Shown here piece after piece: positions 1-64,000 of a stretch of DNA of 64,000 nt; the first letter of the stretch is position 1; each line of letters begins with the position of its first letter. Source of the DNA: Lanius collurio (Eukaryota; Chordata; Aves; Passeriformes; Laniidae). The notes under the pieces were generated by a model that had not been told where the DNA came from, did not search any database, and saw nothing but the letters and a program-made list of their open reading frames with translations. Made by a program: the position numbers and the translations under genes. The DNA is taken from the NCBI GenBank assembly GCA_020086605.1, contig JACBWW010000008.1, positions 24,393,234 through 24,457,233 on the forward strand, read 5' to 3'.

Positions 1-520
1 GGGATTTCAAACTAATGCACCTTGAAGGTAGAGCACCTCACTTCTTGTCTCCTTCAGGCTAAAACCTTAACATAGTGACATGCACTAAATATTTTCCCCT
101 TAATAAGATTTTTGAAGAAATAGGAAGTGAAAAAAGGTCTGACACTAGGTTACCTCTGATCCCTACTCTCTACAGCTGTACCTATTTTCTCTCTCAAATG
201 AAAATAAAATTGAGCAGAGAGAAATATCTTCAAAACTTGAGGGGAAGTAAGAGAAGTTACAAACTTTCCACCCCTCCATGCTCTGGCCTGAAAGTATAGA
301 ATATAAGTGTTTCATGCTAAAAGTGATTACACTTGTCCTCAATTTAAGGATTCTGCACCCTACCCTGACTTGGGGTGGCTGGGGAGGACAGTGATGGTGA
401 GTAAATAAAACCCCCAAACCACAAAAATAGGTTTTTTTCATAGATAAGAAAGTGTGCATGAAAAGGAAAGCTCCAGGAGATGATTTTATTTTTTGAGACT
501 TTAGAGGATACAGGTAATTC
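1..520. other. non-coding, AT-rich, no gene seen
   Basis: No coding region, splice-flanked exon or recognisable repeat could be supported here. Short open frames occur on both strands, but they overlap each other and have no recognisable protein features. Confidence 0.6.
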
Positions 521-626
521 ATTGTGAATTTGCAGAAAATCAACCACTTTGAAAAGAAATTTATTACTTTAGAATTGTGAATTTGAAGAAAATTAAATAT
601 CCACTTTGAAAAGGAATTTATTATTT
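521..626. repeat. imperfect tandem duplication, ~54 bp x 2
   Basis: Two adjacent copies start at 521 and 574. Each begins ATTGTGAATTTG, continues with an AGAAAAT-type stretch, and then has CCACTTTGAAAAG followed by AATTTATTA. The copies differ by a few substitutions and small indels, so the unit is 53-57 bp. It looks like a local replication-slippage duplication and carries no open frame of note. Confidence 0.75.
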
Positions 627-3600
627 GTGAAAGTCAAGAAAACAAAGTAAATGTTAGTTCTTTGAGCTAGTTCTTTTCCATTCATCAAATGTGTAAGCTT
701 ATTAATTAAGTGGGAAACTAGTTGCAAAACAGTCCCAAATCCCTTAATTTATTTTCTTTTTTTTTTGTCTGGTTTCTTGGACCAGAGACTGAGACTACTT
801 TTGACTACAGTGTGATCAAAGCAAGAGCAACTTGAGAGATAGGCTCTCTTCAAAAAACAAGAGGAAAAATCTTTCCCATATTCTATTAATTTTTCAATTT
901 ATCTTGTTGGAAAAATTCCAATAAAAGTTTAAAATAAACAAACAGAGAGGAGCTAAGGAAAAGAATTTCAGTATGGATTAAAATACAGGAAGGGCAAGGG
1001 CAGCAAGGAATAGCAGAAGGAAGCTTTTATCGAAAGTGTTGAACTTTATGTAGATTACTCAGAAAATGTCAGCTGTGTACCAGTTCATTCTATGGAATCT
1101 AGTCCAAACTAATGAAGAAAACAGATATTTTTCTTGGCAGCACATGCCCCTTGACATGAAGTCTGGCTGCAGAGATAACTGACAGTGGCAGAGCAGGGCT
1201 CCAACATCCCCTGAGCACCTGCAGCCTCAGCTGAAGTCAGCAGCACCTTGAGGATGTGCTCTTCATCTAATCCTACCTAATCCTAGTTACCTGTAGGGAA
1301 GGGACTCTCCAAACCATATGCACTGCCACTCTTAGCATGCAAAATTTACAATAAGCAAGATAATACCAACACGTATTTGGATATAAATCTGCAGTCATGT
1401 GCTGTGCATATTGCTGTATAAACTTTCAAAATAGCTGCAAAGCTGGTCTCTACAGTGTATCTGAATTACTACTCCTATTAGTACTCGTGGTAACAGTAAC
1501 TATGCAATTGATGTGAAAAATATTACTTCTCTACAGTAATCCTAAATAAGGAGCTATGAAAAGCTCCAAGAAACCACCAGTAAGACTTACCAGGCATTTC
1601 CAGAACTTCTTATAGCTCATTTGTGGATTTTCTGCATAGTGAAAAAAAACATGCTGTGCTTGACTTGCATTGCATAAAAATTGAAATATTTCCCCCATCT
1701 TCCCAATGATTTGCTACCAATGCCATGTTTAGGGAACTCAGAGATGTTTCAGGAGATTTCAATCTAAGTAACTCTTCCAGGCCCTCCTCTAAGTATCTGG
1801 CTGTAGACTAATGGACTCAGTCAACCAGGACAATGACAATTATTCTACACAAAAAAAAGGATAGTGCTTCAGTCAGAACATTGAAGAAAATGCCAGAGTA
1901 TCCAAGAGGCCAATGCTCAGAGCTCCTCAGTAGAAAAAGTAGACAAAGGACAGCTTCCACCTCCAGGGAGATATTCCAGCTCCTTATCTAATGAAGGAAA
2001 GGGTTTGTTGGCTGTGAAGTGGTTAAGATAATTCCTGCACACCAGAGACGTAAGTTCCTCTGGAGCTAAGCACCAAGCTAGTTCAGCATTTTGTCGCTAG
2101 CTCCTTACTCAAAATAGATCCTAAAGAGTTAAGTCCTTTCCATATGCTGAGGATTAACAGAACAAAGTTCACCCTGTGGGCTCCTTAGGTAGCAGGAGGT
2201 GTGAGAGAACCAAGTCCTTTTTCATGTCTCCAGCTCTCTACTTGGTACAAAAAGCTGACAATGGCAGCTCTGCTTAACATGAACTGTAAAACTGTCAAGT
2301 GCAATAGTGGTCTCACGAGAGAGGATCATCTCTGCATTTGGCCTGGTAAACAGAAAATCTATCACTTAGAGGAAATCAACAGTGAGTTTGGCAGCTGCTG
2401 TGACAAGATGAAAGACATGGAAAAAGAACAATCTGCACTAAGAAAATATAGAGAGAAGGGAGGGGGGGAATGAGAAGTCACTATGTACTCAAAGAAAATA
2501 TTGGTAAGTTGCAGTAGCATTCTGCATTCATTACATCCTCAGTTTCTACAGCAATTGGCATAACATAAATATATTGGATATATGATCTTCAAATAGGAAG
2601 CAGATGGTAGAGCTCTGATCTCAGTGTGAAAAGGGTACTATTTTACACAGCTGTAAGTGCCAATGCATCCTGCTGTGCATTGCAATGGCTATTGCTATGG
2701 GGAGGCAGCTAAACCCCTGGAAAAATCCATAGCACTCTGTATCTGGGATCTCAAAATAAGTTGCCAACATATCTTCTAGGCTTTTGGGTCTGGGCCTTAA
2801 GACAACATGATTTATGGTTTGACTTGAAGGAAGATGCATTTCCATGTCTGGACTATGTCTGATATGCTGAATGTGCTCATCTTAAAACAGTATTTTTAGG
2901 AAAAAATGTTCCAGAGATTTGGAAGAAGATCTTTTGCCTGAGTTTTCAATAGCTCATTAGCAGGTTTTCAAGCTTTTGCAATGGAACATAGTCACATCAG
3001 TAAAGCTTGTCTCAGAATTTGTCATGCTTCAGGCATTTTATAATGCCATTTTCACCCTGGGCAAACAGCACTTTCTAGAAGGCCAGACGCTGTTGACTAA
3101 AGTATTGTGAGTCAAATAAATTGAGGTTGCAGAAGTATTTGGTTGCTGTAATCAAACAACACACATCAAAAGCTGATGTACTTGGGAGTTGTGGAGGAAT
3201 TTTTAAAGATTTCTCTGTGTGCAGGTGGTGCAGGGCTCATCTGAATTGCTTTGCCAGGCCAAGGTGCCAACATCAGCTAATGTAGTAATTTAGCTGATCT
3301 GGAGACATCATTTATATGAATAAGTGATCATTTCAGATTCCTAATCTTTCTGTTCAATAAAAAGCACTAGTTTTCATCTGCAATTCTGCAGGGAACTGAA
3401 GGGAGGAAAAAGACAAGATTACAAAATGATTTGGCAGAAGACAAAGTAAACTGTGAAGAAAGAGAAATTAAAAAGACCCTAGAAATAGTAAAAAGAGAAG
3501 TAAAATACTGGTAGATACAAAACAAGGAGCCTATAAGTATATTGAAAATTATGATAACTGAAATAACAACTGAGAGGCTGAATTAGTTACATAAATTTTT

Positions 3601-6600
3601 CATTGCTGGCAACACTTATCTGAGACTTCATGCACAGTTTTCTCTGTGTGCCTGTGTTCAGCAGAAGCATTTGCAATTCTTTAGTTGGGATAGTATTTTG
3701 AACAGGAACATTTTGCTATTCAAGTTCTTACAGCATTCTGCCTCCTGCACCTATGTGTGCTATTGAACAAAAAGATAGAGGAGAGGAGGGAGGACATCTG
3801 GAATAACTAATGCATTTGAGGAGTTTTTGATTCATTCCTACCTCTATACCAAGAAAATAATTAGAATTTTCTGATCATTTCACCTCTCATAACAAAATAA
3901 AAGTTTTTGAGACTAGAGGAAAAAAACAGCGTAGAACCATAACAGGTTAATTTCAAACTTACCAGAAAAAACTTGTCTACCTTAATACTTCTCAAATTGT
4001 GACTCCTGCATGGGAAGTCATTGAGTTCTTTACCTCTCTGGCCAGTTTGCCAATGGACTTTTCACAAATAAACAATTCAAGTTTTCTAAAATTAACTTTT
4101 AAGAAACTATTTTACTTCCCACAGCTATTTCACCACGAAAACTCAGTCTTGTATTATAAGCAAAGGAATGCAATTCATGCAAATAAGCCATGTTAGAAAT
4201 TAAGCATAAAAAGCAAAAAATAAGGCTTATAAAACAATTCCTGGGAAGACTGGGGTTTCATGTTTCTATGCTGTATCAGCCTTCAATTCTATCTTGCTCT
4301 TTTAACCTGCCGAATATATTGGGCAAGAGCAGAATCTTTTATTTTCCTTTATAAAACTGCATACAGCACAAGCTAAACAAGAAAATAATTGTGTTATTTT
4401 GTCTTTCTAATAAGACATCTTTCTGCTTTTTCTATCAGTTAAAATCTAGTAGAAGTGTTAGAAACTACTAGTAACTAACTTAAGCCTCTTGAATATGATG
4501 AGACAGCTTTAGCCATCATTGCATCTACATCAAATGCAGATTCTGTACCAGGGATTGCATTGATTTGCTTTGTAACATCAGGTTTTTGATCAGACCTCCC
4601 TGTTTAGGCTGTTGAATTCAAGCCTTCAGCTGCGTGTGAATATCTCCCACATCTCGCTTGTCCCTGGAGGCCAAGAGAACCTACCACCCCTGTGCTCAGC
4701 TGGGGGAAGGGAGGGGAAGGCTTGTTTTGTTGTTCTATGAAACAAAATAATCTGTGAGAACAGTGTGGTATGAAGTTATCAGCTCAGATCTGCTTCTAAC
4801 ATGGCTAAAGGTTCCCCACTCCCTCATAAACCATTTACATAAGAGCTGTTTATGACTTCTCAGCATAGCACATAACCACTTCAAGCCACAGCTCAGCCAT
4901 TAGACTTTACCTCAGCTCAGCAGGCCTGGTCAAAACAGCACTTGGCAGTGGGTCTCTGGGGAAAATGGGGCCTCTGTAAGACACAGTGGTAATTTGGTTG
5001 CTTCCCTCATTCACATTTAGTGCTGGCTTCCTTCCACAGGACAGCACAAAAGGGTGCTGTGCTAATTCAGGTGCTCAGATAGGAAATAAAAACCACACTT
5101 TCATCACGAGTGAACAAGAAAACCTCTGTGAGTCTCCCCCTTCCCTGCAATCTCCCATTCAGCACAGCAGAGGGGACCATTTCCAGACATCAAGCAACTT
5201 TTAATTTCTAGAACTTCTACTTTCTTGAAGCTTATACATGTGTATGCACACACAGATCTCTCCTTGAGGATGGAATATATGTCCCAAAGCACAGTAGCAA
5301 AACAGCAATCTTCAATAATCTGGGTCAAACGTAAGCCTGAGAGACTGGTACCCAGAAGCAGAAAATACCACCAACAGCTCAGTGATGAGCAGATCTGCCA
5401 CACTATCTGACAGGAGCAATATTATTGTCTCTGCTCATGCAGCCCAGGAGTTGAACAAGAAAGAAGCCAGCAAGGAAACGTCATAGCCAGCAGGAGAATC
5501 ACAGCCCCTCATAAGCATGAGATTCACAAAAAGCCTTCTGCAGGTTTTCTCTGTGTCCTTATGAAGCCAGACCTGTATCCCTCACACTCTGGAGAACAGC
5601 ATTGCAGCCTCTCTGTTTTTCTGTGCTAGATGCACATAGTCAGGAGGCTGCTGCCACTTCCCAGCCAAGAGCTCCTGTGACCACAGGGCAAGCAAGGCCC
5701 TGCTGGCCAGTGCTGTGGGCAAATAGTGCGTCACTGAAACCTGAATTCAGGGAGGCATAGATTCCATCCTCCCATCTAATGCTTCACACAGCAAGTCCCC
5801 ATGGACATGGCCGTCATGGTGCCGAAGGAGAATGAATGTACAGGGTCTTGCAGAGAGCCTGTCATCAGTAAGAGGAAGCAGAGGGATGGTCCAAGGAAGT
5901 TTCCCCATATCTGTCTGAGAAAAAGTGCAGCAGTTGCTCCAATATCTCCGTCTGGGATGGCACCCCGTGGCATACCATTCAGAGTCCAGCCGGGATCTAG
6001 GAAACAGCAGCGTTCTCTTTGGAGACCTTTGCAGAAACACCAGGTTGAGCAGTCATTCACCTAGCTCCTTTCAGGATTTATTGGCAAGCCTACAGTTTTC
6101 CTTCAGAATTTTTTCCAAAAGATTCTTCCAGCAGTAACAAGGTGCCTGAGTTTCCTGGGGTTTTCCTCTGCATTTGAAGGGCAGAGTGGCCAAGTATGTT
6201 CACAGCAGTTTGTACAAGCTCAAGTTCAAGTCTTGCTTTGGACGTGACCAAAGTGTATCCTGGGCCAGGCCTGGCATGACTTTAATAGGCTGCTGACCTC
6301 ATCTGCCTTAATGTATCCATTTATCCAAAGAACCTATTCCTGGCCAGGGTTAAAGAGTCAGGCCCTGACACGTAACTACTGTAATTGTTAACAGAGCACT
6401 ACACACAGTTTTGGCCTATGTCAGCCCTCATTGTCCCAGCACTTCAGGGAATGGGGGAAGTTTTCTTCTTGCTCTGACAGGCAGTACAGACAAGGACACT
6501 GGGGTTTTCTGGTGCAATTTGCATGGATGGGGACTGCATGTACTTATACTCTGATACCCAAAATGGAGTTCTAGCCCACTGCAATTTATTGGTGAGGGTG

Positions 6601-9084
6601 TTACTGATACCAACAGGTAGAATTAATTACTTGCCTTTGCTCTGATTCTCTCTCTCCTCAGCCCCTATAACTCCATACTTTTCTCTTCCTCCTCCTAAAA
6701 TTTTCTTCAGAATTGTTTTCAGATTTCTCTCCCTAATATGTTTTAACATCAAGAAAAAATGTTAATGCTCCTCATAAAAGCAAAATAAAAACGTCAGTTT
6801 CTTTCTGGGTTTTGTCTTTAGACTGACTGCTTGACCTGATGGCACCTGATCCTCTCTATTCTATAATTAGTTACTAGCTAACCATTATCCTCACCACCCT
6901 ATTGCGTTTATTTGGTAGGGCTAAATTCATCAGCAGCTGGGTTATCGTGATTTTCTTTCCTGTGAACATGTCGGTGTAAGACTATCAACATTCTCTTACT
7001 TTTGAAAAAATACACACTCCCTGGGATGTAATGCAAGGACTTCTTTCCTCCCCTGTTCCACAACGTCTGCTGTACAACTTTTGTATGCAGTCAATGATTG
7101 GACAGTAGTACAAAATCTTTCCTGAAGAAATGGTACAAATTTTATGGTTGATGATGCAGATTCTTCTATGCCATAGCTCAATATACATCCTCATCCATAC
7201 CAGAAGAATGTCCTACCTGCAACTTCTGTTCACCTCTTATTTATTTCAGCACAGATGGTCTTTTTCAGTACTGGCAGATATTTACTGTATCTGACATGCA
7301 ATGGAACAACAGTGACATCCATTGGCTAAAATAAATCCGTGCTAGAACTCTTCATTACACAGGAATTATTTCAGTGGAAAGCGTGTTTGACATAAGTTAT
7401 CCCTTTACATTTTTATATGATCCATAATTATCAGTGTTTTAAGAGTATTATAGAAGTTAAGTTTCACATTTTTCCCTCGGGTCTTTTCTGAGAAGTGATC
7501 AGTAATCTTGTCTTGCCTAAGAAAAATATTCATTGAATGACAGACATCTGTAAATTTAGAGAGAACTCTTTTTTTCTGGATATTGCAACACTAAACTTTA
7601 AAAGCTCAAGGAAATACCAAAGATATCTGAAATTATTTATGAAGTGCATATAAAATTATGCATGGTCTTTGTAGCTTGGTAAGTACTGTCCAAAGGTGGA
7701 CCCACCCTTTTTTTTTCCCCTTCTCCTTTTATTTTTTCTTCTCTTCCTCTCACCAGAAGACATTTTCCTTGGTAGCCTCAGTGACTTTTGTTTTTCAATC
7801 AGTTATACATCAGCTTGCAACATGGTCCACCATCCATCTTCTTATTCCCCATACCCCAATCCCGATGTCATCAGCCACTTTTGTCAGTAACAGCAGTAGC
7901 AATATCTTTTTTTCCCTGATAGGATAATAATAAACCACAGGGTTAAAATACAAAATGAAATTGTGACTCCTCACTGAGTCACAGGGAAGTGTTAAGGTCA
8001 ATTAAAATCCAATTCTTTATCTACCTATGCAAAGAAACCAGAAAACAGCAAACATAAGTAAATGCTGCAGCCTACTGCATCAGATACTTTTCAGAAGTTG
8101 AGTGTCACATCTTTGTTGCTGGTCAAAGTCTCCATGAAAACAGAAGAAATTAGATTTTTTTTGCTGTATCTTTTCTCCACAGCTCTGCATTGATTGGTGG
8201 AATGACACGATTCTTTGTTTGTTGTCTAAGACTCCATTACTCATTATCATATAGGCTCTAATTATTCTGGCTGGCCTGTTAACTTGTCCCAGAATTTGAT
8301 GCAACACCAATTTAATTCTTCTTTCCTCTTCTTTGAAAATTATGTGCTGTTATAACATTCACTAAAAATTAAGAAATTGAGAGAAACATCCCAGAGAGTT
8401 TTCTGGGAACTTTTTATAAATTCTTTCTATACAATTACATTCCCCACAGAAATATCTTTGTTTTACTTTTTTTTCTCTTTACTGTTTTTTTCTCTATTTT
8501 TAACATTTTTACTTTTCTTTTTAGTAGGACAGAGAAAACTTTGCAGTTGCTGGACTTCAGTATTCCACAAAATTCTTGTTTTAAATGCAAATTATAACTC
8601 AATCATTTAACAAATAATTATTATTTCTTCTTTTTTCCTCCACTTGCAGAATATCTCACTGGATAGACCTGTCTATCTTGCTTAGAATAATTCTAATTTC
8701 TGAACACACCTGACTAGCACGGAGCATCACATTCCCTCCATTTTTTGCTCTTTGGTTAATGATTGCAGTTCTTGAGTACAGTTTATTGTACAGTTTTGAG
8801 CAGGCAGTTCATGCCTGAGTACTGCTAAACTGTATTTGGAAGAAGGAGAAGCTGTGCTATTGAAGTCCTTTACCAGGTGACTCGGCACTTGATTTATTTC
8901 AGGAATATCTTGTATGGAAATCCATGGTGACTACTGCATGATAGAGATGATAAATCACCAGAAAATATTGTTCTTAGAACTTTTAGGGACAATGTACTGC
9001 ATAAACGACAAAGTGAATTCTTTTTGAAAGTTTCCTTTTTTGTAATTTTTCAATTTCAAAGTTTCTGGGTTTATAATAATTTTA
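627..9084. other. non-coding interval, no gene recognised
   Basis: AT-rich, CpG-poor sequence without a supportable gene. Around 5450-6140 composition is somewhat richer in G+C and short overlapping frames exist on both strands, but none resembles a known protein. Pyrimidine-rich tracts at 7707-7755 and 8461-8524 end in AG and resemble splice acceptors, but no convincing exon follows either of them. Confidence 0.5.
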
Positions 9085-9321
9085 CTATTTATCCTTGGTA
9101 ATCCGTTGACTAACAAGTTTCCCTATTAATATCTTGTAGCAGTGGAGGTAAAGAAAATGCAAAATTATTCCTGCAGCTGTTCCAGCTTCTGTTCCAGTGT
9201 TAGTCTTACTCCCCACAGTGGAACGCAGGGATGGAGTTGCTGACTTCTTAAAAAAAGTCATTGCAGCTCTTATTTTTGTTAAGCCTTTTCTGGATTTTGC
9301 TGCTTTAGCTTTTATTTTCAT
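9085..9321 (-). other. unrecognised minus-strand open frame of uncertain origin
   Basis: A minus-strand frame of 78 codons from the ATG at 9321. It also stays open for some 18 codons upstream of that ATG. The predicted peptide is unusual for AT-rich non-coding DNA: the first part is rich in Lys, Arg and Ala, the middle in Ser, Thr and Gly, and a short hydrophobic segment follows. I recognise no family. There is no adjacent coding context and no clear splice site, so a chance open frame or a fragment of an old retrocopy are both possible. It is listed only because its composition stands out. Confidence 0.15.
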
Positions 9322-12300
9322 AACAAATTTTAATGCTTCTTTCCTGATGTTTTTTGAGGAACTGATATCTGCTTTATATTACAATTATTTTTTTCTTGTT
9401 CTCTCTCCATACACAAAATTAAATGCTACCTCGTTTATTCAAGTCTAGTCTTGGTTTGCCTTGAAACTGGCAATAGCAACTGAGGTTTTTATGGGACACT
9501 GTTACTCAATAAATAGTACAACATATCTATCTGAAATATGAGAGCTGGTTTAAGACTTGGTGAGAAATACAAGCTGAGAAAAAAAAATGGCTATTATTTA
9601 TAAAAGCATCTGGAAAACTCTTTTTAACAGAGGATTTTAGAAGTTTTTATTTGTTGTTTGATTCTAACAATATGCTGTGAGTTTCACACCAGCAATTAAA
9701 GACTTTCCACTTAAATCCTGTCAACTGCTCACATGTAGTCAGCAAGTTCAGCTAAAAAAAGAAAAGTGGAAAGCATGCTGTGTGAAATGCTCCATTATGC
9801 CCAAATGACCTTCCAGAAAATATGAAATGAATGTCCTATTTACTCACTTCCCACAGATGAGATTGAAGGGTTTACATTATTAAGCAGGAGGCTTGAAGAA
9901 ACTGATAAAGTAGAAGCACAGAATCAAATTAAAATTTAAATATTTATTGCTTTCATTTTGGAAATATTTTAGTTTTCTATAGAGTTGTGTTATAGTGTGT
10001 GTCACTTTTAAAAGAAATCTGGAAAGTTAAAATTGAATCCTTATGCCTGTAGAGACAGGCTGAAGCTTTTTGAGATATGGGTCAGGAGGAGCAGTTTTGT
10101 GAATACCACCTATTCCTTCAGAAAATACTGACAGCTATTCAAAACAAAATGTTATAGCCTGTTCTGCCCAAACCTGTTTGTTTAGATCTACAAGTGTCCT
10201 GTCTGGTATCAGCTAGGAGCATAACAGAAACATAGATATCCTTCCCATTGTTATTTTAACTCAACAGATATGCCAAAGAAATCGATGATCTGCACAGCAC
10301 TGTTTGTTCACTGTCTTCCTTGCAAATGTTGATTTAAAACTCTCAGTGAGAGCATTACCCCAAGAGGGACAGATGATGAGCAGTGTCCTCCTGCTGACCG
10401 TATGCAAACTACACCGATGACACTTGAACCTGGTGTGAACCTGGATGTGGCTGAGGAGGTTTAAAAAGTACAAACATACTGGAAGGGAAACTGTCACAGT
10501 ACCTCCTCTGGAATTTGTTTATTTGGCACGAAAAATCAGCAGACTGCTTGATTAAGGAAACAATATTCCTAAAAAAGGTTATCCTTCAGATAAATCATTC
10601 TAATCATTCTGATCAAAGCTGAATCATTCCAGCTTTGCATCTTCACCTGAGAATGCACGTCAGTAACAAACTTAAGGCACGTAGTAGTGAAAGATAAGTG
10701 GTGTGGGCATAAGAGTTCTTTGGGTCTACTTGCACAAAGTTTTTTCCCGTGTTTAACAAAATGTGCAGAGATACAGCAGGCAGAACATTTTCATGTAATC
10801 CAGTGCTCTACCCTCCATTGCAAGTGCAGACACAGACCTCCCCAGACTCCACTACCATCAGATTCAAGAGGAGATAAATGTGTCCTCAAGCACTTCAGCA
10901 GGAATGCTTTTCTGAATCAGAGCCAGAGAGAGCAGCCAATATCTCCAAGGAATCTGAGGAAACTCTCCTAGTTAAGAGAAATGTGCTTTTAAGTGATTTT
11001 TAATTTCCCTGATGCTTTCTTTCACTCATCTATTTTCTACTTAGCAGGATATCAGAATGAGAACAAGATTTTTATTTAATGTGCTCATCTGATCCCTCTG
11101 ATCTCTAAAACTACATTACTAATCTCTGGTATGAGGAAAAGCAATAATTTTTCCAGCAACTGGATGCACTATTAAAGATAAGCTCATGCAACAGAGCAAG
11201 GGAAAAACACAGATGTTTTCTAAACTACATTCAAGTGTCTAAAGGTGAGAAAAGACATCTTGATTGATATACAGAAGTAATATTTTATGATCTATCTTTA
11301 ACTGAAGCAATTATAACAAGTGTTTAACATTGCCTGTAGCTACACACTTAAGAGGTCTTCTTCAATACTTGGTATTGATTTGTTTTTCTTCCCCTTTTAC
11401 ATAGGATGCTAAAAGCAGGATCTTTATTTTTGCTGTACATCTCCTTTTTCCCTGTCTTTGCAATGCTCTCTACAACATGAGGGAGGGCCATTACTAGAAC
11501 AAAGAAAGCCAACATCCCTGATGTATTTAGTAGGTACATACACCACTGAGGAAAAAATTATGGGTGAGAATCGTGAAGCAATTAAAATAAAAAAAATCTG
11601 ATGCACAATAAACTTCCAAGCTTAGAAACCAAGTAGCATTATCCCATTGCTATTGTCTACCAGTATATGAACACAGAACTGACAGGGAGCTCACAGAGCT
11701 CCACAAAAAGGTTTCTTACAGGTCTCAGCAAATACTGACCTAGGTTTTTGGGCATTGGTAAGGCTGAACAGCACTGAGCATCTATTACAGTCTTCAGTCC
11801 AAATCCCCAAACAACATCTAGGAACAAAATTCCTACCAGATCCCTGTGGGAATGAGGAATCAAAAGACGCAATATCCTAAAACTTTTTCTGATCCAATGT
11901 ACAAATCATTTAATCTGTCAGGGAAGAGATGAGGATTTACTTCAGGAAATCTGAATGCACAGAGAGGAGCACTGCAGGACAGGCTGTCTAGTGGTCAGAG
12001 CTTTCAGCTCCAGAAAGTGCAAACAAAAACTCTCCCTTAGCTCAAGGACACACTTTTGATTCTCCAGTGTTGAGCACTTTGCTCGTTCATCATCATCAGT
12101 TACTTGTCTTTGGAGAACTAGGTTTGGGGACTTCCACATTATAAAACTATGAAAGATGGCAGAGCTGTTTCATTTCATCTGGTGCAAAATTGGGTAGGAC
12201 CGAGTAACTCAAGAAAAAAAGGAAAAGAACAAGTGCTACTCTACTGTATATATCCTCCAGTTTTCCAGCAAGAGAAATCTATATCTATGGCTTTATGGAA

Positions 12301-12653
12301 GGAAGCTACATTGATGTGACAAATTGCTTTTAAAGACTTTTTTTGCTTTCAAAACATCCTGTCTTGTGAAGCCCTGCAATGTACTGACATGTGTGGTGTA
12401 AAGTGCATTTCTTTGTTGCAAGCTTGCTGCCGTATCTGAAGGCTACACTTGAACTGTAAGAAGCAGCAAGAAGTAGCATGAGAAAGGTGAATTGGCTTCA
12501 TTATCTCCATTATCTTTTTCATTAGCTGTGATGGATGCACTCCTGTTTGAACTAACTCCACTTTGGTCCAGGCTGATGCTTAGCAAATAGGCTAGATCAA
12601 AATCCATCCTATTGTGTGAGGTTATCATCAACAATGTAGCACCAACAACAACC

Positions 12654-12667
12654 AAAAAAAAAAAAAA
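12654..12667. repeat. poly(A) run, 14 A
   Basis: A mononucleotide run preceded by CAACAACAACC-like sequence. It could be a slippage tract or the tail of an old retroposed sequence. No target duplication or retrogene body was recognised next to it. Confidence 0.8.
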
Positions 12668-15600
12668 TAGTTTTGTTGGAGATTGGACTGGTAAGTGGAT
12701 TAACACAGTAGAAATTCTGACTAAATATCAAGCACTTCACTCCATAAATGCCTGCACCCTGGGCCCGTTGACCTGGCTGCATGACAGTGGTCTCCTTGTG
12801 AGCAGGGACACCACTAATGATCATGCCAAAAGGCTGAGATCCCTTACATGATACCAGACATCAGTGGGTTGGTGACATTTTTATGCATGCATATCACATT
12901 TAAAACACGCAGAGTAAGCATACATTATAATATTTGTATCCCAACTTAAGCAAATAGAAGAGTATTGACTGCTAAAAAAACTGTACTTATTAAATATTTA
13001 GTATACCTAAATTTGCTGATTAGAATGCAATTAAATTACTAGATTAGTTCCAAGTGTTCTTTCACTCCTTCAACATTAGTTGCCCTACATGAGAAGCCTA
13101 GACTCCCTATTGTGTCACTACAGTCTCCAGAGCGCAGATCTCAGCTCAGCAGTTTTGTTAATCACACCTCAGATACTTATTTCTAGAAGGCTTCTTGAAG
13201 ACCCACTCCAGCAGAGCCTGAAGAAACAAAACCCTGCTGTGTGCTGCCCTGCCCTCTGCTCCTGCAGCAATGTCTGTCACTGCCAACCAGCCACCAAAAT
13301 GTAACAGCTGTGGCACACTCAGTGCCAGCCACCCATTAGCCAGCGGACACAGATTTGAGCAAATCTTTCACCCAACTTACCTTTAGATAAACCCAAGCCT
13401 TGCACTCAGCACAGCATTTGACAAGAGGTGCCAGGCACATCTCCTGTCAAATGCCACTTCCTTGACATTTCTGTCCCCACTGCCAGGTTCTGCTCATGAG
13501 CATACCAGGACAAATACCATTCTCTGTAAACAAGGACCAGCATTATTTACATTGATATAACAGAGATCAAAGTGCAGCTTTCCCACCCACTGCCAAAGCA
13601 GAGATATGGTGTGGTTTATTTTGTCCAGTGTCAAGTCTTTGGAGTCGATTAGAGTCATTGCTGTTTGCAGATGTCAGAAAAAATAAAGGCTGAATGAGAA
13701 TGTTTGACAAGGTCCTAGGAAAGCAGATGATTTTCATGCTGGTATGCCCAGGAAGAAGTATGTCTTTATTCCACAACTAAAACCCTGTCATCATATAAGC
13801 CTGTGTGATGGCTGATATGATGAAGACGCAGAGGTTGCTGATGACTGCAGAAGGATGTGACCACAAGGATGGAAAGAAGAAGATCAATTATACAAACTCA
13901 AGGGAGTTCAAAAAGAGCAAGGAATTGAAAGCAGTTTGTGCATGTTTACTCATAAAGAACATTTTTAAGGAAAAAGTCATGTACAGAAGATAAACTGAAA
14001 ATTCTGGCAGTGGAAGTTTGGTTTTTTTCAAGCCTGTTTCTCCTCCTACTCCAATCACACAACCAGCGATGGTAAAAAGATTTTAGGAGACTGGGACTAG
14101 GGCTTCATATATTAAATGAAAAAAATCTCTTCCATTGACATTAGAGGTTAAAGATTTAGTTCACAGGGTGAGAGTACTGGCCAGGTTCTTTGCCCTTGCA
14201 ACTTCACCAACCAGCCCTCGTGCAGTCTGTCCACACTATGAGCTCCCTCCTCTGCTCTTGTGAACTCCTATGCCCACAGACTGAGTGGAGGAACTGATTA
14301 ACACATCCATTCAGAAATAACTATTTTTCTGGTAATTTCTCATTTTATGATCTGATGGAAAGCAACTCAGTGCTCTGCAGAATAAGGGTTACATCTTCGC
14401 AAGACTAATGGTAAGGTTTCCTATAGAGGAAGCATCTCACTTTGACTTCAACCTAACAAATTTCAGCCTCTTTATGTGAAGCATAGGAGGAGACTAATGA
14501 CTAAAAAGTTACATTTGTGGGAAGCATAAATATAGAGAAAGGAAGCTTCAGTCTTGCTTTCACTGAATGTTAAGCAGAAAATAGTTCTTAAACTTTAAAG
14601 AAAAACAACTGAAAGGGGCAACTATGATCACTCTCAACACTGTTCTTACAGAGTAACAGGGATGACACCATCAGCTCAGACTCAGCAAGGTATGTTCAGC
14701 ATGAAAGCTTTGAGATTGGCACATATAACAAAGCCTGTTGAAGCTTCCTACTTGAGAAGCAAAATTTAAGGTTAAAGTAGGGACATAAATCAATATGGAC
14801 ATAATGAGAAAAAAAAATCTTCCTATGAATTTTGGTGATACAATACATGGGAAGAAGATGGAAAATTATGAAGGCACTTCAGCTTTAGTAGCAGCCAAAG
14901 ACAAATATCATCTGTAGAAATGTAATGGGCTATGATGAAAACAGAAGCAAACCAAGAGAATGAAATACCAGTGAAGTTTCTCTGAAAGTTTCTTTAGGTG
15001 CTATTGGCGGAGGACTAGTACCTTTTTTTATTTATTTGTTTTTAATTATCTCATAGATCTCCAAGAAGAAGAGCAGGACCCCAAAATGTTTAAAAGAACA
15101 AAATTGCCCTTGACAAGGCAATGAACACTGGATGTTTCACATCATCTATTAGGGGAAATTACTACAGACATGAGGCACGTGAGGTCTGAAGTCAGCACAA
15201 GCCAGACAAGCATGGTGGCATTCAGTCATTGAGACAACCAATTTCCTCATAAAAAGTATTTTTGTTATTTCTTACTGGAATTCGCTCCCCACCCCACTAG
15301 CCCTGCAAATCCCGTTATTACTTGAGCATCAGGGCATATTGCCAGGCCAACTTTCCCAGGCTTTCCTAAGAGATTTCTTGCTCTCTTTGTGTCCTATCAA
15401 GTAGAAGATAAAGTTAATTGTTCTGCTTAGAGCAATTAACAACAAGGTGTTTTTATTATTATTGTTTTAAAGCTTAAACCTATCAAAACAACGTCAGGAC
15501 TGGATTTAATTTTTTGAATTTAAGAAAGCTTTACTTAAACAGACACTGAGGAATGCTGTTTTCCATAGAGTTTGCACAGGAGGTCAGACTACATAACAGT

Positions 15601-18150
15601 CAACCATTTTGACTTTTGCTTTTACAAACCACAAAGAGCCATAACAAACTTACTGCTAACACCAGTGGTGGACAAAGTAGAAGGTTCCTGCCCAACTGCT
15701 TGATTTCAAGCACATAAATTACCTGAAACAGGTGCTTTTCTGCTCCCACTCTACCCCATTCCTACTAATCTGCTGTTCAACTGTGAACTACCCATATGTG
15801 TTTTCCATGACAGGGCCATGTCCCTCAATAGGAAAGTTCTCTATCCAGAGTTAACACTGACAAATGAAGTATGCTGCTTATTAGTCTCCTTAGGAAAGTG
15901 CTGTATTAAGAAAACCCAACCAAACACACAAACCCCTCAACAAACAAACAAAAGGACTCCCACAACTCCCCCAGTAAAAGAAAAAAAAATTTTTTATTTT
16001 AACTTTGCAGTTATCTAACTGATTGGACAGATGCCTGTGCCATTAATTTGTGCACCAACAGAACAAGACAATGTGAAGTAGCAAACTTGTAGCAAAGAAA
16101 TTTTGCTGTCAGTCCTCTAGTTAAAATCCTACTGTAATGAGATGTGTTATTTTCAGGGCCGGCCCTCAGAGTAGCAGAGTCCATTACTTATTTGGCAGCT
16201 AGCAGCACACTTTGTAATTCATCCACTAAGTAAAAACTAAACTCTGACCTAGAGAGAAAACGGGCCTGAGAGAAAAAGAAATTCTTGGGAACTCCCTTCT
16301 GTAATATGTTAGCCGTGTGACTTTAATAGTTTATCCTCACTGGATTCTAGCATTTCAAGATGCACTGCTATCAGCTCAGACTGCTGTGAAACTTGCCATG
16401 CTGATTTAATCACCTCTCTACTGTGTGATCTGTTGAAGACATTGCATCATCCCTCACTGCCCTTTGAAGGCATGCAATGTAGCAAGATCTTTCAGGAACT
16501 CTTCCAAACATATTCTACTGACTCAGATCTGCAGAGCTGACCATTAAGCAACCATCCAGGTTACAGCACTACACCAATCAAAGAGCAAGAGCTGCCTTTA
16601 GAATCACAGGGGTTTTTCACAAAATCAATTTCAGAAACTGAAAGTGGCTGAATATTTGTTGTTTTTCTGGTAACTGTGTTCTCTTTTTATAACATCCTAA
16701 TATAGAGGTTGATAAATGTTAAAGAGTCTAAATAAAATACTTTGTTATAATTAAGATTATTAACTATCTTAAGTTTTCTTTTTTAACCTAAGTCCAAAGG
16801 GCCATGTAAAGAATTGAATTTAGAAGAAAGTTTTACATTTAAAAAAACTTTTAAAAGTAATTATCACCTTGACTATGACTTTGGTGAAATGTTGAAAGGA
16901 CATTGTGACCAAATAGAAATTTACTAGTGCTGTCTGTGACAAACCCTTGTAGCTCACCTGAATTATTTCCTTTCCAGTCTAGGCTGCTGGAAGCTCCCAT
17001 GATTTTCCCTGTAGTTCTCCAACAATGTAAGTGAGTGACATGGATTGCAATTTGGTTACCAAGGGTAGTCCATATTCCCCACACTGAAATTCTCTCTCTT
17101 GGCTATTTCACATTTGCTGGACAGCAAACTACAGGAACTTTGAACTACAGAAGTTCTTACAATTTATTCTCATTAAAGTCTTTTGGTCCAGGGATTTGAG
17201 GTCTGCTGTTCCACACAAGAAATCATTCCCAGTTCTCAAGCCTGTTGATTCACTGATTTATACTGGATCAAACCAGTGGTTCCAACCAGTTTTTGCATTT
17301 TGTATACATTTTCTTTGAGTCAATTTTTCAAGCATTCTGTACGTTGAAACCAGCTACTACTGCTTGTGAATATGGCCTAGATGCACTTTTGCCTTACTTG
17401 TCTACAATTACTTCCTTTCTGTATACCAGGCTGATTTGAATGCATGAAAAACTTTGCATTTCAATTCTGAGAAAAAACACCCCATCTTTTTCCCTCCTCC
17501 CCTTTTTTTCTAAAGCCTATCAAGTCAATTGTGTTGCAAAAAATGCCATGGGGTATCACTATCTTTTGTGAAAAACTTGGAGGTTGAATGTTAATACAAA
17601 GAGTATCTGCAGCAACAAATGGAACCAGACAAGGCTTTCTGCAGAGCATCATTACCTAGGCATCCAACTCCCTAATCTCTCCACTTGTCTTCCCAAGTAG
17701 GTCTTGCCAGATGTGCCAAACTCTGAGGAGTGAGGAAATTATTTTTTTTGGACGTTCACAGTGGAGGTAACAACAGGCTGAAAAACATATTCCCCAAACT
17801 TTTGCAGCCTTAGCCTAATGGGATTGTAGTTAAAAGGCTCTCCATGTACTGTGCTTTCTTCTCTTTCTCCAAATGAGTACAGGACAAAAATTTTGTGACA
17901 GAAAAAGACCACATTGCTGATAACATTAGCTTTTAAGGATATTTTCTACTGGTGGGATATTCACTGCTCATGTGGGACCACCTTTTGTGTTCTGCCAATG
18001 AATTCAGCTGGAAATGTTGAAGTATCTAAGCTGAAGCAGGTAACATGAGTTTGTCCAGAGATCAGGGGATCAGAATTTCCTTCCTTTCTCATATTGGAGA
18101 GAAAAAGAACTTGCTTTTTTTTGATAATATTTGTATAAAGTCTACTTTGG

Positions 18151-18165
18151 AAAAAAAAAAAAAAA
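18151..18165. repeat. poly(A) run, 15 A
   Basis: An uninterrupted run of 15 adenines in otherwise unremarkable sequence. No retrocopy was recognised upstream. Confidence 0.85.
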
Positions 18166-20371
18166 TTCCCCTGAGATTTCTTCTTTCAGGGTATTACCCA
18201 GTTCTCTTCTGACCAACAATAATATTGCACCAAACTCAATATTTGCAACACCACATGACACTTTGATGTAATGCTTTACATCACCATCATTCTCTTCAAT
18301 GTTCTTGATCAAAGTCATGGTAAAGGAAATTGATTAAACCATGAAGACCAGACAGAACACATATAGACCTGAATGGAAAGGTACCACTATGGATGCACCT
18401 GACTGAGTCATTCCCTTTCCTGTGTATCCACAGGTTTCCAGCTCGGCAGTTTTATCTGTCTAAATTTCTGGCACATATGCTTTCACAAAGAGATGGAAAA
18501 CACAGAATGGATTCTTTTATATTACAGACACAGTTAAAGGGATGGGGAACTTAAAATCTTCTTCTCATTCTTAGGGGTGTATCAATGAACCTGATTTCCG
18601 CAGGCATGAATTTGTGCCAAAATATATCATTACAGGCAATTAGTTAACTATTTCAGACATAATTAACATCTTTTCATTCTTCTTTTTCCTTCACAGAGAT
18701 ATCGCTTCAATAACAATTTTCCCCTTCTAGCACAGAAATCCTTTCCCAGGGAATTAAGGGAAACAAATTACTGTCTATTATGATGTTGCAACTCCTAACC
18801 ACAGGGTTCAGTATTAAGAAGTAAAGAACAATTATTGGAACATTAGGGCTTAACTAAACATTTCAGTATTTGGCAGGGCATACTCTGAACCAACAAGGAA
18901 ACAGTCATGCACGTGTGTGCTCACCCTTGTTAGCTAAAAAATGCAATTGAAACAGTGTTTTAGGACTTCGAATTTTACTAACATTACCCAGATTTTTAGT
19001 GTAGGTGCTGTGATACGAAAATGAAGCACTTCAAAAACATTTTGGGTTGTTTTTATTTTTGTTCATTTGTTGTTGTTAAAGGACATGGTAGTATAGAGCA
19101 AATACTTTGCATGGGTCTTCACAAGGGTTCCAGAGATTTTTTGACTAACCAGATCTTTATCAGTTGCTGTGAAAACTGTGCTCATTGAAAAACAGAATGT
19201 TGACCCAGAGACCACCTGATGTCTCTGCATTGAGTACCAGCTGAAAGCCTAAAAAACTGAAGCTATACAACCCATTTGCAAGATTTCGAAGTCAGTCTGC
19301 ACTCTTGGTCACCCCAGATTATGCCAAGCTCCAGAAATTAATTCAAGTTTTCTCAAGAGAAAGGACAAACTTTTCCTGGAATAAAAAGTTTGGTTCCTCT
19401 TAAAAACCTGGAATATGTGTTCTTTTGGATATGAGAGGTCAGGGCTCTCAGGAAATAAATCAATTTTGAAAACATAGGCATTAAGACTATACAAAGCTTG
19501 GAGCTGTCAAAATAGGAGAGCAATTAATCTACAAGATGTGACATTCCCATAATGAAAGTATATGTAAATGTGTAAAATACAACAGATAAAAATCTCATTG
19601 CCATTACTGTACATTTCATGTGTTATCAAGTTTCCCACCTTTTTAAAATTTAACCATCCATATGGTTAGTACAGGCTAGAGGTCGTTAACCAGCAGCCCA
19701 CTGTGTTTCAGATCTGAAGAGCAGACAACACTTCTCAGAAGGAGCCACTGGCCCTGCAGCACTGTCACCCTCTTGGGAGACACAATCCTCTTTCTGCAGC
19801 CTGATTTCATGACATGGAAGATATTTCTAATACCCCCTGCCTTCTTATTATGAAAAACAGACCTTGAAGGCTGCCCAGCCCCTGCTTTCTCTGATATGGT
19901 GTGAGACAGACAAACTGTGACTGAGTCACCACAAGCCCAAGGCAGAATAAACACTTATATTCACACTCCATGCCAAAATCATTCCTATGTTGCCCATTCA
20001 GCAATGGCAAGAAATAGGGTTGAAATCTCACTCATGAGCTGATCACAGACCAGGTATTCCTGCGCTGACCACAGCTCACCTTCTTCCTTGGAAAAGCTGT
20101 ACCTCAGCAGCAGAGCCCCTGAGTCCTACCTGCAGCCTCAGCCCTCACACCCTAACCTGGCACACCAGCTGCTCTTTTCTTTCTGACCAGGATCCTGCAG
20201 GGACAAACCAAAACAGCTTTTCTAGTTTGTCCCACCATGTCCCCTCATCCAAACTGAATACAAAAATTACTGTAGTATCCCTTTTCTGACCTGCAAGGCA
20301 TCATCTTCCACCCCAAGCTGAGTTAGACACAGCAGCCCCGTTCCACCACCTACCAACATGATCCTCCTTTT

Positions 20372-20594
20372 AGACTAGATATCAGGAAGAAATTCTTCAC
20401 TGCGAGACTGGTGAGGAACTGAAACAGGCTGCCCAGAGAAGCTGTGAATGTCCCACCCTTGAAAACATCCAAGATCGGTGTGGACAGGGCTCTGAATAAC
20501 CTGGTTGTTGAAGATGTCCCAGCTGACTGCAGCGTTGTTGGACCAGATGATCATTGCAATATCCCTTGCAACCCAGACTGTTCTATGATTTTAT
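20372..20594 (+). mobile_element. CR1 LINE 3' end, 5'-truncated
   Basis: The sequence follows the conserved 3' end of avian CR1 elements in order. It has a GAAGAAATTCTTCACT-type block near 20390, then CAGGCTGCCCAGAGAAG, then a GTGGACAGGGCTCTGAATAACCTGG-like stretch. Next come GACCAGATGATCATTG, a CCTTGCAACCCAGA stretch and a terminal TTCTATGATT. These blocks are typical of the CR1 3' untranslated region; the degree of change indicates an old copy. It is severely 5'-truncated, as most CR1 copies are, and has no coding capacity. The orientation is plus. Confidence 0.9.
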
Positions 20595-23500
20595 ATAATC
20601 AGCAGTGCATTAAATCAACCAGCCTTAAGTAATACTGACACATCTCTCTCTACAATATGACCATATTTTTTGGTGTTTACAGCAGCAAGTGATTAATTGA
20701 CCAATTAAACTTCTCAAAACAGAGTGTTTCCAATTAAAATAATTAAGAAAACAAAATAACAAAAGCATTCAATAAATAACAGCAAGCCATCACTGACATT
20801 GGTTTGCTGTCCCAACTTTGGTGGAAGACAGAGTATGCTATTTCTCCCACACTGTTTCCAGCAGAGATGTGGTTTACACTCGCAAAAGGGTTAGTTAAAT
20901 CAATTCCTAGGATAGGCATAGCTCTCTGCATTATTTTTCATCAGAACAATACTCCCAAGAAGCAAAGTTTTAAGCACAGATCACGTGTTCCACCAGTTTC
21001 ATCCTTAACCTAGGCGATAACTGGAAGACAATCAGATTTACATGGCTTCAACTAGCTGCAAACTCCTGAGTCCACCAGTTATTCCAAATCTGTTCCAATC
21101 TGCTTCAATTCTCTCAAATACCAAGGAGTTAATTCACTAGAGCATTGTCTTTAGCCAGTCCCTCCTTGCACACCATCACTGGTAGTCACTGGTTGGCTGT
21201 ATGTAATCTAAGAGCAGGTGCTAATAGCACTACTGAGAGCCTGAGACTCTGACCATGGTTTGGGGTGAGCACAGCATGAAGCATCCCATTGCTTTCCAGC
21301 CCTTCAAAAAGCGGCAGCTGGGCCATCTTAATTTACTATGAGGTCTCTTATAGAAGAGACCTCAAAATACCTCCCTGCCATTTGCAAACAAGAACTCACA
21401 ACTCAGCTGCCTATACATTAAGGCTGAGCTGACACTTTGAGCATGTAATTTCACCAGTCTCTTCAAGGCATCTCCACAGATGAATCAGAGCACTAATAAA
21501 ACATTTCAGAAAGCCAACAGACAGTTTGTTTGAAGTATTAGATAAGCAAACCTTACAGAGGTCCCTAATATTTATCCCTAACATATTTGACTCATTGTCA
21601 TCCAAAACCTAGGATTTATGTTTCCTGGCATTCAAATTACTGTGCTTCCCTTAAATGGTATTTTTCTCTACAGTGTTGGGTTTTCCTTCTTTTAGTTTAT
21701 TTATGATAAACTTATTATATTATTTCCCATTTCCCTCACATTTTTTTTTCATGTGGGGATCTCACACTTCTTTTAACATAAAAAAAATCAGCATTTAAAG
21801 AGACCTTTTAAAGGGGATTCCAATACATTCAAAATATCTGAGATCTCCCACCAGCTCAATTATTCTGTGATTTTATTTATTTTTTGTCATGGCAATGTCC
21901 ATGTCATCTGAGTGTCTTTACTCATGCACTAAGCACCATGACTAATATCAGTCACATATTGTTTGTTTACTTCTCTTTCTCCAGGGGAAGAAGGAGGGGA
22001 GGGTCTGGTATTGGCAAAGTGGTTTTCATTTGTTTATTTGTTTGTTTAGCATGCGTGTTGCTATGTGTTTACAATGAAAAACACAAGGTCAGCATAATGG
22101 AATCAGAGTGAGGGGTGGAATGTGTATGGAGGTCCTCAGGAACCAGAGGAACCCCCCAGACTGACAGGTAAGCCCTTGCCTCTTTGTGCAACAGGTGCAC
22201 GGATGGATATGGGTTTTGCTCCTGAACTTCTTTGTCTCAGGCTTAGGAAGGCTTTGAATGAGAAAACACAGACCTTAAACCTGATTCAGAATTCAGCAGG
22301 GAACTGAAATATAGAGTAAGGGATATCTGGCATGGCCGTGGTAATGCCTGGCTGGGAAGAGCACCACTGTGTTCTGTGGATTCCTGAGCACTGATGGTTT
22401 CACACACTGTCCAAGGCTAATCAGGATGAGAAAAGGAAAAGGTTTAAAAATTGAACATGAGACAGCATATGGCAAATGGAAATACTCTTTCACTAAGACA
22501 AAGAAAGGAAAAAGAACTGTCTATGGCAAGCTGTTAATGCTGACTTTCTGTCTAACATCCTGATCACTTACTGTCTCAAGGAGAGCTTCAGGAAGTTGTT
22601 TTTGCTAATCTCTTATGAGATCATAACTGTCTGAGACTTCATTTTCTAATAAAACATTGGGTTTCGGTCCTTGAACACTTGCAAAACTTCATCCCTGGGG
22701 GCAGAAATGTCCCATATCTATGATAAATATTTCGGCAAAATTTAATTCACGAAACATTGAGTGAGACAAGAATGGACATGTTTTGCCCTTGCTAAAAAGA
22801 TGGGCTGCTCTTCTGTGAAAAAGCTCTGGAAATGTAAACTGCTCAGGAAATTGCTAGACGTTAATCAAGAGAGATTTGCTTATTTCTGTGAAAATACATG
22901 AATATTTGAGAAATTGCAAGCGACCGAAGAATCTCAATTCATATAAACCCAGTAGTTACAATAAGGTTTCTTACCTGGCCTTTGCAGTCATGTCCTACCA
23001 GAACATGCATTCACCAATGCCAAAAGTCAAGAATATAAGGCTCCTCCAAGCTTCTTTGGGCAAAGATAAAGGAGCAAGGTTCTTTTGCACACAGAAGAAA
23101 CTGCCTTCTTCAGTCCTCTTCTCTGGAAAAATGGATGAAGACTTCAATTCAAATGCCTAGGTAACTTGTAAAGGTGCTGAAACATAAAAATACAGAATTC
23201 TTGAGTTTTTACATGTAGAAAAGGGGAGAGAGGATGGGAGACCTGGGTGAAACTCAGAAAAGCATGAAATGCTTCCAGATGACTAATGCAGCATTGAGCT
23301 TTATGAGAAAAGGCATTCTTAATAGATCTTCATTATCAGGTGTTGCAGTGAGGAGTCCTTACAACAATATATACAACAGAGATGAACTTGGAAGGAAAGA
23401 TGAAGCAAGGCACCTCCACAATCAGGCAATTGTTTTTATATGCTATTTGCCTGAACACATAAAAATTCTGGAAATGTTTTTGAATTATGATTTTATGGTT

Positions 23501-26329
23501 GCTTTCAAATTTTCGGTGAAAATGTTGAACATGACTGAATTCACATCATACCTCACTGAGTCCTTGCATAAATAAAGGTCTTTGATCAAGTGACATATCC
23601 ACACACTCCTGGGGATGGTAGTTTTGTCAGTTCTTAATTAATTTATTGTGTGCTTCATTAATATGCAAAAGGAATTAGAAAATTGTAATATTATAATACA
23701 TTCAATAGCTGTGCATCCTCCTCAAAATAAAATTAGGGGTTCCATGGGAAAAATCTCAATTTTAGCTTTTTCTCTTATTTATTTGTCATTTCCAATTCTT
23801 CATTGTCATTATTATTATAGTTTGCCATGCTGTATTAAGGAACAATAGGGAAGTTATGTTTCATTTCCTTTCAATAGAGAATGAATCCCTTAAAATCCTG
23901 TCTTTACCTTTTTCTTTTGTTGGTTTCTCAATAAGTACATAAGGAAAAAAAAATTATTTTTATCATTCTTTTAAGATTATCACTTTGACAAGTGCATGTT
24001 ATTGTCAGTCTTGACCTTGGTAGGCAGGCTATGAAAGGTTTGTTAAGTTTAATTTATAGTTGACAAAAGAAAATTCTGATTTTTACTGCTACAAAACCAT
24101 AATGAAACATTTTCATGTTCTGCCATGCATGTACCTGTCTGACTTGAAAAATCCTGAAAAGTATTCTGAGAATGGCACAGGTCAAAATACTCCTTAAATA
24201 CTGTCAACCAACCTTATGAAGACTTTGGATTAACAAAAGCCAGGAAAACCAAGGTTTTCTCATTTACACAGAGAAATTTTCTCTTCTTTTTCTGTAGACC
24301 ATCTTCAGATAGAACACCAATAATATTTTAAAGACTAAAGAGATGAGGAAAAAGGAAGTGTCATTTAAATAAGAAGTGTGTCTTGGGATTCAGGAAGGGT
24401 CAGGTAAGCTACAGAAAGACAGGAGAGGTGAAGGAACTGCTGGAACCCCTGATGAATAGCAAGTGGAGAGATATAAGGAGTGAGCCAGGAGGTCAGAAGG
24501 AAACTCAAGAACAGCCTGTTGTGGTTCTGAGGCTTGGTTTAGAGACCTCCAGGAATTTAGAACAGTGCTGACCAGACCCCAGCTGCTGGACCTTCTCTAC
24601 CCCTTCAACTTAACAAATACAGCATTGGTAGGAATGATAGCAAGTGACAGACATAGTGATTAAAATTGTGAATTCAATAGAGGTAAAAATAAAAATAATT
24701 CAAATCCAAGGACAGAGGATGCTACTGAATAAGCAGATGTGATTATGAATGGACTTGGCTAGGCATGTCCTTGGTAGCACTTGAAATGCTTCAATTGTTG
24801 TCTAAGGCCGTATCAAAATTGTGTCTTACTGTTCAGTGAAGTTCTCATTTCCAAATCTGCAACATGGATATACAACCTGGAAAGAGCCACACTGCATGAA
24901 CCCAAGCAATATCACTTGGTTTACACATATTGTGCTTATTTTTGGTTCCCACTCACTCACTGTTTTCAAAAATTTGAGTTCTATCATCACTCCAGAATGA
25001 TTTCCAGAAGAGTCACTGTAGGAATTACTTGTAAAAGGACCGTTGATATGTTTAATGACCTGTTCCAGCAGTCAATATCCAGTTACATGAAATGCCCAAA
25101 GAAAATGAAGTACAGGCATTCCAAAGTTCACTTTCATAGCCTAAGCTATGGTATGAACTACTAGTGCCTTTTGGGTGATTATCCTCTGGATTTCCATTCC
25201 ACAATTTATCATAGGCTCTCAAATCACATTGACTTGTTGATTCAAAAATCATCATTCAAAAATGAGAACGTATTTTTCCTGGCATTTCCCTAAGTTGCTT
25301 CCACCCTTAGAAATTCCTGATATCACTGGAGCCACCTTTAAACTACATCATATTTAAAATTATAAAATTAATTACTGAGTGTGTTTTCTGTGGAATTTTT
25401 TTGAATATTCTTATTTATCATGTTATTTTGCCTGCATAACGCAGAGCAAAAGGGTGCTGGTCTTCATTGCAAATTTGTCCCCAAAAAATGTGTAGTTGTT
25501 TGTATAATACTTCAGGAAAACAAGTTTTCTCAGTTCTAGAGATTTAGAAATTATAGAATTATTACCATTTTTATTATTATAATAATAATTAGAGTATAGT
25601 TTTCTGATTTCTCAGCTTTTAAAAAAAGTTACAGAGTGAAAGATTTTTTACTTTGTAAAAAACATTGTAGGTACTCCCAAGTTTTGGAGGCAAAAGATTT
25701 AAAGCAGTATCTGAGATACTATCTCTAAGAACAATGAGAAGTTATCGACCTGATCAGCAATAACAATCATAAATATAATTTGTACAAGTGGAAATAGGAA
25801 TTATGGATGCAATACTTCCTTATAAGAAGGCGAGAAAAATGCAAGCTTTCCACCATGTTACCATTGTTACTAGCTGGGATGCTGTATTCTATGTGAGATA
25901 AAAAAAAATGAATATAAAAGGTGAATATCTGCTCCATGTTTTGTGCATTTCTACACTAATTTCATACTTTTCAAAAGTAATTTTAAATAAGAATTTTCAA
26001 AGCTGAACAATTGCCAAACATTGGTGGAACATGAATAAAACTGGAACCAGTGGAGTGACTAAGGTTTCTTGCATTAGAAATACAGGAGTTTGAAAGAGTA
26101 GCTGTAATATAAGAGATCTTGTTAAACTTGATTAATGGGAAATGCTGCCAAGGACCCAGTTCTATGTTCCATCTTGCTTTAATTGTAGGTCACACTTCTG
26201 AAAAGACACAAATAGTCAACAAACCTAAGTGTTCTTATTGGCACACTTAACAGTCACGTTTTCTTTTTAGTTCAGTAACTACTTGAAAGAGACCATAGAG
26301 ATACAGGGCATCTGCTGATGCCTTTTCTT
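20595..26329. other. non-coding interval, no gene recognised
   Basis: AT-rich single-copy-looking DNA. Open frames of about 113 codons (23234-23575, ATG start) and 127 codons (24781-25164, no ATG start) occur, but their predicted peptides have no recognisable domain and they stand alone, so they are treated as chance frames. Confidence 0.5.
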
Positions 26330-26640
26330 GGTCTTAAAATCAAGAGTCAGACACGGTTAGAAGGGAAAAAGGGATTTTACCTTGGTATTTATTTTAAGGA
26401 TCCTTAGGTGCACTATGTCCAGGTCAAATGCACCGAAATGCACACCCCAGTGCCCACCCCCAAAAGATCTGGTGTGATATAGTATATCATATTAATTAGC
26501 ATATCTATCAAAGATTCCCCAGTGAGAGGCTTGAATGAGCCCCCCCTCCCCAAGAAACCTTCCCCTGGATGGTTCTGTCTTAATTTACAGATTGTGTTCT
26601 GGAGAGGACCTTGGGGCTTGGGGCACACTAACCCCTACCT
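26330..26640 (-). mobile_element. probable LTR fragment, minus strand
   Basis: Read on the minus strand, this block has an LTR-like layout: a G/C-rich stretch, then an AATAAA poly(A) signal (complement at 26388-26393) and a short CT-rich tail resembling U5. Composition changes abruptly from the AT-rich surroundings and returns to it after about 26640. No paired LTR, internal retroviral region or convincing target duplication was found. The ends are approximate, and a different repeat class is possible. Confidence 0.4.
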
Positions 26641-29600
26641 ACGAAGCTTCTAAAATGCTGAGTCTCCCAGCTGAACAAAAGAGTCTGAGAATGTAGGCAA
26701 AAAGCACTAAGAATACCGAAGTTGTAAAAAGGTATAACAGGGGTATAAAAGAAAAGACAAAAATTCTTCATGGCATCACTGCAACAAATATTCTTTTAAA
26801 GTATTTATGATTTGTGCATTCATAACTCAGGGTGATAATTTAGTTGCATGCAAAGTGTTGATTTTAGAAGTATTACAATGACAGCAGTATCCTAACACAG
26901 TCATGTTTGTATTGTTTCTTACTCCAAAGCAATCTAGCCTTTATTTCACTATCTGCTTAGAAAGCACAGCCTAAAAATAGATTGGATATTTAGTCTCTCC
27001 TGTGATCACCTTATAAATTGCTTCTGTACAAACAGCCCCACCTACACCCATGCTTCTCAGTATCACTGTCAGGATTAAATGTCATGGTAATGCAAAACAC
27101 ATCTTGTGGCAAACATCAGAAATACTGTTGGTTTCTTTTGCTTATACTCACATAACCCACTCTTGATCTGCTTGTTTTATTCAGAATGGGAGTTGTCCTA
27201 TTCATTACCAAGTTGGAGCTCAGTGTGTAAACCCTTGAAGGTCCATGGTAATTAAAAATGGTAAGAAATACTGATAAGAAAATTGTAAATAAACATGTAT
27301 ACTCTGCATTGTTCCTACTGGCATCATATGAAAGAAATTACACTGCAGAGAGAATGACTGAGGAGCTAGAAAGCTTGTTCATACAAAAGCAAAAACCTCA
27401 TCCTTCCCCTACTTATACTGAATAGAACAAAAGATACCAAAATACATTAAAATAGTAGCTCTTACATTTAAGGGACATAATCAGATATGTATCTGACTGG
27501 AAAAACTGTTCTGTTACAGAGATGAAACTGCATTTAACTCCAGCAATACTGCAAAATTTTGTAAAGTGTAATCAAATGAAAGACATATGTTCATAAAACC
27601 TAAAATTCTTCTTCGTCCAACATGTGTGAGGCATTACACTGAGTTTAATTACAAGCATTTGTTTGACTAAATGAAAATTTCTTTGTATTCTAGGGATTAT
27701 CAAATGCTTTTTCAAACTCATTGGCATTACTACTATCTTTTTGAGGTTTTAAGAATCAGTATGCTCAAGAGCATACTGTGCCTTGCTAAATAGGACTTAA
27801 GAGGGTTACTATTACAACACAGTATTTTGCAGAAAAGAAAAACAAAGTGTTTGTAGAAGTTATCATGTTAAATCTTCATCTTTCAAAGAAGACGTGAGGA
27901 CTTCTGAAATTATAAATACTTGGTTTGGTGTGCTGATAACTTTATTAAAATCTGTAATGAAATTATCAGTAATATAAACTTCAATGTTAGATAAAATACT
28001 TATTTTTAACTGTTGCACATATCTCAAAATTCCAAGCCAGACATCCTAAAATAAAGATCTATATATTATTTTAAATTCAATGTTTATCCTTTTTAAACAT
28101 GTCTTACATAATAGCTTCAAACTTTTACTTTGCAAACATAACCATTTAAAATCCATTTATTTTTTAATTAAGACATCCTTTCAAAGGCAAAGATTCAGGC
28201 CTATGAGTTTTGTATTTAAAATGCAGTACTCAAAGATTGACAATAAATAGAGTTTGAGAACTTAAAGTGAAAATTTGAATTCCACAGGAAATGTGCACAG
28301 AAATACTACACTCTTGACAGAAGTTTCTGGCCCAAAAGACATGATTTAAAGACTGTCTTCTTCTGAGTTACTGACTGTGGATATTCTCTTATGAATACCA
28401 GTGAAACACTGACAGTTATGCCAAAGAAATGAACTTGAGTGGTGTTTTGGCTTCTTTCACACTATTATCCCAGTAATATATTGATTCACCAAATTTACAA
28501 AAATCACAACCAAAACTGGTTTGAGATTGTCTAGAGTTCTGTAACACCACCAATTAAGATACCATGAAACTGTCACAGAGCTTCAAACTCTGTAAAAACA
28601 CAAAATGCTACTGACTCGGGACGGTGGTGAGACCAAGCTGAGTCTGCACATAATGACAAGAAATTTCTTTTTAATCCTTTCCAGACTGAATCCTGGATAC
28701 CAAACGAGTCTGGATATGTGTATGTACATATTTGAATAAAGTGTCAACATGCCTTGAGCCACTGAAGACACCACTGTTGTGATCATGTTTTTCCCTTTAT
28801 GTTCAGTTGCACTAAGGTAGTGGCGTGTTTCTATCAGCTCAAGACTAGGTTCAGGTTGCCTCTCCCACATGGAAAAATCTGCCCTGTTTAAAATGGAACA
28901 CTCTTGCTCTAGGTGCTGCTTCATGCACATTTCAGCATGGCTCTTCAAAGAACTGAAAGTGTTTTCTGAGCCTTTTTTCAAGGGGATTTATGTCATCAGT
29001 TAATGAGAAATTGTCCCCCCTCACACCAGCAAATCACCATTTTGCTATTAAACTTACTAAAGTGACATCACATTATATGCTTAATGATCTGGAAATACAT
29101 TCACTTTGTACTCCACTTGCAATGCAAACATTAAACAGCCATGCGGACCAATACTTTTAGACAGGCATTTATCAAAACCAATCTTAAGCAGAGATTAAAC
29201 ATTATTTATTTCAGCCTTGTTAGATACTGTCTGTTTTCTTATTTCTGTTGCTACTTAGCTCCTAGACAAAACAATATGACCTCTAAGTTAATGGGTAAAT
29301 GAGTAAGTGGTAAGTGGATTTAAAAATAATAGGAAGTACCTGGAGAAAGGGAAAACACTATAACTCAGACATTATTTAATGAAACTAAAAGCCACATAAT
29401 CAACTTGAACCAAATCTTACAACTCAGATGACTTTTAAAAAATAGAAAAAGGAAGAGAAATACTGAAACACAGTTCTGGGGCAGTTATGACACCTCTCTT
29501 GAAGCAAAAAAGCATCAGCATGTCAAGGAATAAACAGACTGATTCAGTGACTTGTCATGGCACACAGAACATGCTGATTAAAGCCCCTGAAGTTATTGGA

Positions 29601-30369
29601 AGAAGTTTTCCAGGTGTGATGCGCATCAGCTATTGCTCAAGCTGGGAATTAGTTAACAGTGTGCTGAAATACTCTTTTCCATCTCATCAAATATTTACCT
29701 TCCTGAAGCTCACTTGCCCCCACCATCTGTGCTTATGTAAGCAGACAATGCTTGCTCAGCTATCCCAGTGTGAGGGTTTCCACTGTTCCTATTTCCTAGT
29801 TCAGATAAACAGATTTTTCACCCTCACTGTCACACATTCAGAAGTACTAATTCCACATGAGTTATGCCAACTTTAAGCTTTAAGATCCAGGACCGTCTGT
29901 CACTTCTATCCATACGCCTCTAAGGAGTCCTTCCTATATTAACTTTGTATTAATAAGTTTGTTTTAGTGGCAAGTGACACAATAGGGTCACAATTTGGGG
30001 ATTGAATCTGGTGTTCCAGTTGCATGCATCCGGCAACATCAGGTTGCTTTACAGGTGTAGACACGTGAGAATTGTTTCAGAAAACCAACTGCTGCTTTAG
30101 ACTATTTTGGCTTCTTTAGCAGAGTAAGTTGTCATTGCAGTAAGAAAGCAACCATCAAGTTCAGAGAGGTTTCCATGTTTGTCGCATCATAATCATTGCA
30201 CAAACGTACATAGTTTGAAATTGGGGACATTGAAGCTGAAGTTTCTACATTAAAAGGTTTGTACGGAAAAAAAATTTGGAACACTCCCGTCTGATGATGC
30301 CTCAGGATTTTAGCTTTTATATTTTTCATATATTTGTAATTCTGCAATTCTTTAGTCTAAACTTCATAT
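26641..30369. other. non-coding interval, no gene recognised
   Basis: AT-rich. A minus-strand frame of 132 codons (28583-28981) without an ATG start and a plus-strand frame of 129 codons (29487-29876) are open, but neither resembles a known protein or has neighbouring exon-like frames. Confidence 0.5.
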
Positions 30370-30690
30370 AGAATGTTAACTACTGTTCTCACATTTACCT
30401 TAGTTCTTGATGGTCTCAGGTCTCGAGAAGTGTAAACAAAAGTGAGTTGGGGAGGGGGGGAGCAAACAGGGTAAATTACTTCATTACTTGAAGCTGTAAT
30501 TGGAGGATTAACCCCTGATATGCAAATGGACCAGTTCATAAAAAGTATGAAAACCTGTGACCTGTCATCCATTTTTGTGTGTAGCCCCTGGGTGGGCTTT
30601 GTCTGCCCTAAATGTACCTGAAGGTCTTTCAATAAACATAACCCCCTCTTATTCTCTTAATTTTGTCTAGCCTCTGTTTTTAGGTAGTCT
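30370..30690 (+). mobile_element. probable solo LTR or LTR fragment, plus strand
   Basis: The layout is that of a small LTR. An octamer-like ATGCAAAT lies at 30520-30527, followed by a TATA-like CATAAAAAG at about 30537. About 90 bp further on is an AATAAA poly(A) signal (30631-30636), and then a CT/GT-rich tail resembling U5. This promoter-then-polyadenylation spacing is typical of retroviral U3-R-U5. No target-site duplication could be fixed, so both ends are estimates, and no internal retroviral region adjoins it. Confidence 0.45.
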
Positions 30691-31939
30691 CAGACCTGAA
30701 ACTTTAGTACAATACCTCCTGCAGTGGAGGTATGGTACTAAAGTATCTGTATCAGGACCTGCTCAAGTGCCCCAGAGTCATAACTGCATGGGTCATGGAG
30801 CTAATGAAATGCCAGCAGAACTTACAAAGAGGAATCCATTATTAAGTCCCCAAAATTTGCTTAGTTCCTCACCAGAAATCTAACTTCAGTTTGTGGTGGC
30901 ATCTGTAATGCTGAAGATTGTTTTATTTGGTCCAAGCAAGGCCTCCGTATATTCACTCGCACTCTGTTCATACTGCAGAGCTTCCCAATGCACTCAGTTT
31001 TGCAGGGCATTGCATTTCATGTCTCAAGCTGCTTGTTTCATGTCATGCCAGATCAGATGAACAACAGAAACTGCCCAAGCAGATAGCTGTTTGTGCAAGA
31101 CTGAGCTGGAACAGAGACCTTAAGGCTGGGATTCATCTCACTGATTTGAGATGTCTGCAACATAGATTATGACTTCTGAGATGGCTGTCCGCAGCTCCCA
31201 GGTGGGGTGATTCAGCTGACCTATTTCTAGACATCTGCTTTAGGGTAGTATGACTTAAGCTCCAGGAGTGGTATCTCAACTGAGTATAAAGGAAGCACAG
31301 GGTGACTAACCCAGTGGGAGATTCTGACATTATCAGATGTTTTCTCTGACTTCTGAACTCAGCTCTTTCACTCCGGTTTAATAAAACACATTAGGACAGG
31401 AACTAGACCATTATTTCTTTTTCCCTTCTTTCTGCAACAGGACACATCTACATTTAGTTACTCCTGAGCATAGTCAGTTCTCTCAGGCTAAAGCAGATCT
31501 CCAGAAAAGCAGCTAATCACTTCTATATGTCTACAGTATTCAGAATTATTTTTATTGAGCAATATCTTCCACCACTACCACAGGTTCATTGCTTTTGGTA
31601 ATTTTCATCTCCTTTTCCAATTAAGAGCTTCACAAGGTGATAAGTAAGGAAACTCTGAGCATCATCGTCCTCCTTCCTCCAGTCTCCACACTGATTTTGA
31701 GGAAGACTACTTTTGTCCTAAAAAAGCTGCCTGTCATATTTAAATTCCATGTTTTAACCAGTGGGTCCTCCATTGACAGAATAACAGCTCAGCACAACTG
31801 ATTGCCAATATTCTGCTGTTAAGTATGTATCCAGCTAAAACACACAAGAGAAATCTAGTTCCTAGATGCTAGATGTCTTTGTAGTGTTAGAGAAAATGGA
31901 ATAAATATTTTGGTTGAAAAAGGATGTAAAATTTTTAGA
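30691..31939. other. non-coding interval, no gene recognised
   Basis: Nothing supportable beyond short chance open frames. Confidence 0.5.
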
Positions 31940-32083
31940 TAAGGCCAAATTGTATAGGTCCCTGAGCAACCTCATCTAGTGAAAGATGTCCCTGCCCATG
32001 GCAAGGAGGATGGAAATGGATGATCTGCAAAGTCCCTTCTAATCTCTACATTTTATGATTCTAGGATTCTGTGATTCTATAGC
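31940..32083 (+). mobile_element. CR1 LINE 3' end, 5'-truncated
   Basis: A clear CR1 3' terminus. GGTCCCTGAGCAACCTCATC is followed by AAAGATGTCCCTGCCCATGG, a GGATGATCTGCAAAGTCCCT-like stretch, and terminal repeats of the ATTCTAGGATTCTGTGATTC type. The terminal short tandem repeats mark the CR1 3' end, and the orientation is plus. Only about 145 bp remain, so this is a heavily truncated fossil copy. Confidence 0.92.
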
Positions 32084-32721
32084 CAAAGACAAACAGCCAT
32101 GACAGCCCAAGATTGACACTAATGCATTCCTAGATCTTGAATTAGTTCCCTTCTCTGGAACTTGCTAGTGACTGCTAACTATACCTTATTCAACTCAGAT
32201 AGGGTTACTGTGACGGGCATATGTACCGAGACTTAGAAGAACACAGACTGTTTTGCTTAGAAACATACAGGCCTGGGCAGGACATGCTGGGACATCAAAT
32301 TCATTTTCTTGGAAATTAAGGCAATAGTGACATATAATCCCACTGCTGTACTGAAATATACTTGTTAGACCGTTTCAAGACTGAAAGGAAAACAAAGCTA
32401 AAAGCCCCAAGAATTCCTCAATTTCAGAAACAATCACCATCTGCACTGATCACATCAGCCTAAATAAAACAAGTAGCTCTTCACTTCCATAAGTCAATTC
32501 CTCAAAATACTTATTTCAGTACATATACTACCCAGCTGTCATACTCTATCCTAATCTTGACATGATTTAATCTGTTCTTACAGATGCTGGTATAAACAGA
32601 CACACAAAAGACACAGGAAAATCCTACCAAATCCCAGCACAAAATGACTGGATCATACTGGGGTGTTGGCAACACAAAATTTACTGCAGGGCATGATTTT
32701 TAATGATAGCAGTTAATCACA
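32084..32721. other. non-coding interval, no gene recognised
   Basis: Nothing supportable is seen between the CR1 end and the assembly gap. Confidence 0.5.
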
Positions 32722-32731
32722 NNNNNNNNNN
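32722..32731. other. assembly gap (10 N)
   Basis: Ten consecutive N. The number is probably a placeholder and not a measured length. Any statement about continuity across this point depends on the assembly. Confidence 0.99.
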
Positions 32732-35152
32732 AACACCGACATCACTTTTAGAGATTAAAACATAATCCAGATCTCACCCCAATTAAAACTAAAATTTTGA
32801 GACTCGGTAAGCAATTAAAAGAATGCAAATATAGCACTGTGGGAATTCTATTTCAGAGTTATATTGTCTTTTCTGGGTAAACATCTAGGTAACTGTCCGT
32901 CTCACCACACTACATTGCCCTCTGATCTGTTTCCATGGATTGTCTGTGCTCTTTCATACTCACTAAATAAGAATATGAAATTGCAGTTCTCTGCGAAGCT
33001 AATACTCTCCTGAAAGGTACCTGATAAATATTCCAGGAAAAGGATGCTTAAGTATTATTTTGTGAATGCATTCACATCTCAGACTTCCAATCTTAAGACT
33101 CCTGGTACCACCTACAATAATTTGGAAAAAATTTGCTACAAGAAACATTTGTACTATACTTTGACACTTGGAAGGAAGAGAAAAGTCACCACAACACAAG
33201 AATTACAATGTAAGAAGGAAGTTTTATAATTAGTCCTAACTTGTGGTTTAGATTTCAGATAATATGTTATTTTCAGTTTATAATTCAACAGCTAATTTTG
33301 TAGTGAAAAAATACCAGAACATGCCAGAGTACTAATCCATCTGACTGAAAACAGATACACTATTCTGAGCCCCTCCTGATACAAAATGAATCCTACTTAC
33401 ACCAGTTATGAATCACCAATAAGACTGGTTTGGATCCAGATCTTTAGTTGGGTAATAGACCCCAAAAACCTGAGATTTCTTAGAATGTATGTGCAAGGGT
33501 GGATTATTTTTTATTTAATCTAATGATTTAATTTGAATCAATTACAGTCCAATACTGAGGACAAAATGTTGTATCATAGATTTTATATTATGTAAATACA
33601 ATCTCTATTTCAATTAATATAAAACTTTTTTTTTTTTTTTAGCTTAATTCAAAATTATGATCCACAACATCTGTGGACTTAATATGGTGCCCAGGTACAT
33701 GCCCAGCCAGCTCTTAATAATTTACTCTTGGTTCATTTCTGGGAGTGGTAAAAACCATCCAGTAAATATGACAAGAAATAACATGAAACAAGGAAGAAAA
33801 AACAAAGGAAACAACTAAAATCAAGAGAAAAGATCTGATAATTGTGCAAGAAAAATCATGGATCTGAGAAAGAAAAGAGGGATTGGTTAATCGTTAGCAG
33901 CACAATCTGAAGTTAAGCAAACTTTGTAGATACCAATATTTCAGGCACTACCCAGGTTCTCCTCTGTGCCACTCCTCATTCCTAGTGCAATCTCATCAAA
34001 TATCATTCCAGATAAAGAGCAGCTCTGGAGTCAAGCATGAGAACACGATGAAAGGTCAAACAATGGTAAACACAGACTCATATATTTTGCCAATATGACA
34101 CACTTCAGTAATAACTAACAACTCACAGGCACTGTATATGTAATTTTAAGCTGGCAAACTAAGACATAAAAAAGCTACTTTTTGACTTGATAAATTTTTC
34201 CAAATATTTTTAAATTTAGGATCATTTTCTCACAATCTTACATGGCCATGATTCCTCATAACGAGGGTAGCAGAGTCCTGTTCTCAAAGTCACAACTACT
34301 GTAGAAGGTTACTAGAAGTCATAATTCACTTTTATGTAGAGCTGTCATGCCTGAAAAACAGATGCTGTATATCCGAACTGAAACAGATGCATTGTCATTC
34401 TCATGGCCACGCACCAAAGGTCTGCAAACAGCTGTACTGGATCAAACTGGACAGCCTCCAGAAGTGGATTCCTAGAGAACACGTAGTAAAAAAATCTAAA
34501 CATATTACAAATACCTTCCCATGCATTTATAAATACTGCTGCTAGTGCTCTTGACAACCTGAAAGTTTCTCACTGAACACTCTGTTATGGGCACTGATGG
34601 GAAGAAAAGTGTGTGTCAGCTTCAGATTAACCAAATATTGTTATTCACAATCTTCAGCTTGTTACTTTTAGAGCATACACAAACTCCCTGTGTCTAAGTG
34701 TTCCCCTATCAATCAAGGAACCTATTTTACATGACCAACTTTGTTCATATGAGGAAGAACAATTAATAGAAGATAGGCAGTATTATTAATTATGTATTAC
34801 TATGCCTTAAATATGCTGACAAGTAAAGATAATGTTCTCTTTGTTTTCCTGTACAATTTTATTGCCTCAGTATTCAGCATTCAATCTTATTGATGCATTT
34901 AAGTTGCAGTAGATACCATATGCTCACATTTACTATGCTAACAGTGGTCCTGTGAATGCAACAGAACTAATATTATGTAAAATTATCATCAGACTCTGGC
35001 AGACCAGCCACCTAAAGCCACCAAATAATAAAACATCTTATTTTCTCATTGGGAAAAACAATGGGACTGCTATACTTGATTCTTTTCTACTTACTAGAGT
35101 TTTATCTTGAACATCATGAATGATTTTTCCAAACTTCTTCTAGCAACACACC
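32732..35152. other. non-coding interval, no gene recognised
   Basis: AT-rich, with a run of 15 T at 33626-33640 and no supportable gene. Confidence 0.5.
33626..33640. repeat. poly(T) run, 15 T
   Basis: An uninterrupted thymine run. It could be the tail of a minus-strand retroposed sequence, but no body was recognised downstream. Confidence 0.85.
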
Positions 35153-35640
35153 TGTCCTGGTTAGCACAGGTATCAGTAGGGTTTGCTGTGACCTGCCCTG
35201 TTCTCCACCATCTATGAGTCCGATTTACCCAATGTGTCTTTTTGCTGCAATGAGGAATCCTTACCACATGTATGAGACAGTGATGAACGTTGGAAGAAGG
35301 AAATATGAAGCGAAATTCAATAGATGTTGATGGATTTCCCTCCAGCCTCCTCATGGCTGAGGTCTCATGGCCGACTGCCTCACAATAACGAGACTACCCC
35401 TCACCTTCCCTAGCCCAGGGAGCCCCCAACAACCAGTCAGAAGACAGGCACAGGCCACCTGTGACATGGGGACAGGGACAGACCCTTACACTCCAGGGTC
35501 TCTCCCCCTGGGACCTCGGGGGAGAGGTACCTCAACATCTTCAGGCAATGCCGTGGCTATCAGTGGTGTTTGCTGGTGCACAGCAGGAGAGGGTGCCTGT
35601 GTAAGAATGGAAATCTCCACCCACTGCTTAACAACCAGCC
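35153..35640. other. GC-rich patch of unknown origin, possibly a repeat
   Basis: G+C rises sharply relative to both flanks, most strongly at 35340-35620, with several CpGs. The left edge reads TGTCCTGGTTAGCACAGG, which vaguely resembles the start of some avian LTRs. No poly(A) signal in the expected place, partner LTR or target duplication was found. Open frames on both strands (for example plus 35367-35648, minus 35094-35354) have no recognisable domain. A decayed retroviral fragment is my preferred guess, and a host regulatory island is the alternative. Confidence 0.3.
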
Positions 35641-38600
35641 AAGCCTAATCTTACAACCAGGTGAAACTCTGAGTAAAAAGCAGTTACTTCTTAGGAGCAT
35701 ATTCTTTAAGAAAACCTGTGAGGATTTCAGAAAACTGGAGAAGACATAACCAAAACTGGACAAGGAAGGAAGATTAATGGCACTTTGTTTTCCTTCTGCC
35801 TTGTTTTGTGATCCAAAAAGATTCCAAAAGGGTTAGCGCTGGAGAGGAGAAAGGAAGGAAACTACACTACATCTGCTCTAATAATTCCTTGACTGGGGAA
35901 GATAGGACTCATGATGATTAACATATTTGTCCCAAATGTTCTAAAATGCCTGTTTCAATCAAAAACTGACAATTGTCTCTTCAGTCTGAAGCCAGTAGTC
36001 TGTACATTAGGCCACACTCCACCAGCTTAGTCCACCAGAACAGTTTTGGAACTGATTCAAAATAAAGGAAGAAAACAGGAGTCCTTTTCTCATTTTAAGT
36101 AGCCATTAGGTGCTCAGCCCTAGGGTCACAGAATTACACAGTGACAGAAGAAAGGTGTTATATAATGAAATAAAGGCAAGTATTACCTTATGTCGAGGCA
36201 AGTTTGAGTGGTCTCTAAACCAGTCAATACATAAGTACTCTTAATATCTTTAAGGTGCAGAAGTGTTCCCATTTAAACAGGCACAAAGAGAAGAAGAGTC
36301 TGCACTCATGCAGTCTCAGGGCACAGGTTACTGGACACAGCAAGTTTGTTTCAGACTATTTGAAACATAAACGTTCTTCTGCAGTCATTTAGACTAGGTC
36401 AAATCAAAAAAGCCTTTTACAACAATCTCCACACGTGCAATGGATACTTCTGAGGGTTGTAAGTGATCTCTCCTTCAAAACCAAATATTGCTGCTGTTTT
36501 TAACTACTTTTAGAAGTTCCTGTTTTATTCTTTAGTCAACTATAAACTATTGTGCTCTCAGTCAGTGCTTGACACATTGCCTCTAGCTGTGCAGCAACTT
36601 GTCATTAATAGATTTATTATTTAGGAAATTAGTGGATACTCTTAAGATGAAAGAAAAAAAACATACCTCATTCTTGTAATGTTTTCATAGATGATGTGTC
36701 TTTGAGGCTTGGAACTGAGCTAATTCTCTTTAATTTATATATACCTGGTAAAACGCAAAGAATTTGGAACCAAAAAGTGCTGGAGGGCTTTGGAAGAAAA
36801 GAGGCTATGTCAACGGTGTGTGCACACAGCCAGCTCCTCCAATGCCAGCATGCTCCCATCTTGTGCTGGGAGAAGCTGCAGGAGGACAACAGGATAAAGT
36901 ATTCATGTTAATGCAGGTTTGGACTCTGATGTCACTGGAGAATTAACAGCTCTATGACTTCTTTGGCTGTCCTTTCCATCACTATAAAAGTTAGCATGAA
37001 TATCACAACAAAAGCAAAATGGCCCAGGTCAGACCTAAGCCAAGATCCTATAAAACTGGAATAAACTTGTGCCAGGTGAGATTCATCTACTGTAAGCTGA
37101 TTATGTTGTATTTACTCCATTACTCTTCAGTCGTGATGAATTTTCTCTGCATTTAAACTGATGAAAATGAACTCATGAACTAACCTTAATGTGAATTTTA
37201 CAGGAAAAAACGTATCTTTCCTTCTGTAAAATATTGGGTTTTTTTCATATATTTCTTTTTTTTGTGGTCATCAGCCGAAACAAGCAAAGTTAATGAAAAC
37301 CACAAGAATATAATTAAAAATTTATAACCATTTTTTAATATTCATATGGAATATACTAAAAGTAGTACTCTTTTCCTTTACTTCAGTATTGTGCACATTC
37401 ATCACTGAAACTACTGCTTGTACATACAGACAAAATAGCTGCACAGAAAGACACTGTCATGGCAAAACACCTTTTCCTTGTAAAAATGTATTTTTTATAC
37501 AGTATAGAAAAATGGCACTGATGTACTATTAGAACATATTTATCAGGAATTGATTACTAGGTTTGCAATTTGAACAGTAAATGAGGTCGCAGGTGACCTG
37601 ATGTAATCTAATCCTTTACAGACAATTCTGTTACCCTTGCTCCTTGAATGTGTTTTATGCAAGCCAAAGGGCTTCCTACTTTCAATAATTGATTCTGGTA
37701 TCACCTTACAACAGCTGGAATATCTTCATTCAGTTCTACAATGAGCAGCAATTTCTACTGTGTTAGTTCTTCAAAGCTGAAGGAGGCTCTGATACAAAGA
37801 GCATGACAGATATTGGTGCCACCAAGGACATGAAACTTCTTGTTTCTAACTTGTGATGGCACAAGAATGGAATATACACACTGTGTAAATACAGTAGCAG
37901 GCGTGTTTAAATTTTCTTGGGTTTGGGAATGAATAAAAGTAATACAATAAGAGTTTTCTTGGAGTAATAGGAAAATGTTACTTGTTACAGAAAAATGTTC
38001 TTGCACCATGGAGCGATTTCCTGGGAGGTGGAGTGCATTCACAGACACAAGGCTACAGAAATACTGGTGTAGTTTGTTTCCAGCTGTATGTAACTAGGAG
38101 TGTCATTGCTGGCTGGCTGAGCAGTTTGAAGGGCTAGCAGCAAATGGATGTCTGATTCACCATGTTGAATCCATGCAGAATGTAATTTTAAAGGCTTTTA
38201 AATGGAATTTACAGGTTTTTGGTGGTGGAATAACACAATAATGGAGTCTTGTTCAAGCTCCAAACTTATAAAATCTAAGTCTAAGCAGAGGTTACCAAGC
38301 TGAATGAAAGCCTTTCATTAGGAGACTAAGCTCTTTATTTCTATGGTAAGGGCTGTTTTGATGTGAACACTGAGGACACTATTACTTTTTTGGCTGTATA
38401 AAAAAGTTAGGCAATTCAGTGAGCTTACTGGGAGCAGCCCAGAGATGCCCTCTAGGAATGAGCAGATGATATGCATCACTAATGATCTGGGGTGCTAAAT
38501 TCTGAGGAGGAAGAGAACAACTCTTCTGCAGAGTGTGCTTGGGGTTAGAGGCAGATGTAGGTTTAGATCTCTACTGCTCAAATAGGTTTGGATCCAGTGC

Positions 38601-40075
38601 TCCTATATCAACATTATGTTTGTTAACCAAGCCTAGAGATATACATATGACAAAAAACTAAAAAAAAAGTGTACTAAGAAGATAGAGAGGAAAATAGCCC
38701 AGAGGCATGTCTTTCAGATAATTAATGAAAAAAAAAAGTAGATCTACAATAAGGTGAGTTTAGGGCATCTTGTATTTTAAATATTAAAAAAGTAATCTAT
38801 GAAACACATACAAATCCCTTTATTAGTTCAATTAACATTCTTGGTATTGAGCTAAGGAATATGTTGAAACCTGTAGGTACTCTGGCTGTAAGATGAGCTC
38901 TAAAAACCACTGACCTAGGATAATAATAAAATACAAAGATACCTTAACTAGGTGTTCTGTTTGAAATAGTGCATTCCCTGAGGATATTTCATTAACATAA
39001 TTACGTCTGGCTGTAACCAAAAAAAAAAAATCAGACTACCTGGAGGTGAAAACAGTACTCTGCCAACTTGAAGAAGAGTACGTTCACACTGAAAATATGG
39101 AACATCTGATATTTATGTTTGTATACAATATAATGAGCTCTGGAGCCAGATGGTCTGATTTTGTTCAGGGTGCTGGACTTTTGGGAGGCATACATATAGA
39201 TTTAATAAAAGCCCAGAAAAAAAAAATTAACATCCCAAAATCTTCAGCTATACATTTTCTACTAAGTAAAAGCTGAAGTAGGAGATAAAGAAGTCTCAAA
39301 GATAGAATTTTATGTGTAATGGATTTTACCTTTTGGTTCTATACTAAATGAAATCTCTGTTATGAGCAGATTTTCATTAATTACAAGTATATGCAGTCAA
39401 AAAAAGTAATCAACTGAGGCTATGGCTTTAAAAATTAAGAGATGAGGAAGGAGAAATTTTAATTCTAATAGATGCCCAATTTTTCCCCTCCAGTCAGCTG
39501 AGTCCATTTTTTTCATCTCTTGACACACTAGAATTATAACTCTATATGTGTCTTCATAATGATAATACATTTTCCTCATATAATTTCAACTATCAGAACT
39601 AAATTGTACAAAAAAGAGAAATTCACACCAGAACAGAAATCAAATTGTCAGGGAAAAAAAACCAAAAAAACAAAAACAAAAAAATTTTTGAAAAATTATA
39701 ACACCAGATATTTTATGCTTTTCCAGACTAAACATATATAATTCCTATACAAACTGCATTTCCAAGGCCCTCTAAAATAAGGTTTTGTTTTAATGATACT
39801 TTATTCACATCTTTAAAAATATATTTCTGATCTAAAGGGTAAATTGTTTAAAATAGCAAACTTTTACTTGTTTTTTGGACTGTTATACTGTTATATATTT
39901 TCTTGAAAAGTCAGAGAAGAGATTTTGTTCTCAGATTAAGAAACAACTCTTGACCTGCAATGACAACAATGCATTTTCCATGTGCATTAGTATTTTATGC
40001 CCTGAACTCTATCATTTCAACTTCTATAGAGGTTGTTCCCCCAGGGATAAGGCAACTTTGATCATCAAAAAACTG
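35641..40075. other. non-coding interval, no gene recognised
   Basis: AT-rich DNA up to the insertion site of the LTR element. No gene or named repeat could be supported. Confidence 0.5.
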
Positions 40076-40081
40076 CAAAGC
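40076..40081. repeat. target-site duplication, left copy (CAAAGC)
   Basis: Six bases immediately before the 5' LTR, matched exactly by 42604-42609 immediately after the 3' LTR. Six base pairs is the usual duplication length for class II (ERVK-like and alpharetrovirus-like) integrases. The match shows that the ends of this insertion are complete. Confidence 0.9.
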
Positions 40082-40377
40082 TGTTGGGATGCCTAGCCAT
40101 GAGGACCTGGGGAAGGGACCCTGGAGCAGAGGTACTGAGTTTCCCTGGGTTTCCCCTGCTCCCTGGTCACATGTACCTTAACCCTGTTCCTGATTGGGTT
40201 TTTTTGTTCCCCTGCCTGGGAGAGGCCCTGGTTATCCAGTGACTCCTTGGGCTGCTTGTGTACTGCAGCTGTGTGGCTGGAGAATAAACATCTCTGAACA
40301 TCTATCCAATATCGTTCCATGTTTCTTCCCATGGGCATCACAGTCTAATCCATGTTGCAGGAGACCTCACTGCAACA
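40082..40377 (+). repeat. 5' LTR of the Y-box element
   Basis: The block starts TGTTGGGATGCC and ends CACTGCAACA. It aligns along its whole length to 42304-42603. It contains an AATAAA poly(A) signal at 40283-40288, about 90 bp before the end, so R and U5 together are short. A clean TATA box was not identified; an A/T-poor promoter is possible. Confidence 0.92.
40283..40288 (+). terminator. LTR poly(A) signal AATAAA
   Basis: Lies in the motif GGAGAATAAACATCTC, shared with the matching position of the 3' LTR, which supports functional conservation within the family. Confidence 0.75.
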
Positions 40378-40725
40378 GATGGATAAAGCAGTCATACATC
40401 GATCCCTCAAGAGAGTGATTTTGAAGACCCCCAAAAGTTCTTGAGTGAAGGAACTCTCTGAATTTCTCTTCTCACCTTAGTTTGGCAGTTCTTTTTGGAC
40501 TATGGAGGAATCTTGGGAAATATGGCTCTTGAAGCCACAGAAGGAAATGTATCTAGAAATTAAATCCTAGCACAGCAAAATGTAAAACTTGCTCTGGGAC
40601 TTCTAGAACATTTTTTTGACTGGCTTTTCAAAAATTTCTTTCATGTTTCTCAGGACTTAATTTTTTATGTTATCCCTCTTTTAACTAGTTACTACGGTTT
40701 TTGGACCAAGATATTGGAGGAGATA
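40378..40725 (+). other. leader region of the Y-box element
   Basis: AT-rich sequence between the 5' LTR and the first open frame, in the position of a retroviral leader. It should hold the primer-binding site and packaging signal, but neither is recognisable by eye. There are no long open frames. Confidence 0.5.
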
Positions 40726-40950
40726 ATGGCTCAAGCAAAACATGGATCAGTGATAGAACTTCTCCTTGCTTTTCCTGTAATTGAAGACGCTCTTATGAAG
40801 CATGTGCATGGTCCCAGTAACATGGGGTCTCCCCTACCAGCAGAGGTGCCTGCGCTGGATGCGCCCAGCATCCTTGGCAGCACACACCTTATTGCGGACC
40901 CCATCCCAGGGTCCCCCACCACACGACCGCGAGTGAGAGAACACCACTGA
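40726..40950 (+). CDS. small upstream open frame in the Y-box element, unknown product
   Basis: A frame of 74 codons from ATG 40726 to TGA 40948-40950. The N-terminal third is predicted to be amphipathic and partly hydrophobic (the LLLAFPVIEDAL segment at residues 13-24). The rest is Pro- and Ser-rich and becomes GC-rich towards the end. I do not recognise the protein. Its position just behind the leader is where a gag start would lie, so a stub of Gag is one possibility. Another is the 5' part of the captured host message. It is in the same reading frame as the cold-shock frame downstream, but several in-frame stops (TGA 40948, TAA near 41155, TAG near 41230) separate them. Translation is unproven. 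Confidence 0.35.
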   Translation: MAQAKHGSVIELLLAFPVIEDALMKHVHGPSNMGSPLPAEVPALDAPSILGSTHLIADPIPGSPTTRPRVREHH

Positions 40951-41409
40951 AGGCACCACGGGTGCCATGGGTCACGTGCAGCAGAGAAGTGGCCCCCGCC
41001 AGCAGCCAGAACCGAAAACCAGCACGAACTGTGGTGTCGGCAGCAGAGCCAAGCGCGGCAGGAGCAGCACAGCAGAGCAGACCCGGCGGTGCCCACCCAG
41101 CCCTGCACTGCACCTCGTGGTGTGTGCCTCCGTGTCTCCACAATATCCTCACAGTAAACAGTGAGGGCCAGTTAGTAGAGATAGCGGCCAAGCAAAGTGG
41201 CACGCAAGCAGTGCCAGGATGTGGCAGCGTAGCTGTGGCCAGAGCTAGAAGCAGCAGTGGCAGCGCTGGTGTTGGGCAGAGCCGTGCAGGGCAGCACCAA
41301 GCCGGAGAGAGGCAGCTCACAGGGCGCGGTAGAGTTGGCGGAGCAGAGTCGTGCTGTGCCCAAGCAAGCGCTGGAGCAGAACCACTCAGACAGCGTAGGG
41401 CCGGTGGCG
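40951..41409 (+). other. GC-rich, CpG-rich spacer upstream of the cold-shock frame
   Basis: Strongly GC-rich, with many GCAG and GCAGCA runs. All frames translate to Ala/Gln/Arg/Ser-rich low-complexity sequence, and long overlapping frames appear on both strands only because of that composition. The frame of the cold-shock ORF is open from 41233 onward but has no ATG until 41410. Vertebrate YBX genes encode an Ala/Pro-rich, GC-rich segment just before the cold-shock domain. This spacer may therefore descend from such a 5' end, but no alignment by eye is convincing. Confidence 0.45.
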
Positions 41410-42021
41410 ATGGCAAAGCAGAGGCACACACAGCCCAGACACGCTGAAGCAGCATTGCTTGGGGAGTGTGGGGCAGCAGCAATGCGAGAGCCCAACCAAG
41501 ACATTGAGGTGGGCGAAGCAGCGGCCGTGCAAGACCAGCAGCCACAACACAGACACAAGCACGTAATAAGAGAAATTCTAGCTACGAAAATCACAGGAAT
41601 TGTGAAATGCTACAATGTCAAGCAAAAATATGGTTTTATAACAAGTTGTCACAACAAGGAAGACATATTCGTTCATCCTACTGCCATTATGAATGACCCC
41701 CAAAAATATATCCCAAGCTTAAGAGATGGAGAAATTGTAGAATTTGGCATCGTACGAGGAAGAAAAGGCCCGCAGGCAGCCCATGTGACAGGCCCTAGGG
41801 GTGTTCCAGTCAAAAGCAATCGTTATGCACAAAATTGTAAACAATATTCATATCAGCAACCTCTTTTCCCCAGTCCTACTTTTCCCTTTAATCCTATACC
41901 AAATATGAACTCTTTCCTAAGTTTATCCCACCTCCAATTTATCCCCAATCCTTTTTTCACCTCATGGCTTCCGTATGTAATTTCCTTTTCTCACAATTCC
42001 TCTCTGATACAGAGGGGATGA
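41410..42021 (+). CDS. Y-box-type (YBX family) cold-shock-domain protein inside an LTR element
   Basis: The frame encodes 203 residues from the first ATG in an open frame that extends back to 41233. Residues 1-50 are low-complexity (Ala, Gln, His, Glu). Residues ~55-135 match the YBX cold-shock domain closely. They contain the ATK-x-x-G start, the K-x-x-N-V strand, the RNP1-like motif KYGFITS (73-79), the RNP2-like motif DIFVHPTAI (85-93), and the DGE-x-VEF, KG-x-x-AA-x-VTGP and GVPV blocks (106-134). YBX proteins bind RNA and single-stranded DNA and control mRNA packaging, stability and translation. Of the four aromatic/His base-stacking residues known from YB-1, the Phe of RNP1 and the Phe and His of RNP2 are kept, but the Trp of KWFN is Cys (KCYN, residue 67). 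The tail (146-203) is Phe/Pro/Ser-rich and lacks the alternating basic/acidic clusters of YBX proteins, so it is divergent or truncated. There are no introns, unlike host YBX genes, consistent with capture as cDNA. The LTR would be the promoter. Confidence 0.82.
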   Translation: MAKQRHTQPRHAEAALLGECGAAAMREPNQDIEVGEAAAVQDQQPQHRHKHVIREILATKITGIVKCYNVKQKYGFITSCHNKEDIFVHPTAIMNDPQKYIPSLRDGEIVEFGIVRGRKGPQAAHVTGPRGVPVKSNRYAQNCKQYSYQQPLFPSPTFPFNPIPNMNSFLSLSHLQFIPNPFFTSWLPYVISFSHNSSLIQRG

Positions 42022-42303
42022 TAAAAAGGGGGAGGGAAGAAATTAATTGTCATTGTTTAGGGTTCCAACAGGTACAGATGGAAGAAATCCTTTCCTGCCT
42101 CAGTTTCCCCACAAAGCATGTTTAGAGAGGCCTGTCTTCCTTCTGCCAGCCCTAAGATGCTCCAGAGAAAAAATCTGTTTGGATATTTGGGGGCCCAGGA
42201 TGGTAGCTTGATTTCTTTTGAAATTTTTCTTGTTATCCTGTGTTTATCCAGCTGTTTCCAATGTTAAGTTTTAAATCTCTTTTATGAAAACAAAAGGATG
42301 AGG
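42022..42303 (+). other. 3' internal region with two purine-rich tracts
   Basis: A 20-base uninterrupted purine run (42023-42042, AAAAAGGGGGAGGG core) directly follows the stop codon. It looks like a textbook polypurine tract but lies about 260 bp before the 3' LTR. A weaker purine-rich stretch (42286-42303, interrupted by one C and one T) abuts the 3' LTR, where the functional plus-strand primer is expected. No open frame is present in this part. Confidence 0.5.
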
Positions 42304-42603
42304 TGTTGGGATGCCTCGCCATGAGGTCCTGAGAGAGGGGACCCTGGAGTAGAGGTACTGGGTTTCCCTTGGTTTCCCCTGCTCCCTGGTCACATTTACC
42401 TTAACCCTGTTCCCCACTGGATGGTTTGTGTTCCTCTGCCCGGGAGAGGCCCTGGTTGTCTGATGACTCCTCGGTCTGCTTGCGGTACCCCAGCCATGTG
42501 GCTGGGAGAATAAACATCTCTGAACATCTACGCAATATCGGTCCATATTTCTTCCCACAAGTATCACTGTCTAATGCATGTTGCAGGAGACCTCACTGCA
42601 ACA
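42304..42603 (+). repeat. 3' LTR of the Y-box element
   Basis: The block starts TGTTGGGATGCC and ends CACTGCAACA. It aligns end to end with 40082-40377 with substitutions and small indels, roughly 13% by eye. It carries an AATAAA at 42509-42514 where the 5' LTR has its own. The substitutions are spread along the LTR, with denser change in the middle. Confidence 0.92.
42509..42514 (+). terminator. LTR poly(A) signal AATAAA
   Basis: Equivalent to 40283-40288. In this LTR it would terminate the element's transcript, giving a short message that includes the cold-shock frame. Confidence 0.75.
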
Positions 42604-42609
42604 CAAAGC
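42604..42609. repeat. target-site duplication, right copy (CAAAGC)
   Basis: An exact match to 40076-40081, directly abutting the CAACA end of the 3' LTR. Confidence 0.9.
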
Positions 42610-43247
42610 TGTGTAAATTCACATTGTTTGATATTCTGCTTATTTGGTTCCAACTTCTTCCCTTCTTATTTTGTTTAGGTTTCTTTTCTCTGTAAATGGG
42701 AACTACTTTTTGCCAACATAGGAAGTCTTTTTCAAGGGACTTTCTTTCCTTGTGACTTTTAGCAATTGCAGGAACAGAATAAACATTGCTGCACATAGTG
42801 TGGTCATGTCAACATTTCATGGATGCATTTTCAACAGAGGATGCTATCCAAGACCATTTCCAGTCATAGTAAACTGAAGAAGTATAGGATTAAAGCTGAC
42901 CATCTCAGATACACTGTACTCACGACCATAATCCTGACTTTGTAAAACTTCCCTTCCTTGTAAGAAACATATTGGGGCTATCCACTTGAAACCACATTTT
43001 GTGTGTTCCCATGTGAAGCTGATTTCAGAAGAGATAGGGGACTTGGTTGCTGCACTGTTCCTCACTCACAAAATTGGTCTGGTTTTCTATTTTTTTAGGC
43101 AAGTGACAAGAATTCACTGCTCACTCAGTTGGTAGGCTCACCGTTTTATGGTCTGGAATGCCTTGGGCTGCCTGGAGAGATGGCCTGAGCAATCCTGGCA
43201 ACTCGGTGGCTCTGATACACAGCAAGTGTTAGCTGTTAGTCCATCGC
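42610..43247. other. non-coding interval between LTR elements
   Basis: AT-rich flanking sequence. No gene or repeat could be supported. Composition begins to change near 43130. Confidence 0.5.
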
Positions 43248-43802
43248 TGTAGTGGGTTGAATCTGAGTTGATAGACAGATTTTTAGACCAATGGCGCTTC
43301 TCTAAAATTTGCTCATTTAAGCCGCACAGAAAGGCGGGAGTTCCTCTTGTTCCAGCCCGCCTGAGGAAGGTGGGGAGGCCTCGGAGCCTCCGGGCCCCAC
43401 CGGGCCAAATCCCCGGCCCCCTTCTCCTTTTCTTGATGCCGCAGCACGGACCCTGGGCCACCGGAGAAAGAGCCATGGACTGCTAAACTCAGCCGTGGAC
43501 TGCCAGACAGCCGGACCCAGCCATGGACTGCTGCACAGCTGAGACCTTTCCAGAGCGGTTTTTTGGGACCGGCGGGTTCTTTCCCCTCCCCGCCCCCGCT
43601 CTCCACGTGGAGCCGGCGGGAGCCGGCAGGAGCCTCCTTTCTGCAGCCAGCACACTTCGAGCTGAACCACCATGCAGCCAGCAGCACAAAAAGAGCGAAG
43701 TTTTCTTCATAAAGCTTGCATAAGACCATTTTTGAACATAGGAATTTCAGAGTCAGAGAGAATGAGCCATGTGAGACGGAGCTGAAATGGTGGCGGAGAA
43801 AA

Positions 43803-43840
43803 GGGGCGGTGCCGCGTTCCTCACGCGGAGCTTAAAAATA
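43803..43840 (+). promoter_or_regulatory. putative LTR core promoter (GC box and TATA-like box)
   Basis: GGGGCGG at 43803-43809 is followed about 25 bp later by CTTAAAAATA at 43831-43840, inside the long LTR-like block. The spacing suits a TATA promoter driven by an Sp1-type site. Activity cannot be judged. Confidence 0.4.
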
Positions 43841-44410
43841 CCTCTTGCATGCGGTGGTAAGAATCTGTAATATCTCAAACTGTTTGTCTCTGTAATCCAT
43901 TTGAAGTATATGGGGGGATGGAAGACTTACGTGCGGCCCTTGAAGTTTGTGAAGAGAGAGTGCCTATGCCCAGATATATATAGAAGCAGTGAGAGGCTTT
44001 TAAGGATTTGTAGCAGAAAAAGCCTTTGTGTTCAGGCCAAAAGTGACCCATCCTTAAAAAGCTGATAACCCCATGTGATGGCCCATGTGTGGCAGTGTGA
44101 AAAAACTGATATTTTTTCATAGAAGAGATGTATTACACCACAGCAGATTGTTTCTTTCCGGGCGGGTCTGTTAGTGGGGGGCAGTTTGAGGAACCATGTG
44201 AAGCAAGAAGAAGAAACCCTTTTTTCCTTAAGCATAAGAAAGAGACCCTTTTTTTTTTTAGAACTGTAACACTGACTAGAATCCTATGTTGTGTTATCTT
44301 TTGTGCTAGTTAAAAAAGAAGAGTAAAGTGCTGAGAAGAAGAGAGCAGGGGAGAGGGTGTGTGTGTGTTTTAATTTCTTGTTAAATCTTTTAACTTTTAA
44401 TTCTGTTAGT

Positions 44411-44416
44411 AATAAA
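44411..44416 (+). terminator. poly(A) signal of the long LTR-like element
   Basis: AATAAA followed by a T- and GT-rich tail, the usual arrangement at an LTR R/U5 junction. Confidence 0.45.
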
Positions 44417-44471
44417 CTTTTTTCTCTCTTATTACTGCAACTGTTTAAGTGTGAACCTGTTTTTTTGCCTC

Positions 44472-44476
44472 GCAGC
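44472..44476. repeat. putative 5-bp target-site duplication, left (GCAGC)
   Basis: Immediately before TGTTATAAATAAGGG, and matched by 45187-45191 immediately after ATTTCA. Five bases is the usual length for ERVL-type elements, but a match this short can occur by chance. Confidence 0.5.
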
Positions 44477-45186
44477 TGTTATAAATAAGGGACCAGATTA
44501 TCAATTTAACAATTATCCATTTATTTTGTACTACATTGTAGCTTTGTTTGAATGTAATTTTGTGCTTTGTTGTAGCTTTGTAAGTTAGGATTTTTCTTGC
44601 AGTTTAAGAAAGAAACCCACATTTAGTTGTGAAGAAACCAGCTTCTTATCAGGGCTTGCATTCCAATGCAGGAATTTACGACCCCTCCTTACCCCTTTCG
44701 AAGCTGGCCTGCCTGGAGAGTAGTAGATAAGGAAAAGACAGAAAGAAAAAAAAGAGAGAAGAAAAGGGGCTGAATATGCAAACTAGAGCTGAAAAGACCC
44801 TTGGGAGTAAAAATTCCCTAGACAATAATAATTTAAAACGAGCCAACAAACTTTTAAGAAAAAGGAACCAGGCTACTCTATAGGCAACTACTACCTGGCC
44901 AGCTTTTGAGTTCTCCAAGATGTCACCGTAACAAAAAAGTCTATTGGAGCCACTGCCCTGAGGACGGCAAATTAGCACCATCGCCTTCGTATACCCTTTG
45001 GTATACAGCCACGCCTCGTGAGGAACACTTGAAGGCCCGGCTCTATCACAGGGAGTGATAGAGCCGAATTTCCTCCTCCTCCAAGTCGGAGCTGGGGGCA
45101 ACGAAGCTGGCCAGAGCCCCCACCCGAGCTGATCACTTTTAATAAAGGCTTAAAAAGGACCATCAGTCCTGCCCGTTTTTATTTCA
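44477..45186 (+). mobile_element. probable solo LTR (~710 bp), nested
   Basis: The block begins TGTTATAAATAAG and ends TTTTTATTTCA, so it has the canonical TG...CA ends, and it is bounded by GCAGC on both sides. An AATAAA (45141-45146) sits 40 bp before the right end, as expected for R-U5. No coding frame inside has any recognisable retroviral domain. A single LTR with a target duplication is the usual product of recombination between the two LTRs of a provirus. It appears inserted near the tail of the LTR-like block at 43248, making it the younger of the two. Confidence 0.6.
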
Positions 45187-45191
45187 GCAGC
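45187..45191. repeat. putative 5-bp target-site duplication, right (GCAGC)
   Basis: Matches 44472-44476 and directly follows the CA end of the probable solo LTR. Confidence 0.5.
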
Positions 45192-45199
45192 CATCTAGT

Positions 45200-45600
45200 T
45201 TTCCTCAATATTTTCTTATTGATACTTTAGATGCTTGACGCTCAGTTGTGTCAAACCACAACAATCGCCACAAGCAGAAGCAAAGAGGGGAAATACAGCC
45301 CTCACTCCAAACCTCATTCCTGTTTTCTTTATTTCTCCCATCCCAAGAGAGATGAGAGAGAGTCAGCTCACAGAAGGGAGTGCCGGAGACAAAGAGGGGG
45401 GCAGCTGCGGGGCTGCCTTTTATTTGGGGGAGGGGAAAGGGGACAGCGAGGGGTGGACCTGTGGTAATCAGCCAATTGGACTCTGTTTTGGGGGACTCCA
45501 GGCTACTTTCAATTTCTACCCCTGCTTGGAACAAAGGGAGGTCCCAGAGCACGGCAGGAGCAGGTCCAGACATGCCTGGGCAGGCAGCATCAGGCAGGGT
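45200..45600 (-). mobile_element. LTR fragment, minus strand
   Basis: Read on the minus strand, promoter and polyadenylation marks occur in retroviral order. A CCAAT box comes first (complement at 45472-45479), then a TATA-like AAATAAAAGG (complement at 45416-45425). A GC-rich start region, an AATAAA (complement at 45328-45333) and a GT-rich downstream stretch follow. This is a typical compact U3-R-U5. The ends are estimates because no target duplication could be fixed. It has the opposite orientation to its neighbours, so it is a separate insertion. Confidence 0.6.
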
Positions 45601-48600
45601 TCAGCTCTCCAAACTTATTAGCCACTCTTCCACCTTATTCCAGGTTTTATCCCAGTATTGCATGTTGCACTGACTTCTAGGAGCAGAAAGAATATTTCTA
45701 CTCCTTCAACTGATTCTCCAGAAGGGCAGAACTTCCTCATAAAACTCTTTGTTAACAACACCATCTTTCAATGAGACTTTCAGAGAAGTGTGGTCTTGAA
45801 AGGTAACTAGCAATTATTTTTTTTTTTTAAATATAAGGGAAACATAAATTTCCAGAAATATTTTATTGTGATGTGTTAGAACTTCCACAAATCATGGTAT
45901 GTGATAGTATGGTATTAGTCTAAATTATTAGGCTGAAATATGTTTCAGACTTATTATTAAAATGGTCCATATTTTGACTATAAGCATAAAAATTCACCTT
46001 TTTCTCTACTAAAGCTGAATTTTTATTATTCTCATTTTCCAAACTGGTTTAAAAAACTAATTTTTTATCTGTGCTTAAAAATTCCACTGTAGAGATCATA
46101 TGGTGGAGGAATTCCTACTTATTTTAGAGTCAGCAGACAAGCTCCAATTCCTCTCATATTTCAAGTAATAACTTTGAGGCTGGCATAATCATCTTTTCCA
46201 CTCCTGGCCAGGTGAGAAGAGTGGGAATGATTGTTTATTCCCAAGATATTCAGATGTCATAAAATTCAGTTTACTGTGGAAACTAAAATACTGACTTTGA
46301 TACAGGGTAACTGTTGTACAGTTTTCAAAGATTTTTTTGTATGGATAAGACATATGCAATATTTCAGGCCTGGCCATTCTAGAGGACCCATGTGATTCAT
46401 AGTTGCCATGGTCCCCAAATTCAGCTTTAGTGCTGATTTTACACATGTGGATGGTAAAAAAGGGAGTTTACTTTAGAGTTCTATTTTTCCTTTGCTACCT
46501 TTTTTTTATCATAAACAGAATTCACCAAATGGTTATTCACTTTCAGTTCTAATGTTCCTCTGTCTATTTGCAGAGCTATTATTAAATAAAAAATATTTCC
46601 AAATGGGACAACAGAAAATCATACTTAAGAAGAATTGAACAGTTGTCTTCAAAGTAAAGTCTGCATAACCCAGAATAAAAAAAGACGCAGTCTGGGGTCT
46701 CATACACAGAAGAAAATACATTAATGCCTGTTGTTAAATTAATAAATATGGATTTTATTTGCTTGCACTAAAACTGGAAAGTCATGGAGCAAAAGACCAT
46801 CACAGAGCAGTTAAAACTGCCCTGCCATTTTCAGGTGTTAGCAAGACTGGCAGAGTTCTTTTCATAACTGCTAAGGATTTAAATTACTTAGGAAAGTGAG
46901 CTTTTTATCTCATTTCTTACAGTAGAAGAATAGTAAATTTTCATCTAAAATAATAAAAAGAATTTACCCTAAAACTACAGCAATATAAACGAATCTGAAC
47001 CTTCTGATCAACGGGCTAGATCAGCACTTACCAGGTGTAAAAGATAGAAAAAGGTTAATCAGTGGAGAAAGTTGATGATTAATACAATATAAATCTTCTG
47101 CTCATATTGTTGACAAAAAGTGGGTAATTTGGTCTACATGCAAGAGAAGGCCTCAAGAAGATACAAAAGGCCTTCTAAAGCAGTGGAAATTTTGAGTAAA
47201 TGTTAAGATAACATGAATTATGTTCAATAAATAAATTTGGTTTATACTGAGAGCTATTTCAGACCCTTGACACTATTGTTGATGTGGAAAAATAGTATTT
47301 ACGGCTACAAACAGATTTATCTCTTAGTCTGTGCAATTCTTTTTAATATGAGGGTGTCCCTGACCTAGCTTATGATGTCAATACACTATAAAAAATTCAC
47401 AATTGACAAGAGGAACCCAAGAGGCAACAAAGAAAAAAAAATCAAGCTTACATAGATGGCAGGCAATTTTTCACATCTCCTAGGTCAGTCAGGAGCAAAC
47501 AAACATATCCATGTGCAGTTGATGTAGAAACTGTCTAGATTATCTCTAAAAAAATGTTCAGTTTTGCTTCATTTTAATAAAGCCTAGGAGACCCATTCTG
47601 ACTCCTGATCTGAAGTAAAGGGAATGCAGATACTGGCAAAATTCTAAAAGATTTTGGGGCAGGTGCTTAGGTAATTTCAGATGCTGTTTCTGAGGATAGA
47701 TTTCAGATTTGCATAAGTTTAGGGAAAGTCTTGAACATATGAGTCACTATTACCTTCAAGTTAAAATAAAAAACAACAAACAAATCAAATAAATAAAAAC
47801 CCTCTCAACCAAACTTCACTACCCAATGATACTTTTAAATGTTACTGAGAATTTCTGAGATTGTTCTTTGGACCTGGAGAGAACAAACAGTAAAATGCTT
47901 GGGTTAAGCTATTACTAGGCTCTGAGTATCAACTAGGAGACAAAATAGAAGCAGGAATGTCTGACAAAGAAGCAGATCTTAAAGCTGGATATAGATGTAC
48001 CTTTGGCAACTGTAACTCTTAACTGGACTGGATTTCAAATGTAGATTTGAATTAGATGTTACTGTTGCATTTGGAAACACTTTCATGGAAATATAAGGAG
48101 GTAGCTCTGTGCCTCCATCCAGGCTTATCTCATGTGGCCAGAGCAGTGAGGTCAGGAGACAGGCAGGGATTTGTTAACTAGAAAGTAGGTCGTAAGCACT
48201 ACCAAGAGAGAGGAAGACAGCCTGTAGACAGATAATTTGTTCTTTTGTTTACAGGCTATGAAGCTTCTGAAAGAAAAAGTAGAGGAGGTACACTCTTCTT
48301 GCTTATTTTTGTTTTGGCTGAAGCTGAAGAAAAATCTCTGGGAATAAACCTGAAATTCTGGGACAACAATGTTCTCTGCTGAACATGAGGCTCCTGCTGA
48401 GTTTATATCTAGTTTATATCTAGCTGAGTGGCCCTGACTCAGACAGAAGGACTTTTAACACCTCCCCATCTACATTAAAAAGTCCCGTTACCTGCTAAGG
48501 CAAGAAAAACCAAACATCGACCACTGGCAGCTCACCAAGAGCCAGAGGGCTACATATAATAGCAAAACAGAAAGGATAATCCAGCTGTCCTTTTCCACTC

Positions 48601-51600
48601 AGAGTCTCTTCTCTGAAAAGGCCAGGACTGTAATGCTGAAAAAAGAACTGTGAGTCACCAAGAAGAAACTTGTGGCATTGCATGGCTCCACAGGAGGCCC
48701 CTGATAGAAATGGGCAGCACAACTTCTCAGCTGACAAATCTTACATTAAAGAAGGAAACAGAACATCATCAAACTTCAGTTGCTATTCTGATAAGAAAAT
48801 TGGATATTGAAAGGATCTAAATCAGAAAAGTTATTAATTTTAGCCTTTATTTGTTAAATTAATACTCCTAAATCTAATCATCCAGGCTGGGCAAATCACT
48901 GTTGTTCTTTGTTGATAAATTCTTCCAGGAAACTTACAGTTTTTATTTACACAAAGCTGTCCAAGGTTTCATGATGTGATAAAGCAATTATCAGAACATT
49001 TCTGGTAACTTAATCTAGGAGCTAAATCTCACAATTTATCCTTATTTTTCTTTATTTTTACACTTCACTTGCAACCTGATAGATAAAATTCTATTAAGTC
49101 TATGTTTTATCCTGATAGTGCCAATTTTAAACTGGAAACCACTAGCAAAAGGAAAAGGAATAATAACCCTTGCAATTACATTATTTGGATATACATTACT
49201 ATACATGAGGAGGCTCAGATACCTGGAGAGGAGACAATATAGCTTTTGTCAATTAAAAAGATAAAGAAATGTAAATAGTAAGGCAGAAGGTTTAAAACAA
49301 AATTTATTTCAAGGACAAGAAGAGCCTTAAAACATCTAGGTAAAAATTGTCATGGTCTCTTTTACTGTTTTGAGTGTCAATGAGGAGATAGAACATCTAA
49401 CATTCAGATTATGGCATTGACCAGAAGTGCCATGAGACTGGCATTTGGGGGGATATACCATCAGTCACTGTGTGTTCATGTTTGTTCAAAAGTATTTCTG
49501 TCTGAGGTGTGTCTATTCTGTAATGGCAAATAGATTAATACAATGTGTGACATGGACCCATGAAAACACTGATGTCCTTCACACCCAAATCTTGATTTCA
49601 GCTCTTTTTTTGTCTTCACATAAAGAATTGAAACACAAAATCTAGATTGAAACTTGATTATTTGGATTTCAGCCTAAGCGTAGTAGATTATTTAGATAAA
49701 CAAAACCTCAGAATTCAGAAATCAAATGCTTAACAGTGGAGAAAAACAATAAAATTGAGTGACAATTGAAAGAATATGTTTCAAAATTAAATGAAAGAAA
49801 AAGAAGAAAAAATATTGGACTCACATGGAAAAATAAATCAGTAAATTGAAAGCAGAATTTAGAACTGAAAGAAGGAATGCATAGCACTGAGAATTTAGGA
49901 GGAGTGATAATGCAAGAGAAACATTCAAAAAGATGAAAAGTGTAGAACTCTGACTCAGAAGGATAAAAAGCAGGTAAAGAAATCGTGGGGGGGAAAAAAA
50001 AGTAGTAGTAGTATCAGTGCAGTACACTGATCAGGAATTGTGTGGAAAAGGCAGAACACCTTATATTTACTCTGGGTATTCTTTGTGTCTTGTGCATTTA
50101 AAAAGCATCAGTGTAAAGGAAAGAAAATAAAGACCTGTCCAGCTCACGTGTTATTAAGGACAATGCTGTATTCAGCATCCTCTTTGCAAATAATGTTTTT
50201 TTTAAATTATGTGGACTTCCTCTCAAGAATCCTAAAAGAAATGGCCAAGAATATCACATTAATACTAGTTTTACATGTATATATATATATAAAACTAGGG
50301 GCAGGTTGAAAGTTACCAATCAGTTATTGACAACAGCGGGGAAGTGACCTAAATACTTATCACTAAATTAATCCAGGTGAAGTAGGAGATGAGTTAACTT
50401 GGAATGCAAGAGATAAAAGATGAAAGGATGGGAATATAATTAATACTTGTTAACATCATGTTATAGAAATTGGATCTTGTCAAACGAAACTGCTTTCACC
50501 AATCATGTTTGGTGGAGGCATAACAGAAAGGCAACATGCTTGGAATTACAATAAGATGTTTGACTTGGTGCTGAATAACATTCAGGTTAAAAATACCACT
50601 GTGCAATATCCTTAAAATGCCAAACAAGCAGTTTAAAAAAGCTGACTGATAGACATCAAAGTAGACACCACTGACAAGTAAATATGGAATGGGGATGTTT
50701 TTAGGTGACTACAGGGACTGTGGCTGTCTAATGATAATCAGAATTTTATTAATAATCAGAATGTAAATAAAAATGCTTCTGCCAATAAAAGTATGCTTTT
50801 CTAAAGATGGGTGCATGGGTAATAATGTTGAGCTACAACCCAGTAATGTTTTTCTCTACTTGCCAATGTGCAAAACACTGTGCCACCCTGAGACCACAAG
50901 CATAAGGAGTCTTGGAAAGAGATTAACAGGATATTGGTCAGAAGAATTCATTCTGCAGCTCTGCAAGTTTGCATCTGTCACCAGGATGTCACCCTGAAAA
51001 TTATTCTTCACAGCAACTGGGACGCGTGTCAAGTCGCGTCTCCATTCCTGCAACTTCACTTTTTAGGACAGTGTCGTGGTGCCTGCTTTGTTTTCTCCTA
51101 ATTCTTATGTCACAGAGGTAAAATAAGTTAAGTAAGATATGATTTGAACTAAACTACTGCATGCAAGAAAAGCTAATGTAAGTAAAGCTGCTTTTCAGAC
51201 TGTCACTGTGGGGGAAAATTACCCAGCAGTTCACTATCCCTTCTCGGATCAGTCTAAGGAATTTCATAAATCACTTCCATTAAAATTCCAGACTGTTTTG
51301 AAAATTCTGAGGTTCAACACACAAACAAATTATCTCAAAGGGTAACAAGTTACTGCACATTAGCTGTCTATATCCTTTGAGGTACAGTCTGAACTTTCAG
51401 ATTTCCATCTGCAACTATCCTATAATCAGGACAATCTTTAGGCCTGCAATTAAGCACTAACAGAATTTAAGGGCACAGTATTGTTACCCTGAAACAACTG
51501 AAATTTTTTATATGCACTCTTCTGATATGGGAGATTGTGCTTTCTAGTTCTGGAAGAGAAAAGGCATTATGGGAGGGAATAAAAACAACCCACATGTCTT

Positions 51601-51779
51601 GTTCCTAAGAGGTCAATAACAGTAAAGATAAACATAGTTTTCTGGACTTTGCTCTCAGGTGTGTTTTCTGACTGACTGCCTCCTCCTGAGAAGTCAGACT
51701 ACATCTTCTCCCAGAGGCTGTGCCTCCTCCCTGCAGGAAGGAGTTTATCTTTTTCTTTATAAACACAAGACTTTGTCAT
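45601..51779. other. non-coding interval, no gene recognised
   Basis: AT-rich, CpG-poor DNA. Only small local repeats are seen, such as a doubled GTTTATATCTA at about 48401 and a (TA)7 at 50278-50291. No gene could be supported. A short CpG-rich palindrome is present at 51021-51040. Confidence 0.5.
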
Positions 51780-52400
51780 GAATCTTGGCAAACAATTCAT
51801 AAAACGAAGCTTCCTAATTGCCAGGTCTTTTAAAAATGCAGTGGTTCACGTCAGCTAATGAGAATGATTTCTTTGTTTTATCAAGCACGTCTAATTGCTG
51901 TCTGTATCCTACAGTTTGTAAGAAACAGACCTGAGTGTGATCTCTTTTTACTTCACTTGTTATTTACAAATTGAAATGCAATTTCAATAGGTGAAATTTG
52001 TATTTCTTTATTTGCTTCAAGTTAATTGCCACATCTTAGTCTGAATGTAGATTAATTGTATTTTACAATACAAAGTATTTATCTGTTTGTTTTAACTGCT
52101 GTTCTGCGTCATTCAGAATAATGGGTGCTATGGCAGGATTGTACAGCTGCATCAGAAACTTGCCTCAGGAGTCTGCTGCTCCTTTTAACTGAAATGAAGT
52201 TAGCAGGGAATAAAACCAAAAATGGAGGCAAAGTAAATCATTGCCTTCATGATAGGAAATGCTTGCCAGAGCTCTTAGTCAGTGCCTAATTGTTTTCCTT
52301 TATACACAATGCCCTAAAACTTCAACAATCTTTAAAAATTAATTTCTGCTAATCCCCCTAGCATTAAATAATAGATCTTTTAAGTCCGTTTTTAAAGAGC
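51780..52400. promoter_or_regulatory. candidate conserved regulatory element (cluster of TAAT motifs)
   Basis: Homeodomain-type core motifs are unusually dense and of the TAATTG/TAATGA kind: near 51814, 51854, 51892, 52023, 52052 and 52287, plus TTAATTTCTGCTAAT near 52340. The stretch shows no repeat signature and no open frame, and its texture resembles vertebrate developmental enhancers that lie in gene deserts. Without an alignment this is only an inference from motif density, and AT-rich DNA produces such motifs by chance. Confidence 0.25.
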
Positions 52401-54424
52401 AAATAGCACAGTACACTTCAATCAACAACTAGTCATGTCAATTGCAACAAAGAAATTTCAAATGTTATAGATTTTATGTAATCTGTTTCCTCTCCAGGAA
52501 GAAACTTGGACATAAAAATTGACTTAACTGTCTTTCAAAACAAAGAGAGAGAGCAGTATTTTGAAGAGAGAAAATACCTCTTCTCTCCACGACTCTGCCT
52601 TTCACACTGTAGTCTGAAGGCTTGTTAACTGGATATATTCACAAGTTTTAAAATAAAAATTTAACATTCAAGTCATGGGGGAGCAAGAGATATACAATTT
52701 TTCCTGCTCCAAGTTACCTATCACTTTCATTGACTTTTCCAACTCTACAAAATAATTTCTATATAAGGTATTGTTTCTTTAGGGAATGTATCTTGCCATC
52801 ATGCTGCAGAGCAAGTTGTAGTCATCACAGGGAAGAAATTCTCTTGGTAGCCACCATGCTGCTATCGATTTTCATGGAACATATTAACATGATCAGCCTG
52901 CCCTGTTCTGCATGAAAGCAACTCCCATTGATAGCGTGATTCATCTATGGTGCAACCACTTTATGACAACCAATATTGTATCCACTTTATGATAATCACA
53001 CTGTCTTATGGTAACATACATGCTCATTGAAATGTACAGCAAGCTTTGATCATAATGGTTTACCTACAGAATCAATAATCACCTCCTGGTTGCCAGCATT
53101 TGCTCTATGTATGAGATTTTTCTAACCCTCACAAAGAAGATAGGCAAGGCTGCTGCAGAAATGTGAGTAATAAAAGTTGGAACATAAGATTCATGTTACT
53201 CGGTACAGCAGGGTCTGTGTGGGTTTGTGGTCACTGACTGTGTGTGAGCTAGTTGGCAGGGAAAACAGTTTTGAATTTTGGACAAAATCTTCTAGATATA
53301 GCAGGGACCTTACAGGCAACATGGTCCAGCACAGAATCCATATGGAATGTGAGAGACCATTCTCTTACAATGATAAAGAGCATTTTGTTGCACAGTTTTG
53401 CACCTGTGCAACACAAAAACACAGTTGCTAGTAAGGAAAGGGACTCCAGGCTGAAGACAACTTTTTCTCCCTTCTGCTGCTATTCTCATTCAATTTTCTT
53501 CACAATTTCTCAGTTTAAATAGTGTAAAATTAGTGCCTGTAATGATCACTAAGTTACAGAAAAGGGGTGAAGGCACTGCTGAAGAGAAACTTGTTAGATC
53601 AGTGCATGTGAGAGGAAAAGGCTTAGCTGAGGGTTAAAAGGACTGATTTAAAATACTTTTAAATAAGTTTTGCTATGTGCCTGAATTTCAAGTAATCACT
53701 GTAGTCTGCATGAGACTGAACATGTTATGGACAAGAAAGTAGAATTCATGCTTGATATTACAGTTCTTTTTTTTCTGAAAGAACACAGTGTTGCAGTTAT
53801 AATCAAATGTAATGAATGATGCATTAAATTCATAAGAAGTATAAGCATAAAAACTTGTTCCTGAAGACAAAACTCAGAGACAAACTGAGGATAGATAAGC
53901 TGGGCTTTAAAATTAAATGTAGCATGCTAATTGTCTGAGTAACTAAGGATTCTATTAGCTTCCTGAGGAGGTAAAAGATTTCACTTCATTGGAAGGTTCA
54001 AAACAAAATAAAGGACTGTAATTTTCAGAGTCATAAGTTATTGATGATTATCAAATCAAAAGGGAAAAGGAAAAAAAAGACACCTGTACATCAGTGTCTC
54101 ACAATATACACCTCCAGAGATAGGAAAAATTATCTAATAGATTAGCCTGGAAAAGCAAAGTCAGAAAAAAATTAAGAGTAATTGAATCTTCCCCAAGAAT
54201 CTTCTCAAAAATCTTTCCAAGTTCATATCTTCAGACTGTCAGATCAACAGAAAACAGATCAACAGCTGCAAAAACTTTAACATAAGGATATAAAGAAAAA
54301 CCTAAAAAGTGTTTATTTTTGGGGATTTTCAATGTATCTGCAACTCATACAAATATTCAGGTGACTGTTAGCATATAACGAGTCCACACATGTGGAGTGT
54401 TTGCATATCAGACCTCTTAGTCAC
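52401..54424. other. non-coding interval, no gene recognised
   Basis: Two overlapping short frames at 53177-53522 are open, but they have no recognisable domain and no neighbouring support. Nothing else is seen. Confidence 0.5.
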
Positions 54425-54835
54425 AAGCAGGGTCTCCCAGTGGTCAGTACTGGGATACACTGTCCAACATCTCCATAAGTGAGCTGGTTTGTTTACAACA
54501 CCAAACTGGTTGGTGAGATGAACATGTTAGAAGGAAGAGCCATCTTACATGGAGAGTTTTGGGCAGGCTGGAAGAGTGGGGGAGCTAGAATTTTATGAAG
54601 TTTAACAAAGATGTGTGCAAAATCCTGTTCCTGGGATGACATAACCAAAGATCCCACACCAGCGTGGGGTCTGTGTGTCTGGGCAGCACTTTGCTGAAAG
54701 GGATCTGGGTTCCTGGTGGACAACAAGCTGTTCAGGTGTCAGTAAAAAGGCAAATCAAAGCTCGGGCTGCATCCACAGGGGCATTACCGTGTGGCAGACA
54801 GAGTCTGGAGCAGGACTGAACACACTTCCCATGGC
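54425..54835 (+). mobile_element. CR1 LINE ORF2 3' relic
   Basis: The nucleotide order follows the region of CR1 ORF2 just after the reverse transcriptase active site. A GGTCAGTACTGGGATACA block is followed by AACATCTCCATAAGTGA, then by ACACCAAACTGGTTGGTGAG, the equivalent of the ADDTKLGG-coding stretch. Next come TGGGCAGGCTGGAAGAGTGG, TGAAGTTTAACAAAG, TGCAAAATCCTGTTCCTGGG, and AGGGATCTGGGTTCCTGGTG. It is full of frameshifts and stops, so it is a dead pseudogene copy. It lacks the CR1 3' tail, so both ends are lost. Confidence 0.85.
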
Positions 54836-56074
54836 CATGCTTTGATGAGCATGAATTACTGAATTACCAGGAGCAACAGTCAATGGGTGCAAGATATCAG
54901 CAGCTGCTGTATGAGACAGATAACTTACTACTTCCTTTTGGCATTACAGTGCAACAGGTCTTTCACACCTCTTAAGACAAGACCAGTTCTAGTTCCCAAC
55001 ATTCCCAGACCATACATCTGTTATGTCTATACCGTGTGTTAAAAAGCACTTCCTCACTTAAGGAGGTAGCTAACAGATATATCCAGGAAACCTCACAAAA
55101 TTCAATCTATGGGGTCAACACTTGACATTTTAAAAAAAAGTTATATAGGAATGCAAATTATTGGAGGCCTACAACTTGGCTATTTAGGTTATTATTCAGT
55201 GAACAGCTTCTGGCTGACTTGGACAAAATGACCAGAGAAACTTGATTAATATTTTTTTTTGTAATTTATATGAAAATTATTTTGACTTTTAAAATCAGTT
55301 TCCTGCCTTGATCATTAAAAAAAAGTGATTTAAACTGCTCACTCACTAGTAGATGATACCCATAAAACTTGCTGTCATCCTTGATTTTGTACTGAATAAT
55401 TACATGTGTATGTTGTGTATGGCAAACAGCAAGTTATATCATGGCCAAGTGTTTGATTTTGTAAGTTAATCATCCTGACTTATAAATGAAAAACACATCA
55501 CTAAGCAGCAAAAAATGAAGAGTATATCTTTATTAAAGAGTCGTGATGCTTGACATTGCATCTCCCCCATACTCCTTGATCATTTCTGTCTAAATTCACT
55601 TCCTTTTGAAGTGTTCTATATTTGCAGTTGAAAGCCAGGGGATATATAAGTGCCTGGTATTCCAGGTTAGGGGAAAATAAACTCATTCACTTTCTTGCAA
55701 ATGGAAATATATATACTTTAAATCATATTCTTCCAGATGCAACACTCTAGGGAATCCATAACCTTCCTCCACTGCTTGTTCTTTTCCTGCAAAAAACATA
55801 GAAAGAGGGGTGAACCCAGCGCAGCATTATTAAGCCATTTGTTGGTGCATCTGGTCATGCTATGCAATTCTTCTTTAAACAATGGCTGTTCCTGTTGAAT
55901 TAGATCGTGTCAACAGGGTGTGTAGTGCTCTAGAAACCTTTTATTAAAGGGTTGAGGACAGTGTGAAAATATATTGCAACATCTAAATTACTACACTATG
56001 TCCTCTTCTTTTATTGTGGTCTTGAAGCAATGTTTTCTTCAATAGATTAGCTGCTTATGTGAAACATGTTAAAA
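54836..56074. other. non-coding interval, no gene recognised
   Basis: AT-rich. Decayed CR1 sequence may extend a little into the first 100 bases, but it is not recognisable beyond that. Confidence 0.5.
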
Positions 56075-56800
56075 TGTTGTGTCCCATCCTTAAGGGGACG
56101 AGTGACCCGAGATCCATACTTGCTTGTGGTAGAAAGGAATGACAGAAGTCAGAGGATCCACAAAAGCTTACAAAGTTTTATTAGTAGATTACACACTGGG
56201 AATGGGCATTGCTAGAAATCCATCACTGATCTTCTTGTCTAAGCACACAGAAGTGAGTTTTGAACAAGAGGGTGGGGTGAAAGGGAAGAGAGGCAGATGG
56301 ATTAAAGAGTGGAAGAGAAACAGATGGATTAAAGAGCTGGAGAGAGAAGAAAAGGAAGAAAAGGAGAAAGAGAGAGATCACCAATCCCAGCTCATGGGGT
56401 GTCCAGAGTCCTGCACCTGGGATTGGTGGGGGTGCATTTTACAGATAAGGTTTCCTCACCCTGGGGATAAATTTCTCTCTTTCTGTGCAAATCAGTTCCC
56501 ATGAGCAGTTCATTCTTTCAGACCTTTCTGGAAATGGGTCAGACACTTTGGTGGTTTTGGGTGGTCCTGAGCCCCCCTACAGTCCATTGTCACATCTTGG
56601 CCTCAATCCTGCTGTGCTGTGTTGTGCTTATCTCCAGGAGCCAGTACAAGGACATTTCTCCCAAAAATTCTGCCCTACCTCCTGTAGAAGTCTACAGAGA
56701 CCTACATGGTCTCTTCTTCTGCCATATCCTGCTCTTTCTCACATCATGTCCTTAACAGCAATCCTTGCCTGGCTCCACAGCCATCTGTCTATAGGTAACA
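56075..56800 (-). mobile_element. probable LTR, minus strand
   Basis: On the minus strand the block reads as U3-R-U5. It has a CCAAT-containing U3, a long CT-rich section, and an AATAAA (complement at 56177-56182). A U5 follows that closes with GGGACACAACA at 56075, a TG...CA-type end. The upstream end is less clear: AACA-type ends occur near 56759 and 56800, but neither gives a matching target duplication with the bases before 56075. No internal retroviral region adjoins it, so it is a solo or truncated LTR. Confidence 0.6.
56294..56347. repeat. 27-bp tandem duplication within the minus-strand LTR
   Basis: CAGATGGATTAAAGAG occurs at 56294 and again at 56321, with similar GGA(A/G)GAGA sequence between, giving a unit of 27 bp. 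Duplicated short units in U3 are common in retroviral enhancers, but here the region is simply purine-rich on the plus strand. Confidence 0.65.
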
Positions 56801-59800
56801 TACACATTAACCCCCCTTATATTCTAGGCTTCTGCAAATGTTCCTGAAATATTTTTACTGCTGAATCTCCTTAGACATTTGGCTCTGTCAGTGGATAAGC
56901 TTTTGCTAAATTTATCTCTCTGCTGCTGGATCTGAGAAAATATCAACCTTGTCACTTGAAAACTTGAAATAGATTATGCTAAATAAATCTCATTAACAGG
57001 TTTTATCCTTTACACCTTAGGATAGCAATTATGGAGAGTCTTTCCTGTGTACCATACCATCAGTGTTTCCTTTTGATAAGGCTGTGGCACCTGATAATTC
57101 CCAGCTACAGAGATATACCCTTTCAGATAATTGACAAATACCACAGCCAAAAAAGTCTCAGTCAGCATCTAAACATTCTTCAAAAGAAACCTACTTGGAA
57201 TAAAGCTCTTAGGAGTTCAGTGTGACCTCTCCATTTACATCAGATATCAGATTTCTCTTCTGCCACAGAATTATCTTCTCATTCTATGCATTTCTCATCA
57301 ATTTTCCTTACCTTTCCATACTGAGACCACAGTAATAGCATTCTAGGGGAACATTTTGGGAAATACAGATGGAATATTATCTCTTCGTGCACTCTTATTG
57401 CCACAGAACAAAACATAGGAGGTCACATTTCAATTTGTGCTTAGAACCTGTACGGGTCTTCAAGCAACAGAAGAAAATATTCAGACATATTCAAGAACCT
57501 AGTGACTTCAAGGCTGCATTTATGAAAATAATACATTCTGCTTAAAGCAGCAAGGTCTGATAACTGCTGAAGAGATCACTGTTGAACTCAGTCAATGGGT
57601 TAACACAGAAGAAAGGGAGCAGGAAATACAGGTGAGATTTGTCAAGGTTACTATAAGGTTCATTTAAGGTCTTATTTTCCTGGAAATAGAAATACTATTA
57701 GCATAGGAGACATCCCAGGATCAAAATCCTGATCCCTTTATCAGCTGTGTGGGTTTTTTCCTTAAATTCAATGTTTTGAGACAGGTTATTCATTCTACAA
57801 AAATGGAAAAGTGTGTGAGGGAAGTGTCATGAGGGAAGAAGTAAAGAACACTTTTTTCAAGCTCATCTACCACTCTACACTCTCTTCAGCTACAGTTCAA
57901 TAAAGCTGATGTGGTTCAATATAAAACACCTTTATGGGCTTTCTTAAATACCCAAAGATTCACAAGAATTTAATTTCTTTTAGCTGTTATTCCCCACCCA
58001 AGCTAATTTTACTGTGCCCTTCATGTCCCTTACCCACATTAAGTCTTTCACAATAAAAACCTTGTGAGTTATGCAGTCACTACCACGCCATTTATTGTTA
58101 AAGGTCCACAGGAAAGCTGTCCAGAAACACTTTTCTCACTTTGTGCCACAAAAATTACCTGGATGAGGCTACAGTATAAGATCTTTGGCACTGGTAGAAT
58201 AAGACATTTTCACTGTGTACCATTTCATGCTCATTTATAAACTCCTGTATAATTTAAAATCTTTCATCACTGCACACTTGGGAGCTCTCTATGCTCCAGA
58301 TTGCTCTTGAGAATTTTTCTTTCCCTTGGGAAGATAAATAAAACCACTAAGTGTCCTGAGGAGTGGGATATCTGTGAACATCTGTCATACTTCAACCAAT
58401 CATAGTAGCTTAATCACACTGATTATGAATTTATCTCCACAAACAACCACGTTTAAAAACATGGCCCATCTCTTGTACTTTAATTGTATAAAAACAGGCT
58501 ATAAAAATTGAAGTCGAAGAATACTTTTTTCTAAAACAGATTTTTTCAAGATGTATGTAAAACTGTGTCCAGACAAATTTATCTGTCCGTAGCAGTACTG
58601 AGTTTTCATGGGTTTGCTTCGGTCCCCTGCAAAGTTATCCACAAGGGTTATAAACAGCATGAGGCACACACAGACTCAGGTAGGAAGGCCTGCTCAGGTC
58701 AGTAGGAAGGCCACTTGTTTGTGTCAGGAGCACCCACAAGGGCTCATGTTACTGTCACTACACTCAGAGGTGCGTACACAGGACAGCAAATGCTGAGAAA
58801 GAGCAAGTTTGAAAGCTTAAGATCAAGGCACTACCAGGTTGAAACTGTACTTTCCGGAATTCTCCATACTGACTTCCTGCTGTGCCCGTGACACCACTGA
58901 CTTCACAAAACCAGAACTGGGCCACTGAACACCAAACTTACCTGTGACTTCCAAATTAGCTTATCCCCATTTAGTAGTAAAATAAAACACAGAAGTCAGG
59001 TTGACTGCTTTAGAAATCTGTCAAATAAACCCAGAACTTGGAGGGGTTTTAATGCACTAAAAAGCAGTCAGTCAATTATGTATTAGCCCAGGATACTTTA
59101 CTATTGCTTTTATTGCTTGTCTTGTTTTATCTTCACTATTATTTTTCAGCTTATTCTACTTATTATTTCCTTCCGTTTCACACAGATTTCTAAAGCAGAA
59201 TGGACAAAGTATCTCTCCTTGAAACAAAATTCTCAGTACTAAATAATGCACAATGTAGATTAGGAATCTCTGTACACATGCTTGACCTGAACTGATTTTG
59301 TTTTTCACTCCTGCACAGTTCCACTCTTTGGACATCTGGCATCTCTCCCCGAGTCAGTTTTCTGACATATTTTAGACAAGAGTGTACAAAGACAAAAGAT
59401 TAATTTTCTCAAGGATAATTACAATAACTAGAATTTTATACAGCTGCGAGTTAATTATGTATATCAAAATGATAATGTTTCTGGATGGAGTAAGTATTTA
59501 AAATCCCCCTGAGCCTGAGCATACGTGTACACTGGCAAAAATCAGAAAAAAAGGTAATTTGAAGCACTAGAAAGAGGCCAAAGGGTAATTATCAGTTCCC
59601 TCAGGACTTGAAATAAATATCATGAACCATGCACATCTTAAAGAGAATGTGATTACTTTTATATTTTTCATCTTTAGAGGGAAAAGACATCAGTCTAAAT
59701 GCACTACTAACCACCTTAGGTGAAGAGATCTAAATGTACATGGTTGTTGGATTATGTGCTCCAGAATTCACTGCAGTAGAAACTCATCACACTTATTCAT

Positions 59801-62800
59801 AATTTTTTGCATTACAGTGCAGAGGAAGTGAAATTCCAGCTTTGATATCTTTAACATTATGTATTCCAGGTTTGCAATACTGACTATCCATTCCAGGTTT
59901 GCAATGCTTAAATTTATCAAAATTTTTTAAAGTTATTTAATATATTATTAAAGATATCTAAAATTATTTAAAATGTTGTTGTTGTTGTTGTTGTTGTCAT
60001 TGTTATAAGATGGCAGCTTTCACTGAATGTTTTTCTTTCTAAAGAAATGTTACCACCCTTATGGTATCTTGATTTCTGAAATTCATTTCTTACATTATTC
60101 TACCAGAAGCACAATTCATAAATCTTGTGGGTATACTACAAAGTCTCACTTTTACAAGATGCAAAGGGCATCGAGCAGCCAAATCAGATGGCTTGAATGC
60201 TAAATGTGCATGTAAATTCATTATTGTTAATTTAGAGATATTACCTTTAAGGAGACAGTTCTGGTAAAGCAGCTGTTTGGTGGGTTTGAACTTTTCTAGA
60301 TCTGTATTTTAATCTACTTGGGAAAAGTAGTAATACTTAACAAAAAAGATAATGAAGGGGAACTGGCTAGGCGAGCGTATTAAAAATATACATAATGGGG
60401 AAAATGGATTTGTAGCAAACCAAATTTTTTATCATCTGAGCGCTCCCTTATAGCCTGTCTAACTTCAGTTGGCTTTCTCTGTATTCTGCACATCCCAGAA
60501 CCACAGAACCACAGCTGGCAACAAATCATAATGTTTTTGTTGGAGAAAAACAGGTCTGAACACTGAGTAGTCAGAAGTGCAGCATGTGTAGCAATCCTGG
60601 GAAGACTGTGTCAAGCATGTCTCTGCAAGGCTTTTCTTTCCAGCTCCATGTTGTCCTGCCCTTTTTTTTAATTACCCATATCATATCTGTCTGACTTAAG
60701 ATAAGTTGCTTGAAGCAAGAGCCTATTCTAGTTGTAAAGCACAAAGCACCCTATAAACTCTATGATGTACTATGAAAAGTAACTACACTGCTCACTAGTT
60801 ATGCTTTCTTTTTAGTTCATAGCAGGGAAATAAAAAGACAGGAGATTCCCAAGAGCTTAGATGAAATAAATGTGTTCTGTCCTTACTCCTGGATTGGTCC
60901 ACGTTAGCTTAAAGAAATAACCACAATTCTTTTTCAAATGGGAAAGATGGAAAAACAGGGCACATGTTGCTGGCAGTGATCTGCATCACAGTGTCTGGAA
61001 GCTGTGTGTATGTAGCAGAAAGGGAAGATTAGGGACAGCTGAGCCATTACAACACAGCTGCTAATACTTCTGAGCCAGGCTGCTCCCTTGAGCTTCCCTG
61101 CTAACCATGGAATAACTCCACTACATACCCTGGGAAAATGTCTTCTAATCCCCATGAAATTGCACTTGGTGGGGGCTGTGGGTTAAGTGTAAAAGGAAAT
61201 TATCCAACAATGCAGAAGCAGGCATGCTAAATCAAGTGCACCCTGTGGTAAATTGCATCAGCTAAAATGAAAGGAAACTCAACTTGTCTTGCTTTCTTCA
61301 ATGAACATATTTTAAATGCTGTACACCAGAGTGTAAGATTGATGCTATAACATCAAAAAATGTACAAAATAACTGAAAGATGAGCTAGAGATATTATAGA
61401 AATATAATCAAAATAGCTATTTCCAAGTTCCCATATTAATTGTTGTATTCAAGTAAAACAACATACTTCGTGTTAAAACAAATCCGTGTTAGTATCTCTG
61501 TCTGAAAGATAATGTGGACAGACAGGTGCATGAAATTAATGTTAGTGGGAGAGAAAATTATGAGAAATAAATCCCAGTACTAGAAAATTACTTCATAGGG
61601 AGAACAGTCTTTTTACTACAACGCTCTATGACAATCTTTAGTTAATAATACACAGACTATAGTTATGCCCCAACACCTTCATCCACAGAGGTATGTCTAC
61701 ATCAGAACACAAACTAAGTACAGTTCCCTTTGAATACATCTCAAGACTGTCCATGCCCTGATATCCCTTGTCCTGCTCATTCTGCCAAGCTGTTCTTGCT
61801 GCAGCCTCTTTGTTCTCATTTCCTTCCTTCTGATGGCATCAAAGTTGCATCTTCATAGTCCTGTTTTTTTTTTATTAAAGCATATTTATCACAATAGCTG
61901 CCTACAGAATTCTATGTATTTGCAACTGCATCTCAGAGGGACTTACAGTCGTTCAAGGGCTCAGCTTTCTGTCTTTTTTGGTGATAAAAAATGCTATTCC
62001 TGGTGCTTGAACTGTCTAAACAACAGTTAGAGAGATAGAGTGCCCCAAAGGATGGCAGAGGCATGGAAATCTGAATAAAAGGGGGCTTACCTGTTAATGC
62101 CAGAGGCAGACTTGGCCTTTAATCTGAATAGTCCACAGGTATTTTGTTCTGACAAGGCTACAGGTAGGAAAAGTTTAGCTGGGGGTCACAGGGAAACATT
62201 AGCAGGTGCTAGGAGCAACTAAAAGTAACCAAGGTGAGGAGACCACTGAGAGAGCAGTGTGGCAGTAAAGCTGTACCTGACACTACACAACACACATTTA
62301 TCAGCAATGAAAATTAAAAGTAAAGGGGAAAACTGATTTTCTCAACAAGAACTTAGGAAAGCTGTAAAAGAAATTGCATAGCAGTTTTAAATTCTTAAAG
62401 GCTGTTGTATATAGTAAGAATTATTCAAGACAAAGTTGTTGAAGGAAGCTTTTGAAAACAAAATCTTCTGGGGATGTCCATCTGGATTACTCAAGGTATT
62501 TAATAGTTCTTTCACCCGAACAATTAGGTTAGTGCAAAGGATTCCTTTAATGTCATGTAAAGACAGTATTGTTCCTATCCTTTGGGAGCAGGAAAGAACT
62601 CATTTCAACCACCAGTAGTAAGTACACAGTACTAGTTAGAAGGCAGAAAGAACCTCAAATTCTAAGTTTCAGTGACATGGCTGTCACAGATTGTATGGAT
62701 TACAGAGGAGCTAGGAGAATGGCCTGTAGTTGAAGTCTGAGTCCTGGGCAAGTGTTTTAGGAAAAACAAGGTATTCTCTGTCCATCTCTGCTCTGATACA

Positions 62801-64000
62801 AGCTGCTGTTTCCCTACCATGAGCCTTGAGGAAAAAGCCAAGGGCTTTGATTGAACTCTGGAAGCAGAGACTTGGGGAGAGGGTGTCCTTAGAAATCAAG
62901 TGCTAAATATCAGCTGACACACACAAAACTTCCCAATAATAAAATAATTATGAGTATGATAAATGCTACTCTCCAGTCTTTCTCTAGCCTAAAGTTGCTT
63001 TTCTCCCTTCCTAGATGATACAAAAAAACTATCTCTAGTTAAGATCTCTGGTCAGAATGAGGGTTGAATGTGGCTACATATTAAACATAAGATAATAATA
63101 TTTTGCTGCAGATCTGATTAGGACTCTGAGGACACTGGCAATCTGAGTGGCTTAATGTGATTTTCCAGTATGAAAATGTAAGGTACTCCTAGGATTAGGG
63201 CCAGCATATCTGGTGTATTGATTTGCTCTTTCTGTTTTCTTCTGCTTTCTGCCTTTTAGATAGAAGGATAAGAAGAAAACCATAAACACTCAGTTAAATT
63301 CTGTGTCTTTTGTATCACTGAACTTAAATTAAGAAATAAGAGATAAGTATGGAAAACTTTCTTAAGGGTAAAAGTTTATCCTCTCCATGGACAAATTGTG
63401 TTGAGTCATCTTCATAATGGCACAACAGAACATTACTTCAGACATAAAACAATTAGTGTTATGAGTCAGTTCATCAATTGTTTTAGACCTTAAACTCATG
63501 TTCCAGCATTGTCATGTAATGCAGTAGGCTTAACTAGCTGAAGAATCGGGCAGAATGGTTGGACCAGAAAACAAACACATCTGTCATGAGCATTTCTTCT
63601 GAAAAAGAACAAATACCAGAGCCATATGCTTCCCAGTTCTGTCATATCCAAGTATCACAGCTCAGGCAAACACCTCTCTCTCTTTCATGACACAGGATCT
63701 CCTGCCTACAAGAAGAAGTTAGCACCAAAGTTCCTACCATAATATATACACTTCCACTACCTGTCTCAAATAAACTCAGAGGCAAACTTTAAAATAAGTC
63801 TTGGGAAATAGCAGCTTCTAAGCAGAAAACCAGTACATGGCACCTTGTCACTGACACGTAGCTGAGTCCAGCAGCCTTCATCAGGTACACTTATTGAGGG
63901 TTACAACCCCACGATTAATAACAACTAATTTTGAAGCACAGATTAGACTCTTTTCAAGTATAAAGCCCTGAACAAGGCCTTATTTCCAAGAGTGTTTCAA
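56801..64000. other. non-coding interval, no gene recognised
   Basis: AT-rich to the end of the window. Apart from the (TTG)8 microsatellite at 59974 and a doubled ATTCCAGGTTTGCAAT (59865 and 59891), no gene, RNA or mobile element could be supported. Confidence 0.5.
59974..59997. repeat. (TTG)8 microsatellite
   Basis: Eight uninterrupted TGT/TTG units flanked by AT-rich sequence. It is likely to vary in length between individuals. Confidence 0.95.

What the first reader, a model, noticed from the sequence alone, without database searches (positions are those of the whole stretch)
40082..42603. A host-type Y-box cold-shock domain carried by a complete, non-autonomous LTR retroelement
Seen directly: two related ~300-bp LTRs with TGTTG...CAACA ends, an exact 6-bp duplication (CAAAGC) at both sides, and between them an intron-free frame with a clear YBX cold-shock domain. 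No gag, pol or env is recognisable. Known: YBX proteins package and regulate mRNA, and host YBX genes contain introns within the cold-shock-coding region. Inference: an ERV lineage captured a YBX cDNA and spread or was deposited with it, much as retroviruses capture oncogenes. An RNA-packaging protein is a suggestive passenger because it could help select or protect the element's RNA.
Basis: partly seen in the sequence, partly recalled or inferred. Interest (0 to 1): 0.88.

Follow-up and report, generated by a model that had tools for sequence, protein, structure and literature searches.

The report
LTR retroelement carrying captured YBX domain
In a genome that is likely a bird's, a small LTR retroelement with well over a hundred related places carries one gene whose cold-shock domain was likely copied from the host gene YBX1, is likely under selection, and would help the element's RNA to be packaged or copied by a helper virus.

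Summary
Window 40082-42603 is an LTR pair with an exact 6-bp target duplication around an intron-free Y-box (YBX) cold-shock frame. It is one worn member of a large family. The same genome gives 149 scored matches to the cold-shock frame (of 1304 candidates) and 150 to the family's N-terminal domain (of 1262). LTR pairs flank 33 of 38 loci examined. Nine fetched copies hold one open frame of 490-507 codons (N-terminal domain, low-complexity linker, YBX cold-shock domain, aromatic tail), leaving no room for pol or env. One copy has identical LTRs. Two copies have an empty site on a collinear contig, so movement looks recent. dN/dS is 0.27 (N-terminal) and 0.31 (cold-shock), and seven of eight YB-1 RNA contacts are kept. 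Host YBX1 has an intron inside this domain; the elements do not. All 39 element domains treed fall on one side of a branch from four host YBX rows. A crow protein shares the whole layout. Best reading: a non-autonomous LTR element captured a YBX1 cDNA and uses it, likely as a stand-in nucleocapsid. RNA binding, the helper and the N-terminal domain's origin remain inferred; no helper sharing the leader was found.

The parts
40076..40081 (.). target-site duplication CAAAGC, left copy
40082..40377 (+). 5' LTR (TGTTGGGAT...CTGCAACA)
40378..40400 (+). worn primer-binding-site region; five other copies read TGGTGGAGAATGCGGGCA here, which matches the 3' end of tRNA-Ala(AGC)
40502..40818 (+). degraded N-terminal domain of the element's single gene: homologous to residues 1-104 of the intact copies, split over two frames near 40564
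   Evidence: E 6e-10
41257..42021 (+). open frame (GTG, 254 aa): rest of the linker, YBX-type cold-shock domain and aromatic tail
41569..41835 (+). YBX-type cold-shock domain, no intron; the position of YB-1 W65 reads Cys in this copy (codon 41608-41610)
41836..42018 (+). Pro/Phe/Tyr-rich tail, 64.5% identical to the tail of crow protein P0004
42286..42303 (+). purine-rich tract directly before the 3' LTR (polypurine tract, by position)
42304..42603 (+). 3' LTR
42604..42609 (.). target-site duplication CAAAGC, right copy

Best explanation
The window holds a worn copy of a multi-copy, non-autonomous LTR retroelement whose only gene carries a cold-shock domain likely captured from spliced host YBX1 mRNA, and this domain likely works as a stand-in nucleocapsid that binds the element's own RNA for a helper retrovirus. 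Shown: LTRs, 6-bp duplications, a primer site matching tRNA-Ala(AGC) in several copies, one ~500-codon open frame with no room for pol or env, an intron-free YBX domain with most RNA-contact residues, dN/dS below 1 on the N-terminal and cold-shock domains, and two insertions with empty sites on collinear contigs. Inferred: the protein is made, binds element RNA through the cold-shock domain and helps packaging, primer annealing or strand transfer, as nucleocapsid does; the N-terminal domain would dock it to a helper's Gag; reverse transcriptase and integrase come in trans from one of the class II ERVs with long open pol frames in the same genome.
For: Copies: 149 scored matches to the CSD frame of 1304 candidates; 150 scored matches to the N-terminal domain of 1262 candidates, 16 of the 150 in frames of 499-518 codons; 144 exact LTR-end plus primer-site junctions, 0 for the reversed control; LTR pairs around 33 of 38 distinct loci. 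Unit insertion and recency: exact 6-bp TSD in 9 of 21 loci; empty site of L030 on C18 and of L034 on C19, each 99% over the whole 320-base joined flank; L032 LTRs identical over 244 of 244 bases. Use of the protein: dN/dS over 9 intact copies 0.27 (N-terminal, 95% interval 0.14-0.52) and 0.31 (CSD, 0.17-0.60) against 0.64 for the linker (0.50-0.82); K64, W65, Y72, F74, F85, H87 and K118, named as YB-1 RNA contacts in PMC9928419 (passages), kept in 35-37 of 37 or 38 readable copies. Capture: intron inside the host YBX1 domain, none in the elements; similarity runs past the domain into host YBX1 exon 5 in two crow proteins; 39 element rows on one side of a branch against 4 host rows, support 100/98. 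Helpers: of 150 scored class II thumb matches (253 candidates), 21 lie in frames of 932-1119 codons. Precedent: YB-1 affects HIV, MLV and MMTV RNA or production (PMC6040738, introduction).
Against: No expression, binding or mobility data. The N-terminal domain has no Pfam or PDB match and only a weak profile match to matrix domains of ERV gags in this genome (1 of 150 shuffles as good in the best of six comparisons, 3-17 of 150 in the others; with the narrower profile 57 of 200, 67 of 200 and 193 of 200). From capped lists: no capsid match within 7 kb downstream of 150 N-terminal hits, and no thumb match within 9 kb downstream of 100 of the 144 primer sites, so no helper sharing this leader was found. 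E121, another RNA contact, reads Gln in 35 of 37. The dN/dS intervals of CSD and linker overlap. Two insertions with empty sites have unlike LTR pairs (9 and 20 substitutions), which a fresh insertion should not. Eight of 21 loci lack a recognisable TSD. No canonical late-domain motif or N-terminal glycine by eye (recalled criteria). The AlphaFold model of a crow protein was useless (mean pLDDT 34).
Confidence: 0.55

Rival explanations
1. Passive passenger: a YBX cDNA was trapped once between LTRs, and the element spread because of its LTRs, primer site and leader alone; the protein does nothing for it.
For: Many copies have broken frames; the linker is only weakly constrained; a non-autonomous LTR element without intact ORFs has moved in Arabidopsis (PMC8704663, passages).
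Against: dN/dS 0.27-0.31 on two separate domains with intervals below 1; RNA contacts kept; 16 of 150 N-terminal hits still in frames of 499-518 codons; the layout is shared with a crow protein.
Confidence: 0.2
2. The protein acts on host mRNP biology rather than inside particles: it competes with or mimics host YBX1 so that element RNA is stabilised, exported, translated or hidden from silencing.
For: YB-1 is reported to stabilise retroviral RNA and is a major mRNP component (PMC6040738, introduction); the domain keeps host-like contacts.
Against: The C-terminal domain of YBX1 is replaced by an aromatic tail; the conserved N-terminal domain has no relative found outside this family.
Confidence: 0.2
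3. A plain processed YBX pseudogene that happened to land between two unrelated LTR copies.
For: The CSD has no intron.
Against: LTR pairs flank the CSD in 33 of 38 loci; no long A run inside; N-terminal domain and CSD share one frame in nine copies; empty sites lack the whole unit.
Confidence: 0.01
4. A host multigene family of YBX-like genes spread by duplication, with LTRs only nearby.
For: Crow copies are deposited as uncharacterized proteins.
Against: TSDs, primer site, purine tract and empty sites at the LTR borders.
Confidence: 0.02

Closest known systems
TR-GAG non-autonomous LTR retrotransposons of plants (example AT5TE33540, PMC8704663, passages read)
   Same: Two LTRs and one open frame of about 500-560 codons, no pol; moved in trans.
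   Different: Here the RNA-binding part is a host-type YBX cold-shock domain; no gag family domain is detected in the protein; the host is likely a bird; no autonomous partner was found.
Acute transforming retroviruses with a captured cellular cDNA (recalled)
   Same: A spliced host coding sequence, without introns, fused behind a sequence of another origin inside an LTR element that needs a helper.
   Different: Here the captured domain is kept across several subfamilies and in crow proteins as part of the element's standing gene, and it is RNA-binding rather than a growth regulator.
Class II (ERVK-like) endogenous retroviruses of birds
   Same: 6-bp target duplications (class trait recalled), TG..CA LTRs; open class II pol frames sit in the same genome.
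   Different: No capsid, protease, pol or env; tRNA-Ala(AGC) primer site; no partner with the same leader found.
Host YBX1 / YBX3-like genes (Y-box proteins)
   Same: Same type of cold-shock domain with the same aromatic RNA contacts.
   Different: Host genes are intron-split; elements mostly read Q for E121 and have a different tail and N-terminus.

Membership tests
LTR retroelement | paired LTRs with TG..CA ends | tested here: met
   LTR pair in 33 of 38 loci; TG..CA borders with a duplication of at least 5 of 6 bases in 13 of 21
LTR retroelement | target-site duplication of fixed length | tested here: met
   6 bp exact in 9 of 21 loci, 5 of 6 bases in 4, none recognisable in 8; mismatched control 2 of 380; empty sites
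LTR retroelement | tRNA primer-binding site after the 5' LTR | tested here: met
   full TGGTGGAGAATGCGGGCA in five of the loci printed (L030, L031, L033, L034, L048), partial in others, worn in the window; two matching tRNA-Ala(AGC) genes called by ARAGORN
LTR retroelement | polypurine tract before the 3' LTR | tested here: met
   by eye: GAAAACAAAAGGATGAGG in the window, AAGAAAGGGTGAAT in young copies
autonomous endogenous retrovirus | pol (and gag capsid) inside the LTR pair | tested here: not met
   internal part about 1.8 kb, filled by one frame of about 1.5 kb; in capped lists no capsid match within 7 kb of N-terminal hits and no thumb match within 9 kb of primer sites
TR-GAG | single open frame between LTRs | tested here: met
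   nine copies with one frame of 490-507 codons
TR-GAG | the frame encodes a GAG domain | tested here: inconclusive
   no Pfam match; weak co-linear profile similarity to matrix domains, none
processed YBX pseudogene | own poly(A) tail and own target duplication | tested here: not met
   longest internal A run 6 in the window, 6-9 in six other copies; duplications sit outside the LTRs
Y-box protein family | YBX-type cold-shock domain with RNA-contact residues | tested here: met
   E121 is changed to Gln in 35 of 37
Y-box protein family | charged C-terminal domain with basic and acidic repeats | tested here: not met
   replaced by a Pro/Phe/Tyr-rich tail; YBX1-like only for about 16 residues past the domain in two crow proteins

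The most novel reading that the evidence does not exclude
A recently mobile LTR element has exchanged the retroviral nucleocapsid for a host YBX1 cold-shock domain: its 500-aa protein is a minimal Gag-like shuttle that binds the element's RNA by a captured host RNA chaperone and feeds it to unrelated helper ERVs, making it a lineage of retroelements run by a stolen mRNA-packaging protein for as long as the split between this bird and crows.
Probability: 0.4. Interest if true: 0.92.

Novelty: new variant of a known kind. Interest (0 to 1): 0.8.

Why it matters
Host-gene capture by retroviruses is usually seen as short-lived oncogene transduction. Here a host RNA-binding domain looks like a lasting, selected part of a successful retroelement. 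It offers a natural test of whether a general mRNA-packaging protein can do the job of nucleocapsid, and of how a small element with no enzymes wins the packaging competition. Some 'uncharacterized' cold-shock proteins annotated in bird genomes, as in the New Caledonian crow, are likely copies of it. The empty-site pairs suggest it can still produce insertions that differ between chromosome copies.

Tried and rejected
Rejected: plain processed pseudogene between LTRs (see rivals). Rejected: dating copies by LTR-pair divergence. I computed K80 for 36 rows including duplicates, but L030 and L034, which have empty sites on contigs only ~1% different, carry LTR pairs with 9 and 20 substitutions, partly clustered, so the pair is no clock here and no ages are given.

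Led nowhere: Pfam, NCBIfam and PDB searches for the N-terminal domain (cold-shock matches, sub-threshold chance rows or none); viral contigs (six pattern matches, none confirmed); homologues of the window frame (one cold shock CspA family protein) and of the crow N-terminus alone (only the four crow proteins); AlphaFold of a crow protein (pLDDT 34, not used for fold search); host-exon query of 52 aa (swamped by element copies). A first hhalign run used a wrong switch and is replaced; an earlier script had an invalid option, so its N-terminal column was empty (redone). Script failure. Searches were partly or wholly waits.

Not in print, as far as searched: the listings in the held open-access library show no paper describing such an element; one search matched 240 papers on at least three of six terms and I saw only 10. 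I read the abstract, introduction and one results section of PMC6040738, and passages of PMC9928419, PMC11009239 (0 mentions of YBX or cold shock) and PMC8704663; the rest are search listings. Repeat libraries (Repbase, Dfam) were not available.
Full report
What is in the window. The finding's coordinates are exact. TGTTGGGAT...CTGCAACA LTRs at 40082-40377 and 42304-42603 are 86% identical and are framed by CAAAGC on both sides. Between them the frame 41257-42021 contains a cold-shock domain of YBX type. Upstream, 40502-40818 is a degraded homologue (E 6e-10) of the N-terminal domain that intact copies carry, so the window copy is a broken member of a larger design.

The family. A protein search of the same genome scored 149 CSD matches out of 1304 candidates; the N-terminal domain of one copy scored 150 of 1262, each at 88% identity or more. 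Both lists are capped. Of 38 distinct loci looked at, 33 show an LTR pair around the CSD; the five without are L018, L019, L023, L027 and L042, some of them cut short. L010-L028 were the search's own best rows; L029-L048 I chose for long frames or nearby LTR hits, so 33 of 38 is not a random sample. In nine of them (L029-L037) a single frame of 490-507 codons fills most of the internal part; over the 150 N-terminal hits, 16 sit in frames of 499-518 codons. Six young copies measured are 2305-2313 bases long with LTRs of 243-250 bases.

Architecture of the intact gene. About 105 residues of N-terminal domain (helices in a model of very low confidence), a Gly/Arg/Ala/Pro-rich linker of about 245, the CSD, and a Pro/Phe/Tyr-rich tail. 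Four Corvus moneduloides proteins, deposited as uncharacterized, share the CSD. P0002, which stands for a cluster of 24, has all four parts; P0003 ends before the tail; P0004 lacks the first residues of the N-terminal domain and P0005 most of it. The P0004 tail matches the window's tail (64.5%) and that of L041 (78%), while P0002's best matches are L039 and L029, which suggests that at least two subfamilies are shared between the two hosts.

It moves as a unit. Exact 6-bp duplications border TG..CA ends in 9 of 21 loci, with 5 of 6 bases in four more and none recognisable in eight; pairing left and right borders of different loci gives 2 of 380. Five copies (L030, L031, L033, L034, L048) carry the full TGGTGGAGAATGCGGGCA after the 5' LTR and others part of it; it is complementary to two tRNA-Ala(AGC) genes that ARAGORN calls in this genome. 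C18 and C19 are collinear: paired hits from about 47 kb to 4.8 Mb. L030 sits on C19 and its joined flanks match one unbroken stretch on C18 (99%, 320 of 320); L034 sits on C18 and its empty site is on C19 (99%, 320 of 320). L032's LTRs are identical over 244 bases. These point to recent insertion. That C18 and C19 are two haplotypes of one chromosome is inferred. Against a simple story, the LTR pairs of L030 and L034 differ by 9 and 20 substitutions, partly clustered, so LTR divergence is not age here.

The gene has been used. Over nine intact copies (36 pairs) dN/dS is 0.27 for the N-terminal domain (95% interval 0.14-0.52), 0.31 for the CSD (0.17-0.60), 0.40 for the tail (0.19-0.83) and 0.64 for the linker (0.50-0.82); the CSD and linker intervals overlap. 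Choosing copies without stops does not by itself lower missense change. Of eight YB-1 residues named as RNA contacts in PMC9928419 (passages), seven are kept in 35-37 of 37 or 38 readable copies, and the eighth, E121, is Gln in 35 of 37. Over the other columns identity to zebrafish YB-1 is 61%. The window copy has lost W65 (Cys), fitting its worn state.

Origin of the domain. Host YBX1 (C64, L054) ends an exon at ...VVEGEK, has an intron, and resumes at GAEAANV; a YBX3-like paralogue (C9, L055; the name is recalled) is split at the same place. Elements read through this junction, so the donor was likely spliced RNA. In crow copies P0002 and P0005 the similarity runs on past the domain into YBX1 exon 5, which favours YBX1 as donor. 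On an 88-column tree 39 element rows (35 loci including the window, plus four crow proteins; partial L038, L039 and L040 left out) are one side of a branch against four host rows (zebrafish YB-1, human YBX2, and the partial YBX1 and YBX3-like domains of this genome), support 100/98: one capture is enough. The tree is short and many inner forks are weak.

What was not found. The N-terminal domain has no family. It could be a matrix domain: a profile with old and young copies aligns co-linearly with matrix domains of four of the five Gag_p10-type loci of this genome (L051 gave no usable frame), with 1 of 150 shuffles as good in the best comparison and 3, 3, 5, 11 and 17 of 150 in the other five; the narrower profile gave nothing (57 and 67 of 200, and 193 of 200). 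No helper with the same leader was seen. Open pol frames of 932-1119 codons do exist, 21 of 150, and non-autonomous elements need not share a leader with their helper.

Mechanism. Retroviral nucleocapsid selects RNA, anneals the primer tRNA and helps strand transfer (established knowledge, recalled). Cold-shock domains act as RNA chaperones (recalled), and YB-1 is reported to stabilise or support retroviral RNA in several systems (PMC6040738, introduction). A protein with a conserved N-terminal domain, a loosely constrained linker and a constrained RNA-binding CSD, encoded by the only gene of an element without enzymes, is best read as a Gag-like RNA shuttle in which the CSD replaces nucleocapsid. 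The steps from RNA binding onward are inferred. The rival that it works on host mRNPs is not excluded.

Species. The best-matching N-terminal pieces here are 73-84% identical to the crow ones (top seven rows each).

Noticed in passing
L030 and L034 (LTR pairs): Two insertions that are absent from a collinear contig differ by 9 and 20 substitutions between their own two LTRs, partly in clusters. Newly made LTRs should be identical, so LTR recombination, gene conversion or unusual reverse transcription may be at work.
   Followed up: partly
G000 contigs C18/C19, also C45/C46 and C40/C42: Pairs of contigs with matching hits look like unmerged haplotypes of one chromosome, a natural place to look for insertion differences.
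   Followed up: partly
G000:C9:19460902-19460928: One LTR-end junction is followed by a longer perfect match to the tRNA-Ala 3' end than the usual copies have (overlap).
   Followed up: no
G000:C15:20886589, C117:265603, C5:29921121, C7:23497670 and others: 21 of 150 scored class II thumb matches lie in open frames of 932-1119 codons: this genome holds several ERV lineages that look recent.
   Followed up: no
window 42776-42796: A 21-base stretch 86% identical to the LTR's AGAATAAACATCTCTGAACAT, about 170 bases past the 3' LTR; a chance match or an LTR scrap.
   Followed up: no
P0002 (UniRef A0A8U7MGL6_CORMO) and relatives: Crow gene annotation carries proteins of this element's type as uncharacterized proteins, one cluster with 24 members.
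   Followed up: partly
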